Notes under the pieces: generated by a model
Told to the model about the DNA's origin: nothing
The model's input: only the letters and a program-made list of their open reading frames with translations
Database searches by the model: none
Shown: positions 1 to 64,000 of the stretch, one piece after another
Position numbering within the stretch: the first letter of the stretch is position 1
Layout of the letters: each line of letters opens with the position of its first letter
Virus record (IMG/VR): IMGVR_UViG_3300031539_000004
Location: 1 to 64,000 of that record
DNA: 64,000 nucleotides
Reading direction: 5' to 3' (one strand)
Source of the DNA: a virus
Position numbers and translations under genes: made by a program

Positions 1-303
1 TCCCACCTCCCCGCAGAAACCGGCTCTGGCGGAACCCCTCGTCCGGCTCCCGTCACCACCGCCCTCGTTGGCAACAACGCGACTCACTCGACTTCGGCCG
101 AGGCCCGCAAGGTCACCATCTACGTTCACAGCCCCGACGGCGGACCTGAGCGCGCCCGGCCCACTCTCGACGGCACCCCGATCCGCGGCGGCTACGGCTC
201 GGGCAAGTACGTCATCGAAGCGCCCGACGGCTGGACCTGTGAGTCCATGACCGTCAAGACGCGTGCAGGCAACAACGATGTTGTGATCGTGGAGGAGTTC
301 TGA
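1..303 (+). CDS. C-terminal part of an unrecognised structural-region protein
   Basis: The first frame is open from base 1 to a TGA at 301-303, giving about 100 residues of a protein whose start lies outside the window. The visible part is Gly/Pro/Thr-rich at first, then has beta-like segments (KVTIYVH, KYVIEAPDGW) and ends EEF. The stop overlaps the next ATG (TGATG), as in the rest of this operon. Position upstream of tail genes suggests a virion or head-tail protein, but no family is recognised. Confidence 0.6.
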   Translation, partial: SHLPAETGSGGTPRPAPVTTALVGNNATHSTSAEARKVTIYVHSPDGGPERARPTLDGTPIRGGYGSGKYVIEAPDGWTCESMTVKTRAGNNDVVIVEEF

Positions 304-884
304 TGATTGAGGACATCAGCCAGGTTCAGCGTTCGTTCTTCCGCACCGAGGCGCGCGACAACGGCTCGCTCACCCTCACCGCGATCGGCGCGACCATCGA
401 CCACGGCGACTCGAGCGACATCACCGACTTCGTGATCGCCTACCTCGATGACGAGACCGAGGTGAACCCGATCGCCGCTCCTGGCGTGACCATGCAGATG
501 CTGCTCGAGGGCGGCGAGATGGAGTGGACGTCGGAGGGGATCATCACGCTCCTGCTCACCGACGCCGGCGACAACCCGCTGAAGCAGGCGGTCCTCCAGC
601 AGTTCCTGACGCTCTCCATGATCTCGGGCCGGTTCCGGGTGGAGGAAGCGACACAGAAGCACATCTACGCCGATCCCGCGACGGGCGACGCGGCGGCGAA
701 CCCGATGTGTCCGACGCTGTGGTGGGACGCCCTCGACGCTGGCGACCTCGACAACCCGGCCGCTTCGGACTGGAACACCACGTTCGCCCCGGCCGGTGGC
801 GGGGTGTGGGACGCGACCGAGGCGCTGTTCGGCGAGTGGGTCACCCGCTATGCCGGCGGCGAGTTCGTGCCGATGATGACATGA
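303..884 (+). CDS. Hypothetical structural-region protein, 193 aa
   Basis: Acidic 193-residue protein with no signal peptide or membrane segment. The ATG overlaps the upstream stop, and its own TGA overlaps the following ATG, so it is translationally coupled on both sides. A segment around residues 70-110 (ITLLLTDAG, LKQAVLQQFLTL) looks helical and the C-terminal third is Trp- and Asn-rich. Position just upstream of the probable major tail protein suggests a head-completion or tail component. No family is recognised. Confidence 0.7.
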   Translation: MIEDISQVQRSFFRTEARDNGSLTLTAIGATIDHGDSSDITDFVIAYLDDETEVNPIAAPGVTMQMLLEGGEMEWTSEGIITLLLTDAGDNPLKQAVLQQFLTLSMISGRFRVEEATQKHIYADPATGDAAANPMCPTLWWDALDAGDLDNPAASDWNTTFAPAGGGVWDATEALFGEWVTRYAGGEFVPMMT

Positions 885-1207
885 CCTCCGTGACCGAGGA
901 CAAGCCTCGAGGCCGCTGGCCGAAGGTGTGGCTCGTGTGGGGGATCCTCGTCGTCGGTTCGTTCTTCGCGCTCGAGATCCCGGCGCTGGTGAACGACTCG
1001 GGTGGCGACACCCTCACCGAGCAGATCCAGTACGTCGGCGGGACCGGTGGCCCGTGGTGGTTCGTCACGGCGCTCCTGTTGGGCGTATCTTGGCTCCTGC
1101 TCCACTTCGTCGGCCCGGACTCCCGGGTGTGGCTGTGGGCCAAGGAGAAGCGTCAGGGGGCCGCTGAGGCGGTCTCCGAGGACGAGGGGGACGACGCCGA
1201 TGCCTAG
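881..1207 (+). CDS. Small membrane protein, two predicted TM segments
   Basis: 108 residues. After a charged start (TSVTEDKPRGRWPK) come two hydrophobic stretches, about residues 14-33 (VWLVWGILVVGSFFAL) and 56-78 (PWWFVTALLLGVSWLLLHFV), then a strongly acidic tail ending EDEGDDADA. The ATG at 881 overlaps the previous TGA. A two-TM protein among head/tail genes is unusual. Holin-like topology is possible, but the lysis genes lie 25 kb away, so its role is unassigned. Confidence 0.7.
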   Translation: MTSVTEDKPRGRWPKVWLVWGILVVGSFFALEIPALVNDSGGDTLTEQIQYVGGTGGPWWFVTALLLGVSWLLLHFVGPDSRVWLWAKEKRQGAAEAVSEDEGDDADA

Positions 1208-1547
1208 CACCATGTTCGCAGCGATGGCCCCCGCCCCGCCTCGTACCCCGGTCCGGTTCATGGCCGACGCCGAGATCATCGCCCACGACGACGGTTCGAT
1301 GATGGCCGCCGTCGAGCTGGCGAACCGGACGGCCCGCCCGGCCCGCATGTGGGTCGGCGGCGAAGCGGTCCTCGAGCCGGTCACCGTCGAGGTGCGAGGC
1401 AACGGCCGAGGCTCGATCGTGGTTCCCGTCCAGCCGGGCACCCTCGAGGTTCACCATGAAGGACCCTCCGGGTCTGCCATCATGGTGGGCGAGGTGCCGA
1501 ACCCCTACAGCGACGAGGGCGCAGGCCCCGAGGAGGACACCCGATGA
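1200..1547 (+). CDS. Hypothetical structural-region protein, 115 aa
   Basis: 115 residues starting at an ATG that overlaps the upstream stop by 8 nt. The body alternates beta-type segments (AVLEPVTVEVRGNG, GSIVVPVQPGTLEV) and the tail is acidic. No cysteines, no membrane segment. The compact beta content and location fit a small virion decoration or tail accessory protein, which is inference only. Confidence 0.65.
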   Translation: MPSTMFAAMAPAPPRTPVRFMADAEIIAHDDGSMMAAVELANRTARPARMWVGGEAVLEPVTVEVRGNGRGSIVVPVQPGTLEVHHEGPSGSAIMVGEVPNPYSDEGAGPEEDTR

Positions 1548-1864
1548 GTGAGAACTGGATGCCAGGCATGATGGCCACGGGCAACAAGCCCGCCGCCGCG
1601 CCGAAGCCGGCAGCGCCTACCCCGCCCGAGCCGGAGCCGACACCGGCACCCGAGCCGACACCGGAGCCGGCTCCCGAGCCCGCCCCGGTCGAAGAGACCC
1701 CTGAGACCAGCAGCGACGATGACGGGTACCCCGCCGACGGCAACGTCGGAGAGGTGCTCGAGTGGGCCGGCGACAACGCCGACCGACGTGTTTTCGCGCT
1801 GGCCGCCGAGCTCGAGCGAGAGCATCCCCGCAAGGGCGTGACCGGCGAGCTCAGGGGGGATTGA
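1544..1864 (+). CDS. Proline/glutamate-rich small protein, 106 aa
   Basis: Residues 13-60 form a low-complexity Pro-Glu-Ala-Thr linker (EPEPTPAPEPTPEP type). The last 40 residues (GEVLEWAGDNADRRVFALAAELE) look like a small helical domain. The 4-base overlap with the previous gene shows coupling. The C-terminal helix resembles that of other small actinophage head-region proteins, but no domain can be named. Confidence 0.65.
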   Translation: MSENWMPGMMATGNKPAAAPKPAAPTPPEPEPTPAPEPTPEPAPEPAPVEETPETSSDDDGYPADGNVGEVLEWAGDNADRRVFALAAELEREHPRKGVTGELRGD

Positions 1865-1961
1865 CCCATCAACCCCCCGAGTCGGAATACACTGATCGGC
1901 ACGGGCCAATAACCGACGCAGGCGAAGCCGACTGGCAGTGCTCTTGAAGGAGGGCTGACAA

Positions 1962-2756
1962 ATGGCAGTCTGTTGCCCGCAGTCGATCAAGGGCTGCGCC
2001 ATCCGATTCACCCGCGAGAGTGAGTGCTACATCGCACTCGATCCTCTCACCCCGAACAGCCGGATCCAGATGGCGGCGTTCACGTCGCTGTCGCTTTCGC
2101 CTGACCTCGAGGACGGTTCCGACATCACGGTGACGAACGCCTGTGGCGACGTCTGCATCCGTGACAAGGACTGCGACCGTCTCAAGGGCTTCGACGTGAC
2201 GCTCACCCTCTGCGGTGTGCCTCTGCCGGCGCTCGAGATGTTCCTCAACGCGACGCTGCTCGAGGACCCGACCGTGACCGGCGACTTCCGTGGAGCGGTG
2301 CTCCCCGAGTCGAAGTCCGCTGGTTGCCCGGATCCTCTCTCCGTCGAGGTGTGGTCGCGCAACGCCGACCCGGCCGTCTGCAACCCGGACGGCTCGCAGG
2401 GCGCGGTGTACGTCCAGTGGCTGCTCCCCCGAGTGAGCAACCTGCAGATCTCGGGCGACATCACGTTCGAGAACGAGGCGCTCACCCTCGAGCTGTCGGG
2501 CTACGCGGAGAACAACCCGCAGTGGTTCCCGAGCTTCCCCGACGCGACGTTCCCGAGCTACGACCCGGGTGGCGGCGATCCGACCGGTGTGCCGACCGGC
2601 GCACCGCCTCCGATCCTGCCGGCTGGCGTGACGGCCGATCCGTGGACGCTCGCCGACCAGGCTGCGATCCAGGCGGGCGGCCCGATGGCTTGGGTCTGCG
2701 TGAGCGCACTCCCCGCTCCGATCGACGACTGCGACTACGTCCCGGTCGCTCCCTGA
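1962..2756 (+). CDS. Probable major tail (tube) protein, cysteine-rich
   Basis: 264 residues with the strongest Shine-Dalgarno nearby (AAGGAGG about 9 nt before ATG), consistent with an abundant protein. It is followed at once by a terminator, as expected for the end of a structural transcript. The segment VQWLLPRVSNLQISGDITFE then LSGYAENNPQWFPSFP resembles the core of actinophage major tail proteins, which share a W/LP...G...EN...L.LSG..NP.W pattern. About 13 cysteines suggest disulfide or metal stabilisation, a trait shared with later tail genes. It could alternatively be a tail-tip protein. Confidence 0.55.
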   Translation: MAVCCPQSIKGCAIRFTRESECYIALDPLTPNSRIQMAAFTSLSLSPDLEDGSDITVTNACGDVCIRDKDCDRLKGFDVTLTLCGVPLPALEMFLNATLLEDPTVTGDFRGAVLPESKSAGCPDPLSVEVWSRNADPAVCNPDGSQGAVYVQWLLPRVSNLQISGDITFENEALTLELSGYAENNPQWFPSFPDATFPSYDPGGGDPTGVPTGAPPPILPAGVTADPWTLADQAAIQAGGPMAWVCVSALPAPIDDCDYVPVAP

Positions 2757-2784
2757 TCCGGTAGGCATCTCCTCGGCCCATAGG

Positions 2785-2811
2785 GACCCCCTCGCTTCGG
2801 CGGGGGGGTTC
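2785..2811 (+). terminator. Rho-independent-type terminator after the tail gene
   Basis: GC-rich stem: GACCCCC and GGGGGGGTTC-like arms around a short TCGCTTCGGCG loop, about 30 bases after the stop at 2756. There is only a short T-run, as is usual in high-GC actinobacterial genomes. It separates the structural transcript from the independently promoted genes at 2.9 kb. Confidence 0.75.
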
Positions 2812-2868
2812 TGCCGTTGGGGGGCCGTGTTGTGGCTGGTCAGCGGGTTCTTTCCCGCACCCCCTCGG

Positions 2869-2902
2869 TGTAGTCGCTTCCGCTACACCGGCATGGTACG
2901 TT
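2869..2902 (+). promoter_or_regulatory. Leaderless promoter with 19-bp operator-like palindrome
   Basis: TGTAG (2869-2873), nine bases, CTACA (2883-2887) is a perfect copy of the recurrent inverted repeat. A TCGCTT -35 (2874-2879), 17-bp spacer and TACGTT -10 (2897-2902) follow, and the ATG starts 6 nt later at 2909, so the transcript should be leaderless. The palindrome lies across the -35 and the spacer. Confidence 0.75.
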
Positions 2903-2908
2903 GTGGGC

Positions 2909-3145
2909 ATGGAGAACACCCCGAACCCCGAGACCGAGGAGTACCTCTACGAGGTGCTCATCCCCGCCGAGGTGGAACTCAGCGAACGCTTCGCTTGGAA
3001 CCACGAGACCCACGGCTTCGACTGGACCGGCACCGACGCCGAGCGCGCCGAGATGGACCGGCTGCGTGACGAGATCGCACGCCACCCGGTCATCGTCGCC
3101 GAAGACCGGCTGATGATGAGGGCCGAAGCGAGGATGAACCGATGA
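2909..3145 (+). CDS. Small acidic hypothetical protein, 78 aa
   Basis: First gene behind a leaderless promoter. The ATG at 2909 is chosen over an in-frame GTG 6 nt upstream because it sits 6 nt after the -10 box. Sequence is charged and helical (EVELSERFAWNHE, ERAEMDRLRDEIA) with no known domain. It heads a short operon inserted between tail genes and is regulated like the early-type genes far downstream. Confidence 0.7.
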   Translation: MENTPNPETEEYLYEVLIPAEVELSERFAWNHETHGFDWTGTDAERAEMDRLRDEIARHPVIVAEDRLMMRAEARMNR

Positions 3146-3339
3146 GCGCCACCAACGCACCCATGTTGATCGCAGACCGTCACGACGGGCGGGCCACCGA
3201 GATGCACTCGATCGGCTCGAAGCCCCTCGGCGCTGGTCGCCGGAAGGCCGCTCAGCAGAAGCGCAAGGGCATCCGCCGAGCGCAGCGCCGCCGTGAAGGT
3301 CAGGCGTGGAAGTCAGCGGACCGCGACGGCGAGCTGTGA
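3142..3339 (+). CDS. Very basic small protein, 65 aa
   Basis: 65 residues coupled to the previous gene by ATGA. The second half is packed with Lys/Arg (RRKAAQQKRKGIRRAQRRRE), suggesting nucleic-acid binding. No domain recognised. Confidence 0.6.
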   Translation: MSATNAPMLIADRHDGRATEMHSIGSKPLGAGRRKAAQQKRKGIRRAQRRREGQAWKSADRDGEL

Positions 3340-3350
3340 AAGGCCCGGCC

Positions 3351-3575
3351 ATGAGCGATCACCTTTACGCCGCCCGCGAGTACGCGGAGGCCATCGACCA
3401 GCCCGACATGAGCGACGCCGACGCCCTCGCGATGTGGGCAGACAACCTCGTAGACGACCACTGCGACGGCGGCGAGCACATCGATAGCCTCGCCGAGATC
3501 GCCGACGACCTCGAGGCGATGGGCGCAACGGAGGACGCCGCTCGCTTCCGTGAGATCATCCCCACCCTCGGCTGA
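3351..3575 (+). CDS. Small acidic helical protein, 74 aa
   Basis: The ATG at 3351 follows GAAAGG by about 8 nt and is preferred to an in-frame upstream ATG that overlaps the preceding gene. The protein is Asp/Glu/Ala-rich and probably all helical (SLAEIADDLEAMGATEDAARF). Last member of the three-gene cluster that precedes the deazaguanine cassette. Function unknown. Confidence 0.6.
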   Translation: MSDHLYAAREYAEAIDQPDMSDADALAMWADNLVDDHCDGGEHIDSLAEIADDLEAMGATEDAARFREIIPTLG

Positions 3576-3595
3576 GAAGCCGCCAGCGGGCGAGC

Positions 3596-3629
3596 CCTCG
3601 GTGTAGTGTCCCGAACTACTCCACCGAGG
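3596..3629 (+). promoter_or_regulatory. Hairpin overlapping an operator-like site before the VUT gene
   Basis: CCTCGGTG (3596-3603) pairs with CACCGAGG (3622-3629). Nested inside is TGTAG-N9-CTACT (3602-3620), a one-mismatch copy of the recurrent palindrome. It sits 10 nt before the ATG at 3639, with a GGGGGAA purine run as the likely ribosome-binding site. Either a terminator for the small genes or an operator controlling the next operon. Confidence 0.5.
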
Positions 3630-3638
3630 GGGGAACCC

Positions 3639-4202
3639 ATGACCAAGAGGACCATCGCCGGGTGGGCAGCCTTCGCTGCTTTCGTCGGTACCGTCTACGC
3701 CGCCAACTGGGCGCTCGAGACCTACGAGATCATCGACCTGCCCCTCACCGGGCTGACCGCCCCGGCCGGTGTCTACTTCGCCGGTCTGGCGTTCGGCCTC
3801 CGCGACGTGGTCCACGAGACCCTTGGCCGGCGGTGGGTCGCCCTCGCGATCATCCTCGGCGCTTCGCTCAGCTACGTCATCTCCGACGGGGCCGAGATAC
3901 CCGGCGGGCACGTCACCATCGCCGTCGCCTCGGGTATCGCCTTCCTCCTAAGCGAGCTCGCCGACCTCGCGGTGTACGACCCGCTGCGCGCTCGGCGATG
4001 GTGGGCGGCCGTGATCGCGTCGAACGCTGTTGGGGCCGTGGTCGACTCGGCGCTGTTCCTGTGGCTGGCCTTCGGGTCGCTCAACTTCATCGAGGGCCAG
4101 ATCGTCGGCAAGATCGCCATGATCCTCCCCGTCCTGCCGCTCGTGTGGCTCGCCCGCCGCTACCTGCTCCCCGGGGATGAACGGCCCGGAGAAGCGCAAT
4201 GA
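3639..4202 (+). CDS. yhhQ: VUT/YhhQ-family queuosine-precursor transporter
   Basis: 187-residue inner-membrane protein with about six hydrophobic segments and the family's signature loop GLRDVVHETLGRR after the second segment (about residues 61-73). VUT/YhhQ proteins import 7-deazaguanines such as preQ0, preQ1 or queuine. It is coupled by ATGA to a QueF-like gene, which overlaps a TGT/DpdA-like gene. That context supports import of a precursor for a DNA base modification. The family also occurs outside queuosine metabolism, so the substrate is inferred from context. Confidence 0.8.
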   Translation: MTKRTIAGWAAFAAFVGTVYAANWALETYEIIDLPLTGLTAPAGVYFAGLAFGLRDVVHETLGRRWVALAIILGASLSYVISDGAEIPGGHVTIAVASGIAFLLSELADLAVYDPLRARRWWAAVIASNAVGAVVDSALFLWLAFGSLNFIEGQIVGKIAMILPVLPLVWLARRYLLPGDERPGEAQ

Positions 4203-4555
4203 GCGGCCACTCAGCCCACCCTGTCGCCGGGATGGTGGCCTTCCCTCACGACGGGGTCCAGTTCGAAGTGGCGTGCGAGGCCCTCTGCCCCTTCGCCGAC
4301 GAGACCGACCGCCACGCTCTCGTCATCGAGATCGCTGGTGGTTCGGGAACCATCGAGGCCGGGTCTCTGGCCGACTACCTCGCCAGCTACGCCGACACCA
4401 AGATCTCGGCCGAAGATCTGGTCGTCGCCGTCGCGAACGAGATCGCGGCGCAGCTCGAGGAGGATCTCGGTGCGCCCCCCGGGCTGGTCACGGTCACCAC
4501 CACCGTCACGGTCGCGGAAGGGCGGGTGAAGCTCACGGCGGTGTCCTGCCAGTGA
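4199..4555 (+). CDS. QueF-like T-fold enzyme (short, QueF-L type)
   Basis: 118 residues. The QueF catalytic pattern is visible: Cys30 in ALCPFADETD, Asp37 exactly seven residues on (as in CPVTGQPD of QueF), and Glu53 in TIEAGSLADYL where QueF has an ES motif. The lysines of the QueF NADPH motif are absent and the protein is shorter than unimodular QueF (about 150 aa). Both features fit archaeal-type QueF-like amidinotransferases, which convert preQ0 to the archaeosine base, rather than the NADPH-dependent nitrile reductase. Overlaps both neighbours by 4 nt. Assignment rests on motif spacing and context. Confidence 0.6.
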   Translation: MSGHSAHPVAGMVAFPHDGVQFEVACEALCPFADETDRHALVIEIAGGSGTIEAGSLADYLASYADTKISAEDLVVAVANEIAAQLEEDLGAPPGLVTVTTTVTVAEGRVKLTAVSCQ

Positions 4556-5190
4556 TCTACCTGACCACCGGGAACACTCAGGCGCTGAAGGCCGGCATCG
4601 AAGCTCACCCCGACCTCCTCGGGCTGCTCGTCACCCCCCGCACCTATCGGCGAGCCGGTCATCCTGTGGATAGGTGGACGTGGGCGGCTGACAACGACTG
4701 CTTCAATGCCGGCGACGAGTTCAACCGCGACGCCTGGCTGAGCTGGCTTGACCGGATGACCCCCGCCGCCCGCGACCGGTGTCTCTTCGCCGTCGCCCCG
4801 GACGTGGTGGGCGACTGGTCGGCGACCCTCGAGCGGTCCCTCCCCGAGCTCGGCGAGGTGCGCTCCCTCGGCTACCGGGCCGCGCTGGTCCTCCAAGACG
4901 GCCTCACCGGCCCCGACGAGGTCCCGTGGTCCGAGGTGGACGCCCTGTTCGTCGGCGGCACCGACGACTTCAAACTGAGCGCCGAGGCGGCCGCTGTGGT
5001 GGCCGTGGGCGCGGCCCGAGGGTTGTGGGTCCACATGGGCCGGGTGAACAGCCGACGCCGAACCTTGGCCGCCGCCCGGATGGGCTGTGTTTCGGTCGAC
5101 GGGACCCACCTCGTATTCGAAGGCCCGAGCGCCGTACCGACCGTTCTCGGGTGGGCGCGCGAGGCGACGAACCAAGGTCGCCTGTTCTGA
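4552..5190 (+). CDS. TGT/DpdA-like transglycosylase (7-deazaguanine insertion)
   Basis: 212 residues from a GTG overlapping the upstream TGA. Motifs match tRNA-guanine transglycosylase order: Asp47 in WAADNDCF (DSGGFQ site), Gln115 in ALVLQDG (GIVQGG), Gly135-Gly136 in FVGGTDDFK (AIGG), MGRVN at 162-166 (YLMGVG), and Asp183 in VSVDGTHL where TGT has its nucleophile. This short form lacks the tRNA-binding C-terminal domain. It resembles phage DpdA-like proteins that exchange guanine in DNA for a 7-deazaguanine. The linked transporter and QueF-like gene support that role. Substrate (DNA or tRNA) is not proven by sequence. Confidence 0.65.
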   Translation: MIYLTTGNTQALKAGIEAHPDLLGLLVTPRTYRRAGHPVDRWTWAADNDCFNAGDEFNRDAWLSWLDRMTPAARDRCLFAVAPDVVGDWSATLERSLPELGEVRSLGYRAALVLQDGLTGPDEVPWSEVDALFVGGTDDFKLSAEAAAVVAVGAARGLWVHMGRVNSRRRTLAAARMGCVSVDGTHLVFEGPSAVPTVLGWAREATNQGRLF

Positions 5191-5217
5191 ACGGCGGGGC
5201 GTCGTAGCATAGGAGCC

Positions 5218-6399
5218 GTGGCTTCCCCAACGACCGGACCCTGCGAGGAGTGGACCACCCCCGACGAGGTGCGCGCCTGCTGCGTCGGCCTCGACCCCGC
5301 CTACGACCTCACGCAGGCGATCCAGTGGGCGACCGTCATCCTGTGGCGCAAGTCAGGCCGCCGGTTCCACGGCCTCTGCAACCGGACCATCTACCCGTGC
5401 ATGGGCGACAACTGCGGGTGCTGCGGAGCCGGGTGGGGCGGCAACACCGCTGGCGACTGGCAGTGGGGCTACGCCGGGTACCCCGGCTTCGGCGGCTGGA
5501 ACGGCGGCTCCGGGTTCTCCGGGGGCGCGTTCCCCTACGCCGGCGGGTTCGTGAACGTCGGGTCCTGCGACCGGACGTGCAAGCTCAACTGCGTCGAGGT
5601 CCCCGCCCCGATCTCGGGCATCAACGAGATCATCATCAACGGCCAGGTGCTCGACCCGGGCCTCTACATGATCACCGGGTTCGACAAGATCTGCCGGGCC
5701 GACGGCGGGTTCTGGCCGTGTAGCAACGACCTCACCTGCCTCCCTCAGCCGTCGATCATCGAGCTGACCGTCGACGCGACCGCCGGCCTCTACGAGATCA
5801 ACGTCACCACCGACGCCGGAACCGAGACGACCGCCGTGTTCGCCACCGACGCCGCGGCCGTGGTCGAAGCGGCGCTCGAGGCGCTCCCCAACGTCGGCGT
5901 CGGGAACGTGGTCGTAGCTGGCGGGCCGGGCGACGCCGGCGGAACCACCCCCTACCTGATCGAGTTCCCCCGCGAGCTCGGGCGCGTCACGATCACCACG
6001 ACCGACGTGACCCTCGCCGGCGGGGCCTCGACCGCCTCGCCCGTCATCCAACAGCTCGGCTGCACGGGTGAAGGCTCCTGGCAGATCGACTACCAGTTCG
6101 GGCGCGACGTACCAGCCGACGCCCGCTTCATGGCATCGATCCTCGCCTGCCAGATCGCGCTCAACCGGTGCGGCGGCGAGGGTTGCATCCTCCCGCAACG
6201 GTTGAAGGAGATCACCCGCCAAGGCGTCGCGATGGCGTTCGCCGACCCGCTCGAGTTCATCGACAAGGGCGAGGTGGGGATCTACGAGATCGACCTGTGG
6301 CTCGCCGACGTGAACCCGGCGAAGCTCCAGCGCCGCGCCCGAGTCCACCGCGCCGACCAGTACCAACGGTCGTCGCCGCCCCGGAACATCACCGGCTGA
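5218..6399 (+). CDS. Head-to-tail connector-like protein with cysteine/glycine insertion
   Basis: 393 residues from GTG 5218. A TAGCAT box ends 7 nt before it, and AGGAG overlaps that gap. The N-terminal 50 residues (WTTPDEVRACCVGLDPAYD, WATVILWRKSGRRF) and the C-terminal 60 resemble actinophage head-tail adaptors. Between them lies a CMGDNCGCCG motif, then a Gly/Trp/Tyr-rich stretch, then a beta domain at about residues 180-280. The insertion is atypical and might be surface exposed. First gene of the resumed structural block. Exact connector class uncertain. Confidence 0.55.
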   Translation: MASPTTGPCEEWTTPDEVRACCVGLDPAYDLTQAIQWATVILWRKSGRRFHGLCNRTIYPCMGDNCGCCGAGWGGNTAGDWQWGYAGYPGFGGWNGGSGFSGGAFPYAGGFVNVGSCDRTCKLNCVEVPAPISGINEIIINGQVLDPGLYMITGFDKICRADGGFWPCSNDLTCLPQPSIIELTVDATAGLYEINVTTDAGTETTAVFATDAAAVVEAALEALPNVGVGNVVVAGGPGDAGGTTPYLIEFPRELGRVTITTTDVTLAGGASTASPVIQQLGCTGEGSWQIDYQFGRDVPADARFMASILACQIALNRCGGEGCILPQRLKEITRQGVAMAFADPLEFIDKGEVGIYEIDLWLADVNPAKLQRRARVHRADQYQRSSPPRNITG

Positions 6400-6920
6400 T
6401 GCCGCTCCAGAACCCCGACCGACTGGTCTTCCTCCTCGCCGCGATCCGTGACGGCCTCTGCGCCTGCCTCGAGGCCGAAACCCCCGACGGCCGCCCGCAG
6501 GACTGCTTCATCTCCCACGGCGAACCTGCCGACGACTGCTGCGACTTCCTGGCCGTCTGGCTGCGCCGCATCTACCCGACGACCGACTTCCCGAAGTTCA
6601 CCGAGGGCACCACCCGCTGCGGGTCCACGCACGCCGCGGTCGAGTTCGGGGTCCGGCTCACCCGCCCGTGCTTCCCGACGCTGGTCGACAACGCGTTCAA
6701 CCCGTTCCCCGACGGCGAGGACACGATCGAACCGGCCGCCGAGAACCTGCTGATCGACGCGTGGGTCCTCCAGTGCTGCCTCCTCGAGATCGGCAACAGC
6801 TTCGGGCCCGCCCCGTCGGACTGCCAAGACTTCCGCATGGGCGAGCTCCGCCCGCACGGCCCGAAGGGCGGCTGCGCCGGCTGGACCTTGTGGGGCGTGA
6901 TCGAGGACTTCTGCTGCTGA
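6399..6920 (+). CDS. Probable head-tail joining protein, 173 aa
   Basis: Starts at an ATG overlapping the previous TGA (TGATG). Cysteine-rich (CACLEA, DDCCDF, QCCLLE, FCC at the end). A long helical N-terminus precedes beta segments. Between a connector and a gp10-like protein, the usual occupant is a head-closure or tail-terminator protein. No domain is firmly recognised. Confidence 0.5.
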   Translation: MPLQNPDRLVFLLAAIRDGLCACLEAETPDGRPQDCFISHGEPADDCCDFLAVWLRRIYPTTDFPKFTEGTTRCGSTHAAVEFGVRLTRPCFPTLVDNAFNPFPDGEDTIEPAAENLLIDAWVLQCCLLEIGNSFGPAPSDCQDFRMGELRPHGPKGGCAGWTLWGVIEDFCC

Positions 6921-6931
6921 GGCGGTGACCC

Positions 6932-7330
6932 GTGGCGACCTCCGTCGTGTTCACCCCCAACCCCGGGGGCCTCTTCGCGCTCCTGAAGGCCCCGGGCGGC
7001 GATGTAGGAAGGTACATGATCGGCCTCGGCGTCGCGGTCGCTGGCGTCGCTCGAGGGCTCGCTCCCCGAGTGACCGGCAACCTGCAGGGATCGATCGGCT
7101 CGTCGCAATTCATCTCCCCGGGTGGCCCTGGCGCGGAGGTGGTCGCGACGGCGAGCTACGCGATCTTCGTCCACGAAGGCACCGGCCCCCACCCGATCGA
7201 GGGGAACCCGATCCTCCGGTTCCCTTCGAAGGCGGGGGTGATCGTCTACACGCCCCGCGTCGATCACCCCGGAACGACCGGCCAGCCGTTCCTTGTGGAC
7301 GCCGCCAGGCAGGTCATCATGGGCCTCTAG
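6932..7330 (+). CDS. HK97 gp10-like tail-completion protein
   Basis: 132 residues from GTG 6932. The core ASYAIFVHEGTGPHPI, then ILRFPSK and VDHPGTTGQPFLVDA matches the HK97 gp10-like / minor capsid family closely: a conserved VE.GT..H.I, F......V....V.HPGT...PFL pattern. These proteins join or terminate the tail at the head-tail interface. Position two genes before the tail chaperones is canonical. Confidence 0.8.
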   Translation: MATSVVFTPNPGGLFALLKAPGGDVGRYMIGLGVAVAGVARGLAPRVTGNLQGSIGSSQFISPGGPGAEVVATASYAIFVHEGTGPHPIEGNPILRFPSKAGVIVYTPRVDHPGTTGQPFLVDAARQVIMGL

Positions 7331-7405
7331 GCTGAGGAGCCGTGGCTCCGCGTGCTACAACAGGGGGCACATTCCGAGCAGATCACCCCGAGGAGCAGAC
7401 CACTC

Positions 7406-7795
7406 ATGGCTGACGAAACCACCACCGACGACGCAGCGAAGCCCGAACCGAAGAAGGCGAAGGCGAAGAGTTCGAGCGCCAGCACCGTCAAGGCGATGAA
7501 GGCCGAGGCGACCGGCGACGAGTCCCGATCGGTCGCCCTCCGTGACCAGTCCTTCCGAGTGGTGGACGAGCTGCCCGGCATCACCCTCCTCGACCTCGGC
7601 CTCGCCGCCGACCCCGAGGCGTCCGACTTCGACCGGATCCGAGCCGTTCGACGGGTCCTCGATGACGCCATCGTCCTTGGCGACCGGTCCCGGTTCAAGA
7701 GCCTTCTCCGCAACGCTCAGCCGACGATCGGCATGCAGGAGCTCGACGGCGTGATCTCGCAGTTGATCGAGCTGGTGACCGGCAGCCCTACCTGA
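7406..7795 (+). CDS. Tail assembly chaperone, upstream frame (gpG-like)
   Basis: 129 residues from ATG 7406. The purine-rich GAGGAG of 7390-7395 is the likely ribosome-binding site, so an earlier in-frame start is not used. The first 35 residues are Lys/Ala-rich (PKKAKAKSSSAS), then a helical domain ends QLIELVTGSPT. Location directly before the tape measure gene, size, and an overlapping second frame identify the siphovirus tail chaperone pair. It should bind the tape measure during tail assembly. Confidence 0.75.
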   Translation: MADETTTDDAAKPEPKKAKAKSSSASTVKAMKAEATGDESRSVALRDQSFRVVDELPGITLLDLGLAADPEASDFDRIRAVRRVLDDAIVLGDRSRFKSLLRNAQPTIGMQELDGVISQLIELVTGSPT

Positions 7796-7821
7796 CGGTC
7801 GTCAACATCGCCGCGTACATC

Positions 7822-8196
7822 GTGGCGACCGCTGCCGAGCTCGACGGCCGGCTGATTCGTGACAGCGGCCGTCGCCTACTGGACCTGTCCGCGGTGGCCC
7901 TTCTTCACTTCGCGTACGCTTGCCTTGTAGAGCACGCAGATGCGGACCAGCGAAAGAAGATCGACGCTGCCCTGACGGGGCGGCTTGGCTCCCGAGGTGG
8001 CATCCTCACCGACGAAGACGACGAGTCGATCCCGGCCCCGCTGCGAGGCAAGGAGGCACCGGAGTGGTGGACAGGCGACCAGGGCGCAATCGAGACGAAG
8101 GATCTCGACTTGGGCACCTCGGGCGGCGTTCGCTCCATGCCCACTCCGGGCGAGGGCGCAGCGACGATTCCGGGGAAGGCCCCTCCTGGCCGCTGA
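7822..8196 (+). CDS. Tail assembly chaperone, downstream frame (gpGT-like extension)
   Basis: This frame is -1 relative to the upstream chaperone. The first start-like codon is GTG 7822, but no Shine-Dalgarno precedes it and the frame is open back through the end of the upstream gene (reading ...QPYLTVVNIAAYIV). Production by -1 ribosomal frameshifting near 7780-7795 is therefore more likely than independent initiation. The product would be a gpGT-like fusion. A candidate slip is CCT to CCC just before ACC TGA. The exact site is not established. Confidence 0.65.
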   Translation: MATAAELDGRLIRDSGRRLLDLSAVALLHFAYACLVEHADADQRKKIDAALTGRLGSRGGILTDEDDESIPAPLRGKEAPEWWTGDQGAIETKDLDLGTSGGVRSMPTPGEGAATIPGKAPPGR

Positions 8197-8217
8197 CCCT
8201 GCGCGGGGTGATCTGAG

Positions 8218-11200
8218 GTGACCGATGTAGTCGGTACCGCCAGAGTCATCATCGTTCCCGACACGACGGCGTTCGCTGGGACGCTCTCGAGTCAGCTCGC
8301 CGCGTCGACGGCGGCGATGACCGGCGCGGTTGGTGGTCTCAACAGCGGTCTCGCGGCAGCGCAGACGCAGCTCGCCACGTTCGGGACCTCGGCTACCGCC
8401 GCCGGGGCGAAGCTCACGAAGTCGCTGACGCTCCCGATCGTCGCCATCGGCGGGATCGCGCTGAAGGCTGGCGCTGACTTCCAGACCGCCATGCTGCAGG
8501 TGCAGGCCGTCTCGGGCGCGACCGGCGTCGAGTTCGAATCGCTGAACGACCTCGCGAAGGAGCTGGGGCGTACTACGCAGTTCTCGGCCAGTCAGGCCGC
8601 CGACGCGATGGGCTTCCTCGCGATGGCCGGCTTCGAAGCGAACGAGATCCTCGGGGCGCTCCCCGGGACCCTCAACCTCGCCGCCGCCGGGAACCTCGAG
8701 CTCGCCCAAGCCGCGGACATCGTCACCAACATCCTGACCGGTTACGGCAAGGAAGTCGGCGAGCTCGGCGCGGCGAACGACGCGCTCGTCCAGACCTTCA
8801 CCAGTAGCAACACGTCGCTCGCTCAGCTCGGCGAGGCGTTCAAGTTCGTCGCCCCCGTCGCCGCGTCGGCTGGCCTCGACTTCAACGAAGTGACCGCCGC
8901 GCTCGGCCTCCTCGGCAACGCCGGCATCCAAGCGTCGATGGCCGGTACCACCCTCCGCGGTGGCATCGCCAAGCTCGCGAAGCCGACCAACGAGGCGCAG
9001 GGGGCGCTCGAACGGCTCGGGATCCAGGTCAACGACTCCGGCGGCCAGATGCTCCCGCTGGTCGACATCATCCGCCAGTTCGAAGCGGCCGGGCTGTCCA
9101 CCGCCGACGCCATGACCATCTTCGGTCTCCGCGCCGGCCCCGGTTTCGCGGCGCTCGTCTCGCAGGGTGCCGACGCCCTCGGCGACCTCACCACACAGAA
9201 CGCGCTCGCAGGCGAGGAAGCCGAGCTGGCCGCCAAGGCCCTCGGCCTCGAGGGATCGGTCGCTGAAGGGCTCACCGAGGCCTTCCTCGCTTCGCTGCCG
9301 GTGATCCAGCAGTACAACGAGAACACCGATGAGACCACGGCGATCCTCGGGGCGCTCACCGTCGCCGGCCAGGACGCATCCGAGAGCGCCGAATCGCTCG
9401 CCGGGATCGTCACCTCGTTCAACACCGACGCCGGGGCGTTCGCGGAGGCCCTCGGCGGCGCGGCCGACGGGCTCGGGTTCATGGTCGATGAGACCGGCCA
9501 GCTCGTCCAGACCCTCCCCGACGGCACCGTCGAAGTCGTGTCGCTCCTCGAGGCGGTCACCCTGCTCGAGGGGGCCGGGCTCTCCACGCAAGACCTCATG
9601 GCCAAGTTCGGCGACACCGTGGGCGGCGACCTCGCGGCAGCGCTCTCTGTCGGCTCCGAAGAAATGCTCAAGATCTTCGAGGAGACCGGCAAGGCGGGCC
9701 GCGCCGCGGAGATTGCCGAGATCCAGATGTCGGGTGTGCGTGGCTCGATGCTGCGCCTGAAGTCCGCGGCTGAGGGTGTCGCCATCGCTTTCTCCGAGGC
9801 GGGGGTCCTCGACGCGCTCGCGAAGTTCGCCGAGTTCCTGACCAACATCTTCTCGAAGCTCGCGACGGCCAACCCGGCGATCTTCAAGTTCGTCGCTGTC
9901 GTCGGTCTGATCGCCGCGTCGATCGGGCCGGTGCTGCTCATCATCGGGAAGCTGTCCACCGGGCTGGCCGCGCTCTCTGTTCGCCTCACCGCGTTCTCTG
10001 TGGGCGGCGCGATCGGCGGCGCGATCAAGGGCATCAAGGCGCTCGGTCTCGTCCTCGGGAACATCGGCAAGCAGCTCCTCCTCATCGCCTTCAACCCGGT
10101 CACCCTCGCGATCGGGCTGTTCGTCGGGGCGATGGTCCTGGCGTGGAAGAACAGCGAGGCGCTCCGCGAAGCCGTCGGGCGGCTCGCCGACATCCTCGGC
10201 GGGATCTTCGCTGGGACTCTCGGCGCGGTCGGCGACGCGGTGTCGAAGCTCGCGGGTCTGCTCGGCGACAAGCTCGCAGTCGCCGGCGAGTTCTTGGGCG
10301 ACAAGATCGCGGTGCTGGTCGACGCCTTCGCCGACTGGCTCGAGAACGGCCTCGCTGCCGTGTCGTCGTTCATCGAGGGTTCCGTGGTCCCCGCCGTGTC
10401 GAAGCTCGGCGACTTCCTCGGCGAGCTCGCCAGCGCCCTCAGCTCCACCCTCGGCCCGGCCATCGACAAGGTCGTGGAGGTGGTCGAGTTCCTGGCCGAC
10501 GTGTTCAATCAGGCCGCCTTCGGGATGGAGAACGCCGCGTTCTTCGCCGGGGACCTCGAGGCACCGATCGCCATCCTCGGCGAAACGTTCTTCCGGCTCG
10601 GCGTCTTCGTCAGAGACGTGATCGAAATCTTCGAGATCGGCATCGACGTGATCAAGGTGATCGCCGACGAGGGGCTCGCAAACCTGACCTCGGCGGTCGG
10701 GAATGTGATCGACGCCTTCCGGGCGCTCGCCTCGGGCGACTTCGACGGGTTCGTGGACTCGATCCGCATGGCCGGCGACGACGCGCTCGAGGCGGTCGTC
10801 AACTTCGCGATCGAGATCCCGCTTCAGTTCTTCGACACGCTCGCCGTCGGGATGCAGGCCGGCCTCGATCAGCTCGCCAGCATCGACGTCCTCTCCCCGC
10901 TTGTGGCCTCCGTCTCGGCCGGGCTCACCACCGTCGTCAACCTCGTGAGCAACCTCGGCGGCGCGATCGCGGCGGCGCTCCGCGGCGACTTCGACCAGGC
11001 CGGCGAGTTCTTCTCAAGCTTCCTCGACAACCTCGGCACGCTCATCACCACCAACATCCCCGCCGTCCTGTCGGGCCTCAGCGAGCTCATCTCCGGTCCG
11101 GTCTCCGACGCCGTGTCCAACGCGCTCACCGCCGCCGTCGGGGCCGTGAAGGACATCCCGGTGGTCGGCCCGCTCGCCGAAGGCATCCAGCTCATCATCG

Positions 11201-14200
11201 AGAGCGCCATCGATCTGGTCGCCGGCCGGCTCGACTTCTTCTCGAAGATCTTCCAGGGCGACTTCGGTGGGGCGGTCGAGGTGCTCCGCGGCCGGTTCTC
11301 GATCCTCCTCGACCGGGCCGCCACCATCCTGTTCGAGCTCATCCCCGCGGCGCTCGGCGACCTCGGGACCGTGATCGGCGAAACGCTCGTCGTCGCGTTC
11401 GACGGGCTCGCCAACGTGCTCGAGGGAACCCCGCTCGAGGGGATCTTCCGCACCCTGGCCGAGCTCGCCGAACCGCTCGCCGGGTTCCTCGCCGACAACC
11501 TCGTCCCTGCGCTCGCCACGCTCGCCACGATCCTCCTCGGGTTCGCTGGCGCTTCGGTGGTTCCCGGGATCATCGCCGGTATCGCCGGGGCGCTCGCCAC
11601 CGTCGGGGCGGTCATCGCCACCATCCTCAGCCCCATCGGTCTCCTCGTCGCCGGGATCGCCGCCATCGGGTTCGCGTTCTTCAAGCTGCTACAGGACAAC
11701 GAGGGGTTCCGTGAGGGAGTCCTCAACGCCATCAACGCGGTCGTGGAGGGCTTCACGAAGATCCCCGACGTGATCGGGGTGGTGGTCGAGAAGTTCGGCG
11801 CGATCGTGGACGCCATCGTCGGCTTCGAACCGCTCCAACGGGCGATCGAAAACGTCGGCGTCATCATCACCGGCCTCCTGCCGATCCTCGACTCGTTCAT
11901 CGGCGCGATCGTGAACGACATCGTCCCGGCTCTGCAGGAGAACCTGCTGCCGATCATCGAAAACGTGGCGTCCGTGGTCGGCACCGTGCTGCAGGTCGCC
12001 TTCGCCGCCTTGACCATCGCCATCGAAAAGGTCACCGAGGTGATCGCCGCCTTGGTCGACGCCGGTCTCTTCGACGCTGTGGCTGACGCCGTGGGCTTCG
12101 CGGGCGAAGCGTTCGGCTCGGCGATCGAGGCCATCCGCGGCTTCACCGACATCATCGCCGGGATCTTCTCGGGCGACCTCGACCAGATCACCGAAGGCAT
12201 TACGGGGCTGGCTCAGGGCATCCTCGACACGTTCACCTCGGTCCTGGCCGACCTCCCCGGCGCGGCGCTCGACGCGATCCTGTCGGTCAACGACGTGATC
12301 TTCGGGGGCCTCAGCAACATCCCCGTCATCGGCGAGCTGTTCGAAACGATCCAGCAGGTCATCGGCGACGTGGGCATCGCGCTGCAGGGCGTGTTCGACA
12401 TTCTCGGCGGCATCTTCAGCCTTGACGGGAGCCGGATCCTCGACGGGCTGGCTGGCGTCGGCGAGGGGTTCCTCCTCCTGCTCGGCGAGGCGTTCACCAA
12501 CCTCCCCGAACTCCTCGCCGGGATCCTCGGCGACGGGATCCCCATCATCCTCGGGGCCTTCTCGGGCATCGGTGAGTTCATCGCCGACAAGCTCAGCGAG
12601 GTACCGCTCCTCGGCGAGATCTTCGAGACCATCGGCCAGGTCGTCAACGACGTCGCCGACGGCCTCTCGGGCATCTTCGACATCATCGCCGGGATCATCA
12701 CCCTCGATCCGGGCCGCATCGCTGAAGGGCTCGGCGGCCTCGGCGAGTCGCTCCTCGGGATCTTCCGCGAAGCGCTCACGGCCATCCCCGAGATCCTCGT
12801 GGACATCATCTCCGACGCCGTGCCGTTCATCGCCGACGCCCTCGGCGGGATCGGCGACTTCCTGTCGGGCCTCTTTGACGACGTGCCGATCATCGGCGAG
12901 ATCTTCGACACGATCGGCAGCACCATCACCGGGGTCGGCGACGCTCTCGGCGGCATCTTCGACATCATCGCCGGGATCGTGTCGCTCGACTTCGGGCGAG
13001 TCATCGACGGGATCAAGGAACTGGCCGGCGGGATCGGCAACGCCCTCTTCGGGATCCTCGCCAACGTCCCGCAGCTCCTCGCCGACCTCGGGTTCCTGAT
13101 CCTCGACGGCCTCGCCGCAGCGTTCCCCGCCATCGGCACCTTCTTCACCGACACCGTGCTGCCCGCCATCGGCACCGCACTCGCCGCTCTGCCCGGCCTC
13201 ATCGGCTCAGCTCTCAGCGGCGCGGCCGACCTCCTCGGCGCTCTCGCCGGCTGGCTCCTCGGCGTCATCGTGAGCTTCGGAGCGTGGATCTTCTCCGACG
13301 GCATCCCCGCCATCATCGACTTCTTCGTTGGGATCCCCGCAGCGATCGGCGACTTCTTCTCCGGGGGCGGGGCCGACGACGGCGGCGGCGCTGGAGGCGG
13401 CCTCATCGATTGGGCGACGAAGGCCTTCGCTCAGCTCGGCGAGTGGCTCGTCAACGACGGGATCCCCGCCGTGGTCGAGTTCGTCGCCATGCTCCCCGGG
13501 AAGATCGTGGAGGCCCTGGCCGGCGTCGGCTCGTTCATTTGGGACGGGATCGTCGTCGCCTTCAACTTCGTCCGCGACAACATCGGCGAGTGGGTCGGCA
13601 CCATCGCCGAGTTCTTCAACCCCTTCAACGCCGACTCGATTTGGGCGAAGGCCGCCGGGCTACTCCTCGAGGTGGGCAGCTTCCTGTGGGACGCCATCAG
13701 CGGCGTCCTCGGGTTCGTGTTCGACAACTTCGGCGAGTGGGCGGGGACGCTTGCCGAGTTCTTCAACCCGTTCAACGCGGACAGCGTTTGGGCGCGGGCG
13801 GTACTCGCAGCGGCCGAGGTTGGCTCGTTCCTGTGGGACGCACTCAGCGGGCTACTCGGCTTCGTGTTCGACAACTTCGGGACGTGGATCGGTACCCTCG
13901 CCGAGTTCTTCAACCCGACGAACCCCGACGGGCTGGTGCAGCGGGCCATCGGTCTCGCCGCCACGATGGGCGAGACCATCTGGAACGGGATCGTCGGCGG
14001 CTTCAACTTCGTGAAGGACAACATCGGGACGTGGGTCGGCTCGGTGGTCGAGTTCTTCAACCCGCTCAACCCGGAAGGTCTCGTGCAGAAGGCCATCGGG
14101 TTCTTCTCCACCGCCGGCGAAACGATTTGGGGTGGCATCTCGGGGGCCTTCACCTTCATCAAGGACAAGGTCGGCGAAGCCATCACCGGTATCGCCGAGT

Positions 14201-15690
14201 TCTTCAACCCGACCAACCCCGACGGCCTCGTCAGCAAGGTGCTCGCGTTCAAGGACACCATCCTCGAGAAGTTCGGCGAGGTCGGGTCGGCCATCATCGA
14301 CGGCATCGCCCAAGGCATCTCGGGCGCGGCGAACTTCGTCGGCGACTTCGTGTCGAACATCGGCCGAGCCTTCGTCGATTTCATCAACGTGCAGGTGATC
14401 GACCGGATCAACGACGCCATCCCGAACTCGCTCGGGCCGGTCAACATTCCCGACAACCCGATCCCCCACATCAACCTGGCGGAAGGCGGGATCTTCGACC
14501 GGCCCACCGTGGCGCAGATCGGTGAAGCTGGCGCGGAGGTGGTCATCCCGCTGACCAACGTGGAGCGGGCGCTCGCCTTGGCCGAGCAGTCGGGCCTCAC
14601 CGCCCTCATCACTCACCAGCTCACAGGACAGGCTGTGGCGGGCGCTGCGGGCGTGGGAGCCCCTGCGGGGGCTGGCGGCCCCGGAGGGGCTGGCGGGGCA
14701 GGAGCGGGCGCTGTGGGCGCTCCTGGCGGGTCTCTGGAAGCGATCGCCAACACCGCGGGCACCGCCGTCGGTGAGGGATTCACGGCCGGGGTGACCGACG
14801 CCATCATGGCCTCGGGCGCTGCGACCCTCGACCCGGCCGCAACCGATACCGGGATGGCGGCCGGGATGGCGTTCAACGAAGGGATGACCGGCGGCCTCGA
14901 GCAGAGCGCCAGCATGGTCGAGATGGCCTCGGCCGGCGTGGTCGGCGCAGCAGAAGCCGCGGCGATCGCGGCCGCTCAGATCGCGTCGCCGTCGCAGGTG
15001 TTCTTCGACATCGGGATGAGCCTCTCCGAAGGGCTCGCCGCGGGGATGGAAGCCGGGACCGCTGCGGTCGCCGCTGCTGGCGCAGGCGCAGTCGGCGCGG
15101 CCTCTGGCGGGGCTGGCGCGGCCGGGGGTGCCGCGGCGAGCGCGATCGGGAGCTTCGAGCAGGCCGTCTCCGAGCTGAACAGCGTCGGGTACTTCGGCGA
15201 AGGTCTCCAGGGCGGCACCGACAAGACGCGGGCCAACTTCGCCAGCAACTACTTCTCCGACCCGGACCGTGCAGCCGTCCTCGCTGGCACGCCCGCCACC
15301 GTGTTCGAAGATGGATCGATGCGGCTGCTCGCCGACGGGGGCATCATCACCGACCCGACCCGAGCACTGATCGGCGAAGCGGGACCCGAGGTGGTCCTCC
15401 CCCTCACCAACCCGAAGCGGGTCCTCGAGCTCGCCACCGCGTCGGGCCTCTTCGGGGTCCTCGCCGAAGGGCTCTCGTCGGCGGTCCCGTCTGCGGGGCC
15501 GGTCGGTCAGCTCGCTGGCGTCGGAGCGCCGAGCACCCCGACACCGAACGCTGTGACCCCCCGACCCGAACCGGAACAGGTTGTAGGCTCCAGCGGCAGC
15601 ACCTTCAACATCTACGGGGTGTCCGCGGACGACGTGGTCGCCAAGATCGTCGCCCGGGAAGAGACGGCCATGAGAGGGATTCGGCGCTGA
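8218..15690 (+). CDS. Tape measure protein, 2490 aa
   Basis: GTG start after a GAGGTG purine run. Residues about 70-300 carry the TP901-type tape measure core (FQTAMLQVQAVSGATGVEFE, DAMGFLAMAGFEANEILGA). Hydrophobic segments lie near 560-650 and 1090-1150. Two tandem repeat families are visible. One is three units of about 95 residues at about 1368-1650, each with P(V/L/I)(I/L)GE(L/I)F(E/D)TI and GIFDI(I/L). The other is five units of about 46 residues at about 1770-2020, ending EFFNP. Two G(E/A)AG(P/A)EVV(I/L)PLTN motifs lie near the C-terminus. At roughly 1.5 angstrom per residue the tail would be about 370 nm. Confidence 0.95.
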   Translation: MTDVVGTARVIIVPDTTAFAGTLSSQLAASTAAMTGAVGGLNSGLAAAQTQLATFGTSATAAGAKLTKSLTLPIVAIGGIALKAGADFQTAMLQVQAVSGATGVEFESLNDLAKELGRTTQFSASQAADAMGFLAMAGFEANEILGALPGTLNLAAAGNLELAQAADIVTNILTGYGKEVGELGAANDALVQTFTSSNTSLAQLGEAFKFVAPVAASAGLDFNEVTAALGLLGNAGIQASMAGTTLRGGIAKLAKPTNEAQGALERLGIQVNDSGGQMLPLVDIIRQFEAAGLSTADAMTIFGLRAGPGFAALVSQGADALGDLTTQNALAGEEAELAAKALGLEGSVAEGLTEAFLASLPVIQQYNENTDETTAILGALTVAGQDASESAESLAGIVTSFNTDAGAFAEALGGAADGLGFMVDETGQLVQTLPDGTVEVVSLLEAVTLLEGAGLSTQDLMAKFGDTVGGDLAAALSVGSEEMLKIFEETGKAGRAAEIAEIQMSGVRGSMLRLKSAAEGVAIAFSEAGVLDALAKFAEFLTNIFSKLATANPAIFKFVAVVGLIAASIGPVLLIIGKLSTGLAALSVRLTAFSVGGAIGGAIKGIKALGLVLGNIGKQLLLIAFNPVTLAIGLFVGAMVLAWKNSEALREAVGRLADILGGIFAGTLGAVGDAVSKLAGLLGDKLAVAGEFLGDKIAVLVDAFADWLENGLAAVSSFIEGSVVPAVSKLGDFLGELASALSSTLGPAIDKVVEVVEFLADVFNQAAFGMENAAFFAGDLEAPIAILGETFFRLGVFVRDVIEIFEIGIDVIKVIADEGLANLTSAVGNVIDAFRALASGDFDGFVDSIRMAGDDALEAVVNFAIEIPLQFFDTLAVGMQAGLDQLASIDVLSPLVASVSAGLTTVVNLVSNLGGAIAAALRGDFDQAGEFFSSFLDNLGTLITTNIPAVLSGLSELISGPVSDAVSNALTAAVGAVKDIPVVGPLAEGIQLIIESAIDLVAGRLDFFSKIFQGDFGGAVEVLRGRFSILLDRAATILFELIPAALGDLGTVIGETLVVAFDGLANVLEGTPLEGIFRTLAELAEPLAGFLADNLVPALATLATILLGFAGASVVPGIIAGIAGALATVGAVIATILSPIGLLVAGIAAIGFAFFKLLQDNEGFREGVLNAINAVVEGFTKIPDVIGVVVEKFGAIVDAIVGFEPLQRAIENVGVIITGLLPILDSFIGAIVNDIVPALQENLLPIIENVASVVGTVLQVAFAALTIAIEKVTEVIAALVDAGLFDAVADAVGFAGEAFGSAIEAIRGFTDIIAGIFSGDLDQITEGITGLAQGILDTFTSVLADLPGAALDAILSVNDVIFGGLSNIPVIGELFETIQQVIGDVGIALQGVFDILGGIFSLDGSRILDGLAGVGEGFLLLLGEAFTNLPELLAGILGDGIPIILGAFSGIGEFIADKLSEVPLLGEIFETIGQVVNDVADGLSGIFDIIAGIITLDPGRIAEGLGGLGESLLGIFREALTAIPEILVDIISDAVPFIADALGGIGDFLSGLFDDVPIIGEIFDTIGSTITGVGDALGGIFDIIAGIVSLDFGRVIDGIKELAGGIGNALFGILANVPQLLADLGFLILDGLAAAFPAIGTFFTDTVLPAIGTALAALPGLIGSALSGAADLLGALAGWLLGVIVSFGAWIFSDGIPAIIDFFVGIPAAIGDFFSGGGADDGGGAGGGLIDWATKAFAQLGEWLVNDGIPAVVEFVAMLPGKIVEALAGVGSFIWDGIVVAFNFVRDNIGEWVGTIAEFFNPFNADSIWAKAAGLLLEVGSFLWDAISGVLGFVFDNFGEWAGTLAEFFNPFNADSVWARAVLAAAEVGSFLWDALSGLLGFVFDNFGTWIGTLAEFFNPTNPDGLVQRAIGLAATMGETIWNGIVGGFNFVKDNIGTWVGSVVEFFNPLNPEGLVQKAIGFFSTAGETIWGGISGAFTFIKDKVGEAITGIAEFFNPTNPDGLVSKVLAFKDTILEKFGEVGSAIIDGIAQGISGAANFVGDFVSNIGRAFVDFINVQVIDRINDAIPNSLGPVNIPDNPIPHINLAEGGIFDRPTVAQIGEAGAEVVIPLTNVERALALAEQSGLTALITHQLTGQAVAGAAGVGAPAGAGGPGGAGGAGAGAVGAPGGSLEAIANTAGTAVGEGFTAGVTDAIMASGAATLDPAATDTGMAAGMAFNEGMTGGLEQSASMVEMASAGVVGAAEAAAIAAAQIASPSQVFFDIGMSLSEGLAAGMEAGTAAVAAAGAGAVGAASGGAGAAGGAAASAIGSFEQAVSELNSVGYFGEGLQGGTDKTRANFASNYFSDPDRAAVLAGTPATVFEDGSMRLLADGGIITDPTRALIGEAGPEVVLPLTNPKRVLELATASGLFGVLAEGLSSAVPSAGPVGQLAGVGAPSTPTPNAVTPRPEPEQVVGSSGSTFNIYGVSADDVVAKIVAREETAMRGIRR

Positions 15691-17525
15691 TGTGGCATGG
15701 ATACGGCTACCTCACCCGCGGCACCGACCGAGTGGAGATCTGGAACAACGACCGGGTCCTCCACTACCTCCAGGGCGACCCGCTCGGCCTCACCGGCTCA
15801 CCGCCCGTCAACGGGCTGAAGCACAAGACGACCAGGGTCGAGGTCAACTGCGGATGCACCACGCTGCGGCCCCTCTACTGCGAGAAGGGGTCCGGCACCG
15901 ACGGCGCGTACCGGTCGCCCGAGCTGGACGGCGCACCGTGGTACGACCCTGACGTTCCCGAGTCGGCCGAGTTCGCCGGGCTCATCGTGGAGACCATCGA
16001 GGGGTTCGACTCGGTCGTCCGACGCACCGTCACCGACGCCGCGATCCGAGGCGGATCCCTTGGCCCGCAACGCCTCGGGGCGCGGACCCTCACCGTCACC
16101 GGCTGGCTGCGCGCGAAGACGTGCTGCGCCGCGGAGTACGGCCTCCGCTGGCTCGAGGCGGCGCTCACCGGGGGGGCGTGCGACGACTGCGCTCTCGGCG
16201 AGCTGTCGATGTTCCGGTGTTGCCCACCCGATGACGAGGGCGGCTACTTCGAGCAGGTCCCCCCCACCGCTCAGTTCGACCCGCAGACCCCTGGGACGCT
16301 CACCGTCACCGACCTCGGCGGCGGGATCTACGACTTCGTCTACGACGACTTCGATCGCAGCAACGTGGTCTCGTTGCAGGGCGGCGCTGTGAACAACGCT
16401 CTCGGGTTCCTGCCCGTCACCCTCAACGGGGCCGACCCCGAGGGCATGGCCCAAATCAGCATCGGAGCTGACCCCGCCGGCCCCGAGATCAACTTCTCGA
16501 TCTCCTACGGGCTCATCACCGCTCAGGCTGACGTGGCGTCCGGTACTGGCCGGGAGCTGTCGCTCACGATCGACACGAACATCGACCTCGGGCTCCCCGT
16601 CGAGAACCAGACCCGCGACGACCTCGCCGCCGCGCTCGCCGACTGGATCACCCTCTACGGCGACGGCGCGGTCATCGCAGCCAAGCCGTTCTCGAACGGG
16701 CGGGCCTACACCGCGAAGGATGGCCCCGACCCAGCGAACTACGACCGGGAGGTGCTACGCCTCGGGCTGGTCGACGGCCCCACCGTCATCGAACGGAACG
16801 GGACCTGCTGCGACTCGTGCGGATGCACCGACCTCCGGGTCCAGTTCACCCTCGCATCGGAGTCGCCGTTCATCTTCGGGCCGATCGACTGGTGCCTCGA
16901 GGACGCCAGCTTCCTCACCGAACCCGAGAACGAATACTGCCTCAGCCTGTTCTGTGGCGACTGCCCCGAGGCGGCCGACCCGTTCTTCCGGCTCACCTGC
17001 GGTGGCGACACCATCTTCGCCCCGCCCCCGGTGTTCAACCCGATCATCACCTGCTACTGCGACCCGTGGGTCCAGTACCGGATGTGCTGCTCGCTGAGCA
17101 ACGAGGCCGACTGGAACGAAGCGTCGACCGTGATCCGCGTCGAGGCCGGCAACGCGACGTTGCGCCACATGAAGATCCAGGCGTTCATCAACCCGTTCGG
17201 CGATGACCGGCCATGCCCGTGCGATCCCGACGACCTGTTCTGGCTCTGCCGGGACCCGTGCTCGGTCATCGAGATCGCCGAGCTTCCCTCGGGGTCGATC
17301 CTCACCGTCGATTCCCGCTCGAGGATCTCCACGCTCGAGCTGGCCGGCGGCGGTTCGCAGGGCGGCACCCGGTTCATCACCGGGGAGCGGGGCGTCCCGT
17401 TCGAATGGGTCGACCTCGCCGCCTGCTCGACTGTCTGCTTCCTCATCACCGTCGACGCGAACCACTCGAGCCAGACCAAGGTGTCGGTCGGCGTCGCTGA
17501 GAGGTTCCAGGCCAGTGGCGGTTAG
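15690..17525 (+). CDS. Distal tail / minor tail protein, 611 aa
   Basis: First gene after the tape measure, coupled by TGATG. In siphoviruses this slot encodes the distal tail (Dit-like) protein. The protein is beta-rich with many cysteines (CGCTTLRPLYC, CCDSCGCTDLR, LFCGDCPEA) in two Cys clusters, with a beta insertion between residues about 195 and 350. Likely forms the ring joining the tube to the tip. Assignment is by synteny; no short motif is decisive. Confidence 0.65.
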   Translation: MWHGYGYLTRGTDRVEIWNNDRVLHYLQGDPLGLTGSPPVNGLKHKTTRVEVNCGCTTLRPLYCEKGSGTDGAYRSPELDGAPWYDPDVPESAEFAGLIVETIEGFDSVVRRTVTDAAIRGGSLGPQRLGARTLTVTGWLRAKTCCAAEYGLRWLEAALTGGACDDCALGELSMFRCCPPDDEGGYFEQVPPTAQFDPQTPGTLTVTDLGGGIYDFVYDDFDRSNVVSLQGGAVNNALGFLPVTLNGADPEGMAQISIGADPAGPEINFSISYGLITAQADVASGTGRELSLTIDTNIDLGLPVENQTRDDLAAALADWITLYGDGAVIAAKPFSNGRAYTAKDGPDPANYDREVLRLGLVDGPTVIERNGTCCDSCGCTDLRVQFTLASESPFIFGPIDWCLEDASFLTEPENEYCLSLFCGDCPEAADPFFRLTCGGDTIFAPPPVFNPIITCYCDPWVQYRMCCSLSNEADWNEASTVIRVEAGNATLRHMKIQAFINPFGDDRPCPCDPDDLFWLCRDPCSVIEIAELPSGSILTVDSRSRISTLELAGGGSQGGTRFITGERGVPFEWVDLAACSTVCFLITVDANHSSQTKVSVGVAERFQASGG

Positions 17526-18636
17526 CGGACAGGCGATCCTCGGCTCGGGCGACGACCTTCGGGTGCTGCTGATGACCCGGGGCGGCGGGCAGGTCATCAC
17601 CGAAATCAACCCCGACTCGGGGAGCTTCAACCGGAAGCTCGACGGGACCACCGCGGCGTCGCTCGTCGCGACCGTCAGCGGCGGCGACCTGCGGTCCTGC
17701 TGCGACGAGTTCGCCGAAGCCTACGCCTGGGCCACAGAGCTGCTCATCACTCGAGACGGCCGCGACCAGTGGGCCGGCCCCATCACGAACCTCGTGTTCG
17801 CGTACGGGTCCGTGAGCGTCGAAGCGTCGGACCTCACCGCGTGGTGGGACCGCCGGGTCCTCCCCGACGAGTGCCACTTCCAGGTGGACCTGGCCGACAT
17901 CTTCCTCGACTACCACGCCGCGGCGATGGCCTCCGACCCGTCACCGAACATCGTGATCTCAGCGACCCGCACCGGGATCCTCGGCGACCGGCAGGTCTTC
18001 GGCGATGACTTCGACTACGCCTCCGACCACATCCATGAGCTCACCCGCACCGGTCTCGACTTCACCGCCTATGGCCGGACCGTCATCGTCGGCGGCGAAG
18101 AGATCCCGACCGACCCGATCGTCACCCTCACCGACGAGGACTGGATCACCCCGCCGACCGTGCAGGAGCGCGGCAACGAGCAGGCGACCGTGGTCGTCGT
18201 CCGTGGGAACAGCGAACAGGTGAAGTTCAGGGCCGAGGCCCGCGACCCCGACTACGTCAACTTCTACGGCGAGATCGTCCGGGTGTTCAACGAGGGCGAG
18301 ATCCGAGACGAACCCAGCCTGCAAGCCGCGGCGCAAACCCGCCTCGATCTGCTCAAGGACCCGCTCTACATCGTCCCCCCGCAGAACGCTGGGCTTCGCT
18401 CCACCGCCCCGATCACGCTCACCGAGCTGGTCCCCGGCGCTCGAGTTCGGGTCGACACTCAGGCGACGTGCCGGAAGATGGTCCGCGACTTCCGGCTCGC
18501 TGAGGTGTCCGTCAACTTCGACGGGACCGTGTCGATCACCCTGCAGCCGATCGGAACCACGCAGTCGGGTGGCCCCGGCTCGGGAGCGCCAGCCGAGCAG
18601 AACGGTTCCAACTGTGCCGCGCTGCCCGTCGCGTAG
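17515..18636 (+). CDS. Minor tail protein / baseplate hub (Tal-like), 373 aa
   Basis: GTG 17515 overlaps the previous gene by 11 nt. The chain TRGGGQVITEINPDSGSF, WAGPITNLVF, LTAWWDRRVLP and LVPGARVRVDT resembles second-position actinophage minor tail proteins that form the central hub. The order tape measure, distal tail, hub is canonical. No peptidase motif was seen in the C-terminal part. Confidence 0.65.
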   Translation: MAVSGQAILGSGDDLRVLLMTRGGGQVITEINPDSGSFNRKLDGTTAASLVATVSGGDLRSCCDEFAEAYAWATELLITRDGRDQWAGPITNLVFAYGSVSVEASDLTAWWDRRVLPDECHFQVDLADIFLDYHAAAMASDPSPNIVISATRTGILGDRQVFGDDFDYASDHIHELTRTGLDFTAYGRTVIVGGEEIPTDPIVTLTDEDWITPPTVQERGNEQATVVVVRGNSEQVKFRAEARDPDYVNFYGEIVRVFNEGEIRDEPSLQAAAQTRLDLLKDPLYIVPPQNAGLRSTAPITLTELVPGARVRVDTQATCRKMVRDFRLAEVSVNFDGTVSITLQPIGTTQSGGPGSGAPAEQNGSNCAALPVA

Positions 18637-18639
18637 TAT
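18634..18639 (+). promoter_or_regulatory. Possible leaderless promoter (-10 TAGTAT)
   Basis: TAGTAT overlaps the TAG stop of the upstream gene and lies 8 nt before ATG 18648, with no Shine-Dalgarno between. The -35 is weak. This resembles the leaderless spacing of other promoters here, but lacks the palindrome. Confidence 0.35.
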
Positions 18640-18647
18640 CCGGTGCC

Positions 18648-19112
18648 ATGAGCTTCCGAGTGGAGGGCCAGTCTTTCGCCGAGTGGGTCGAGAAGATGGA
18701 GGGCGACCTCCGGTACCTCTACAAGTGCTGCGAGGGCGGGCTGGGCGGTAGCTGGACCGTCATCGCGTCGAACTCCTCCTACGACTGGTCTGGCGACGGC
18801 TACTCCGAGGTGTGGACGTCCGAGCTCGGGACGGCCCGACTGGTCGAGGTGTTCGCTTCGGGTGTGGCCGGCGCTGGCGGCACGGTATCGGTCACCCACT
18901 CGGGCCTCGGCGTTGTCGCGTCGCTGACCTTGGTGGGGCTGACCGGCGAAGTCGCGCTGAACCCGACGGTGGTCTTCAACCCCGGCGAGCGCCTCCAAGT
19001 GCTCACCCCCTCGGGTGGCGGCGTCAGCGGGCTGACCGTCCAACTGCTCTTCGAAGGCGACGTGCGAGCATCCGGCGGGCTCAACATCTACCGGGGTGAA
19101 GCGCCCGCATGA
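18648..19112 (+). CDS. Tandem tail paralog 1 (MSFRVEG family)
   Basis: 154 residues. The N-terminal 30 (MSFRVEGQSFAEWVEKM then RYLYKCCEGG) are nearly repeated at the start of the next two genes. A variable beta-sandwich-like C-terminal domain follows, without cysteines. A conserved anchor with a variable distal domain suggests three related tail-tip or fibre subunits arising by duplication. Confidence 0.65.
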   Translation: MSFRVEGQSFAEWVEKMEGDLRYLYKCCEGGLGGSWTVIASNSSYDWSGDGYSEVWTSELGTARLVEVFASGVAGAGGTVSVTHSGLGVVASLTLVGLTGEVALNPTVVFNPGERLQVLTPSGGGVSGLTVQLLFEGDVRASGGLNIYRGEAPA

Positions 19113-19588
19113 GTTTCCGGGTGGAGGGGGAGACCCCCGATGAGCAGATCGAGTCGATCGAGGAGGCCCTCCGGTACCTCTACAAGTGCTGCGAGCGATC
19201 GAACGCGAGCGAAGGGTTCGAGCTGCTGGTCGCCGGCCAGGGCCAGATCGACGGCGACGACTCGAGCGAACATTGGTACGTCACCGTCGGCCCGGTCCGA
19301 CTCGAATCGTTCGCTGCGACGTTCGTGGACCCGGTGACCCTTCCCTTCACCGTCGAGCTCGACATCGACGGGACGCCGTCGGGGCACACCATCACCATCC
19401 CGGTCGGGTCTGCCTCCGCGGTGGCGGTCATCAACCCGCCGGTCACCCTCAACCCGGGCCAGTACATCCAGCTCACCGTGACCCTTGGCAGCGAACCCGA
19501 CCCTCGGGTTTCGATCTTCGGAACGTCGGCGGCCTACTGCCCGAGCTTCGGTGGTCAGTTCACCGAGGACCCCGGCGGCCCCGCATGA
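19109..19588 (+). CDS. Tandem tail paralog 2 (MSFRVEG family)
   Basis: 159 residues, ATGA-coupled. Begins MSFRVEGETPDEQIESI and continues RYLYKCCERSN, matching paralogs 1 and 3 over the first 30 residues, then diverges into another beta-rich domain with FTVELDIDGTPSGHTI and INPPVTLNPGQYI. The latter parallels LNPTVVFNPGERL of paralog 1, so homology extends beyond the N-terminus. Confidence 0.65.
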   Translation: MSFRVEGETPDEQIESIEEALRYLYKCCERSNASEGFELLVAGQGQIDGDDSSEHWYVTVGPVRLESFAATFVDPVTLPFTVELDIDGTPSGHTITIPVGSASAVAVINPPVTLNPGQYIQLTVTLGSEPDPRVSIFGTSAAYCPSFGGQFTEDPGGPA

Positions 19589-20061
19589 GCTTCAGGAACC
19601 GGGGCGAGACGCTTGAGGAGGTGATGGCCGGCATCGAACGCGACGTCCGGTACATCTACAAATGCTGCGAGGCTGGCGGCGGCGATGTGTTCTACGAGGT
19701 GGACGTGGCAAGCGGCGACGAGTCGGTCGACTCGTCGGCTCTCACGGGTCGTTGGTATTCCCGGGGCGGCACAGCGTCGGTTCGGGGGCTGCGACTCTCG
19801 AGCGACGAGACCGGGTTCTCTGACCTCGTCGTGGAGGTGCGCGTCACCGGGGTGGTCGTGCAAACGGTGGTCCTCCCCGCGGCGGCGGCCACCGTGGAGG
19901 TGTTGCTCGGCGGTCCGGTGGCGCTCGCCGCGAACGATTACTTGTCGCTCTCCTGCTCATCGGGGGCGCGGTCGTTTGTGAACGCGCAGGTACTGATGGT
20001 CGGCGACTGGTGCGGCTCTGGTGGATTGAACTGGTGGTTCGTCGGCGGCGGCCCCGAGTGA
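19585..20061 (+). CDS. Tandem tail paralog 3 (MSFRNRG variant)
   Basis: 158 residues from ATG 19585 (ATGA overlap). Starts MSFRNRGETLEEVMAGI, then RYIYKCCEAGG, the most diverged of the three. The beta domain again has the GGPVALAANDYLSLS segment at the position of the NPG motif in the other two. Probably part of the same tail-tip complex. Confidence 0.65.
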   Translation: MSFRNRGETLEEVMAGIERDVRYIYKCCEAGGGDVFYEVDVASGDESVDSSALTGRWYSRGGTASVRGLRLSSDETGFSDLVVEVRVTGVVVQTVVLPAAAATVEVLLGGPVALAANDYLSLSCSSGARSFVNAQVLMVGDWCGSGGLNWWFVGGGPE

Positions 20062-20636
20062 CGACCTGGGTCGTGTCGGGGATGCCGCGCTCGGGCACGT
20101 CGATGATGATGCGCGCCCTCATCGCAGGCGGCCTCGAGCCGTACTGGAACCCCGACAAGGACGCCGAGCTCGCCAAGATCGCCGCGCCGAGATACCACCC
20201 GAACCCGAACGGCTACTTCGAACCAGGCCAGGCGCGCCACACCCGAGCGTTCCCGCGGCTCATCGACGGGAAGCTCGTGAAGCTCATGGGCGTCGGCCCC
20301 GCCGAACCACGGTTCCGTCAGGCCGCCCCGATCCGGGTCGTGTGGATGCGTCGCCCGCCAGCCGAGATTCGGGCGAGCCACCTCGCGACCTTCGGGCGGT
20401 GCCCGCCGTGGACGGCCGACAACCGGTACCCGACGATCGCCGCCGCGAGGATCGCTCACCAGACCTCGGTCCCGTGGGTCGAAGGGCTCGCCGTGGTCGA
20501 CTACCCCGATGTCACCGACCCCGCTACCCGCCTCGAGCAGTTCGAACGACTCACCGCCGAGGGCTGGCCGATCGACCCCGAGGCCGCCGCGGCGACGATC
20601 GACGGGGCGCTGCATCGCCACCGGGCCGAGGGCTAG
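20058..20636 (+). CDS. P-loop sulfotransferase-like protein A
   Basis: 192 residues from GTG 20058, overlapping the upstream TGA. WVVSGMPRSGTSMMMRAL at residues 4-21 is the 5'-phosphosulfate-binding loop typical of sulfotransferases (PRSGTS). RVVWMRRPPAEIRAS near 95-109 matches the 3'-phosphate-binding region (RxP.e...S). Such enzymes use PAPS. Placement inside the tail-fibre genes, followed by a second diverged copy, suggests modification of a tail component or a host surface molecule. The acceptor is unknown. Confidence 0.7.
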   Translation: MTTWVVSGMPRSGTSMMMRALIAGGLEPYWNPDKDAELAKIAAPRYHPNPNGYFEPGQARHTRAFPRLIDGKLVKLMGVGPAEPRFRQAAPIRVVWMRRPPAEIRASHLATFGRCPPWTADNRYPTIAAARIAHQTSVPWVEGLAVVDYPDVTDPATRLEQFERLTAEGWPIDPEAAAATIDGALHRHRAEG

Positions 20637-20675
20637 GACTACGCTGACCTCAGCCGCTACCCCCGAGGAGGCACC

Positions 20676-21467
20676 GTGAGCTGCGGGTGCGATGAGGTCT
20701 GCAACTGCGCTGTGGTCGGCGGGAACTGCGTCCAGGTCGTCGGCGACGGCCGGCCCACGTCGCCGTACACGGTCAACGTGGTGGTCTCGGCCGACGCCGA
20801 CAACGCCATCTCCTGCGAACCGAACGGCCTCTTCGGCCAGAACGGCGTCGTCACCGCCGACACCGACTGCATCGACCTGAGCGGCACAGGCAAGATCGGC
20901 GACCCGATCACCGCCGACGTGGTGATCTCACCCGACTCCGGGAACCGCCTCGAGTGCCGGGCGAACGGGCTGTACGCCTACCCGTGCCCCGACATCTACT
21001 GCTGCTGCGACGCCCCGTCGTTGCCGATCAACGCCACGTCCACGACGTTCAATCTCCCCCCCGGCTGCGATCTCGAGATCGCCGACGGCGACTGGCGGGT
21101 CAACATCGAGATCCTCATCGTTCTCGAGTGGGACCCGAACCAGGCTGGGGCGCTCATCGAGCTCGGCGCGTCCTACGACGTCACGGGCCTCTGCACCCTC
21201 CCCGACGTGTTCAACGTCACCTGCGACGCCCCTCAGCTCGTCACTCAGTTCCGAACCGGCGGCCCCGGCTCCGCCGAAATCGAGACCCTGTTCTTGATCA
21301 GCAGCTTCGACGTGACTGGCCCGCTCTCCGTCACCGTGGTCCCACAGATCGTCACCGGGGTTTCTCACGCGGCGATCGTCACCGCCGAGGACTACACGGT
21401 CACCGCCATCGTCGGCCAGGTCCCCGCGGACCAGCCGAACAACCTCTGCACGGTCTGCGCGCCCTGA
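20676..21467 (+). CDS. Cysteine-rich minor tail / tail-tip protein, 263 aa
   Basis: GTG 20676 with GGAGG about 9 nt upstream. TACGCT (20640-20645) may be its -10. The N-terminal 110 residues carry two copies of an (S)ADADN.(I/L).C..NGL(F/Y) motif, plus TADTDCIDLSG and a CPDIYCCCDAP cluster. A beta-rich C-terminal domain follows. The same N-terminal module occurs in the next tail genes, so this is a family of modular tip or receptor-binding proteins. Confidence 0.6.
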   Translation: MSCGCDEVCNCAVVGGNCVQVVGDGRPTSPYTVNVVVSADADNAISCEPNGLFGQNGVVTADTDCIDLSGTGKIGDPITADVVISPDSGNRLECRANGLYAYPCPDIYCCCDAPSLPINATSTTFNLPPGCDLEIADGDWRVNIEILIVLEWDPNQAGALIELGASYDVTGLCTLPDVFNVTCDAPQLVTQFRTGGPGSAEIETLFLISSFDVTGPLSVTVVPQIVTGVSHAAIVTAEDYTVTAIVGQVPADQPNNLCTVCAP

Positions 21468-21472
21468 TCGCG

Positions 21473-22087
21473 ATGAAGTACCTCCTCTTCGGCCACCCCC
21501 GGGGCGGCACCTCGACCGCTATGCGTGGCCTCTACTTCGCCGGCATGAACGTGTGGCGCGATGTCCGTCGCGACCAGAAGGCTCATCGCGACGCCGACCG
21601 GGAAGGCTTCACCAAGCACCCGAACCCCTACGGGTTTTGGGAGGTCCCCTACGGCGTCGGCCGCGAGCACGACTGGCCGAACAACCTGCCCGACGGGTGG
21701 GCGGCGAAGGTGTTCGCCCCCACGATCCGCCAGCTCCGCGACCGCGGGACCGGCGAGTGGATGGTCGCCTACCTCACCCGCGACCCCGACGAGATCGCTG
21801 CCAGCTACCGGCGAATGATGGGCCGCCCCACGATGCGTTGGCGCACCGCCGACCAGTACCACGCCCGAGTCGACCAGGACATTGCCCGCCTCGAGGCCAT
21901 CGGTTGCGTCGTGTCGGTCACCCGCCTCGACTACAACGCCATGTGCGCCGACCCGCCTGCCTCCACGATCGCCGAGTACCAACGCCTCGCCGACGCCGGC
22001 TGGCCGCTTGACCCCCGAGCCGTCGCGGAGCTCATCGACCCGGCGTTGCGCCGCAACGTGAGGGAGGCCGACCTTGCCACGGTGTAA
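21473..22087 (+). CDS. P-loop sulfotransferase-like protein B
   Basis: 204 residues from ATG 21473. LLFGHPRGGTSTAMRGL (residues 4-20) is a sulfotransferase-type P-loop, and MVAYLTRDPDEIAASYRRM near residues 99-117 is the second PAPS-binding motif (RDP.E...SY). Similar fold to the protein A copy two genes upstream, with low identity outside the motifs. The two genes alternate with cysteine-rich tip proteins, suggesting enzyme-substrate pairing or cell-surface modification. This is a hypothesis. Confidence 0.7.
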   Translation: MKYLLFGHPRGGTSTAMRGLYFAGMNVWRDVRRDQKAHRDADREGFTKHPNPYGFWEVPYGVGREHDWPNNLPDGWAAKVFAPTIRQLRDRGTGEWMVAYLTRDPDEIAASYRRMMGRPTMRWRTADQYHARVDQDIARLEAIGCVVSVTRLDYNAMCADPPASTIAEYQRLADAGWPLDPRAVAELIDPALRRNVREADLATV

Positions 22088-23789
22088 GTGCCAAGAGGTG
22101 TGCTTCTGCTCGCTCGAGCTCGACGCCGACGAGACGTGCCTGTCGCTCACGGGTGCGGGTACCGGCGACGATCCGTACACGTTGCTCGGCGTCATCGACC
22201 CCGACGTGGCGAACGAAGTGGAGTGCCGGCCGAACGGGCTGTGGATGGGCCGTGACGACAACGTCGCCGACACCGACTGCATCGACCTCACCACCGTCGA
22301 GCAGCCAGGGATCGCGTCAAAGATCCTGACCGCCGACTTCATCATCTCGCCCGACGCCTGCAACGTCCTCGAGTGCCTCCCCCCGGGCGACGACCCCGAC
22401 ATCGACAGCGCCGGGCTGTGGGCGCGCCCCGGACCGCAGGAATGGTGCTGGTGCCTCACCCCCGCTTCGCCCGATGGGCAGCTCATCGGCCCGGGTGAGG
22501 TGGAGATGCTCGGCCCCGAACCGGACGAAGAGACCGAAGACAACGGGCTGCGGTTCACGATCATCGAACCGGGCTGCTACCGGCTCATCCTCAAGGGCGA
22601 GGTCTATCTGGCATGGACCCCGAACCAGGCTCCCGGCACGGTCGGCGCGTCAGTCCAGGTTGGGATCTCGCCGGTGTCGCCGTTCGACAACTGCCTGTTC
22701 GTGGACCCTGAGTTTGGCGAATACATCTACCAGTACGCCGTCTGCGATCCAGCCGCGTGGCGCACCCTCTACCGGATCGGCGGCGTGCTCGCTCCCGACG
22801 AGACCCAACACATCCCGTTCATGGCGTCGTTCGATTACACGATCACCGATGCGCTCGCCCCGACCGTGATCCAACCGCGCATCGTGGTCGGCAACATCGG
22901 GACCGGTCCCACAGATCTGCGGGTCACGGGCGGCACCGCGAAGGTCATCATGGGCAGCCCGCCGGCGCATCAGCTCGGCGACAACAACTGCTCGAGCTGC
23001 TACGGGTACTCCAAGACCGGGACGTTCTATTCGGTCCCGAACACGACGACCACCGCGTCGACCACCACCACCACGACGGGCGGCGCTGGCCTGTTCCTCA
23101 ACATGGGCGAAGCTGGGATCAACCCGGGGTGGGTCATGCGCTGCGACCCGGGCACCGGGACCGTGATCGTGCCCCGCCGCTACGACTGGGGCACCCAAGC
23201 CTTCAACGGTGAGGCGATGACCTCCGACCCGGTGGCCGGCTTGCTCTACCACATCGGCGGCGGCGGCGGCGGCCCGCTGATGTCGGTCGACCCGAACACC
23301 CTCGCGACCGGCTCGGTGGCGATCGGCCCCCCGACCGGACCGCCGCTGGGGATGGCGTGGGACGGCACCGACGTGTGGCTGTCGGACGCCAACGCCATCC
23401 TCTACTCGATCACGCTCGCCGGGGCCGTCACCACCGTGGGGACGATGGACGAACGGATGCCGGGCATCGAGTGGATCGGCGCGACGTTGTGGGCGGTCAA
23501 CCGTGACTGCTCGCTCCTCTACGAGATCGACTCGAGCGACGGATCGACCCTCGCCACCACGCCGATCACGTTCGTCTCAGGTCCGCAGACCCCCGACTTC
23601 GCTCACGGCCTCGCCTACGACGGGGCCGATCTCTACATCTCGTACGCGCTTCCCGAGACCGGGTTCGGGAACTATCGCCGCCGCCTCGGGGTCATCGACA
23701 CGTCGAACGGTGAGCTCGCCGATGTCGGCCAGTTCACCAACGCCGGCAATCCCGGCGGCTGGCAGGTGTCCGACCTCGCTTTCCTGTGA
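22074..23789 (+). CDS. Modular tail protein with beta-propeller-like C-terminus
   Basis: 571 residues from a TTG start, supported by AGGGAGG 7 nt upstream. The N-terminal ~110 residues share the Cys-rich NGLW / ADTDCIDL / ADFIISPDACN module with neighbouring genes. A beta domain runs to about residue 310, then a Thr-rich linker (NTTTTASTTTTTTGG). The last ~230 residues show repeated blades (LLYHIGGG, DVWLSDANAILYSI, TLWAVNRDCSLLYEID, DLYISYALP), as in NHL/YVTN-type propellers. Likely a receptor-binding tip protein. Confidence 0.65.
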   Translation: MPRCKCQEVCFCSLELDADETCLSLTGAGTGDDPYTLLGVIDPDVANEVECRPNGLWMGRDDNVADTDCIDLTTVEQPGIASKILTADFIISPDACNVLECLPPGDDPDIDSAGLWARPGPQEWCWCLTPASPDGQLIGPGEVEMLGPEPDEETEDNGLRFTIIEPGCYRLILKGEVYLAWTPNQAPGTVGASVQVGISPVSPFDNCLFVDPEFGEYIYQYAVCDPAAWRTLYRIGGVLAPDETQHIPFMASFDYTITDALAPTVIQPRIVVGNIGTGPTDLRVTGGTAKVIMGSPPAHQLGDNNCSSCYGYSKTGTFYSVPNTTTTASTTTTTTGGAGLFLNMGEAGINPGWVMRCDPGTGTVIVPRRYDWGTQAFNGEAMTSDPVAGLLYHIGGGGGGPLMSVDPNTLATGSVAIGPPTGPPLGMAWDGTDVWLSDANAILYSITLAGAVTTVGTMDERMPGIEWIGATLWAVNRDCSLLYEIDSSDGSTLATTPITFVSGPQTPDFAHGLAYDGADLYISYALPETGFGNYRRRLGVIDTSNGELADVGQFTNAGNPGGWQVSDLAFL

Positions 23790-23838
23790 CCCATTACCCT
23801 GAGCCTCGAAGCCCTCGAGTAGATAGGTCCAGCAGCCC

Positions 23839-24540
23839 ATGTCGATGAGCGAACCATGCCTAGCGGAAAGCTGCGGGCTGATGTGGAGCGGCGAAGGCAA
23901 CCCCGGCTCGCTTCTCCAGCTCGACATCGATCTCAGCGGCGAACCGAACCAGGCGATCGAGTGCCGGGCGAACGGGCTGTACGGGGAGCGTTGCGAAGTC
24001 TCGGCGGTGGCGTGCAACGGGGTGAAGATCGCCCCACAGGACGGCGGGAACTGGACCCACCAGATCGACGGCCAGGCGTTCGCCAGCACGCAACCCGGCG
24101 GGTTTGCGTTCCTCGACGCAGGCTTCGCGGGAGCCATCTCCGAGGAGCTCTACCAGAGCGCGTCGATCGGGGTGACTCTCGACGGGTGCGTCCCGTCGAT
24201 GGTCTTCTACAAGATCCAGCTCGGGTCGGTTCGGGCTGAGGGGGGCGGGACTACCCGGTGGGAGCTGCAGGACACGGCGTCGATCAACAACGGGCCGTTC
24301 AGCACCATCGGGTTCGCCGTGTGGGACAACAGCCTCACCGGCAGCTTCGGGGACTACGGGTTCTATCCCGACCTCGATGGTTCGACGCTCGGCCTCGCGA
24401 CCGCTTCCGGTAGTAGCTTCAATCTCTCCTTCCGGCGAGAGGTTCTGCTCACCTTGCCCTTCGGCGGTTTCGGATCTGGCAACATCGAGTTCGCGCCGAC
24501 CATCATCGAAATGCGATTCCTAGCGATCTCGGGGACGTGA
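23839..24540 (+). CDS. Cysteine-rich modular tail protein, 233 aa
   Basis: Starts MSMSEPCLAESCG. A single ECRANGLYGERC module at about residues 40-50 is identical in style to its neighbours. The rest is Gly-rich beta sequence ending FLAISGT, which parallels the end of the following protein (NVLSISGL). The two are probable paralogs. Minor tail or fibre component. Confidence 0.6.
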   Translation: MSMSEPCLAESCGLMWSGEGNPGSLLQLDIDLSGEPNQAIECRANGLYGERCEVSAVACNGVKIAPQDGGNWTHQIDGQAFASTQPGGFAFLDAGFAGAISEELYQSASIGVTLDGCVPSMVFYKIQLGSVRAEGGGTTRWELQDTASINNGPFSTIGFAVWDNSLTGSFGDYGFYPDLDGSTLGLATASGSSFNLSFRREVLLTLPFGGFGSGNIEFAPTIIEMRFLAISGT

Positions 24541-24550
24541 GGAGAACCAA

Positions 24551-25210
24551 ATGGCGAACCCCTGCATCACCGACACCGACTGCATCGGCCTCAGCCTCGA
24601 TGACGAGGGCAACCTCCGAGCTGACCTGATCATCTCGCCCGACGCCGACAACCAGCTCGTCTGCCTCGATGACGGTCTCTTCGGGAACATCTGTCCGATC
24701 TCAGTCGTGGCGTGCAACGGGCTGCTCAAGCTGCCCGACGGGCTGTGGGCGCACAAGCTGTCCCGCAACATCGCGCAGTCGCAGTTCGGGTCGGTGACCG
24801 TCGGTGTTTCCTCGGGTGGCGGGAACATCACCCTGCAGAGCGGCACCCAATCGATCAAGAACACGGGGTGCGCGCCGGCGCTCATCTACCGCAACATCGC
24901 CTTCGGGACCACCCATGTCACGGCGATGACGGCGGGCGGACGAGTCGAACTCGAGGCGCAGGTGCGGATCGACGGTGGCCCGTGGAACGACTACGGCTTC
25001 GCGGTGCTCCAGAACTTGACCGGCGTGGGCGGCCTCGAGCATGCGTGGTGGCCGGTCCCGGCGATCGACATCGGGTTCGCGACGCTGGCGGCCGGGGCGA
25101 CTCAGTCTGTTGAGTGGCGGCGGCGCGCCGAGGCGACCTCGGGGTCTTGCACGGTGAACTACCAGACGGTGTTCATGTGGACGAACGTCCTTTCGATTTC
25201 GGGGCTCTAG
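24551..25210 (+). CDS. Cysteine-rich modular tail protein, 219 aa
   Basis: ATG 24551 with GAGGAG about 7 nt upstream. Contains TDTDCIGLSL, ADLIISPDADNQLVC and DDGLFGNIC, the shared module, then SVVACNGLLKLPDGLWAHK, aligning with SAVACNGVKIAPQDGG of the preceding protein. The two C-terminal domains align along their length, so this is a local duplication. Confidence 0.6.
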   Translation: MANPCITDTDCIGLSLDDEGNLRADLIISPDADNQLVCLDDGLFGNICPISVVACNGLLKLPDGLWAHKLSRNIAQSQFGSVTVGVSSGGGNITLQSGTQSIKNTGCAPALIYRNIAFGTTHVTAMTAGGRVELEAQVRIDGGPWNDYGFAVLQNLTGVGGLEHAWWPVPAIDIGFATLAAGATQSVEWRRRAEATSGSCTVNYQTVFMWTNVLSISGL

Positions 25211-25219
25211 GAGGAACCG

Positions 25220-25552
25220 ATGAGCACGACCAGCAGGTACTTCGAAAGCGCCACGGGTGTCGCAGAGGTGACGATCGAGCGTGGCGACGAGATGGTGGCG
25301 ATCGCGAACGGTCACGTCCTGGCCGACGAGGCGAGCCCCGAGGGGTCGCCGCCGGCCGCCGGGTGGACCGAGGTGACGCTCACGCAGCTCCGAGCGAAGA
25401 CGCAGGAGCTGAAGGACGCTGCAGCTCTGGTGAAGGCCGACGCGATCACCGAGCGGGCGCAGGCGATGGAGGACGCGTACACCGATCTCGTGGCCGCCGG
25501 GGTGACGGCCGCGGCCGCTTCGACCCTCACCGGCTACACCCCGCCCGAATGA
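25220..25552 (+). CDS. Hypothetical tail-region protein, 110 aa
   Basis: GGAGG precedes the ATG. An N-terminal beta region (GVAEVTIERGDEMVAIANGH) is followed by an Ala/Glu-rich helix (LRAKTQELKDAAALVKADAI). Ends GYTPPE, and its stop overlaps the next gene. A small fibre-associated or chaperone protein is possible. No domain known. Confidence 0.6.
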   Translation: MSTTSRYFESATGVAEVTIERGDEMVAIANGHVLADEASPEGSPPAAGWTEVTLTQLRAKTQELKDAAALVKADAITERAQAMEDAYTDLVAAGVTAAAASTLTGYTPPE

Positions 25553-26094
25553 TTCTCGCCGACCACAACTGGTGGCACGCCTGGGGCGAGCTCACGGTCT
25601 GGTTCGCCGGGTTCGTGACCGCGCTCGGGCTGCTGTCGCGCACCAAGCCGGCCCGCTGGCTGTGGCGTCAGGTCGTGTCGGAGCCGATCACCGAATGGTT
25701 CCGCGAGAACGGCGGCGAGATCATCGAGGAGAAGGTCGGCAAGGAGTTCGCCTCGAACGGTGGAGCGTCGTTGCGGGACGCCATCGACGGCCTCAAGTCG
25801 GGCCAGGACACGCTGACCGAGTGGACGGGGGAAGCCCAATCGGGGCAGCAGAAGCTGGTCGACGGGATCGAAGCGAACCGGGGGGCGATCGTGGAGATGT
25901 CGGCCGGGATCTCGACCACCCTGTCGGACCACGGGGGGCGGATCACCTCCCTCGAGACTCGCCACAGCGACGTGATGGAAGCCATTGAGCGGCTCCACAA
26001 GTGCGTGGAGCGTAGGCTAGGGGGCGACCACGACACGGGTGACCGGCGGCGCGACGAAGACGCCGAGGTGCTCGAGGAGGCTGAGAAGCCATGA
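25549..26094 (+). CDS. Membrane protein with coiled coil (DUF2746-like)
   Basis: 181 residues from ATG 25549. One N-terminal membrane segment (WGELTVWFAGFVTALGLLS, about residues 10-28) precedes SEPITEWFRENGGEIIEEKV, a sequence style seen in DUF2746 mycobacteriophage proteins next to lysis genes. A long coiled coil (residues about 75-160) and an acidic tail follow. Between tail genes and holin it may act in lysis or membrane anchoring. Confidence 0.6.
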   Translation: MILADHNWWHAWGELTVWFAGFVTALGLLSRTKPARWLWRQVVSEPITEWFRENGGEIIEEKVGKEFASNGGASLRDAIDGLKSGQDTLTEWTGEAQSGQQKLVDGIEANRGAIVEMSAGISTTLSDHGGRITSLETRHSDVMEAIERLHKCVERRLGGDHDTGDRRRDEDAEVLEEAEKP

Positions 26095-26414
26095 CGGAGA
26101 TCACGCTCGACCCCACGGTTGTCGCCCTCGTCGGCGGGGCGCTCGTCCCGGTCCTGACCGGGCTGGTCACCAAGCTCAACTCCTCGACGGGCTGGAAGGC
26201 CGCCGCCGCTCTGGTCCTTTCGGTGCTCGTCGGTGTTGCCACCACGGCGACCGAGGCGGCGAGCTTCACCCCCGAGCAGATCATCGAAGCTGCGGGGATC
26301 GCCTTCGCGGCGAACGTGACGACCTACATCGGGATGTGGAAGCCGATCGGCAAGACCGATCAGGTTCCGCTCCAGAACGTGACCGCCGGGTTCGGTCTCG
26401 GCAAGGCTGCCTGA
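26091..26414 (+). CDS. Putative holin, two TM segments
   Basis: 107 residues. Hydrophobic segments at about 9-27 (VVALVGGALVPVLTGLVTK) and 34-54 (GWKAAAALVLSVLVGVATT), and a weaker one at about 65-83. Short soluble C-terminus. Small size, two TM topology, ATGA coupling to the DUF2746-like gene and location three genes before the endolysin fit a holin. No sequence motif is diagnostic. Confidence 0.6.
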   Translation: MTEITLDPTVVALVGGALVPVLTGLVTKLNSSTGWKAAAALVLSVLVGVATTATEAASFTPEQIIEAAGIAFAANVTTYIGMWKPIGKTDQVPLQNVTAGFGLGKAA

Positions 26415-26423
26415 GGAGGCAAC

Positions 26424-26741
26424 ATGGCGAAGTACCGGATTGCGATCGCGACCTCGGCCTACCCGGGTCTGAAGCGCGGCGACATCGTGGACGAGGAGCC
26501 CGGGGCGAAGGCCACGCGGGCCCGAGTCGAGAAAGGCGTTCTCCAGAAGGTCGATGGCTCGGCCGGGGTGACGGCCCCGCCGCCACCGCCAGAGGATCCG
26601 CCGGCCGATCCGCCGGCCGATCCGCCAGCCGATCTGCCCGCGGAGACCGAGGAGGCCCCCAAGGGCCGCAGGTCGTCCAAGAGGGGCGATAGTGGTGCCG
26701 AGGACCCGAGCGGTGACGCCGAGGGCAACAGCGGCCACTGA
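26424..26741 (+). CDS. Proline-rich hypothetical protein, 105 aa
   Basis: GAGGAGG before the ATG. A small N-terminal domain (KYRIAIATSAYPGLKRGDIV, residues 3-22) reads like a head-tail-type beta module. Residues about 52-75 are a PADPPADPPAD repeat with the corresponding short DNA repeat, and the tail is Ser/Gly/Asp-rich. Function unknown. Confidence 0.55.
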   Translation: MAKYRIAIATSAYPGLKRGDIVDEEPGAKATRARVEKGVLQKVDGSAGVTAPPPPPEDPPADPPADPPADLPAETEEAPKGRRSSKRGDSGAEDPSGDAEGNSGH

Positions 26742-26798
26742 GGCCGTCTGACGGTCGCTGGACGTTCACGGTCCCTCGACCCTGGCGACCTGCGGTTG

Positions 26799-26811
26799 TA
26801 CGCTCCCTCGC
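26799..26811 (+). promoter_or_regulatory. Leaderless promoter (-10 TACGCT) without palindrome
   Basis: TACGCT at 26799-26804, then 7 nt, then ATG 26812, with no Shine-Dalgarno. The -35 is poor (TCGACC about 17 bp upstream). Spacing matches the leaderless class in this genome. Confidence 0.5.
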
Positions 26812-27012
26812 ATGGCTTGCGGATGTGGCAAAGGTAAGAAGGCGACCACCGCCGAGGAACCCCTGATCTTGGGGGAAGACTTCGGCGAGTCGCGCCAGGT
26901 GCGGGCCACGGTCCACATCCTCGGGATCGCCGCGCAGGAAGTGGCGTGGGTCCGGGGGTCGAAGGTGGACTTCTACATCGAGCACCAGTGGCTCCAAGCC
27001 GTCACCAACTGA
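26812..27012 (+). CDS. Small MACGCGKGK-family protein, 66 aa
   Basis: Begins MACGCGKGKKATT, a CxC motif plus basic tail also found at the start of the protein at 30162. The remainder (VRATVHILGIAAQEVAWVRG) is beta-like. Leaderless start. CGC-K proteins are frequent in actinophages, but their role is unknown; the paired cysteines may bind metal. Confidence 0.6.
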   Translation: MACGCGKGKKATTAEEPLILGEDFGESRQVRATVHILGIAAQEVAWVRGSKVDFYIEHQWLQAVTN

Positions 27013-27023
27013 GGAGAGAGCGA

Positions 27024-27236
27024 ATGCCCGAAGAGGACGAGATCGACATCGCCGCCGCCGCTGACGAAGCAGCGAAGCTCGAGGCCCCGGACCGGGTGCC
27101 CGAGGACGACGACGACGCCCACCCCGAAGACATCCCCGCCGAGCTCATCGAGCTGTCGGTGGCGCTGGACACCGGGGACGCCGAGAGCACCGCGGCCGCC
27201 GCGGCCGAGCTCGCGACGATGGGGGGCCAGGCATGA
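27024..27236 (+). CDS. Small highly acidic protein, 70 aa
   Basis: GAGGAGAGAG precedes ATG 27024. About a third of residues are Asp/Glu and another third Ala (ADEAAKLEAPDRVPEDDDDA). Probably disordered or helical. The stop overlaps the endolysin start by ATGA, so it is co-translated with the lysis protein. Confidence 0.6.
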   Translation: MPEEDEIDIAAAADEAAKLEAPDRVPEDDDDAHPEDIPAELIELSVALDTGDAESTAAAAAELATMGGQA

Positions 27237-28282
27237 GTACCCTCACCGACCCGCTGACCGGCGAGAAGTTCTCGTACCTCACCCGCGCCGAGTGGGGCGC
27301 TCGCCCGCCGAAGTACCGCAACGGGCTGGCGTCGACGGCGAACGGTGTGTTCATGCACCACACCGTCACCAGCATCGCGCCGGCCGCTTCGATCTGGCGT
27401 GCCGTCCAGAACTTCCACATGGACACCCGAGGCTGGGCCGACGTGGCCTACTCGTTCGGGATCGATGTGGTGACCGGCCAGATCCTCGAGGGGCGCGGCA
27501 TCGGGATCGCGGGCGGTCACACGGCCGGCTACAACTCCTCGTCCCACGCGATCTGCTGGATTGCGAACACCGACGACGTGAACCCGACCGCGGCAGCGAA
27601 GCGGGCGTGGCTGGCGGTGCTCCACACGATCGAGGCCCGCTACGGCAACGGCCCCGAGCGCGGGCACCGCGACGTGGCGCAGACCGGCTGCCCTGGCGGC
27701 TACGGGTACACCTGGCTCAAGGCCGGGTTCCCGACCTCGGGATCGCCGGGCGAACCGCCGCCGCCGCCGCCTCCTCCGCCGCCTTCGGGTACTCGGGTCC
27801 TCGCCAAGGGCATGGTCGGCGACGACGTGAAGCAGTGGCAGACCCGGCTCGCCGGGCGCGGATACTGGATCGCCGCGGACGGTGCGTTCGGTGATCTCAC
27901 CGAGGGCGTGACGAAGTGGTTCCAGGAGGGCCGCAAGATCGATGTGGACGGCAAGGTCGGTCCGCAGACCCTCGCGTCGATGACCGCAGCGGAGAAGGAG
28001 AACTGGAAGCCGTCGCTCGGCGGCCCGGTCAAGCCGACCCCGCCGGCGACCGCTGGTCCTCCGTGGCCGGGCCGGTACCTGAAGAGGGGGATGTCGGGCA
28101 ACGACGTCCGGGTCTGGCAGGCGCGCATGAAGCAGCGCGGTTGGAACCTCGCCGCGGACGGCCAGTACGGACCCGCGTCGGAATCGGTGTGCCAGAAGTT
28201 CCAGGCCGAGAAGCGTCTCGGGGTCGACGGCATCGTGGGTCCGGCGACGTGGGACGCGACGTTCAACTCGCCGATCACCTGA
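27233..28282 (+). CDS. lysA: Endolysin: N-acetylmuramoyl-L-alanine amidase with two PG-binding domains
   Basis: 349 residues. Residues about 15-165 form an Amidase_2/PGRP domain: the entry TRAEWGARPP, zinc ligands at His43 (FMHHTVTS), His near 145 (GHRDV) and Cys near 153 (TGCPG). A proline linker (residues about 172-185) is followed by two PG_binding_1 repeats (VKQWQTRLAGRGYWIAADG, VRVWQARMKQRGWNLAADG). Cleaves the amide bond between MurNAc and the stem peptide. Lies after holin-like genes and before a strong terminator. Confidence 0.92.
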   Translation: MSTLTDPLTGEKFSYLTRAEWGARPPKYRNGLASTANGVFMHHTVTSIAPAASIWRAVQNFHMDTRGWADVAYSFGIDVVTGQILEGRGIGIAGGHTAGYNSSSHAICWIANTDDVNPTAAAKRAWLAVLHTIEARYGNGPERGHRDVAQTGCPGGYGYTWLKAGFPTSGSPGEPPPPPPPPPPSGTRVLAKGMVGDDVKQWQTRLAGRGYWIAADGAFGDLTEGVTKWFQEGRKIDVDGKVGPQTLASMTAAEKENWKPSLGGPVKPTPPATAGPPWPGRYLKRGMSGNDVRVWQARMKQRGWNLAADGQYGPASESVCQKFQAEKRLGVDGIVGPATWDATFNSPIT

Positions 28283-28308
28283 CCGCAGCGGGGCGGCTGT
28301 AGGAAGGA

Positions 28309-28338
28309 GACCCCGGCCCTCGCGGGTCGGGGTCTTCC
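28309..28338 (+). terminator. Terminator after the lysis genes
   Basis: GACCCCG...CGGGGTC arms around a GCCCTCGCGGGT loop, about 27 bases after the endolysin stop, followed by TTCC. It directly abuts the promoter at 28340, closing the late transcript. Confidence 0.8.
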
Positions 28339-28339
28339 G

Positions 28340-28359
28340 CGTAGCAGCAGAGCTACAGT
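28340..28359 (+). promoter_or_regulatory. Leaderless promoter with palindrome (N8 variant)
   Basis: CGTAG, eight bases, CTACA. The right arm continues into a TACAGT -10 (28354-28359), and ATG 28366 follows after 6 nt. One base shorter than the usual N9 spacing. Confidence 0.6.
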
Positions 28360-28365
28360 CCGGCG

Positions 28366-28839
28366 ATGGCCGCCCACACCTCTGACGATCCCGAGCTCGA
28401 CGCGTTGCTCGAGGGGGTGATGCCGGGACTCGTGTTCCCGACCGACGGGCTGCCGTTGCCTCCCGAGCCGTCGGCCGGCGACGTCCAGAAGCTGCTCGCC
28501 GCGACGGACTCCGAGCTCGCCGAGACGACCCGCGACTATTACCGGGCGCGCCGAGCGAAGGCGCTGGCGGTGATCCGGTGGAACCAGCACCTCGATCGGA
28601 CGTTGGTGAACCTGGCGAACGCGTCACCCGAGCGGCGAGGCGCGCAGGCGGATCGGGAGGCGTTGGCGCGGCGTACTCGGCTGAACCGCGACAGCGAGGA
28701 GATGGGCGACTCGTTGTGGCGGGCGTCGATCATCCTCGAGGAGCACGTCGAGGCCGTGAAGGAGCACCTCTACTCGGTGCGGGCGCGGTACTCGGGCCTC
28801 CAGTCGCTGCTGCGGTCGGTGGTCGACATCCCGCTTTGA
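28366..28839 (+). CDS. Helical hypothetical protein, 157 aa
   Basis: Leaderless start. Residues about 45-157 are predicted continuous helix with heptad-like patterning (TTRDYYRARRAKALAVIRW, SIILEEHVEAVKEHLYSV). No cysteines or membrane segments. First gene after the late-operon terminator. Function not recognised. Confidence 0.65.
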   Translation: MAAHTSDDPELDALLEGVMPGLVFPTDGLPLPPEPSAGDVQKLLAATDSELAETTRDYYRARRAKALAVIRWNQHLDRTLVNLANASPERRGAQADREALARRTRLNRDSEEMGDSLWRASIILEEHVEAVKEHLYSVRARYSGLQSLLRSVVDIPL

Positions 28840-28941
28840 GGCCCCGAGGGCGGGGTGAGCGGGGAAGGAATCCGAGGTTTCTTTCCGGCCCCCCCGGAAG
28901 GCCAGTAGTGGCGCGGGTTTCCGAGACCCCCCATCTGGCGC

Positions 28942-28975
28942 TGTAGTTGACTCGACTACAGATGCACGGTATCTT
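28942..28975 (+). promoter_or_regulatory. Leaderless promoter with perfect palindrome
   Basis: TGTAG-N9-CTACA at 28942-28960. -35 TTGACT (28947-28952), 17-bp spacer, -10 TATCTT (28970-28975), then 6 nt to ATG 28982. The closest to a textbook promoter in the set. Confidence 0.85.
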
Positions 28976-28981
28976 GTGGAC

Positions 28982-29227
28982 ATGGAAACCACCACCACCC
29001 CCACCACCGAAGAGGTCACCGAAGCCCTGCGCTCGGCCCTCATCGACGCCGGCTCCGACGCCCACGGCATCGCCGATCAGCTCGCCGAGGACTTCGGCGT
29101 GAAGGTCACCGGCTGGACGCAGGCCCTGAGCACGACCCTCACGGTCACCCTCCCCGCCGACATCGACGCCGACGAACTCGCCGAGATCGCCGACATCGCC
29201 GACAGCATCGACTTCGGCCCCCGCTGA
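28982..29227 (+). CDS. Small early-type protein, paralog of the 34439 gene
   Basis: 81 residues; ATG 28982 set by the leaderless promoter. Thr-rich start, then ADQLAEDFGVKVTGW and STTLTVTLPADIDADEL. The protein at 34439 shows the same plan (AVELVEALGVTVETA, RNVTVTLDADVDVAGV), so the two are paralogs. Function unknown. Confidence 0.65.
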   Translation: METTTTPTTEEVTEALRSALIDAGSDAHGIADQLAEDFGVKVTGWTQALSTTLTVTLPADIDADELAEIADIADSIDFGPR

Positions 29228-29260
29228 AGCGCCCGACCAACTCACCAAGGAGACCCCGAC

Positions 29261-29716
29261 ATGGGAGCATACGACTTCACCACAACCAGCCTCGGCAAGA
29301 CCGCCGAGCAAGCCTTCGACCGGGCGGTCCGCGACGCTCAGTACGAGTACGGCCACGGGGGCTACACCGGCTCCATCGCCGAGAAGCACGACTTCGTACT
29401 GGTCGCCACGCCGAAGGGCACCAGCGCCGAGCGGCTCCTCGCCAAGACCTACGACGCCCACGCGGCGCTCGAGGCCGAGGCTGGCACCGAGTGGGCGCGG
29501 AAGGCCACCGCCAAGGAGCGCAAGGCGCTCGCCTACCTGCGAGAGAAGCTCGGCCACCAAGCCGACCGGTGGATCGAAGCGGCCGAGGGCGACAAGTGGG
29601 GGCCAGCCGCAGCGATCGAGGTGACCGGCAAGCGCGCCGCCGAGATCAAGGCCCGCGCGGGCCGCAAGGGCACCCACGACAAGGTCTTCACCTTCACCGG
29701 CTACGCCTCGAGCTGA
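29261..29716 (+). CDS. Conserved actinophage-type hypothetical protein, 151 aa
   Basis: AAGGAG precedes the ATG. The N-terminus MGAYDFTTTSLGKTAEQAFD then AQYEYGHGGYTGSIAEKH is of a type I have seen in many actinobacterial phages and prophages. A mixed alpha/beta fold is likely, with a Lys-rich helical middle. No activity is known for this group. Confidence 0.65.
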   Translation: MGAYDFTTTSLGKTAEQAFDRAVRDAQYEYGHGGYTGSIAEKHDFVLVATPKGTSAERLLAKTYDAHAALEAEAGTEWARKATAKERKALAYLREKLGHQADRWIEAAEGDKWGPAAAIEVTGKRAAEIKARAGRKGTHDKVFTFTGYASS

Positions 29717-29756
29717 CGCCGAAACCGACCACCACCACCAAACAAGGAGAACCCCA

Positions 29757-30143
29757 ATGGGCTACACAACCACCTTCGAAGGCGAGATCAAGATCGAGCC
29801 TCCGCTCACCGACCGCCAGGCCGAGCGCCTGAACGCCGCCGCCGAGGCGGCGCGCGACGACGGGGTCCAGCCGACCCGGTACGCGACGAACTGCGACTGG
29901 CGGGTCTACGACCACGGCTCGGCGATCCGCTGGGACGAGAGCGAGAAGTTCTACGACGCCGCGGCGTGGATGGTCTGGATGATCAGCCAGCTCCCCGACA
30001 CCCGCACCGCCAACGGGGCGATCGCCGCGGAGGGCGAGGAGCCGGGCGACCAGTGGCGGCTCCGGGTCGTGGACGGGAAGGTCTTCGTGGACGAGGGCAA
30101 GGTCGCCTACGCCGAGTCGGGAACCCCGCTCACGATCGACTGA
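29757..30143 (+). CDS. Conserved phage hypothetical protein (GYTT-F type), 128 aa
   Basis: AAGGAG about 8 nt upstream. Begins MGYTTTFEGEIKIEPPLTDRQ, a common phage family start (GYTT.F.G...I.PPL). Trp-rich centre (YDAAAWMVWMISQL) and a C-terminal beta hairpin (RLRVVDGKVFVDEGKV). No experimentally known role. Confidence 0.65.
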   Translation: MGYTTTFEGEIKIEPPLTDRQAERLNAAAEAARDDGVQPTRYATNCDWRVYDHGSAIRWDESEKFYDAAAWMVWMISQLPDTRTANGAIAAEGEEPGDQWRLRVVDGKVFVDEGKVAYAESGTPLTID

Positions 30144-30161
30144 CCCGATAACCTCGCCCGC

Positions 30162-30443
30162 ATGGCATGTGGATGCGGCAAGGGGAAGGCAGCGGCGAGG
30201 GCGGCGACGCCGAGGGCCGCGCGACGTGGGGCAGGTGAGACGCCCCGAGCGACCCGTGCTGCGTCGCCGAACTCGGTGCCCGCGGGTACCCGCCGAACCG
30301 TGGACTCGGAGAAGTCGAAGCGTCGGGTGCTCTACACGGTCATCCCTCGCAACGGGGCCGAGCAGGTCACGTTCGATCGGCTCGAGGACGCCCGAGCGTT
30401 CGCCCGCGAGAACGTGGGCAGGGTGGAGATCTCTCGGCGATGA
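30162..30443 (+). CDS. MACGCGKGK-family basic protein, 93 aa
   Basis: Leaderless: -10 TAACCT (30149-30154), 7 nt, ATG. Begins MACGCGKGKAAARAATP like the 26812 protein. A long basic Ala/Arg-rich stretch follows, then a C-terminal domain (RVLYTVIPRNGAEQVTFDRL, ARAFARENVG) resembling small DNA- or protein-binding modules. Confidence 0.6.
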   Translation: MACGCGKGKAAARAATPRAARRGAGETPRATRAASPNSVPAGTRRTVDSEKSKRRVLYTVIPRNGAEQVTFDRLEDARAFARENVGRVEISRR

Positions 30444-30649
30444 GCTGGGGAGCGGGCGGCCGACCCGGTGGCGGGGGGCCAGCGGCGACTCCTCGCAGCT
30501 TCGCCGGGTGGAAGCACCGGTCATCATCCTGCGGCAGCTCGATGGTGGTCCGGCCGCTACACCGAACCGGTTGCCTGGCTGTAGTTCGCAGAGCTACGGT
30601 GGGGGCCGACGCCGAGCTGGCAGGAGTTCCTGTCACACCCCCTGCGTAG
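30440..30649 (+). CDS. Doubtful small basic ORF, 69 aa
   Basis: ATGA-coupled to the previous gene, but the sequence is low in structure (Gly/Ser/Arg/Val) and overlaps the promoter at 30571-30600. Only the overlap start supports it. It may be spurious. Confidence 0.3.
   Translation: MSWGAGGRPGGGGPAATPRSFAGWKHRSSSCGSSMVVRPLHRTGCLAVVRRATVGADAELAGVPVTPPA
30571..30600 (+). promoter_or_regulatory. Promoter with palindrome, leadered transcript
   Basis: -35 TTGCCT (30571-30576), 18-bp spacer, -10 TACGGT (30595-30600). Palindrome TGTAG-N9-CTACG at 30580-30598, its right arm forming the -10. The next gene starts 74 nt downstream with AGGAGG, so here the mRNA has a leader. Confidence 0.7.
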
Positions 30650-30673
30650 GGTGGACGTATTAGGAGGATCCGA

Positions 30674-30913
30674 ATGGACCGCACACCTCGCTTCACCCCC
30701 CGACCATCGCACCGAGCCCTACCGGGCCAGTGCGGGACGATCGCCAAGGCGATCCGCGAAGGTCGGGCCTCCCCCGAGATCGGCCAGTCGACCCATTCGG
30801 GTCGCTGCGTCGATCCCGAGGAGGGGACCATCGACTGCATCTGCGGTCTCGATGAGGGCCACCGGCTCGCCGTCGAGGCCCGCTGCGTGGCCGCCGGCGT
30901 CGACTACCTCTGA
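30674..30913 (+). CDS. Small cysteine-containing hypothetical protein, 79 aa
   Basis: AGGAGGA about 7 nt before the ATG. Five cysteines, including CICGLDEGH, and an RCVAAG C-terminus suggest a small metal-binding fold. First gene of the operon leading to the recombination genes. Confidence 0.6.
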   Translation: MDRTPRFTPRPSHRALPGQCGTIAKAIREGRASPEIGQSTHSGRCVDPEEGTIDCICGLDEGHRLAVEARCVAAGVDYL

Positions 30914-30937
30914 TCCACCAACCCAAGGAGAACCATC

Positions 30938-31207
30938 ATGGCCGCACGGCCGTACCAACTGCATGCCCGCAAGGAGATCGTGACGGTCGAGAACATCGAC
31001 CGGCCCGTCACCTCGTTCTCGACGCTCGAGGCGGCCGAGGAAGAGGCTGCGCTGTGGGCGAAGGCCGGGTTCGCCGTCGAGGTGATCGACACCTCCAAGG
31101 GCGAGACGCCGACGATCGCCACCGAACCTGCTGGCGACGCCGACGACGAGACCGACGGCGACGCTGACCCGCTCGATCCCGACGACCAGCAGGCCGCCGG
31201 GTTCTGA
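30938..31207 (+). CDS. Hypothetical protein with acidic tail, 89 aa
   Basis: AAGGAG upstream. Residues 1-55 look like a compact alpha/beta domain (PYQLHARKEIVTVENIDRPV, ALWAKAGFAVEVID). The C-terminal 30 are Asp-rich (DADDETDGDADPLDPDD). Upstream of Gam, overlapping its ATG by one base. Confidence 0.6.
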   Translation: MAARPYQLHARKEIVTVENIDRPVTSFSTLEAAEEEAALWAKAGFAVEVIDTSKGETPTIATEPAGDADDETDGDADPLDPDDQQAAGF

Positions 31208-31797
31208 TGGACGACCCCGAAGACCTTCTCGACTGGCCCGAGGACTACGCCGATTGGGGCGAGAACGGTCCACCGGACCAGGACAACGCCGACCGGCTCC
31301 TCCGAGGGCTGCGAGCCGTCACCCGCCGGCGAGACGAGTTCCTCGACGTGGCGAACCGTCGCCGCGCCGAGCTCGACGCCCGGATCGCCGAGGTGGTCGG
31401 CCCGCTTGACCAGCAGGTCGCCGACATCACGTTCCAGCTCGAGCAGTACCACGCCGCGGTGCTCAGCGTCGCGCCGAGCCAGACCACGGTGAAGCTCCCC
31501 CACGGGACGCTGAGGGCGAGGGCTGGCGGCGTGTCGTGGGAGATCGAGGACGAGGAGGCGCTTCGGGCGTGGCTCAAGGAGAACTGGCCGGCGTTGCTTG
31601 AGCCGCAGGAACCTCCGAAGGCGAAGCTCAACCGCAACGAGATGAAGACCGCGCTGAAGGAGGGCGCTGTGGTGGACCGCAAGAAGGGCGGCCAGGTGCC
31701 CCGCGATGAGGAAGGGACGGTGGTCGATCCGAAGACCGGCGAGGTCGTCCCGGGCCTCCGCATCGTGGCGAAGGACACCGGCTTCTTCATCGACTAG
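31207..31797 (+). CDS. gam: Gam-like host-nuclease inhibitor / DNA-end-binding protein
   Basis: 196 residues of the phage Mu Gam-like family: an N-terminal helix (LLRGLRAVTRRRDEFLDVAN), a coiled region (ITFQLEQYHAAVLSV), then the beta core TTVKLPHGTLRARAGGVSWE and EDEEALRAWLKENWP, ending GEVVPGLRIVAKDTGFFI. Gam proteins bind double-stranded DNA ends and block RecBCD/AddAB-type exonucleases. The downstream HIRAN and SSB genes support a DNA-end or recombination module. Confidence 0.85.
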   Translation: MDDPEDLLDWPEDYADWGENGPPDQDNADRLLRGLRAVTRRRDEFLDVANRRRAELDARIAEVVGPLDQQVADITFQLEQYHAAVLSVAPSQTTVKLPHGTLRARAGGVSWEIEDEEALRAWLKENWPALLEPQEPPKAKLNRNEMKTALKEGAVVDRKKGGQVPRDEEGTVVDPKTGEVVPGLRIVAKDTGFFID

Positions 31798-31834
31798 CCG
31801 TAGCCGATCCGACAACAAGACCGGGTGGATGCCC

Positions 31835-31855
31835 CGTAGCGTGAGGTGCTACGAT
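31835..31855 (+). promoter_or_regulatory. Palindrome with -10 TACGAT
   Basis: CGTAG-N9-CTACG (31835-31853). TACGAT (31850-31855) could be the -10. The next start is 31896 with a Shine-Dalgarno. A second, weaker CGTAG-N9-CAACA lies at 31799. Confidence 0.5.
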
Positions 31856-31895
31856 CCACCTTCCGACCAAGCAACCTGATGACAAGGAGATGCCC

Positions 31896-32813
31896 ATGCC
31901 TGGCATTGATGAGAACTACGCCTCACCCGGTTTGCGGTGGGGCCTCCTGCTCGAGGATCACCCGGGCGCGACCTACGAGTTCGCGCTGCTCACGGGCGAC
32001 CAGATCCCGAACGGAGGGGTGCCCGCGAGCTACGGCGGCGAGCGCACGTTCTGCGTGGCGACGATCACCTTCCCCGAGGGGTCGACGCTCGCTCCGGTGA
32101 CCGCGTACAAGCCGGTCCCACCCGAGGGCGAGGCCGACGACTGGAACACGCTCTGCACGAAGACGCAGGGCCGGGCGCTCAAGAAGGCCGGGTACCCCGA
32201 CAACCTCAAGGATTTGAAGGCGCTGGTGCTGTGGCGTCAGCGCAACGCCGAGGTCCACGCGATCGGCACCGCGGCGTCCGATGGGCGCGCGACGCTGGCG
32301 ATCGGGTCGGGTGAGGCGGTCACGCAGGCGCTCGAGGCGGCGGGAACTTCGTCGCCGGATGGGCGCTCCGGTGATGACGATGACGGGTCGGGCGACGCCC
32401 CGCATCCCGAGACCGTCGCGCAGATCCGTGAGGCGTTCGGCGAGGTCGACGCCGAGGTGCAGGCGAAGGCGAAGGCGTGGGCCGATGAGGCCGGGTTCGA
32501 TCTGCTCGCCCCGCCGACCGAGGAGACGGCGTCGAAGGTGCTCACGAAGCTGCGGGCGACGCTGGCGAAGAGCGCCGATGATGAGGTGGTCGACGCCGAG
32601 CTGGTCCCCGAGGGGGTCGACCCGGCGACGGGTGAGCTGCTCGAGGGCGACGCTGCGATGGTCGCGGAACTGGTCGCGGGCCTCAACGCCGACGAGATGA
32701 AGCTCTACGAGGGCTACCTCGCGACGATCGGTGCGCCGGCGACGCTCGGCGAGATGACCGAGGAGCACATCGGGCTGGTCATGGAGTGGCTCGAGGCCGG
32801 TGAGAACGTATGA
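31896..32813 (+). CDS. Hypothetical recombination-module protein, 305 aa
   Basis: The ATG at 31896 is chosen over 31890 because AAGGAG (31884-31889) would directly abut the earlier ATG. The N-terminal 125 residues are a globular domain (YASPGLRWGLLLEDHPGAT, DDWNTLCTKTQGRALKKAGY). Then an acidic linker (GDDDDGSGD) and a helical C-terminal half. Located between Gam and HIRAN, it may be a single-strand annealing or recombination mediator, but no motif proves this. Confidence 0.55.
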   Translation: MPGIDENYASPGLRWGLLLEDHPGATYEFALLTGDQIPNGGVPASYGGERTFCVATITFPEGSTLAPVTAYKPVPPEGEADDWNTLCTKTQGRALKKAGYPDNLKDLKALVLWRQRNAEVHAIGTAASDGRATLAIGSGEAVTQALEAAGTSSPDGRSGDDDDGSGDAPHPETVAQIREAFGEVDAEVQAKAKAWADEAGFDLLAPPTEETASKVLTKLRATLAKSADDEVVDAELVPEGVDPATGELLEGDAAMVAELVAGLNADEMKLYEGYLATIGAPATLGEMTEEHIGLVMEWLEAGENV

Positions 32814-33202
32814 GGACGCTCCAGTTCAAGGTCGTCGGGCTGACGTTCGTTCCGGGCTACCCGGACAACCTGTACCGGTTGCAGGAGGTCGCCGCGGAGC
32901 GTTACCTCACGGGGCCGTCGGCGAGCTTCGGCGATCACGACGCGCCCGAGCCGCTGCCGGTGGTGCTGATCCGCGACCCGGACAACAAGTACGACGCCAA
33001 CGCGATCGAGGTCCACGTTCCGGCGCTCGGCCGGCACGGGATGATCGGCCACGTCCCTGCGAAGGATCCGGCGATCGCGTCGAAGCTCGCGCCGCTCCTC
33101 GACAAGGGCGAGGTGTGGAAGGCGGGGATGACGGCCGTGCTCGTCCACCCCGACAACCCGGACAACCCGGGCATCGAGATCCGCTGCGAGCGGCAGAGCT
33201 GA
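32810..33202 (+). CDS. HIRAN-domain protein
   Basis: 130 residues forming essentially one HIRAN domain: FKVVGLTFVPGYPDNLYRL, VVLIRDPDNKYDANAIEVHV (the rdp.N.yD.nAI core), HGMIGHVPAKDP, LAPLLDKG. HIRAN domains bind DNA 3' ends or damaged DNA, and in larger proteins are fused to helicases. A stand-alone form next to Gam and SSB suggests DNA-end handling during replication or recombination. ATGA-coupled to the previous gene. Confidence 0.85.
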   Translation: MRTLQFKVVGLTFVPGYPDNLYRLQEVAAERYLTGPSASFGDHDAPEPLPVVLIRDPDNKYDANAIEVHVPALGRHGMIGHVPAKDPAIASKLAPLLDKGEVWKAGMTAVLVHPDNPDNPGIEIRCERQS

Positions 33203-33283
33203 CCCAAGGACTGCACCGGTTGAACGAGGCCCTGGCCGGTGGAGGTAGAACACCGGGCCTCACCAATCCAGAAGGAGCCAGCG

Positions 33284-33775
33284 ATGGCAAACGACAACAC
33301 CGTCACGGTGATCGGGAACGCGACTCGTGACCCCGAACTCCGGTTCACCAACAGCGGCCAGGCGGTCGCCAACTTCGGCATCGCCTACAACAAGCGGAAG
33401 AAGAACTCGAGCACCGGCGAGTGGGAGGACCAGGACCCGGCGTTCTTCAACGTGACCGTGTGGGGCCAGATGGCCGAGAACGTCGCCGAGTCGATCTCGA
33501 AGGGGACGCGCTGCGTCGTCTTCGGCCGGCTCGATCAGCGGTCGTGGGAGACCAAGGAGGGCGACAAGCGTTCTCAGGTCGAGATCATCGCCGACGAGGT
33601 GTGCGCTTCGATGCGCTGGGCGACCGTGGACGTGACCCGCAACGAGAAGCGCGACGGCGGCGGCGACGGGAACCGTGGCGGTGGTGGGAACCGTGGCGGC
33701 TCGAGCGGCGGCAACCAGGGCAACCAGGGCGGCGGCAACGGCGGCGGGTTCAACCCCGACGAGGAGCCCTTCTAG
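33284..33775 (+). CDS. ssb: Single-stranded DNA-binding protein
   Basis: 163 residues. OB fold residues 1-115 with the SSB signatures NTVTVIGNATRDPELRFTNS, FFNVTVWGQMAENVAESISK and VVFGRLDQRSWE. A Gly/Asn-rich linker (about 122-155) ends in the acidic tip DEEPF that recruits partner proteins. AAGGAG upstream. Coats replication and recombination intermediates. Confidence 0.95.
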   Translation: MANDNTVTVIGNATRDPELRFTNSGQAVANFGIAYNKRKKNSSTGEWEDQDPAFFNVTVWGQMAENVAESISKGTRCVVFGRLDQRSWETKEGDKRSQVEIIADEVCASMRWATVDVTRNEKRDGGGDGNRGGGGNRGGSSGGNQGNQGGGNGGGFNPDEEPF

Positions 33776-33841
33776 CCGAGCGGGCTGGGGGCCGCCGGCC
33801 AAAGTGTCGGCGCGCCCCTGGGCCTCGGCCTGCTTCGACCG

Positions 33842-34300
33842 ATGACTGATCCCACGACTTCGCGGACGCTCCAGTTCGGGCTGACCTGCCACGCCTGCGG
33901 CGAACCCCTTGTGTTCCTCGGGGCCGGCCACGGGACCGGGGACGGGACGATGAGGCGCGCCCGGGTGTGGTGCGTCGATTGCGACAACGGGTTCGTGCTC
34001 ACCCTCACGATGCGGGCGATGTCGCCGACCGAGCGGGCCGTCCAGAAGGGCGAAGAGGTCCCCGAGCTCGCCCCGAGGTTGCGGCCACACGAGGGCGACG
34101 GCGAGCTGGGGCGCGAGCCGGTGGACCGGACGGGGCCGAGGGCGGGGGCCAGGGCGTTGCGCTCGAGCGCCCCGGTGGACCTTCCCGCCGGGGATCACGG
34201 GACCCGGTACGCGTACGAGCGGCACGGGTGCCGGTGCGACCCTTGCACCGATGAGCAGACGGCGTCGAAGCGCCGCTACCTCGAGCGGAAGTCGGCGTGA
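33842..34300 (+). CDS. Zinc-ribbon protein with HGT-CRC motif, 152 aa
   Basis: Two metal-binding regions: CHACGEPLVF paired with WCVDCDNG (residues about 16-47), and a C-terminal HGTRYAYERHGCRCDPCTDE element, a recurrent phage motif (HGT..gY..hgCRC..C). The first half of the linker is Arg/Pro-rich. Probably nucleic-acid binding. Function not assigned. Confidence 0.65.
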   Translation: MTDPTTSRTLQFGLTCHACGEPLVFLGAGHGTGDGTMRRARVWCVDCDNGFVLTLTMRAMSPTERAVQKGEEVPELAPRLRPHEGDGELGREPVDRTGPRAGARALRSSAPVDLPAGDHGTRYAYERHGCRCDPCTDEQTASKRRYLERKSA

Positions 34301-34402
34301 TTCGGGGCGGCGACGCCGAAGTTCTTTCCGGGTTTCTCCCGCGACCCCGAGTTTCCCGCGTCACACAGCGGGTTTCTCGGATGCCAGCGAGGCTAGGTTT
34401 CC

Positions 34403-34432
34403 TTGACTCCCTGTAGCCTTATCGGTTACAGT
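34403..34432 (+). promoter_or_regulatory. Leaderless promoter with palindrome
   Basis: -35 TTGACT (34403-34408), 18-bp spacer, -10 TACAGT (34427-34432), 6 nt, ATG 34439. Palindrome TGTAG-N9-TTACA at 34412-34430, with its right arm forming the -10. Confidence 0.8.
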
Positions 34433-34438
34433 GATTAC

Positions 34439-34714
34439 ATGAAGAACCACACGAACACCGCAGCCCGCAACGAGATCACCTTCGAAGGTGACACCTACGA
34501 GACGGCAACGCTCGCCACCGAGCTCGCCGCCCTCATCGAGAGCGCCGATCGGGACTACCGAGACCTCGCCGTCGAGCTGGTCGAAGCCCTCGGCGTCACC
34601 GTCGAGACGGCCATCACCGGCCGGAACGTCACCGTCACGCTTGACGCAGACGTGGACGTCGCTGGAGTGATCGACCTGCTCAACGCCGCCGACGTTGACT
34701 ACAGCGACCGCTGA
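34439..34714 (+). CDS. Small early-type protein, paralog of the 28982 gene
   Basis: 91 residues. The ATG is fixed by the leaderless promoter. VELVEALGVTVETAITGRN and VTVTLDADVDVAGVIDLL align with the 28982 product. Acidic, cysteine-free, and probably a small alpha/beta protein. Both paralogs head operons behind the same type of promoter. Confidence 0.65.
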   Translation: MKNHTNTAARNEITFEGDTYETATLATELAALIESADRDYRDLAVELVEALGVTVETAITGRNVTVTLDADVDVAGVIDLLNAADVDYSDR

Positions 34715-34744
34715 ACCTCACCACCGAGAACTAGGAGCCACACC

Positions 34745-34951
34745 ATGAGCACCGCACCCTTCATCACCCGCAGCCTCGAGGTCGCAGCAGTGGCCGACGA
34801 GGAAATCCTCGCCTTCACCCGGCCCGGCTGGAGCGAGTACGTCGCCCGCTTCGAAGCGGCCAAGCTCGCCGCTCACAAGGGGATTCCGGTGCGGCACCGC
34901 CACAACGGCGAGGACACCCTCGTCTACATCGACCACCTCGAAGAAGGCTGA
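34745..34951 (+). CDS. Small hypothetical protein, 68 aa
   Basis: AGGAG upstream of the ATG. Sequence is mixed alpha/beta (TRPGWSEYVARFEAAKLAAH, DTLVYIDHLEEG). No domain recognised. The palindrome-promoter of the next gene starts 3 bases after its stop. Confidence 0.6.
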   Translation: MSTAPFITRSLEVAAVADEEILAFTRPGWSEYVARFEAAKLAAHKGIPVRHRHNGEDTLVYIDHLEEG

Positions 34952-34953
34952 GG

Positions 34954-34974
34954 CGTAGCTCCAGCGGCTACGCT
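34954..34974 (+). promoter_or_regulatory. Palindrome and -10 TACGCT, near-leaderless start
   Basis: CGTAG-N9-CTACG (34954-34972). The right arm gives TACGCT (34969-34974), 8 nt before ATG 34983. Confidence 0.6.
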
Positions 34975-34982
34975 CGGGGCCG

Positions 34983-35465
34983 ATGAGCCTCGAACGCAAG
35001 ACCCCGATGCGGCGAGACGGCGAGGGGGCGCGGAAGTTCGCGAACCAACGGTCGTCGCTGAGTAATGGCGGATCGAACCTGAAGCGGACCCGGATGAAGC
35101 CGAGGTCGGCGAAGCGGTCGAAGGTCATGGCCGACGACCGGGTGCCGTACATCCAGTCCTTGATCGAGGCGGGCGTCGGGTGCGAGATCGGCCCGATGCT
35201 CACCGAGGCAGCCTCTCTGTTGGCCGCTGAGGGCATCGAGGTGCGATGCGGGGGCCACATCGAAGGGCTGCATGAACGGCGCAAGCGGAGCGCTGGGGGC
35301 TCGCTGACGGCCCGCGAGAACCTGATCCCGGCGTGCAACTGGTGCAACGGGCTGGTCGAGGACGAACCTCGGGTGGTGCGGGAGCTGTTCGGCGTCGCGC
35401 TGGTCCTTCGACCAGGGGACGCCGACTACGACCGGATGGGCGCTCGGGCCGATCGGGGGCTGTGA
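34983..35465 (+). CDS. HNH-type nuclease-like protein, 160 aa
   Basis: Basic N-terminus (residues 1-50). The zinc/HNH-like core is CGGHIEGLHERRKRSAGGS, ENLIPACNWCNGLVEDEP, matching the His ... Asn-hydrophobic-x-x-C-x-x-C-(N/H) pattern of small phage HNH proteins. The usual HH pair is reduced to one His, so catalytic activity is uncertain. These proteins often act at packaging or as homing nucleases. Confidence 0.6.
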   Translation: MSLERKTPMRRDGEGARKFANQRSSLSNGGSNLKRTRMKPRSAKRSKVMADDRVPYIQSLIEAGVGCEIGPMLTEAASLLAAEGIEVRCGGHIEGLHERRKRSAGGSLTARENLIPACNWCNGLVEDEPRVVRELFGVALVLRPGDADYDRMGARADRGL

Positions 35466-36010
35466 TGCCGTCCGGCCGGCCGAAGACACCGAAGGCGCTG
35501 GTCGATTCGATCCTCGCTGATCTCGAGGAGCCGATCTCGGCGGCGATCGCTGATCTTCATCCCGATGCCGGCGACCCGGTGGCGCTCGCGAAGACGGTCC
35601 TGGCGACCGAGGTGTTGCAGATGATGGTCTGGCAGGTGGTCGAGGGGGCCAGCTCGGCCGACTGTGGGCAGCGGCTCGCCGACGCGGTGACCGAGCTCGG
35701 GCTGATGGCCGAACGGCTCGAGGCGGCGCAGCGGACGATCCGTCGGGTGGAGAAAGGCCTTCCGGGGAAGAAGGAAGCGGCGGCGGCGATGGAACCGCAA
35801 GCGCAGCTCGAGGCGATCGGCGGGCTGATCGCGGCGAGGGTGCCGCACGAGTTCCGTGGCCGTGAGCATGAGCCGATCGGCGCGGTCGCGCTCGACGTGC
35901 TCGACAAGCGGTTGCCGGGGCGTGACCCTCGGGGGTTGCTCGCTTCGGAGGGGTGGCCTGGCCGGCGCAAGGCAGCGAAGACCGAGTCGATCGAGATGCC
36001 GGGGCGCTGA
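35465..36010 (+). CDS. Hypothetical helical protein, 181 aa
   Basis: ATG overlaps the upstream TGA. Long helices (residues 10-115) with a conserved-looking KKEAAAAMEPQ linker, then a compact C-terminal part (ALDVLDKRLPGRDPRGLLA). Flanked by two HNH genes. A small-terminase-like or DNA-binding role is possible but unsupported by motif. Confidence 0.6.
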   Translation: MPSGRPKTPKALVDSILADLEEPISAAIADLHPDAGDPVALAKTVLATEVLQMMVWQVVEGASSADCGQRLADAVTELGLMAERLEAAQRTIRRVEKGLPGKKEAAAAMEPQAQLEAIGGLIAARVPHEFRGREHEPIGAVALDVLDKRLPGRDPRGLLASEGWPGRRKAAKTESIEMPGR

Positions 36011-36011
36011 G

Positions 36012-36560
36012 ATGGCTGGCTGCGCTGTCGAGGGGTGCGTCGGTCGCCACTACGCCAAGGGGTACTGCTCGGCCCACTACCGCCGGCTGAAGCGCCACGG
36101 CGATGTGCTCGCTGGGCGGGCGATCGGGCAACGCAAGACGACCCCGCCGCTCGAGCGGTTCGAGTCGCACATCGACCGGGGCGGCCCTGGCGGGTGTTGG
36201 CTGTGGACCGCGTTCTGCAACGACGACGGGTACGGCAGGTTCTGGCCGAAGCCTCGGTGGATGGTCCCCGCCCACGCCTTCGCCTACGCGGTGTGGCGCG
36301 GCCCGATGCCGGCGGGGACCGAGCTCGACCACACCTGTCGGACCCGCAACTGCGTGAACCCGGACCACCTCGAGGCGGTCACGCACCACGAGAACCTGTT
36401 GCGCTCGCCGAACACCTTGGCGTCGATCAACGCCGCGAAGACCGAGTGCGCTCAGGGCCACCCTTATGACGACGAGAACACGATGCATGCTCACGGTAGG
36501 CGCTACTGCTTGGCGTGCATCGGCGAGAGGAGCAGACGTGGCGAAGCGGTTGACCAATGA
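36012..36560 (+). CDS. HNH homing endonuclease-like protein
   Basis: 182 residues. Two N-terminal cysteine motifs (CAVEGCVGRHYAKGYCSAHY). The HNH_3 core: CWLWTAFCNDDGYGRFWPK, AYAVWRGPMPAGTELDHTC, RNCVNPDHLEAVTHHENLL. C-terminal CxxxH/CxxC finger (CAQGHPYDDENT, RYCLACIGE). This architecture is typical of free-standing phage homing HNH enzymes. Confidence 0.85.
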   Translation: MAGCAVEGCVGRHYAKGYCSAHYRRLKRHGDVLAGRAIGQRKTTPPLERFESHIDRGGPGGCWLWTAFCNDDGYGRFWPKPRWMVPAHAFAYAVWRGPMPAGTELDHTCRTRNCVNPDHLEAVTHHENLLRSPNTLASINAAKTECAQGHPYDDENTMHAHGRRYCLACIGERSRRGEAVDQ

Positions 36561-36951
36561 GGAGCGGCAGCTCCGGTCGATCTCCGAGAAGGCGTTGCAG
36601 AGCTGGATCATCGATCTCGGCAAGATCGGCGGCTGGCGGATCTGTCACTTCCACGACTCGCGCCGGCAGGTCGCGCCCGGCGTGTTCGTCGGCGACAAGG
36701 AGGCGAAGGGGTTCCCTGACACGGTTCTGATCCGGCCGCCCGAGATCATCTTTTGGGAGCTGAAGCGTGAGGGGCCTCCTTCGGCTGCGAAGCCGACGCC
36801 CGAGCAGGAGCGATGGCTGGCCGAGCTCAGCGCGTGTGGTCTCGAGGCGCGGGTGGTGCGACCGTCGGACTTCGAGGGGTACGTCAAGGAGCGGCTCCTT
36901 CGCCCCCGCGAGGGCGGGCTGACCACGGTCCCGAGGGATCCCCCGCTGTAG
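36538..36951 (+). CDS. VRR-NUC domain nuclease
   Basis: 137 residues from GTG 36538 with GAGGAG just upstream, overlapping the HNH gene by 23 nt. PD-(D/E)xK-type core: KGFPDTVLIRPPEIIFWELKRE (Asp, then ELK), flanked by an N-terminal helix and a Pro-rich loop, then QERWLAELSACGLEARVVRPSD. Stand-alone phage VRR-NUC proteins cleave branched or structured DNA and may resolve replication intermediates. Confidence 0.85.
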   Translation: MAKRLTNEERQLRSISEKALQSWIIDLGKIGGWRICHFHDSRRQVAPGVFVGDKEAKGFPDTVLIRPPEIIFWELKREGPPSAAKPTPEQERWLAELSACGLEARVVRPSDFEGYVKERLLRPREGGLTTVPRDPPL

Positions 36952-36981
36952 TTGCATCGGCTACACCGGATCGGGTAGGGT
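36947..36981 (+). promoter_or_regulatory. Leaderless promoter with perfect palindrome
   Basis: TGTAG-N9-CTACA at 36947-36965, overlapping the VRR-NUC stop codon. -35 TTGCAT (36952-36957), 18-bp spacer, -10 TAGGGT (36976-36981), 6 nt, ATG 36988. Confidence 0.8.
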
Positions 36982-36987
36982 GGTCCC

Positions 36988-37320
36988 ATGATGAACCACA
37001 CGAACCCCGAACCCCCCCGGTGGCGGCCTCGCCTCGGCGGCCTCCCCTGGGCCGGCGAAGTCAGCGACGACCAGCTCGGCGAATGGGGCTGGCCGGTCCT
37101 CAGGACCGAGAAAATGATGGGGACCACGATAACTGTCCGCGAAGGCATGCACCGCCACCTCGCGGTCCATGAAGCGTGGGGCGCTCACCTCCTCAACGTC
37201 GGCGGCACGAACTCAGCGTGGCTCGACTGGCGGGAACAGAACCCGCAGGGGCCTCGGGGCAGCTTCGATCACGAAGTCCACGCGTGGCTCACCCGCCAAC
37301 GGCAACCCGCCGCGGCGTGA
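36988..37320 (+). CDS. Tryptophan-rich small protein, 110 aa
   Basis: Leaderless ATG at 36988. Eight tryptophans in 110 residues, with PRWRPRLGGLPWAGE and WGAHLLNVGGTNSAWLDWRE. Begins MMNHTN, a short start also seen behind the leaderless promoters at 51094 (MMNHAN) and 34439 (MKNHTN). Unknown function. Confidence 0.6.
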   Translation: MMNHTNPEPPRWRPRLGGLPWAGEVSDDQLGEWGWPVLRTEKMMGTTITVREGMHRHLAVHEAWGAHLLNVGGTNSAWLDWREQNPQGPRGSFDHEVHAWLTRQRQPAAA

Positions 37321-37643
37321 AGGCCGACCGTCTCGCCGGACTGCTCGTGAAGCAGCTCGAGGGCGACCGGCCGATCGACGGGCCGACCCGCGCCGCGGTC
37401 CTCGCCGCGGACCGCGGCCGGTGCGTCGCGTGCGGGTCCCGAGCGGACCTGACGATCGACCACATCTGGCCCCGCGCTCGAGGAGGCATCACCACCCGGC
37501 GCAACCTTCTGGCGCTCTGCCGCGCCTGCAACTCGAGCAAGGGGGACCGGTCGCCGTGGGAGTGGCGGGGCCGTCCCGGCGTCGGTCATCGGCGGCTGCG
37601 ACTCGCGGCGAGAAGCATGCTTCGGCTCGCAGGTCTGTTGTAG
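37317..37643 (+). CDS. HNH endonuclease, 108 aa
   Basis: GTG 37317 overlaps the previous stop. Compact HNH domain: GRCVACGSRADLTIDHIWPR, then TTRRNLLALCRACNSSKGDR, with CxxC/CxxC zinc ligands, the DH catalytic pair and the Asn. Basic C-terminus. Third HNH gene within 2.7 kb. Confidence 0.85.
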   Translation: MKADRLAGLLVKQLEGDRPIDGPTRAAVLAADRGRCVACGSRADLTIDHIWPRARGGITTRRNLLALCRACNSSKGDRSPWEWRGRPGVGHRRLRLAARSMLRLAGLL

Positions 37644-37698
37644 GGTCGGCGGTCTCGGGTCCGACGCTCATGGGGCCGAGCGAATCTGAAAACGAATG

Positions 37699-37731
37699 GA
37701 CCCCCGCGATGCGTAGCGGCACCCGGGGGTC
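37699..37731 (+). terminator. Hairpin upstream of the replication gene (terminator or attenuator)
   Basis: GACCCCC (37699-37705) pairs with GGGGGTC (37725-37731) around a 19-nt loop that holds a small inner GCGTAGC. It lies between a TAGGGT box near 37641 and the leader ORF at 37763, so attenuation is possible. Confidence 0.55.
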
Positions 37732-37762
37732 GTGAGGAACACCCAACTAGGAGGTGCGCCTG

Positions 37763-37807
37763 ATGGCGAATACTACCGGACCGGATCGCCATGAGGGAAC
37801 CCGATGA
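37763..37807 (+). CDS. 14-residue leader peptide coupled to the replication initiator
   Basis: Strong AGGAGGT, then ATG GCG AAT ... CGA TGA encoding MANTTGPDRHEGTR. Its TGA overlaps the ATG of the initiator (ATGA), while the initiator itself has no good Shine-Dalgarno (only GAGGGAA within this ORF). Probably drives initiator translation by coupling. Could instead be a coincidental short frame. Confidence 0.5.
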   Translation: MANTTGPDRHEGTR

Positions 37808-38694
37808 GCATCCAAGCGCTCGCTTGGCTCATCGAGGAAGTCCCGAATCTGTACCACGACGATGAGGCGCTGAGCGCGACGCAGCGGCTGGTGCTCCTGA
37901 GCATCGCCAACCACGCCGATCGGTTCGGGGGGAACGCCTGGCCGACGATGAGCACCATCTGCCACGAAGCCGGCGTGTCGAAGCGCCGAGCTCAGGATGC
38001 GATTCGGGCGCTCGAGGAGCGGGGCATCATCTCCCGTGAGGTCAACGAGGGCGGCTCGCGTGACTGCCCGGCGGATCGTCGGCCGAACCGCTACACGATC
38101 CTGCCGCTGGCGCTCGCCGACACGAACGGCGTCGATGAGGACGGGGTGGCCGCAACGATCACCCCGACGAACGGGGTGGACGCTCCGTCACCCCCGCTGA
38201 CGAACGGGGTGGACGTTCCGTCTACCCCGCGGGGTGGACGCTCCGTCACGAACGGGGTGGACGCAGCGTCCACCCAAACCGTCCTTGACCCGTCCAATGG
38301 AACCAAGAGAGACGTCGACTCGCCCGACGGCGAGCCGGGCGCGCCACGAACTCAAGCCGAGCAGGTCGCCGCGATCTTCGAAGCGTGGCGCGAGGCAACG
38401 AACCACCCGAGGGCCGTACTCGCCGGGAAGCGCAAGGCGGTCATCCTCGCCCGGCTCAAGGACGGGTACACCGAGGCCGAGCTGATCGCCGCGGTCCAGG
38501 GCATCGCGCTGAGCGACTTCCACATGGGCCAGAACGACCGGGCGAAGAAGTACGACGACATCACGCTCGCTCTCCGCGACGAGGCCCACGTCGAGGACTT
38601 CGCGAACCTCGCGATCAAGCGGCGCAAGACCGGGGGGAAGAGCTGGATGGACAGATCGACCGGTGAGCGGATGCCTGCGGGGTCGACGCCATGA
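37804..38694 (+). CDS. Replication initiator (lambda O-like, winged HTH plus helicase-loading region)
   Basis: 296 residues. Residues about 20-100 are a winged-helix domain (LSATQRLVLLSIANHADRFG, WPTMSTICHEAGVSKRRAQD, ALEERGIISRE), as in phage replication proteins. A linker (110-165) is encoded by tandem DNA repeats. The C-terminal part (EQVAAIFEAWREATNHPRAV, then KKYDDITLALRDEAHVEDF) resembles initiator or loader C-termini that bind helicase. The next gene is a DnaB-type helicase, overlapping by 4 nt. DNA origin and initiator may be one locus. Confidence 0.75.
   Translation: MSIQALAWLIEEVPNLYHDDEALSATQRLVLLSIANHADRFGGNAWPTMSTICHEAGVSKRRAQDAIRALEERGIISREVNEGGSRDCPADRRPNRYTILPLALADTNGVDEDGVAATITPTNGVDAPSPPLTNGVDVPSTPRGGRSVTNGVDAASTQTVLDPSNGTKRDVDSPDGEPGAPRTQAEQVAAIFEAWREATNHPRAVLAGKRKAVILARLKDGYTEAELIAAVQGIALSDFHMGQNDRAKKYDDITLALRDEAHVEDFANLAIKRRKTGGKSWMDRSTGERMPAGSTP
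38167..38268 (+). repeat. Iteron-like repeats inside the initiator gene (candidate origin)
   Basis: ACGAACGGGGTGGACG recurs at 38167, 38200 and 38248. A shortened copy beginning GGGGTGGACG lies at 38231 and a diverged copy (ACGAACGGCGTCGATG) at 38122. Spacings between full or partial units are 33, 25 and 23 nt. Encodes TNGVD repeats in the linker of the initiator. Arrangement mirrors lambda, where O-protein iterons lie inside gene O. Confidence 0.65.
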
Positions 38695-39971
38695 GCAACC
38701 CGCGGACACCGCCAGAGAACCTCGTCGCCGAGCGTGCGCTCCTCGGGGCGTTCCTGCTGTCGACCGAGGCGGTCACCGAGGCCCGCAGGGTCGTGATGCC
38801 GGCCGACTTCTACTCGCCGAACCACGGTCAGATCTGCCACCTCGTCTACGAGATGCACGGGCGCGGTGACCCGATCGATCCGCTCACCGTCGCCGACGAG
38901 CTGCTGAAGTGCGAGTGGCTCGACCGCATCGGCGGCCCCGCCGAGCTCGTCACCCTCCTCGCGAACTGCCCGTCGACCAGTGGCGCTCCGAAGTACGCAC
39001 GGATGATCGCCGAGGCGTCGCAGCTCCGGGCGATCATGCATGCCTGCGCCGACGTGATCGAGATGGGCTACGGCAAAGAGAACCCCGGCGACGTGATCGA
39101 CTTCCTGCAGGCCCGCCTGGCCGCCGTCGATCTGTCGCTCGGCGCGGTCCCCGACAAGCTCTACCGGCTGGACGACTTCCTCGAGGCGTTCGATGAAGAG
39201 GGCCGGCCGCCGTGGGTCATCCCCGGGATCATCCGCGCCGGCTGGCGGGTCCTGCTCGTCGCCGCCGAGGGCGTCGGGAAGAGCGTCCTGTTCCGCCAGA
39301 TCGCGATCGCTGCCGCGCAGGGCATCCACCCGCTCACCTTCGACCCGATGCCGGGCGAGCCGCCAGTCACCCTCATCGTGGACCTCGAGAACCCCGAGGA
39401 CGCCATCGTGGACGTCTGCGAACCGATCCGCGACGAAGCGCTCGGCCGGGCACGCGAGAACTACAACCCGGACCGGGCGTGGCTGTGGCATCAGCCGCAG
39501 GGCATCGACCTTCGCTCGAGGGCCGGGAAGTCGAAGCTCGAGGCGGTCATCGCTCACGTCCGACCCGAGGTGGTCTGCCTCGGCCCGCTCTACAAGGCGT
39601 ACCGGACAGCGCCCCACGAGTCCGATGAGCAGGCCGCTGGCGACGTCCAGTCGGTCCTCGATGACCTGCGGATCCGCTACAAGTTCGGGGTGCTCATCGA
39701 GCACCACGCGCCGAAGGGACCGAAGGGGTCGCGCGAGCTCACCCCGTATGGGACGTCGTTGTGGTTGCGCTGGTCCGAGATCGGGATGACGATGACGCCG
39801 GCGGGCGAAGACCCCGAGGACATGACGCTCATGCGGCTCGGCCGGTTCCGTGGCGATCGGGTGGAGCACACTTGGCCGAACCGGATCCTCCGGTCGAAGC
39901 CGTGGCCGTTCGAGGGACAGTGGGACGTGGGCACCACGCAACAGCCGCCCGAAGAGATGGAGCAGTTCTGA
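38691..39971 (+). CDS. Replicative DNA helicase (DnaB N-domain plus RepA/AAA_25-like core)
   Basis: 426 residues. Residues about 1-115 are a DnaB N-terminal domain (NLVAERALLGAFLLSTEAVT, FYSPNHGQICHLVYEMHGRG). From about 165 comes a RecA-type core: Walker A AAEGVGKS (about 193-200), a hydrophobic strand with acidic end (VTLIVDLENPED), and PEVVCLGPLYKAY. It looks like a fusion of DnaB N-domain with a RepA/AAA_25-type motor rather than a full DnaB. Coupled to the initiator by ATGA. Confidence 0.85.
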   Translation: MSNPRTPPENLVAERALLGAFLLSTEAVTEARRVVMPADFYSPNHGQICHLVYEMHGRGDPIDPLTVADELLKCEWLDRIGGPAELVTLLANCPSTSGAPKYARMIAEASQLRAIMHACADVIEMGYGKENPGDVIDFLQARLAAVDLSLGAVPDKLYRLDDFLEAFDEEGRPPWVIPGIIRAGWRVLLVAAEGVGKSVLFRQIAIAAAQGIHPLTFDPMPGEPPVTLIVDLENPEDAIVDVCEPIRDEALGRARENYNPDRAWLWHQPQGIDLRSRAGKSKLEAVIAHVRPEVVCLGPLYKAYRTAPHESDEQAAGDVQSVLDDLRIRYKFGVLIEHHAPKGPKGSRELTPYGTSLWLRWSEIGMTMTPAGEDPEDMTLMRLGRFRGDRVEHTWPNRILRSKPWPFEGQWDVGTTQQPPEEMEQF

Positions 39972-40198
39972 TGGGATGGGATGACCCCGACGCCGATCCG
40001 ATGGCCGACCTGATGAAGGTCGCGGCGTCGTGGCGTGACCAGTACGAGCATCCGCCGCCGGCCCCGCCGCTGTTCTTGACGGTCGCCGAGTACGAGGCGG
40101 CGCTCGAGCTGGCCCCGCACGGTGACCCGGATGCGATCGAGGCCCAAGCCCGAGCTCTCGGGTTCGGTGGCGTAGAGGTGATGCGAAGTGGACGGTGA
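39971..40198 (+). CDS. Small hypothetical protein, 75 aa
   Basis: ATG overlaps the helicase stop (TGATG). N-terminal acidic segment, then a helix (VAEYEAALELAPHG) and an IEAQARALGFGGVEV C-terminus resembling a small helical domain. Possibly a helicase accessory protein. Unknown. Confidence 0.6.
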   Translation: MGWDDPDADPMADLMKVAASWRDQYEHPPPAPPLFLTVAEYEAALELAPHGDPDAIEAQARALGFGGVEVMRSGR

Positions 40199-40358
40199 CC
40201 TTGCAGTCCGGTGGGGCGAGCTCGCCGACCTTGGCGATAGTGAGCTGCGCGCCCGGCTGATCCAGCGGGGCGTCGACATCGATCGTGCGGCCCGTCTCGT
40301 GAACGATCGGGACCGTAGCGCCGATGCCCGCGCCGGGATCGCCGAGGCGCTGTCGTGA
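40188..40358 (+). CDS. Small hypothetical protein, 56 aa
   Basis: GTG 40188 overlaps the upstream gene by 11 nt and its TGA overlaps the next GTG (GTGA). Sequence begins VDGDLAVRWGELADLGD and has an RLIQRGVDIDRAARLVNDRD helix pair like a small DNA-binding helical domain. Supported by codon pattern and coupled overlaps only. Confidence 0.5.
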   Translation: MDGDLAVRWGELADLGDSELRARLIQRGVDIDRAARLVNDRDRSADARAGIAEALS

Positions 40359-40564
40359 GCAATCAGCGGGCAATGCGGCGGAAGCTGGCGGGGGTGTCGG
40401 GCACGTCGGCACGGAAGAAGGACCCGATGAAGAACATGCGGCGCTCGGCCAAGAAGGCGGCGGCGTCGCTCGATGGCGTGGCGGCGACGTTGGCCGAGCG
40501 GTTCGGCCCGAAGACCGACAACGAGGAGGAGGCTCCCGATGACGAAGGACCCGAAGACGGCTGA
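40355..40564 (+). CDS. Small basic/acidic protein, 69 aa
   Basis: GTG 40355. Lys/Arg-rich first half (MRRKLAGVSGTSARKKDP) and acidic end (DNEEEAPDDEGPEDG). Coupled to both neighbours by overlaps. Unknown. Confidence 0.55.
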   Translation: MSNQRAMRRKLAGVSGTSARKKDPMKNMRRSAKKAAASLDGVAATLAERFGPKTDNEEEAPDDEGPEDG

Positions 40565-40682
40565 GGCGTTGCAGGTCGTGGCCCGAGTGACGACGATCGT
40601 GGTGATGGTGCTGATCTGCGCGGTGCTACTCGCCCCGGTGGTTTGGCTGGCCCGCCAGTCGTGGGAGTGGGCGCTCAGCTAA
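40539..40682 (+). CDS. Single-pass membrane peptide, 47 aa
   Basis: ATG 40539 with GAGGAGG about 8 nt upstream. Residues 15-37 (ARVTTIVVMVLICAVLLAPV) are one membrane segment. Overlaps the previous gene by 26 nt in another frame. Small inner-membrane protein of unknown role. Confidence 0.6.
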   Translation: MTKDPKTAEALQVVARVTTIVVMVLICAVLLAPVVWLARQSWEWALS

Positions 40683-40697
40683 ACCGAGTGGATGCGG

Positions 40698-40718
40698 TGT
40701 AGCTGGTCCGGCTACAGT
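40698..40718 (+). promoter_or_regulatory. Leaderless promoter with perfect palindrome
   Basis: TGTAG-N9-CTACA at 40698-40716. -10 TACAGT (40713-40718), 7 nt to ATG 40726. The -35 (TGGATG) is weak. Confidence 0.75.
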
Positions 40719-40725
40719 GGTCTCC

Positions 40726-40965
40726 ATGAGCAACCACGACCGACACGACCTGCAGCTCGGGGTACCGGCGTCCTCGCCGATCCGCCTCAGCCGGATCGAC
40801 AACATCGACTCCGACCGGATCGTCCGTCGGCTCGACTGGCTGCTCGACAACCGGGCGCAGCTCGCCTACGACTGCGACAGCCGGAACCAGCTCGGCCACC
40901 TCGCCCGCCAGATCATCGGGCTGCAGCGGGCGCTGCGGGACCGGGGCATCGACCCTCGGGTCTGA
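40726..40965 (+). CDS. Small hypothetical protein, 79 aa
   Basis: Leaderless ATG 40726. Charged and helical: SRIDNIDSDRIVRRLDWLLD, QLGHLARQIIGLQRALRDRG. Ends 2 bases before the convergent minus-strand acetyltransferase gene. Unknown. Confidence 0.6.
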   Translation: MSNHDRHDLQLGVPASSPIRLSRIDNIDSDRIVRRLDWLLDNRAQLAYDCDSRNQLGHLARQIIGLQRALRDRGIDPRV

Positions 40966-40966
40966 A

Positions 40967-41443
40967 TCAGACCTCGACCCACGGGGCCGACGCCTTCGCC
41001 AGCGACCAGCGCGGCCCGCGCTTCGCGTCGGGATGCTCGAAGTCCCCGGCCAGGGCGACCAGCTCGAGGCCGTACTTCGACCACCGAGGCCGGCGTCGGC
41101 TGATGGCGAACACCTCCGTGACCGCTCGGGCATCGAGCTCGGCGGTGAGCGCCGGCCAGAAGTTGACCGCCAATCCGCCGCGGTGATCGGGGTCGATGTA
41201 GAACCAGCGGACGTACCAGCCGGGGTGGCTCACCTCGGGCGACGGGTCGGGGAACTCCTCGGCGCGGAGGAACCCGTACAGGGTGCCGGGCTGCCCTTCG
41301 GTGTGGAGACCGAGCCAGATCTGTGCGGGGTCGGCGATGAACCCGGCGATCGTGTCGGCGGTCAGGTTCGGCAGCGCAGCTCCCCGGAGGCGGATGATCT
41401 CGCCGGCGTGGGCGGCCTCGAGCGGGGTCGCGGTGTAGCTCAT
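40967..41443 (-). CDS. GNAT-family acetyltransferase-like protein
   Basis: 158 residues on the minus strand. GNAT pattern: GTLYGFLRAEEFP then GWYVRWFYIDPDHRGG (strand beta4 and the acetyl-CoA loop, with an HRGG variant of Q/RxxGxG/A), then a long helix. ATG at 41443 is 6 nt after a TAGGAT box on the minus strand. Acetylates an amine on an unknown acceptor; a host toxin or nucleotide target is possible. One of only two minus-strand genes. Confidence 0.7.
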   Translation of the reverse strand: MSYTATPLEAAHAGEIIRLRGAALPNLTADTIAGFIADPAQIWLGLHTEGQPGTLYGFLRAEEFPDPSPEVSHPGWYVRWFYIDPDHRGGLAVNFWPALTAELDARAVTEVFAISRRRPRWSKYGLELVALAGDFEHPDAKRGPRWSLAKASAPWVEV

Positions 41444-41449
41444 CGGGCC

Positions 41450-41455
41450 ATCCTA
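41450..41455 (-). promoter_or_regulatory. Minus-strand leaderless -10 (TAGGAT)
   Basis: TAGGAT on the minus strand lies 6 nt before the ATG of the acetyltransferase gene, the same spacing as the plus-strand leaderless promoters. The -35 is not clear. Confidence 0.5.
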
Positions 41456-41463
41456 CGACGCTG

Positions 41464-41491
41464 AAAGGACCGCCCCGAGGAGCGGCCCTTT
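41464..41491. terminator. Hairpin between divergent units
   Basis: AAAGGACCGC pairs with GCGGCCCTTT (one mismatch) around CCCGAGGA. It is a symmetric GC stem with A/T flanks on both sides, so it could terminate transcription in either direction. Located upstream of the minus-strand gene and just before the promoter at 41494. Confidence 0.5.
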
Positions 41492-41493
41492 CG

Positions 41494-41580
41494 TTGCAGT
41501 CCTGTTACATCGCCGACTACTCTCGGGCTTGGCCCACCTATCACGGTGGGCCGTTCGCATATCCGACCAAGGAGCGAATC
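41494..41580 (+). promoter_or_regulatory. Promoter, 5'-end hairpin and RBS unit, copy 1
   Basis: -35 TTGCAG (41494-41499), 18 bp, -10 TACTCT (41518-41523). Start should fall near 41530, where a perfect hairpin GGCCCACC-TATCAC-GGTGGGCC begins (41531-41552). The mRNA would then begin with this stem-loop. CCGACCAAGGAGC follows, then GTG 41582. The hairpin-to-RBS block is repeated at 41719. Confidence 0.7.
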
Positions 41581-41581
41581 C

Positions 41582-41710
41582 GTGAGTGATGAACCGTCGC
41601 ACCAAGACCGCGGGCGTGAGCGTATCGCGAAGCCAGGGGCCGGTGTAGTTGGCCTTCTCGGCGGCGATCGCAAGCTCCGCGGTCGGCTGACGGCGAGCGG
41701 CTACCGTTGA
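41582..41710 (+). CDS. Small basic protein, 42 aa
   Basis: GTG 41582, 8 nt after AAGGAG. Encodes VSDEPSHQDRGRERIAKPG and continues GVVGLLGGDRKLRGRLT. Its stop overlaps the promoter of the next copy of the unit. An overlapping alternate frame from ATG 41588 is also open, so the reading frame is not certain. Confidence 0.5.
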   Translation: MSDEPSHQDRGRERIAKPGAGVVGLLGGDRKLRGRLTASGYR

Positions 41711-41768
41711 GGTCAAGCGGCCCACCTTCACGGTGGGTCGTTTGCGTACCCGACCAAGGAGCAATCTG
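41702..41768 (+). promoter_or_regulatory. Promoter, 5'-end hairpin and RBS unit, copy 2
   Basis: -10 TACCGT (41702-41707), then hairpin GGCCCACC-TTCAC-GGTGGGTC (41719-41739), then CCGACCAAGGAGC and ATG 41769. The hairpin through RBS is about 80 percent identical to copy 1, clearly a duplication. The -35 is weak. Confidence 0.65.
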
Positions 41769-42446
41769 ATGACCCCCGACCCTTCCGACAACCCGCGCGC
41801 GGCGTGGCAGAAGATCGCCGCTGGCGTTCTCGCCGTCACCCTGCTCGCCTTCGTTCTCATCCTCACCGCTCGAGCGGCCGGCGAAGACGTGATGACCACA
41901 GCGGCCGCCGAGTCGCCACCCGCCACCCAGGCGGCCACGACAACCACCGAGGCCCCTGCGACGACGACCACGATCGACCAGGCCGTCGTCACCGAGTTCC
42001 TCGACACATGGCAGGACACCGAGAACGCCGCGGCGGCCGAAGCCTTCGCAGCGGAGCAGGCCCGCCTCGAGGCCGAAGCGGCTGAGCAGGCCCGGATCGC
42101 CGAGGAGGCCCGCCAAGCCGAGCAGGCCCGCCAGGCCGCGGCCGCCCAAGCGGCGACCACCACAGCCCCGCCAGCACCACCGCCACCACCCGCGACCAAC
42201 TACGGGTCCGGTGCCTGCGGCGGCGACCTGCCACCGTGCTATGTGATGATGCGCGAGTCCGGCGGGAACATCACCGCTCAGAACCCGGTGTCGACGGCGA
42301 GCGGGAAGTGGCAGTTCCTCGACTCGACGTGGGCCGGCTACGGCGGATACGCCAAGGCCCGCTACGCGCCCGAGTCGGTGCAGGACGACCGGGCACGCCA
42401 GTTGTGGGCCGGCGGCGCGGGCTGCTCGCACTGGTCCGCATGCTGA
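41769..42446 (+). CDS. Rpf-like (transglycosylase-like) membrane-anchored muralytic protein
   Basis: 225 residues. N-terminal membrane anchor (about 16-36, AAGVLAVTLLAFVLILT). Then a Thr/Ala-rich segment and a Glu/Ala/Arg coiled coil with repeated EQAR, ending in a Pro-rich linker. The last ~80 residues are a resuscitation-promoting-factor/transglycosylase-like domain: MMRESGGNITAQNP carries the expected catalytic Glu, then GKWQFLDSTWAGYGGY and CSHWSAC. Cuts the glycan strand. Could help cell-wall remodelling, entry or lysis; it is separate from the endolysin gene. Confidence 0.8.
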   Translation: MTPDPSDNPRAAWQKIAAGVLAVTLLAFVLILTARAAGEDVMTTAAAESPPATQAATTTTEAPATTTTIDQAVVTEFLDTWQDTENAAAAEAFAAEQARLEAEAAEQARIAEEARQAEQARQAAAAQAATTTAPPAPPPPPATNYGSGACGGDLPPCYVMMRESGGNITAQNPVSTASGKWQFLDSTWAGYGGYAKARYAPESVQDDRARQLWAGGAGCSHWSAC

Positions 42447-42601
42447 CCCTCGAGGAGCGCCCGAGCTCGAGCCAAGCGAACCACCGCCCGACCGGTGACC
42501 CATGCCGATGCGGAGCGCCGTGGCGCTCACCGATCCACCTGTGCCTGCTGTGCGGCCAGACCGGTTGCGACCACGAGGAGTACGCCGAGCTCGGCCGTTG
42601 A
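42440..42601 (+). CDS. Small zinc-ribbon-like protein, 53 aa
   Basis: ATG 42440 overlaps the upstream stop by 7 nt. CRCGAPW, then CLLCGQTGCDHEEY: five or six cysteines and a His that could bind one or two zinc ions. Unknown role; common type of small phage protein. Confidence 0.6.
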   Translation: MLTLEERPSSSQANHRPTGDPCRCGAPWRSPIHLCLLCGQTGCDHEEYAELGR

Positions 42602-42662
42602 CTCACCGCCAGACCGACGGCTACGTTCCGCACCAGCGGTTCCAACCGTTCATCATCGGGAG

Positions 42663-42687
42663 CGCCCTCGACCCACCGTCGGGGGCG
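42663..42687 (+). terminator. 9-bp perfect hairpin after the Rpf operon
   Basis: CGCCCTCGA pairs perfectly with TCGGGGGCG around CCCACCG, followed by TTCGCCGTTG. Located between the zinc-ribbon gene stop and the tRNA-like element. Likely transcription terminator, or part of a degenerate RNA gene. Confidence 0.5.
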
Positions 42688-42734
42688 TTCGCCGTTGGGG
42701 GATCAAATCCCTTCCCTGCTCGAGGGGGCGCTTG

Positions 42735-42803
42735 GCCCTCGCCGACTGGATCGGTCCCGGTTTCCTAAACCTGGGGTTGCAGGTTCGACTCCTGCCGGGG
42801 GCG
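42735..42803 (+). tRNA. Possible tRNA-Arg(CCU), short D arm
   Basis: Acceptor GCCCTCG (42735-42741) pairs with CGGGGGC (42796-42802). T arm GCAGG-TTCGACT-CCTGC is perfect. Anticodon loop TTCCTAA with CCT at 42764-42766 sits on a 5-bp stem with one mismatch. The D arm (GAC-TGGATCG-GTC) is short, giving 69 nt. The 3' CCA is not encoded. Good T arm and acceptor, but atypical D arm and no base 26, so a decayed or unusual tRNA. Confidence 0.45.
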
Positions 42804-42830
42804 CTTGACACGATCCGTACCCTGCCAAGG

Positions 42831-43688
42831 ATGGCGCTGATCGATGTGTTCCCGGCCCCCGAGTGGGAGATCGTCACCTCGGGCTACGGCTACCGCTGGG
42901 GGCGAATGCACCAAGGGGTCGACTACGGGTCGCCCGACCCTGGCCGGTTGCCGATGCTCCGAGCACCGGTCTTCGCACCGTTCGGCGGCGTGGTCACGAC
43001 CGGTTCTGAGTCGGGTGCCGGCAACTGGTTGTGGGTCGCGTCGGGCGGGAAGCTGTTCAAGTCCTTCCACCTCGACAGTTTCGCGGTGCGGAACGGCCAG
43101 CGGGTAGAAGCCGGCCAGCTCATCGCCTACTCCGACAACACCGGAGCGTCGACCGGCTCGCACAACCATTGGGAGCTGTGGATCGACGGTCAGCCGATCG
43201 ACCCGCAACCCGCGATCGAGGCGGCCCGCGGTAACGTGCCACCGCCGCCAGAACCACCGGAGGATGAACCCATGAGTGCTCAAGACGTCGCCGAGCTCAC
43301 GGCCCTGATCAACGCCAACGACGCGAGGCTCCGCAACGACCTCGGCGTGTGGGAGCACGACACCCGGACCGTGGTGATCAACGGCGTCGAGCACAAGCTG
43401 AACGCGCCGATCGCCGCGGCCGGCTGGGCGTCGCGCCCGTACCTCGTCGGCATCGAGGGCGAGCCGGCCGTCTACGACCTGCGGCGCGTCGAGGACGACC
43501 CGTACTGGCAGCTCGTCCACATCTCCGCTCCGGGCACCGACGGCTCCGACACCGACGCGAATCAGGCGTGGCTGGGCGTGGTGATCCAGACCTCCGCGAA
43601 CCCGGACGTCCAGTGGTACAACCCTGAGCGCCAGGCCGATGCGGTGGCGTCGCTGCGTTCGCTGCCGGGGTACGTCGCCTCGAGCTGA
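42831..43688 (+). CDS. M23-family peptidoglycan endopeptidase
   Basis: 285 residues; ATG 42831, 7 nt after a TACCCT box. The LytM/M23 zinc site is complete: His27 and Asp31 in MHQGVDYG, and HxH in GSHNHWELW (near residue 105). FAPFGGVV and GQRVEAGQLIAYSDN are standard M23 strands. After a Pro-rich linker (PPPPEPPEDEP), about 140 residues form an unrecognised C-terminal domain, perhaps wall-binding. Cleaves peptide cross-links. Third wall hydrolase type in the window. Confidence 0.85.
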   Translation: MALIDVFPAPEWEIVTSGYGYRWGRMHQGVDYGSPDPGRLPMLRAPVFAPFGGVVTTGSESGAGNWLWVASGGKLFKSFHLDSFAVRNGQRVEAGQLIAYSDNTGASTGSHNHWELWIDGQPIDPQPAIEAARGNVPPPPEPPEDEPMSAQDVAELTALINANDARLRNDLGVWEHDTRTVVINGVEHKLNAPIAAAGWASRPYLVGIEGEPAVYDLRRVEDDPYWQLVHISAPGTDGSDTDANQAWLGVVIQTSANPDVQWYNPERQADAVASLRSLPGYVASS

Positions 43689-43739
43689 GGGGGCGGCCTG
43701 CAAAGCCGTACATCGCGGGTTCGAGTCCCGCCTGGCGCT
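43628..43739 (+). tRNA. tRNA-Cys(GCA)-like element, interrupted or partial
   Basis: From 43693 there is an excellent 3' half: anticodon stem GCGGC/GCCGT, loop CTGCAAA with GCA at 43700-43702, 5-nt variable loop, T arm GCGGG-TTCGAGT-CCCGC, acceptor strand CTGGCGC. The matching 5' acceptor GCGCCAG lies at 43628-43634; the inverted repeat spans 10 bp (43626-43635 with 43731-43740). The interval to the anticodon arm is 58 nt instead of about 19. It lies inside the M23 gene's 3' end. Either a tRNA with an insertion after the D arm, or a tRNA 3' fragment serving as an attachment site. Confidence 0.4.
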
Positions 43740-43740
43740 C

Positions 43741-45045
43741 TCAGAAGTCGGTGTCGATCGCCGACGGGAACAGCTCGCCGGTCTCGGCGTTCACTACCTC
43801 GAGGCCCGAGTGGTCGATGTATCGCTGGCACATCATGTCGACCCACTTCGGTTCCAGCTCCATGAGCGCGGCCCGCCGGCCCGTCTTGTGCGCGGCGATG
43901 AGCAGCGACCCGGACCCGCCGAACGGGTCGTAGGCGAGCTCGCCCGAGTGGAGGTGGTTCTCGAGCGGTTGGACGTAGATGGAGACCGGCTTCTGCGTCG
44001 GGTGGGCGGTCTTGTCGTCGGTCTTCGATGACATGATGTGCTTCGGCGAGGGGGCCTCCCACACCGTCGACCGGTTGCGATCGACGTGGAACGGGACGGT
44101 GCGGCCCTTCTTGCGGGCGAACCAGGCGGGCTCGTGCTGCCAGTGGTAGTAGCTGCGGCCGAGCGAGAACCGTTGCTTGACCCACACGATCTGCTGGAGG
44201 ATCTCGTACCCGGCGTCCTCGAGGCCTTCCCACACGACGTGCGCGTGGCTGGCGGCGTGCCAGACGAGGGCGATGGTGGCGTCGCTGAGCCGGTACGCCT
44301 CACGCCAGTCGTCCTCGTCGTCGTTCGCGACGTGATCGGTGGACCCGGGGGCGAGCTGGGGGAGCGCGGCGTCGCGCCAGGTGTGGTCCAGTTCGATGCC
44401 GTAAGGCGGGTCGGTGAGCATGGCGACCGGGCGCTCGCCGTCGAGGAGGCGGGCCACGTCGGCGGCGTCGGTGCTCGAGCCGCAGAGGAGCCGGTGTTCA
44501 CCGCCGAGGATCCACAGGTCGCCGAGCTTGGTCGTCGGGATGGTGGGCGCGGCGGGGACCGCGTCCTCGTCGCCCTGGCCGGCCCGGAACCCGTTCACCT
44601 TGTAGAGCAGGTCGGCGAGGTCTTCGTCGGCGAACCCGGTGCCGATGAGCGAGTCGGCGTCGGCGATGTCTTTCAGGATGCGGGCGAGGACCGGGTCGTC
44701 GTAGGTCGCGAGGTCGGAGGTCCGGTTGTCGGCGACGAGGATCTTGGCGGCTCGCACGTCGTCTACGTCGAGCCAGATGACCGGGACCTCCTTGAGGCCG
44801 ACCCGGCGGGCGGCGAGGTACCGGTGGTTCCCGGCGAGGATGCGGCCCTTGGCGCGGTCGCCTCGGGGCGTCTGGCAGACGAGCGGGGCGGTGAACCCGT
44901 TCTCGCGGATCGACTCGGCGATGACTTCGACGTTCCCTTCGCGCGGGTTGTCGGGGTGCTGCTCGAGGGCGTCGAGGTTCACGAAGGCCAGCTCGTACCC
45001 TTCGGCCAGGGAGTCGGCGAGCTCGGTGGGGATCGTGTCGGTCAT
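43741..45045 (-). CDS. ParB-like N-domain fused to DNA adenine/cytosine methyltransferase
   Basis: 434 residues, minus strand. ATG 45045 is preferred over an upstream extension: it is 8 nt from a TACCCT box and starts the conserved domain. Residues about 18-130 form a ParB/Spo0J-type domain (VNLDALEQHPDNPREGNVEV, ILAGNHRYLAARRVG). The rest is a beta-type amino-methyltransferase: catalytic TDPPYGIEL before the SAM motif AYDPFGGSGSLLIAAH, with a target-recognition region between. ParB-methylase fusions are widespread in phages; they probably protect phage DNA. Confidence 0.9.
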   Translation of the reverse strand: MTDTIPTELADSLAEGYELAFVNLDALEQHPDNPREGNVEVIAESIRENGFTAPLVCQTPRGDRAKGRILAGNHRYLAARRVGLKEVPVIWLDVDDVRAAKILVADNRTSDLATYDDPVLARILKDIADADSLIGTGFADEDLADLLYKVNGFRAGQGDEDAVPAAPTIPTTKLGDLWILGGEHRLLCGSSTDAADVARLLDGERPVAMLTDPPYGIELDHTWRDAALPQLAPGSTDHVANDDEDDWREAYRLSDATIALVWHAASHAHVVWEGLEDAGYEILQQIVWVKQRFSLGRSYYHWQHEPAWFARKKGRTVPFHVDRNRSTVWEAPSPKHIMSSKTDDKTAHPTQKPVSIYVQPLENHLHSGELAYDPFGGSGSLLIAAHKTGRRAALMELEPKWVDMMCQRYIDHSGLEVVNAETGELFPSAIDTDF

Positions 45046-45073
45046 GGCCGTCGAGGGTACACGGGGCGGTTGG

Positions 45074-45102
45074 TTGCGTAGCCGATCGGGTGACGGTACG
45101 GT
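45074..45102 (+). promoter_or_regulatory. Promoter overlapping a degenerate palindrome
   Basis: -35 TTGCGT (45074-45079), 17 bp, -10 TACGGT (45097-45102). The left arm CGTAG is kept (45077-45081), the right arm is TGACG. Drives 45132 with a 25-nt leader and AGGAG. Divergent from the ParB-methylase promoter 15 bp away. Confidence 0.65.
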
Positions 45103-45131
45103 CCGACGGCGGCGCGACAGGAGGAGACCGA

Positions 45132-45380
45132 ATGGCTCGAAGTGAAGCGGCACCGAGGCCCGACCCGCCGGCCCAAGAGGTCGGCTTGTATCGGGCGTTC
45201 GATCGCTGGGGGAACGTGATATGGGAGTGCCCGGGGTTCGTGGCGGGGCGGTCGAAGGTCCCGGCGGGGTTCAGCGTGGTGATGGCGGCGATGACGATCA
45301 CCGGTCCCCGAGGGAAGGTGCTCCGCAAGTGGGACCCGTGGGGGGCGCTCGAGCTGGCCCGCAAGCTGGCCGCCGAGTAG
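45132..45380 (+). CDS. Small hypothetical protein, 82 aa
   Basis: GAGGAG before the ATG. Trp-rich alpha/beta (VGLYRAFDRWGNVIWECPGF, GKVLRKWDPWGALELARKL). No family recognised. Divergently transcribed from the methyltransferase gene, so a regulatory link is possible but unproven. Confidence 0.6.
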   Translation: MARSEAAPRPDPPAQEVGLYRAFDRWGNVIWECPGFVAGRSKVPAGFSVVMAAMTITGPRGKVLRKWDPWGALELARKLAAE

Positions 45381-45446
45381 GGGTTCTTCGGGGCGGTTCT
45401 GGAAGAAGGCGCTGACCAGCGTCTTCGCGCGGCTCGCCGCCCCGGT

Positions 45447-45480
45447 TGTAGTTGATCCGGCTACACCGGTCGGGTACGGT
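45447..45480 (+). promoter_or_regulatory. Leaderless promoter with perfect palindrome
   Basis: TGTAG-N9-CTACA at 45447-45465. -35 TTGATC (45452-45457), 17-bp spacer, -10 TACGGT (45475-45480), 6 nt, ATG 45487. Confidence 0.85.
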
Positions 45481-45486
45481 GTGTCC

Positions 45487-45663
45487 ATGACGAACACCGC
45501 AACCACGACCTACTGGCTGGTCTGGAGCACCGCCACCGAGGGGGAGCAGAGCATCGGCTTCCGCAACCCCGAGGCCCGGCAGCGCTTCATCGACGCCAGC
45601 ACCAACAGCCCCCACCCGGTACGAGGCTTCCGGGTGATCGCCCAAGGAGAGACCACACGATGA
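45487..45663 (+). CDS. Small hypothetical protein, 58 aa
   Basis: Leaderless ATG 45487. Thr-rich start, then YWLVWSTATEGEQSIGFRNP and a C-terminal beta segment (VRGFRVIAQGET). Heads an operon of four small genes coupled by overlaps. Unknown. Confidence 0.6.
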   Translation: MTNTATTTYWLVWSTATEGEQSIGFRNPEARQRFIDASTNSPHPVRGFRVIAQGETTR

Positions 45664-45956
45664 CCGAGATGATCGCACTCCCGACCGGCGAGCGCATGCG
45701 CCCGACCGAGGCGCTCGACGCCACCTACATGAGCGACGACCTGACGCTCCACATCCTCGACATGGGCGACGGCAAGCTCCGGGCCTTCACGACTTGGGGA
45801 TCGCTCATGGCGGTCGGCGACTCGGCCTACTTCACGCACGACCAGACGCGCCGAGACCTCGGCCACGGCACCTGCGTGACGACCCGCCACCCCGGCGGGG
45901 CCACCGAGGGCGAGCCGCTGCCCGCCAAGAAGATCCCGCATTGGGTGGCGAAGTGA
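45660..45956 (+). CDS. Small hypothetical protein, 98 aa
   Basis: ATGA-coupled. Beta-rich (LTLHILDMGDGKLRAFTTWG) with TRRDLGHGTCVTTRHPGG. No domain recognised. Confidence 0.6.
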   Translation: MTEMIALPTGERMRPTEALDATYMSDDLTLHILDMGDGKLRAFTTWGSLMAVGDSAYFTHDQTRRDLGHGTCVTTRHPGGATEGEPLPAKKIPHWVAK

Positions 45957-46198
45957 TGATGATCCTCGCCGAGTACGCCACCCCGCACTTCACCTTCCGC
46001 ACCGTGAACCGGATCGCCGGGGACGCGGTGGTCACCATCGAGCGGGCGTGGGCCAAGCACGCCGCCGAGACCGGAGCGGACCCCGACTACTTCGACGCCG
46101 ACGACGTGACGATCCACAACCTCGAGGAGGGGGTCGTCGCCCGCGATGGCGTCGGCCAAGACCCGGGCTTTTACGTCGACCCCGACTTCGCCCGATGA
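45956..46198 (+). CDS. Small hypothetical protein, 80 aa
   Basis: ATG 45956 overlaps the preceding TGA; ATG 45959 is equally possible. Acidic C-terminal half (DPDYFDADDVTIHNLEEGV). Unknown. Confidence 0.55.
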   Translation: MMILAEYATPHFTFRTVNRIAGDAVVTIERAWAKHAAETGADPDYFDADDVTIHNLEEGVVARDGVGQDPGFYVDPDFAR

Positions 46199-46230
46199 CC
46201 ACCACCACCACCACACAAGGAGACGCCGAC

Positions 46231-46476
46231 ATGGCGAATGCAACCCTGACAGGACCGAAGGCCGACGAGGCCACCTACCACCGCGAGCGGATGGCCCGAC
46301 TGGTCGGCGCGACGATCACCGTCGCTGACGTGGCGCTGGACGACAGCGACCCGAGCTGGCCCGAGCTGTGGCCGATCCTCAAGGTCACGCTGACCGACGG
46401 CACCGAGGTGCAGCTCGAGATCAGCCGCGACCCCGAGGGCAACGGCCCCGGCCACATCTTCATCGGGGGGGAGTGA
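46231..46476 (+). CDS. Small hypothetical protein, 81 aa
   Basis: AAGGAG upstream. ATYHRERMARLVGATITVAD followed by a beta pattern (ILKVTLTDGTEVQLEISRDP) suggests a small barrel-like fold. Last gene of its operon; the next promoter starts 16 bases later. Confidence 0.6.
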   Translation: MANATLTGPKADEATYHRERMARLVGATITVADVALDDSDPSWPELWPILKVTLTDGTEVQLEISRDPEGNGPGHIFIGGE

Positions 46477-46491
46477 CCTGACCCGACACGG

Positions 46492-46520
46492 TTGCAAGGC
46501 GTAGCCGATGCGGCTACGGT
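46492..46520 (+). promoter_or_regulatory. Promoter with palindrome before the HTH gene
   Basis: -35 TTGCAA (46492-46497), 17 bp, -10 TACGGT (46515-46520). Palindrome CGTAG-N9-CTACG (46500-46518). The gene at 46565 starts after a leader with AAGGAG. If the HTH product binds this palindrome, the gene would be autoregulated. Confidence 0.75.
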
Positions 46521-46564
46521 CCCTGCTTCCTGTACCATTCCTGCGACACAAGGAGAGCTACACC

Positions 46565-46879
46565 ATGACACCCACAGCCACCGACACCGACGAGATCGTC
46601 GTCGGCGACGTGCTCGGGCTGGTGGAGATCGCCGCACTCCTCGAGGTCCAGAAGCGCACGCCACGCATGTGGCAATTCCGCGGGCTGCTCCCGGCCGCCG
46701 ACTTCGAGTCGGTGAACCATCAGCCCGCATGGAAGCGCCGCACCGTCCTGAAGTGGGCGGCGACGACCGACCGGCTCCCCGAGTCGGGCGCACTGGACGC
46801 CGAGGCGAAGCGGTATCTCCCGAAGCCGAAGAAGGCCAAGGCCCCCGCCAAGAAGGCAGCGGCCAAGGACAAGAAGTGA
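46565..46879 (+). CDS. MerR/AlpA-like HTH protein with Lys/Ala tail
   Basis: 104 residues. The HTH region LGLVEIAALLEVQKRTPRMW, then WKRRTVLKWA, resembles MerR-type or excisionase (HTH_17) modules. The C-terminal 25 residues are a Lys/Ala/Pro tail (PKKAKAPAKKAAAKDKK), as in DNA-compacting proteins. Candidate regulator of the TGTAG-N9-CTACA sites because it is itself behind one. Excisionase or nucleoid-type roles are alternatives. Confidence 0.65.
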   Translation: MTPTATDTDEIVVGDVLGLVEIAALLEVQKRTPRMWQFRGLLPAADFESVNHQPAWKRRTVLKWAATTDRLPESGALDAEAKRYLPKPKKAKAPAKKAAAKDKK

Positions 46880-47091
46880 GCGGCCCGATCGTCGGGCTGA
46901 GCGCCGAACGAACCGACGAGGTACTCGCGGAGGCCCGCGCCGCTGTTGCGGAAGGGGCGTCCACGATCGCCGAGGTGACCGCCGCGCTCGGCCAGGATGA
47001 GGGCGTCGTCACCGCCGCGCTGCTCCGGTTGCGCGACGCCGGCGACGTCGTTCTCGATCGACAGACCCGCACGTTCCGAGTGGAGGACTGA
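46876..47091 (+). CDS. Small winged-helix-like protein, 71 aa
   Basis: GTG 46876 overlaps the upstream TGA. ASTIAEVTAALGQDEGVVTA and ALLRLRDAGDVVLDRQTRTF read as a helix-turn-helix followed by a wing. Possible DNA-binding regulator co-expressed with the MerR-like protein. Confidence 0.6.
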   Translation: MSGPIVGLSAERTDEVLAEARAAVAEGASTIAEVTAALGQDEGVVTAALLRLRDAGDVVLDRQTRTFRVED

Positions 47092-47093
47092 CC

Positions 47094-47474
47094 ATGACCA
47101 TGCCGATCGACTGGCTCGAGTTCGTTGTGCTGGCGCTCGCCGCCTACCGCATCACCCGGTTCCTGCTCTTCGACTCGCTCCTCGGGATGGGGCTGGTCGG
47201 CAAGGAGTTCGCCTCACCGCTCGCCGCGAAGGTTGACCGGTTCGGCTACGACGAGGAGGGCAACGACCGGTCGTGGATCCGCGGCAAGCTCTCTGACCTG
47301 CTCACCTGCCCGTGGTGCCTCGGGTTCTGGATCTCGGCCGCGGCGTACTTCTCGTGGCTCGGCGCGACCGAGGGGTGGGACTTCATTGTCGACACCCCGC
47401 TGCCCGTTCACGGGCTGGTCGTCTTCGCGATCGCCGCGGTCCAGGGGTACCTGAACAGCAGGCCGGGCGCGTGA
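47094..47474 (+). CDS. DUF1360-like membrane protein
   Basis: 126 residues with hydrophobic segments at about 8-27, 70-88 and 104-122. The motif AAYRITRFLLFDSLLG, then LTCPWCLGFWISAAAYF, matches DUF1360 phage and sporulation-related proteins (AYR.tr....D; CpwClG.W). Inner-membrane location. Function of the family is unknown. Confidence 0.75.
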   Translation: MTMPIDWLEFVVLALAAYRITRFLLFDSLLGMGLVGKEFASPLAAKVDRFGYDEEGNDRSWIRGKLSDLLTCPWCLGFWISAAAYFSWLGATEGWDFIVDTPLPVHGLVVFAIAAVQGYLNSRPGA

Positions 47475-47779
47475 CGGCCGCGCTTCGCTGCGACGGCCCG
47501 GACTGCCCGGAGCTGGTGGTCGACCCCGAGCGGGCGGTCCGCTGGTGGCGACTCGAGCGGAACGGCGCGAACATCGATGTGCCCGAAATCCCCGGCGAGA
47601 TCCCGCAGATGCGGCTGATGACCGGCGGTCTCGAGGTTCATCTGCACGGCGACGAGGACGAGGAGGTGGCCGCCCCCGAGCTCGGCGAGGAAGATCTCGA
47701 CCCGGCGGTGCTCCACTTCCACGCGGCCCGATGCCTCGCGGGGTGGGCCGACATGGCCGCGGCGCTCGGCGAGGAGTGA
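47471..47779 (+). CDS. Hypothetical protein with Cys pair, 102 aa
   Basis: GTG 47471 overlaps the DUF1360 stop. CDGPDCPELV, then acidic mid region (EDEEVAAPELGEEDL) and HFHAARCLAGWADM. Cys/His spacing suggests one metal site formed by the two ends. Unknown. Confidence 0.55.
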   Translation: MTAALRCDGPDCPELVVDPERAVRWWRLERNGANIDVPEIPGEIPQMRLMTGGLEVHLHGDEDEEVAAPELGEEDLDPAVLHFHAARCLAGWADMAAALGEE

Positions 47780-47783
47780 CCCG

Positions 47784-48167
47784 GTGCCCGATTGGGAGGA
47801 CTGCGTCGCCGCCGTCGCCTTCGTTTCGGGGTTCGGCCAGGCCGAGCTGACCGGCACCGCTGGCCCGCAGAAGCGGCCGCTGACGCAGTGGCGTGGCGTG
47901 ATGGCGTACATCGCCGTCGATGAGGCGGGCGTCGGGCTGGCCGAGCTCGCCGCCCGATGTGGCCGCTCGAGGTCGTGGGCGACGCAGACCGTTCACCGGA
48001 TCGAACGCCAGCTCGATCGAACGTCGGCCCACTACGACCCGGGTCTGGTCGTCGCGATCGGTCGGGCACGCCAAGCGATCGGTCTCGGTGTGCAGGCGAA
48101 GATGGGCGACCAGCTACCCGAGAACGTGGTGAGCTTGGCGGCGCACCGCCGAGCGAGGAGCGCCTGA
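47784..48167 (+). CDS. DnaA domain IV-like HTH protein, 127 aa
   Basis: GTG 47784. WRGVMAYIAVDEAGVGLAEL, then ARCGRSRSWATQTVHRIERQ resembles the DnaA C-terminal DNA-binding domain (the helix-turn-helix and the DHxTV-like signature, here SWATQT). No AAA+ domain. It might bind DnaA-box-like sequences to control phage or host replication. A generic HTH protein is the alternative. Confidence 0.6.
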   Translation: MPDWEDCVAAVAFVSGFGQAELTGTAGPQKRPLTQWRGVMAYIAVDEAGVGLAELAARCGRSRSWATQTVHRIERQLDRTSAHYDPGLVVAIGRARQAIGLGVQAKMGDQLPENVVSLAAHRRARSA

Positions 48168-48493
48168 TGGGCGACGTGACCCCCCACCGCGACCCGCGGA
48201 CCCCGCAGGAGATCTACGACCGGACCGCGGCGGCCGACGTGTTCCCCCGCGACCCCCGCCGGCGAGGCGAGGTCACCGTCACGCTCGACGCCGGGAACAT
48301 GGCGGTCATCATGGAAGCCTTGGCCCACTACCACGACAACGGCCCGAGGCAGCGTTCGTGCCGGGAGACGCAGCTCGCCATGCTCCGGTTCGAGATCGGC
48401 CGTGAGGGGGCCGCTGAGGGCGTCTCAGGGGAACGTGGTCTGCCCGCCGCCTCCGACATTGAGGACCAGCTACCGGTGAGGAGAACCGAATGA
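48167..48493 (+). CDS. Hypothetical protein, 108 aa
   Basis: ATG overlaps the upstream TGA (TGATG). A central helix-strand block (GEVTVTLDAGNMAVIMEALA) is flanked by Arg/Pro-rich ends. No domain recognised. Confidence 0.55.
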   Translation: MGDVTPHRDPRTPQEIYDRTAAADVFPRDPRRRGEVTVTLDAGNMAVIMEALAHYHDNGPRQRSCRETQLAMLRFEIGREGAAEGVSGERGLPAASDIEDQLPVRRTE

Positions 48494-48642
48494 GCGACAG
48501 CCCGAGGTGCGTCCCGACCCCCCGACCTTCCGACCCGGTCCCCTGGCCGGCGCTCGCCCTGTTCCTGACCGCTTGCGTGGTGGTCGGCGCGGCCGTCGGG
48601 TGGACGATCGCCGGGCGGATCGCTGACCGGCTGGGGGCATGA
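48490..48642 (+). CDS. Single-pass membrane peptide, 50 aa
   Basis: ATGA-coupled at both ends. Pro-rich start, one membrane segment (about 19-41, PALALFLTACVVVGAAVGW), short basic tail. Unknown. Confidence 0.6.
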   Translation: MSDSPRCVPTPRPSDPVPWPALALFLTACVVVGAAVGWTIAGRIADRLGA

Positions 48643-48866
48643 TGAACCGGTACCGGATCGTCTACCGGCAGGCGTGGCGCACCGACAACGGCCAGGAGAT
48701 CACCCCCGACCCGACCATCCTCCACGCCGACGGGTTCGAAGAGGGGCCATACGGGGTGAGCTTCTACCGCAACAACCCCGACCGGCGACCCGACGAACCG
48801 GACCGGGTCTACTGGATCCCGCTTGACGTGATCCGCCTCGTCAAGCTGGAGCCCGACGATGAGTGA
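48639..48866 (+). CDS. Small hypothetical protein, 75 aa
   Basis: Begins MMNRYRIVYRQAWRTDNGQE; beta-rich with YGVSFYRNNPDRRPDEPDRV. ATG 48639 overlaps the previous stop. Probably a small all-beta protein. Unknown. Confidence 0.6.
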   Translation: MMNRYRIVYRQAWRTDNGQEITPDPTILHADGFEEGPYGVSFYRNNPDRRPDEPDRVYWIPLDVIRLVKLEPDDE

Positions 48867-49389
48867 GCTGGTCGACGCCGCGTACCTGCTCATCGCCGAC
48901 GCTCGGGCGATGATGGCCCACTTCGCCACCGAGGACCCCGAGCGGGTCCTGCGCCCCGGGTGGCAGCGGATGGGCGAGCACGCCGACGCCCTCGAGGCCG
49001 CCCTCGACGCCAGCGACCTGCCGCTCACCGACCCGGGAGCCAACACGCCGGGACCGGTGCGAGGTGGAGCGCTCGCCACCGAACGGGCCGCGGCCCTGGC
49101 CGTGATGCCGAACACCGGCACCGTGCGCCTTGAGGTGCTCGAACGGATCGCCGCCGCCGGCGATGACGGCAGAACCCACCCCGAGCTCGAGGAGGTTCTG
49201 AAGGGCCGCGCCGCGCCGAGCTCGGTGCGGACCCGCTGCTCCGAGCTGGTGACCGGCGGCTGGGTTCGGGAGACCGCCGAGACCAGGCCGACCGCGGCGG
49301 GGCTGGACGCTACGGTCTGGAAGCTCACCGAGAAGGGCCGCGCCGAGCTTGGGCTGGAACCCTCGCCGCCGGCTTCGTTGTTCAACTGA
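48859..49389 (+). CDS. Protein with C-terminal winged helix, 176 aa
   Basis: N-terminal helical half (SELVDAAYLLIADARAMM). The C-terminal half, VRLEVLERIAAAGDDGRTHP, SSVRTRCSELVTGGWVRET and AGLDATVWKLTEKGRAEL, is a winged helix. Likely DNA-binding; the conserved STRRSEL-like core is frequent in actinophages. Target unknown. Confidence 0.65.
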   Translation: MSELVDAAYLLIADARAMMAHFATEDPERVLRPGWQRMGEHADALEAALDASDLPLTDPGANTPGPVRGGALATERAAALAVMPNTGTVRLEVLERIAAAGDDGRTHPELEEVLKGRAAPSSVRTRCSELVTGGWVRETAETRPTAAGLDATVWKLTEKGRAELGLEPSPPASLFN

Positions 49390-49401
49390 GGAGGAATCCG
49401 A

Positions 49402-50076
49402 ATGGATCAGCACGAATCAGACCGGGCCGCGACCTTCAGGGTCTTGGGCGAGATCGCCGGCGAGCGGGACCGCCAGATCGATCGGCATGGCCACAACCCT
49501 GACAAGGACGACCGGCAGCCGATGTCATGGTGGGGCTGGCTTCTGGCGCGGCGGGCGACGGATCTGTCGTGCCCGGTGACCGCGGTGGTCGCCGATGACC
49601 CGCGCCGGCAGCTCCTCGAGATCGCCTCTATCGCCGTCGCCGCGCTCGAGTCGCTCGATCGTCGGGTCGCGAAGGTCGATCCGCTGGGGGCGACGTTGCT
49701 CGGCTGCTCTTGCGGGTTCCCGGCTCAGCTCCCCGACGATCACCGGGCCGGGTGCATCTACTCGGGCTACCCGCCCGAGGTCGAGGTCAACGGCCACACC
49801 TACCTGAACCCGCACTACTTGACCGTGACCGAGGACTCCGAGCTGGTGGTCGATGATCTCGCCGAGGGGATGCCTCCGGTGATCGTCGCGTCGTACACGC
49901 CGGCCGACGAGGTGGACCGCGGCGAGGATCAGCCTCCGAGCCTCTTCGAAGCTCACCACTACCGGACCCACGACCGGCCGTGGCCTCCGTACCCGCACAA
50001 CGATCCCGACGCCGGGAAGGAGCCGGGCGACCCGCCGCGGAAGACCTTGCCTGAGATGGGGGGACCGAAGACGTGA
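49402..50076 (+). CDS. MazG-like/NTP-PPase-family protein, 224 aa
   Basis: GAGGAG upstream. The N-terminal half FRVLGEIAGERDRQIDRHGH, WWGWLLARRATDLS, RRQLLEIASIAVAALESLDR has the layout of phage MazG-like all-alpha NTP pyrophosphatases (ER..QI at the start, a second helix with E/R residues). The C-terminal half, with CSCGFPAQLPDDHRAGC, is unassigned. Catalytic metal ligands are not fully conserved, so the enzyme call is tentative. Confidence 0.5.
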   Translation: MDQHESDRAATFRVLGEIAGERDRQIDRHGHNPDKDDRQPMSWWGWLLARRATDLSCPVTAVVADDPRRQLLEIASIAVAALESLDRRVAKVDPLGATLLGCSCGFPAQLPDDHRAGCIYSGYPPEVEVNGHTYLNPHYLTVTEDSELVVDDLAEGMPPVIVASYTPADEVDRGEDQPPSLFEAHHYRTHDRPWPPYPHNDPDAGKEPGDPPRKTLPEMGGPKT

Positions 50077-50393
50077 CCGCACCGATGGATGACCCGGGCC
50101 TCCTCACCGAAGCCGAGCACAAGCTGATGGACCTGCTCGGCGAGGTCGCCGACCGGTTCCGCATGGCGATCCTCGACTCGTCCACCGAGGACGGGAACGC
50201 CCGAGATCACCGCCCGGAGATCGCTGACTTCGATTGGAACGAGGTCGCCGCGATCATCCACCAACTGCAGGCGAAGGTGATGAGCCAGGCCGCGGCGCGC
50301 ACCTACCCTGACCGGTACCGGCGACTCGGCGGCCCACCCCCGAGGATCGCCGAGCACCACTACCGCCCGACCAAGGAGACCGCCGATGGCTGA
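50073..50393 (+). CDS. Hypothetical protein, 106 aa
   Basis: GTG overlaps the previous TGA. Helical (AEHKLMDLLGEVADRFRMAI, NEVAAIIHQLQAKVMSQAAA) with an EHHYRPTKETADG end. Unknown. Confidence 0.55.
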   Translation: MTAPMDDPGLLTEAEHKLMDLLGEVADRFRMAILDSSTEDGNARDHRPEIADFDWNEVAAIIHQLQAKVMSQAAARTYPDRYRRLGGPPPRIAEHHYRPTKETADG

Positions 50394-50781
50394 CACCTCC
50401 CGCTACTCGCGACCAGGAGCCGACGACGTTCCCGAGGTGACCGTGATCCCCGGCCCGAGCTCGGCGAGCTGCGCGTGCGGCCACCACCTGAATCAGCACA
50501 ACGGGATGACCACTCACCCCGACGACGGCGGCGTGATCGCCAGCGGCTACTGCGTCGCCTGCGACTGCAGCGACTTCGACGCGACCCGCCGAGGCGAGCT
50601 GATCACCCCGAGCTACACCGAGGGCGAATGGGTCGACGTGTTCGAACGGTTCCTCGCCGACCGCCACTGCATCCTCTACGGCCAAGCGCGCCCGTGCTCC
50701 TCCGACGCCGAGCGCCGAGCCGTCGCCGAATGGTTCGCCGCCGAGGTCATCGCCGCCGCCGGCGAGGTCATCGAGGGCTGA
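50386..50781 (+). CDS. Cysteine-rich protein, 131 aa
   Basis: CACGHHLNQH with SGYCVACDCSDFD forms a Cys4-type zinc ribbon (residues about 29-62). The C-terminal half is helical (VDVFERFLADRHC, AVAEWFAAEVIAAAGEV). Overlaps its upstream neighbour by 8 nt. Unknown. Confidence 0.6.
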   Translation: MADTSRYSRPGADDVPEVTVIPGPSSASCACGHHLNQHNGMTTHPDDGGVIASGYCVACDCSDFDATRRGELITPSYTEGEWVDVFERFLADRHCILYGQARPCSSDAERRAVAEWFAAEVIAAAGEVIEG

Positions 50782-50784
50782 TCC

Positions 50785-51009
50785 GTGACCGGGACGCTGA
50801 TCGAGGATGATGAACCCGAGCGACCCGAGGGGCTGCTCGAGGTGGGCCTCTGGTGCAACGTCTGCCTGCTCCCGTCGGCCGCGGTCGCCCCGGTGACGCT
50901 CACCGCTGGTCCTGGCGGCCGGGTGATCGGCCAGATGGTCGTGACGATCTGCCTCGATTGCGGGGCCGTTCTGGACGGCGACGGCAACCCGAAACCAGCG
51001 ACGATCTGA
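50785..51009 (+). CDS. Zinc-ribbon protein, 74 aa
   Basis: GTG start. Two CxxC-like pairs (WCNVCLLP and ICLDCGAV) separated by 30 residues. Likely binds one zinc. Unknown. Confidence 0.6.
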   Translation: MTGTLIEDDEPERPEGLLEVGLWCNVCLLPSAAVAPVTLTAGPGGRVIGQMVVTICLDCGAVLDGDGNPKPATI

Positions 51010-51065
51010 ACAACCCCGTGACCAGCGTCTTTGCACCCCCGATCCGGCCCGCAAGACTGGACGGG

Positions 51066-51086
51066 TGTAGTCGGACCCGCTACAGT
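51066..51086 (+). promoter_or_regulatory. Leaderless promoter with perfect palindrome
   Basis: TGTAG-N9-CTACA at 51066-51084. -10 TACAGT (51081-51086), 7 nt, ATG 51094. -35 region CTGGAC is weak. Upstream, AAGACTGGACGGG is a short tract without a clear stem. Confidence 0.75.
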
Positions 51087-51093
51087 GGTCCAC

Positions 51094-51321
51094 ATGATGA
51101 ACCACGCAAACACCGGCCAGGACCACTGCGAAAGCTGCGGCACCACCGAGGCCGAGGACATCGCCAACCTCAGCGACACCGAGGGCTACACCCGCTGCTG
51201 CAACGAGCTGGTCTGCACCGGTCACGGCCTCAGCACCTTCGGCACCGACGAGGTGAACGCCCGGGCATGCTGCTGGGCCAAGGCCGAAGAGCAGGGCATC
51301 ACCGAGGGCTGGCGGCACTGA
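51094..51321 (+). CDS. Cysteine-rich small protein, 75 aa
   Basis: Leaderless ATG. CESCGTTEAED, YTRCCNELVCTGHG and RACCWAKAEEQG: eight cysteines, probably zinc-binding. MMNHAN start resembles other leaderless first genes. Unknown. Confidence 0.6.
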   Translation: MMNHANTGQDHCESCGTTEAEDIANLSDTEGYTRCCNELVCTGHGLSTFGTDEVNARACCWAKAEEQGITEGWRH

Positions 51322-51371
51322 GCAGCCGGACCCACCGACCACCGACCGACCCACCACCAAGAGGAGCCGAC

Positions 51372-51653
51372 ATGGCCCGCAACCTGAGAGTGCCAACCAA
51401 CCCCCGCCGAGAGCTGGACCGAGCACGCGCCAACCGCGACGCGCTCACCGCAGTCTTCGAAAAGATCGAGGACGCCCTCGAGCGCTTCGAACTGGTCGGC
51501 GACGCCGACGCCTCACCCGCCGAGCGGATCGCCGCCGACGTGGCCCGCGGCATCGTGGACGACGTCGCGACCCGGCTGGTCGAAGCGGAGACCGACGTGG
51601 CGCACGCCGAGCAGGCGATGGTCGGCAACGGCATGGCGGTCCCGGCAGCATGA
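51372..51653 (+). CDS. Helical protein, 93 aa
   Basis: AGAGGAG upstream. All-helical with strong heptads (ELDRARANRDALTAVFEKIE, DVATRLVEAETDVAHAEQAM), a coiled-coil candidate. Unknown. Confidence 0.6.
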   Translation: MARNLRVPTNPRRELDRARANRDALTAVFEKIEDALERFELVGDADASPAERIAADVARGIVDDVATRLVEAETDVAHAEQAMVGNGMAVPAA

Positions 51654-51838
51654 GCGCCACCCGCTACCGCGCCACCATCGAGTTCACGGCGGGCGACGAG
51701 GCCACCTACGACCAGCTCATCGAGCTGCTCGCGCAGGCCGAGGTCCAGATCGCCGAGCCGTTCATCCCCGGCGATGACGGCAACGACACCTGCGAGTTCG
51801 ACACGACGGTCATCGAGACCACCCTCACGGAGGTCTGA
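51650..51838 (+). CDS. Small hypothetical protein, 62 aa
   Basis: ATGA-coupled. RYRATIEFTAGDEATYDQLI then IELLAQAEVQIAEPF: an alpha/beta sandwich-like fragment. Unknown. Confidence 0.55.
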   Translation: MSATRYRATIEFTAGDEATYDQLIELLAQAEVQIAEPFIPGDDGNDTCEFDTTVIETTLTEV

Positions 51839-51841
51839 CCG

Positions 51842-52012
51842 ATGGGACTCCGCTACCCGCCCGCGCCGCCGGTCACCGACAAGCCCGGCGACTACGACCC
51901 GACGACGCCCGACTCGCCGTCGATGAGGCACCTCCGTTCGCATGGCGGGTTCCTCACGATGGCGTCGTGCCCGTACTGCGCCGAGGTGGCCGCCGATGCC
52001 GAGCTTCGATGA
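51842..52012 (+). CDS. Small protein with CPYC motif, 56 aa
   Basis: ATG 51842. Pro-rich start (YPPAPPVTDKPGDYD), then MRHLRSHGGFLTMASCPYCA, suggesting a single zinc or redox site. Overlaps the next gene by 17 nt. Confidence 0.5.
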   Translation: MGLRYPPAPPVTDKPGDYDPTTPDSPSMRHLRSHGGFLTMASCPYCAEVAADAELR

Positions 52013-52265
52013 GCACGACCCGGTCGAGATCGTGACCGAGGTCCGCTTCGCTGACGGTCGCCGGGTTCGGGTGACGATGACGCGCCCCGAGCGGGAGCGT
52101 CGCTTCGGCGACCCGCGGCTCACGTTCGCCATCGAGGCGGTCAACGAGGACCGCACCGACTTCGTGGGCGGTCACCCGCTCACCACGAACGACTTCGAAG
52201 GGATCCGCATGAACGCTTCGACCACGGGCGAGGCCACGATCGAGAGGCTGGGCGACGATGGCTGA
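51996..52265 (+). CDS. Small hypothetical protein, 89 aa
   Basis: ATG 51996 lies inside the previous frame. Beta-rich: VEIVTEVRFADGRRVRVTMT, LTFAIEAVNEDRTDFVGG. Small beta-barrel-like domain. Unknown. Confidence 0.55.
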   Translation: MPSFDEHDPVEIVTEVRFADGRRVRVTMTRPERERRFGDPRLTFAIEAVNEDRTDFVGGHPLTTNDFEGIRMNASTTGEATIERLGDDG

Positions 52266-52476
52266 CTGGCCGACGTTCCAAGAGGCTGCCGAGGCCGAAC
52301 GCCAGCGCCACCAAGCAGCGCAGCGAATGGCTCACGCCGCCTACGTCGGGCTGCGCCAGGTCCGGCCGGCGCTCGAGGCGTTCGCCGACGCGGTGAAGGG
52401 TGTTGGCGTTGCGTTCGCCGAGTTCGCCGAGAAGATGAAGGCGGTCAGCGACGCTGGTGACGAGGCCCCCGAATGA
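52258..52476 (+). CDS. Helical small protein, 72 aa
   Basis: Overlaps the previous gene by 8 nt. Two helices (FQEAAEAERQRHQAAQRMAH; LEAFADAVKGVGVAFAEFAE), a likely coiled coil. Unknown. Confidence 0.55.
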   Translation: MADWPTFQEAAEAERQRHQAAQRMAHAAYVGLRQVRPALEAFADAVKGVGVAFAEFAEKMKAVSDAGDEAPE

Positions 52477-52477
52477 G

Positions 52478-52507
52478 TTGCATGCCTGTAGCGGGATCGG
52501 CTACGGT
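52478..52507 (+). promoter_or_regulatory. Leaderless promoter with palindrome
   Basis: -35 TTGCAT (52478-52483), 18 bp, -10 TACGGT (52502-52507), 7 nt, ATG 52515. Palindrome TGTAG-N9-CTACG at 52487-52505. Confidence 0.8.
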
Positions 52508-52514
52508 TCAGTCC

Positions 52515-52817
52515 ATGATGAACACCGAGAACCCAACGATCACAACCCACCTCCAGCTTCGCCTCACGGTCTCCGACGGGCGCACCGCCTACCGGCCGGT
52601 CCGTAAGGGCGGCGAGGCCGAGGCCATCGCCAGCGCCCGCGAGGCGGTCGGCACGACCACGACGGTCGATGACGGCAGCTCCTCGCAGGCCATCGCTCGC
52701 AACCCGGTCACCGTCACGGCGGTCACCGTCGAGCGGGTCGAGTGGACGTGGGCCGAGGTTGACGGCCAGCGCACCTGCACCGACGAGCGGACCGTCACGG
52801 TCGCAGAGGTTGCGTGA
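52515..52817 (+). CDS. Small beta-rich protein, 100 aa
   Basis: Leaderless ATG. Thr/Val-rich: TTHLQLRLTVSDGRTAYRPV, NPVTVTAVTVERVEWTWAEV. Extended beta content. Unknown. Confidence 0.6.
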   Translation: MMNTENPTITTHLQLRLTVSDGRTAYRPVRKGGEAEAIASAREAVGTTTTVDDGSSSQAIARNPVTVTAVTVERVEWTWAEVDGQRTCTDERTVTVAEVA

Positions 52818-53074
52818 TGAGCGCCACCGAACAGCCCCTCGCCATCGAGGTCACGGACCTCGAGCTGATCGAATGGGGCCTCGGCTCCTGCCTCAGCGCA
52901 GCCGACCGTGGGATGGAGTGGCTGCGGCCGCTCCTGAGCTGCGGCCACTACGGCGCTCCGGTCTTCGACGGGTCGAGCCAGTGGGACTTCCCCGACGACG
53001 AGCACGCCTGCCCGACCTGCGGCGAGACCCGCCAGTGGCACCTCCGGGTGCAGGCTGCGCTCGCCAACGCCTAA
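52817..53074 (+). CDS. Cysteine-containing protein, 85 aa
   Basis: ATG 52817 overlaps the previous stop. LIEWGLGSCLSAADRGMEWL then HACPTCGETRQW; a CxxC near the end. Unknown. Confidence 0.55.
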   Translation: MSATEQPLAIEVTDLELIEWGLGSCLSAADRGMEWLRPLLSCGHYGAPVFDGSSQWDFPDDEHACPTCGETRQWHLRVQAALANA

Positions 53075-53102
53075 CCCGACCACCAACCAAGGAGAAGCCG
53101 AC

Positions 53103-53639
53103 ATGGCCTACAACGAACTGATCCGAGGACTCGAGCTGGAGCCTGGCCTCACGGTCAACGCCTACGACGAGACCCGGTACGCCCGAGACGAGGGCTGGCG
53201 GGAGCGCACCAAGAAGTCCCGGCTGTACGTCGGGGTGCGTGGCGAATCGCTCGCCGCCAACTTCGTCAACCGTCACCACCGCCCCAACATCGAGTGGGCG
53301 AAGATGGTCCGGGCGCGGGTCCTCCCGGTGCTCGGGCTGCCCGCAAAGGGGATGCGCTGGAACGTCCACGCCGGTTGCGGGTCGTGCCCATGCTCGCCCG
53401 GGTTCATCCTCCCCGGCTGGTTCGCTCCGGTCGATCGTGACGACCTGAGCAAGGGGTTCGCCGACTCGGGGTACGCCACCGACCGGGCCGCGCACTTCCA
53501 TGTGGACGCCGACTTCGACATCCTCGAGGAGCCGTTCGTGAAGCTCGGGGCGTTGGACGCACGGTGGCGTGCCGAGAAGGTCGCCGAGCTGCTTGGCGAG
53601 TGCCGGGTGATCCCCGCTGAGCTAGTGGTCGCGGGTTGA
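53103..53639 (+). CDS. Hypothetical phage protein, 178 aa
   Basis: AAGGAG upstream. Central WNVHAGCGSCPCSPGFILPG resembles a Cys-rich loop of actinophage hypothetical proteins. Mixed alpha/beta elsewhere. No enzymatic motif recognised. Confidence 0.6.
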   Translation: MAYNELIRGLELEPGLTVNAYDETRYARDEGWRERTKKSRLYVGVRGESLAANFVNRHHRPNIEWAKMVRARVLPVLGLPAKGMRWNVHAGCGSCPCSPGFILPGWFAPVDRDDLSKGFADSGYATDRAAHFHVDADFDILEEPFVKLGALDARWRAEKVAELLGECRVIPAELVVAG

Positions 53640-53655
53640 GCTACAGGTCGGCGGC

Positions 53656-53661
53656 TACCGT
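53656..53661 (+). promoter_or_regulatory. Leaderless -10 TACCGT
   Basis: TACCGT, 6 nt, GTG 53668. It follows CTACA-N9-CTACC (53641-53659), where the two arms form a direct rather than inverted pair, a degenerate relative of the palindrome. Confidence 0.45.
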
Positions 53662-53667
53662 CGCGGC

Positions 53668-53925
53668 GTGTCTTACTACAGTCGGGGGCAGCCGGTTCGG
53701 GCTACACCGCTCGTGCCGGTGTCCTCGTCGGCCCCGAAGCGGGCCAGCGGGCGACGCGATTGTGCGACCGAGGAGTGCGGCACCGTGCTGAGCCGATACA
53801 ACCCGGGCGAGATGTGCGCCGGTTGCGAGAGCGAGGCGAAGCGGCGTCCGCTCGGTTCTGAGGCTGAGCAACGCAGGGCCAGGGGCGACGAGCGAGTGAA
53901 GGGTACGGTCTCCGATGATGATTGA
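53668..53925 (+). CDS. Zinc-binding small protein, 85 aa
   Basis: GTG 53668 is set by the leaderless promoter. CATEECGTVLSRYNPGEMCA then GCESEAKRR: a Cys4 knuckle seen in actinobacterial HTH and sigma-associated proteins. Basic N-terminus. Unknown function. Confidence 0.6.
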   Translation: MSYYSRGQPVRATPLVPVSSSAPKRASGRRDCATEECGTVLSRYNPGEMCAGCESEAKRRPLGSEAEQRRARGDERVKGTVSDDD

Positions 53926-54751
53926 CGCTGCGGATCTTCTGATCGCTGGGGCTGGGGCTGCCTCCACCGTCGGCGCGTACTGGTGGGGCCGAGCTCGGGG
54001 GAGGGCGCTCGAGCGGGGCGTCAAGGAGTCGAGCGGGCATCACCCGACGCACGGCGCTGAGGTGGGCGAGGAGGTCGCTGACGGCGACGAGGTGGAGCTG
54101 GAGCCGCTCACCGAGGACGAGGCCGCTGAGGCCCGCCAGGCGATCGCTGACGGCGAGGTGGGCCTGACTCTGGACGACGTGGCCGAGCAGGTCGACGCGT
54201 CGGAGGCGAGGCCGGCCGAGGAGGCGAGGCCCGACGCGGAGCTCCCCCCGATCGGCGCGGCGTCGCCCGCGGCGGAGGTGGTCACCGAGTCGTTGGGTGA
54301 GGTGGTCGCAGAGGCCGAGCGCGACGAGGTGGCCGACGAACCCGAGATGGAGGACGTGACGCCGATCGTGGTCACCGGGCCGCTCGAGCTGCTCGAGGCC
54401 GTCGAGGTGGTCGAGTTACCCGACGAACCCGAGGTGACGACCGAGGAGGTCGTGGTCGAGGTCGATGCGGCCGAGACGGTCGCCGAGCTGACCAGGGCTG
54501 CCCGGCTCGCCGCGGCGTTGGGCGCGGACGTGATGCTCCCCGCCGAGGAGGTCGAGGTCACGCCGACCGGGACCCCGAAGCGGATCCTGCCGGTGAAGCG
54601 GGCGACCAAGCCCGAGGCCGAGGCCGTGGTCGAGGCGATACCGGACCCGGAACCCGAGGCCCCGCCCGCGCCCCGTGAGGCCCCGCATGTCGAGGTCGGA
54701 TCGCTCGACCCTTCGACTGCACCGCCGTTCAAGAAGTGGAACAAACCGTAG
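53915..54751 (+). CDS. Membrane-anchored acidic protein, 278 aa
   Basis: ATG 53915 with a TACGGT box 5 nt upstream (53918 is an alternative). An N-terminal hydrophobic anchor (residues 3-22, DAADLLIAGAGAASTVGAYW), short basic patch, then about 240 residues dominated by Glu, Ala and Val (EEVADGDEVELEPLTEDEAA). Ends with PPFKKWNKP. Disordered acidic tether on the membrane; role unknown. Confidence 0.6.
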   Translation: MMIDAADLLIAGAGAASTVGAYWWGRARGRALERGVKESSGHHPTHGAEVGEEVADGDEVELEPLTEDEAAEARQAIADGEVGLTLDDVAEQVDASEARPAEEARPDAELPPIGAASPAAEVVTESLGEVVAEAERDEVADEPEMEDVTPIVVTGPLELLEAVEVVELPDEPEVTTEEVVVEVDAAETVAELTRAARLAAALGADVMLPAEEVEVTPTGTPKRILPVKRATKPEAEAVVEAIPDPEPEAPPAPREAPHVEVGSLDPSTAPPFKKWNKP

Positions 54752-54772
54752 CGTCGTCGGATCGGCTACAGT
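54752..54772 (+). promoter_or_regulatory. Degenerate palindrome and -10 TACAGT
   Basis: CGTCG-N9-CTACA (54752-54770), with another GTAG 14 nt before the right arm. -10 TACAGT (54767-54772) lies 8 nt before ATG 54781. Confidence 0.5.
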
Positions 54773-54780
54773 CCCCGGCG

Positions 54781-63238: not shown

Positions 63239-63642
63239 TGCTCACGTCGGTCGTGTGTGAGGAGATCATCGCCGAGGCTCGGGACCGGCTGAGGCCGACG
63301 ACGACCACGGCCACGTCCTGCCACGCGCTGAAGGTGCGGCGCGGCACGATCGCCGCGAGGGCGCTCGCCGAGCTCGGCTGGCCGTTCCTCGACGCGCAGG
63401 TCGTCCGGTACGGGCCGGGCGGCGGGTACGACTGGCACGTCGATGGGCCAGGGCGGGCGACGACGCTGCTCGTGCAGCTCTCCGAGCCGGGCGACTACGA
63501 GGGCGGGCTGGTCGAGGTGCGAGGCTGGCCCGAGGCCCCGACCGGGCGGGGGTCGGCTGCGGAGTGGCCGGCGCAGTTCCCGCACAGGACGACCGAGGTG
63601 ACCGCAGGCGAGCGGTGGGCGCTCGTCTCCTGGCGGCCATGA
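63238..63642 (+). CDS. 2OG-Fe(II) oxygenase (PKHD/P4H-like)
   Basis: 134 residues. Jelly-roll fragment with the iron triad: QVVRYGPGGGYDWHVDGPGR gives HxD. The third His is in QFPHRTTEV, followed by GERWALVSW, whose Arg fits 2-oxoglutarate binding. TLLVQLSEPGDYEGGLVEV is the typical major strand. Hydroxylates an unknown substrate: a protein residue, or a DNA base in a phage already rich in DNA-modifying genes. ATGA-coupled behind the zinc ribbon. Confidence 0.85.
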   Translation: MLTSVVCEEIIAEARDRLRPTTTTATSCHALKVRRGTIAARALAELGWPFLDAQVVRYGPGGGYDWHVDGPGRATTLLVQLSEPGDYEGGLVEVRGWPEAPTGRGSAAEWPAQFPHRTTEVTAGERWALVSWRP

Positions 63643-64000
63643 CCGGCCCGTTCCGGGTGGTCGACGGGGTGGGCCACGTCGGCGACCGGGCGTTCCCGGT
63701 GTGGGAGGTGGACGACCGGACCTCGCAGCCGTGGTCGCCGACGCTCGGGTTCTGGATCCGGTGGGTCAACGGGTGGGCGGCGCTCGTCCGGTGGCCGACC
63801 GTCCCGACGGGCGACGACCGGTTGGATCCGCCCGGTGAGCGGTGCGTCCTCGAGCGGGGCGCGGTCGGTCTGGTGAAGCAACGACGATCCGTCTACGACG
63901 GCGAAGGCCCCGACGCTGCTCGGGTGTTCACGGAGCGGTGGTCGCGGCCCCCCGAGATCGGGCTGACCGCCGTCGAGGCGCTGGCGGTCCTCGCCGAGAC
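63639..64000 (+). CDS. Hypothetical protein, N-terminal part (runs off the window)
   Basis: ATG 63639 overlaps the oxygenase stop. The frame is open to the last base (120 codons). Beta-rich: GPFRVVDGVGHVGDRAFPVW, WIRWVNGWAALVRWPT. Ends in what looks like a helix (TAVEALAVLAET). No domain recognised in the visible part. Confidence 0.6.
   Translation, partial: MTGPFRVVDGVGHVGDRAFPVWEVDDRTSQPWSPTLGFWIRWVNGWAALVRWPTVPTGDDRLDPPGERCVLERGAVGLVKQRRSVYDGEGPDAARVFTERWSRPPEIGLTAVEALAVLAE

Follow-up and report, generated by a model that had tools for sequence, protein, structure and literature searches.

The window analyzed here, which covers the opening 64 kb of an IMG/VR virus record of 128,695 bases (G+C content 69%), carries three co-directional open reading frames that lie among virion genes and are coupled by four-base overlaps, ATGA at 4199–4202 and GTGA at 4552–4555. 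This arrangement had been described in an initial annotation made from the letters alone, together with a location between the major tail gene and the head-tail connector genes, which the PHROG matches of the flanking genes bear out. The features of the locus are listed below.

1962–2756, + strand: major tail protein, bordering the inserted segment on the left (phrog_792, 2.7e-23)
3595–3630, + strand: inverted repeat directly 5′ of the VUT ribosome-binding site (RNA fold)
3639–4202, + strand: gene 1, VUT/YhhQ-family (COG1738, queuosine precursor transporter) membrane protein, 187 aa (Pfam, PHROG)
4199–4555, + strand: gene 2, QueF-Like-type T-fold protein, 118 aa (family profile, AF2/Foldseek)
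4552–5190, + strand: gene 3, short DpdA-like transglycosylase, PHROG 15826, 212 aa (PHROG, AF2, hhalign)
5218–6399, + strand: head-to-tail adaptor, bordering the inserted segment on the right (phrog_783, 1.3e-42)

The major tail gene directly adjoins the head-to-tail adaptor gene in DSL-LC01 (129 kb) and Pumpernickel (186 kb), whereas in the window about 2.4 kb lie between them, occupied by a few small open reading frames and the cassette. Because of this difference, the cassette is an insertion in the virion gene block. A second contig with the same cassette differs by a single mismatch in 8,636 bases, at position 1968 and thus outside the cassette; this second copy corroborates the assembly without representing a separate lineage. 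The 128,695-base record has no end repeats and may be incomplete.

An operator-like site had also been proposed upstream of the cassette, and an inverted repeat of 9+4 base pairs is indeed present at 3595–3630. As RNA it is predicted to fold with −22.1 kcal/mol (z −2.1), and it overlaps the approach to the VUT ribosome-binding site; it could be an operator or an RNA hairpin acting on translation. The palindrome has no further copies within the 64-kb window, an Rfam search for a riboswitch upstream of the cassette gave no meaningful match, and neither a sigma-70-like promoter nor a terminator was found there. The VUT frame most likely starts at ATG 3639, 3′ of the purine-rich stretch GAGGGGGGAA, with GTG 3606 as a possible alternative.

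Protein families of the cassette

The family first proposed for gene 1 stands. Its product has several hydrophobic segments and matches Pfam Vut_1 (PF02592) at 4.1e-13 (50.4 bits against a cut-off of 27.2) and PHROG 4899 at 2.8e-37, and on these profile matches its place in the VUT/YhhQ family is secure. The substrate is not assured, because the equivalog-level models score under their cut-offs, with 1.7e-9 and 37.8 bits for TIGR00697 (queuosine precursor transporter; cut-off 50.95) and 33.4 bits for the preQ0/preQ1 transporter model (cut-off 252). In Escherichia coli, preQ0 transport requires YhhQ, and COG1738 as a family is not homogeneous in substrate (PMC5372724).

Gene 2 had been called QueF-like, of which the T-fold is retained, and by profile and fold the protein lies nearer to QueF-Like than to the nitrile-reductase QueF. 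The single sequence matches Pfam QueF (0.004) and TIGR03139 (4.6e-5) weakly, both under cut-off. When a six-member family alignment was compared with PDB chains, the best match, at 1.7e-6 and over almost the whole length, was the archaeosine synthase QueF-Like 5JYX, and QueF nitrile reductases ranked after it. The AlphaFold2 model is a T-fold of moderate confidence (pLDDT 78), for which Foldseek ranks QueF-Like 5JYX/5K0P highest (TM 0.85 on target), followed by QueF and then GTP cyclohydrolase. Single-sequence scans of viral contigs for more T-fold relatives recovered only the queries themselves.

Across the family alignment the thioimide cysteine (C30) and the aspartate D37 are invariant, and E53 and E72 are conserved. 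QueF carries an NADPH motif of the form E(S/L)K(S/A)-h-K. This motif is missing from gene 2, where EAGSLA stands in the window and ELHSLR in relatives, and is retained as ESKSLKLYL in Rinkes gp2, a phage QueF from a de novo cassette. The window protein departs from its own family as well. In the HE pair that opens the second helix, E72 is kept and the histidine is replaced by alanine, which turns the SHE motif of the other six aligned members into S-A-E, and the histidine of the ELHSL motif kept by relatives is also lost (E-A-G-S-L). Since two histidines kept by its relatives are gone, the chemistry of the window protein may be altered and its product is uncertain.

Gene 3 starts at GTG 4552 and matches PHROG 15826 at 6.7e-53; members of this PHROG are annotated as DpdA-like in SEA-PHAGES records. 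The protein had been called TGT/DpdA-like, and the two halves of that call fared differently, in that the sequence profile of the family connects it to phage DpdA (DpdA1) and not to E. coli TGT. The barrel on which the call depended is present in the AlphaFold2 model, a TIM barrel with pLDDT 95.9. Foldseek matches this model to many TGT entries of the PDB at TM 0.60, with other TIM barrels scoring similarly, and among viral models the best-named matches are phage queuine tRNA-ribosyltransferases, that is, DpdA. A stronger test of kinship than the fold search is the profile-profile comparison, in which the gene 3 family aligned by hhalign with nine canonical phage DpdA1 proteins at a probability of 89.8 and a score of 49.9, against 13.5 for a reversed profile and 23.2 for the best of 40 column shuffles. 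In this alignment D72, D114, G162-G163, H196 and D215 of DpdA (9g numbering) correspond to D47, D84, G135-G136, H161 and D183 of gene 3, which are conserved among 53 relatives; Q115 is a further conserved position.

With 212 residues, gene 3 falls short of the roughly 290–356 residues of the canonical DpdA proteins compared and of their size and C-terminal region. On the profile evidence we read it as belonging to a short sister family of DpdA1, separate as PHROG 15826, rather than as a canonical member. The fold and the catalytic-residue pattern are established by model and alignment, from which transglycosylase activity with DNA as its target would be expected. If this reading is true, the short barrel is the smallest DNA transglycosylase known to us. 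Gene 3 has no match to TGT families in Pfam (E≤1) or NCBIfam, the family profile does not match E. coli TGT alone, and the TGT zinc-site cysteine cluster (CxCxxC) is missing from the sequence. A family sequence search of the PDB returned chance matches only. DpdA2 was considered as an identity for gene 3 and rejected, there being no detectable similarity to the 464-residue DpdA2 of phage nt-1. A scan of the viral contigs with the canonical DpdA of Rinkes gave no match.

Distribution and linkage of the genes

Viral contigs scanned with gene 3 as the query yielded 80 loci, which form 49 clusters at 80% identity. In 42 of these clusters a VUT gene is next to the short DpdA-like gene, upstream in 36 and downstream in 6, and the two reading frames often overlap. 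The same adjacency is found in 20 of 47 clusters from bacterial genomes, mostly Actinomycetota, the other 27 having no VUT neighbor. Among annotated phages, 15 of the 24 records with a short DpdA-like gene also have VUT, whereas 29 of 50,697 records overall are VUT-positive. The M. smegmatis phages Bhagsy and Majeke are examples with the two-gene pair. About seven cassettes have the T-fold gene between the two, namely those of the window, of Arthrobacter phage Aoka and of loci L018, L027, L028, L093 and L099; at locus L019 the T-fold gene is present and no VUT was recognized. A tree of 91 relatives places the window on a long branch; on this tree the T-fold label must change at least five times, and well-supported branches force two of these changes. 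The VUT/DpdA-like core is widespread, and the T-fold gene joins it now and then as a third member.

VUT is also paired with other transglycosylase-like proteins. One is the 274-residue TGT-like protein of phiLM21 (gp25-26), and others form a second TGT-like family of 226–230 residues in Pam5, RHph_N3_2 and RHph_X2_30; in a small direct search the phiLM21 protein and this family matched the DpdA1 profile at 6e-9 to 6e-14. Repeated pairing of VUT with different transglycosylases is the best evidence that the transporter feeds the transglycosylase. The 226–230-residue proteins begin with IHYHG and occur in Rhizobium and Pseudanabaena phages (L174, Pam5_30; L175, EVB98_054; L177, 229 residues).

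The initial annotation had seen no preQ0 synthesis genes, and this holds for the whole 128,695-base record, in which family searches for QueC, PTPS/QueD, FolE and radical-SAM proteins were empty. Each of these searches matched in 9–14 of 14 control genomes. Searches of the record with phage QueC, QueD, QueE and FolE by tblastn and phmmer gave chance-level matches only. The salvage reading put forward at the outset draws strong support from this absence and from the pairing of VUT and DpdA-like genes in unrelated phages.

Bacterial genomes that carry the family speak to the fate of the imported base. TGT is absent from 40 of 50 such genomes, and TGT and QueC are both absent from 31; feeding of host tRNA modification is unlikely in genomes where TGT is missing. 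A simple rule by which VUT replaces host synthesis was tried and finds no support in these genomes. VUT is not more common where QueC is missing, the trend running against a simple salvage prediction (QueC in 8 of 20 genomes where VUT adjoins the gene and in 5 of 30 where it does not; Fisher p=0.10, in a genome set that mixes prophages and other copies).

Several other occurrences of these families were noted. Arthrobacter phage Sonali (L004) combines the short DpdA-like gene with a canonical DpdA that is accompanied by queC, queD and queE (genes 81 and 87). Streptomyces genomes (L113–L144, L158) hold chromosomal or integrated short DpdA-like copies with conserved neighbors, mostly without VUT, and the neighbors listed for VUT-less copies offered no clear functional lead. 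Mycobacterium phages Techage and Arib1 (H50–H52) have a partial-length VUT match and no DpdA-like match, and perhaps carry decayed cassettes.

A proposed salvage pathway and its alternatives

We consider it probable, from the sequences, the models and analogy with known enzymes, that the cassette serves a salvage-type 7-deazaguanine modification of DNA, with deoxyarchaeosine (dG+) as a possible end product. The phage VUT protein would import a 7-deazaguanine base (most likely preQ0) that the host perhaps does not make, and the short DpdA-like barrel would exchange guanines in phage DNA for the imported base by the mechanism of TGT and DpdA. Import followed by insertion into DNA is the part that we regard as likely. 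The QueF-Like T-fold protein would then attack the 7-cyano group through its conserved cysteine, forming a thioimide. In the weakest step of the scheme, this intermediate would most likely be resolved with ammonia to the formamidine of dG+; ammonia is preferred over reduction because the T-fold protein lacks the NADPH motif. DNA modified in this way would resist host restriction enzymes.

As the final product, dG+ is a tentative choice. Archaeal QueF-Like uses ammonia to turn over preQ0-tRNA and does not turn over free preQ0 (PMC5485725), and the proteins of Dp-1 and HVTV-1 that HHpred called QueF-L gave dPreQ1 and not mainly dG+ (PMC6884629), for which reason we hold dG+ at this level. The T-fold protein could instead make preQ1 by reduction or the ADG amide by hydrolysis, or only bind preQ0 and hand it over, and such an outcome is a serious possibility, if a somewhat doubtful one. 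The loss of the SHE histidine from the window protein points in this direction, as do the dPreQ1 outcome for the Dp-1 and HVTV-1 proteins and the fact that most relatives do without any T-fold gene. However, the NADPH motif that Rinkes keeps is replaced both in the window and in relatives, the thioimide cysteine and aspartate are kept, and the nearest structure is QueF-Like. VUT might also bring in queuine or preQ1 instead of preQ0 for insertion by the DpdA-like protein, which would suit the mixed substrates of COG1738 (PMC5372724) and the two-gene phages, where no later step is required; a neighboring T-fold protein that attacks a nitrile would, however, make sense only with a 7-cyano base, and we regard this variant as unlikely.

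The target of the exchange can be questioned as well. TGTs are tRNA enzymes that turn up in the fold search with gene 3, and archaeal QueF-Like acts on tRNA (PMC5485725), so that the TGT-like protein might place the imported base in host or phage tRNA for the T-fold protein to finish there. Against this stand the match of the gene 3 family to the phage DpdA profile, the DpdA-type proteins among its best-named viral folds, the lack of a TGT match in Pfam (E≤1) and of zinc-site cysteines, and the DNA target of its closest kin with measured function, the DpdA proteins of CAjan and 9g (PMC6884629). A tRNA target is accordingly improbable in our judgment. That the genes are morons lying side by side by accident would fit a segment inserted where relatives have a tight junction, yet 42 of 49 viral clusters hold the same pair, in one order or the other and often with frames that overlap, and we give this explanation very little weight.

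Beyond the window phage, we suggest with some reserve that a large and for the most part unrecognized group of phages may scavenge external 7-deazaguanine through a transporter of their own and a minimal DNA transglycosylase of 200 residues, the chemistry of their genomes depending on what other microbes release, and that a subset including the window phage may convert the base in place by a QueF-Like amidinotransferase to dG+ or to an undescribed base. If true, the restriction resistance of such phages would vary with the supply of a preQ0-like base from neighboring microbes.

Relation to known systems and other genes of the record

The cassette shares a signature transglycosylase of DpdA type with phages that make 7-deazaguanines de novo, such as 9g, CAjan, Rosebush/Calamitous, Rinkes and Finch, and protection from restriction is expected in both cases; it differs in having a transporter instead of folE, queD, queE and queC (PMC6884629). 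A QueF-type protein also stands beside DpdA in Mycobacterium phage Rinkes, where a short QueF with the NADPH motif, related to gene 2, accompanies dpdA-queC-queD-queE-folE. This Rinkes gp2 (L090), annotated as a GTP cyclohydrolase, is encoded between ParB and dpdA, and from its presence dPreQ1 would be expected in the DNA of Rinkes.

It is already known that phage 7-deazaguanine clusters can have a transporter within them or close by. A YhhQ-type preQ0 transporter lies near DNA-modification genes in Enterobacter phage EC151 and Seuratvirus (PMC8310023) and in HCTV-1/16 (PMC8651126), as a VUT/YhhQ-family gene does here, but in EC151 and the haloviruses it accompanies a preQ0 synthesis pathway, whereas the window has only a tightly coupled transglycosylase cassette. 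About 9% of bacterial dpd islands contain YhhQ as well (PMC11888242). A survey in 2019 reported that YhhQ was not correlated with any phage group and that the modification of phages with DpdA only could not be predicted (PMC6884629). For one large group, the coupling of VUT with a minimal DpdA-like protein in many unrelated phages would supply a specific answer, namely that the base is imported, and this answer is testable with isolated phages of M. smegmatis and Arthrobacter.

The closest parallel to the full cassette is in Arthrobacter phage Aoka (ON755180), whose genes 38–40 match the three genes in kind and order, with frames that overlap or almost do, and are annotated as a membrane protein, a hypothetical protein and a DpdA-like protein, respectively. 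The Aoka cassette occupies another genome location, and its T-fold protein retains the ELHS and SHE motifs, unlike that of the window. The Pyrobaculum QueF-Like (5JYX, 5K0P; PMC5485725) shares with gene 2 a unimodular T-fold, the thioimide cysteine and aspartate, the glutamate of the HE pair and the lack of an NADPH motif; identity is about 20%, and the window copy is without the histidine that precedes this glutamate. Another proposed DNA transglycosylase is DpdA2 of Vibrio phage nt-1, reported to lack the conserved histidine that the gene 3 family keeps (PMC6884629). The literature searched gave no description of the VUT/short-DpdA pair or of its three-gene form; an earlier mention is possible. 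A 2023 paper in NAR reportedly defines DpdA3 and DpdA4.

Elsewhere in the record there are two DNA methyltransferase genes, at 54736–56358 of the window and at 64500–66098 of the record (L006 500–2098), and because of these two genes the phage may carry additional DNA modification. In the second of them a ParB-like domain is fused to the methyltransferase. Another ParB-like protein, encoded at 43744–45270 on the − strand of the window, is a relative of the ParB encoded at the head of the de novo DpdA cassette in Rinkes. The sole tRNA found in the window is a tRNA-Arg (CCT) at 42735–42804.
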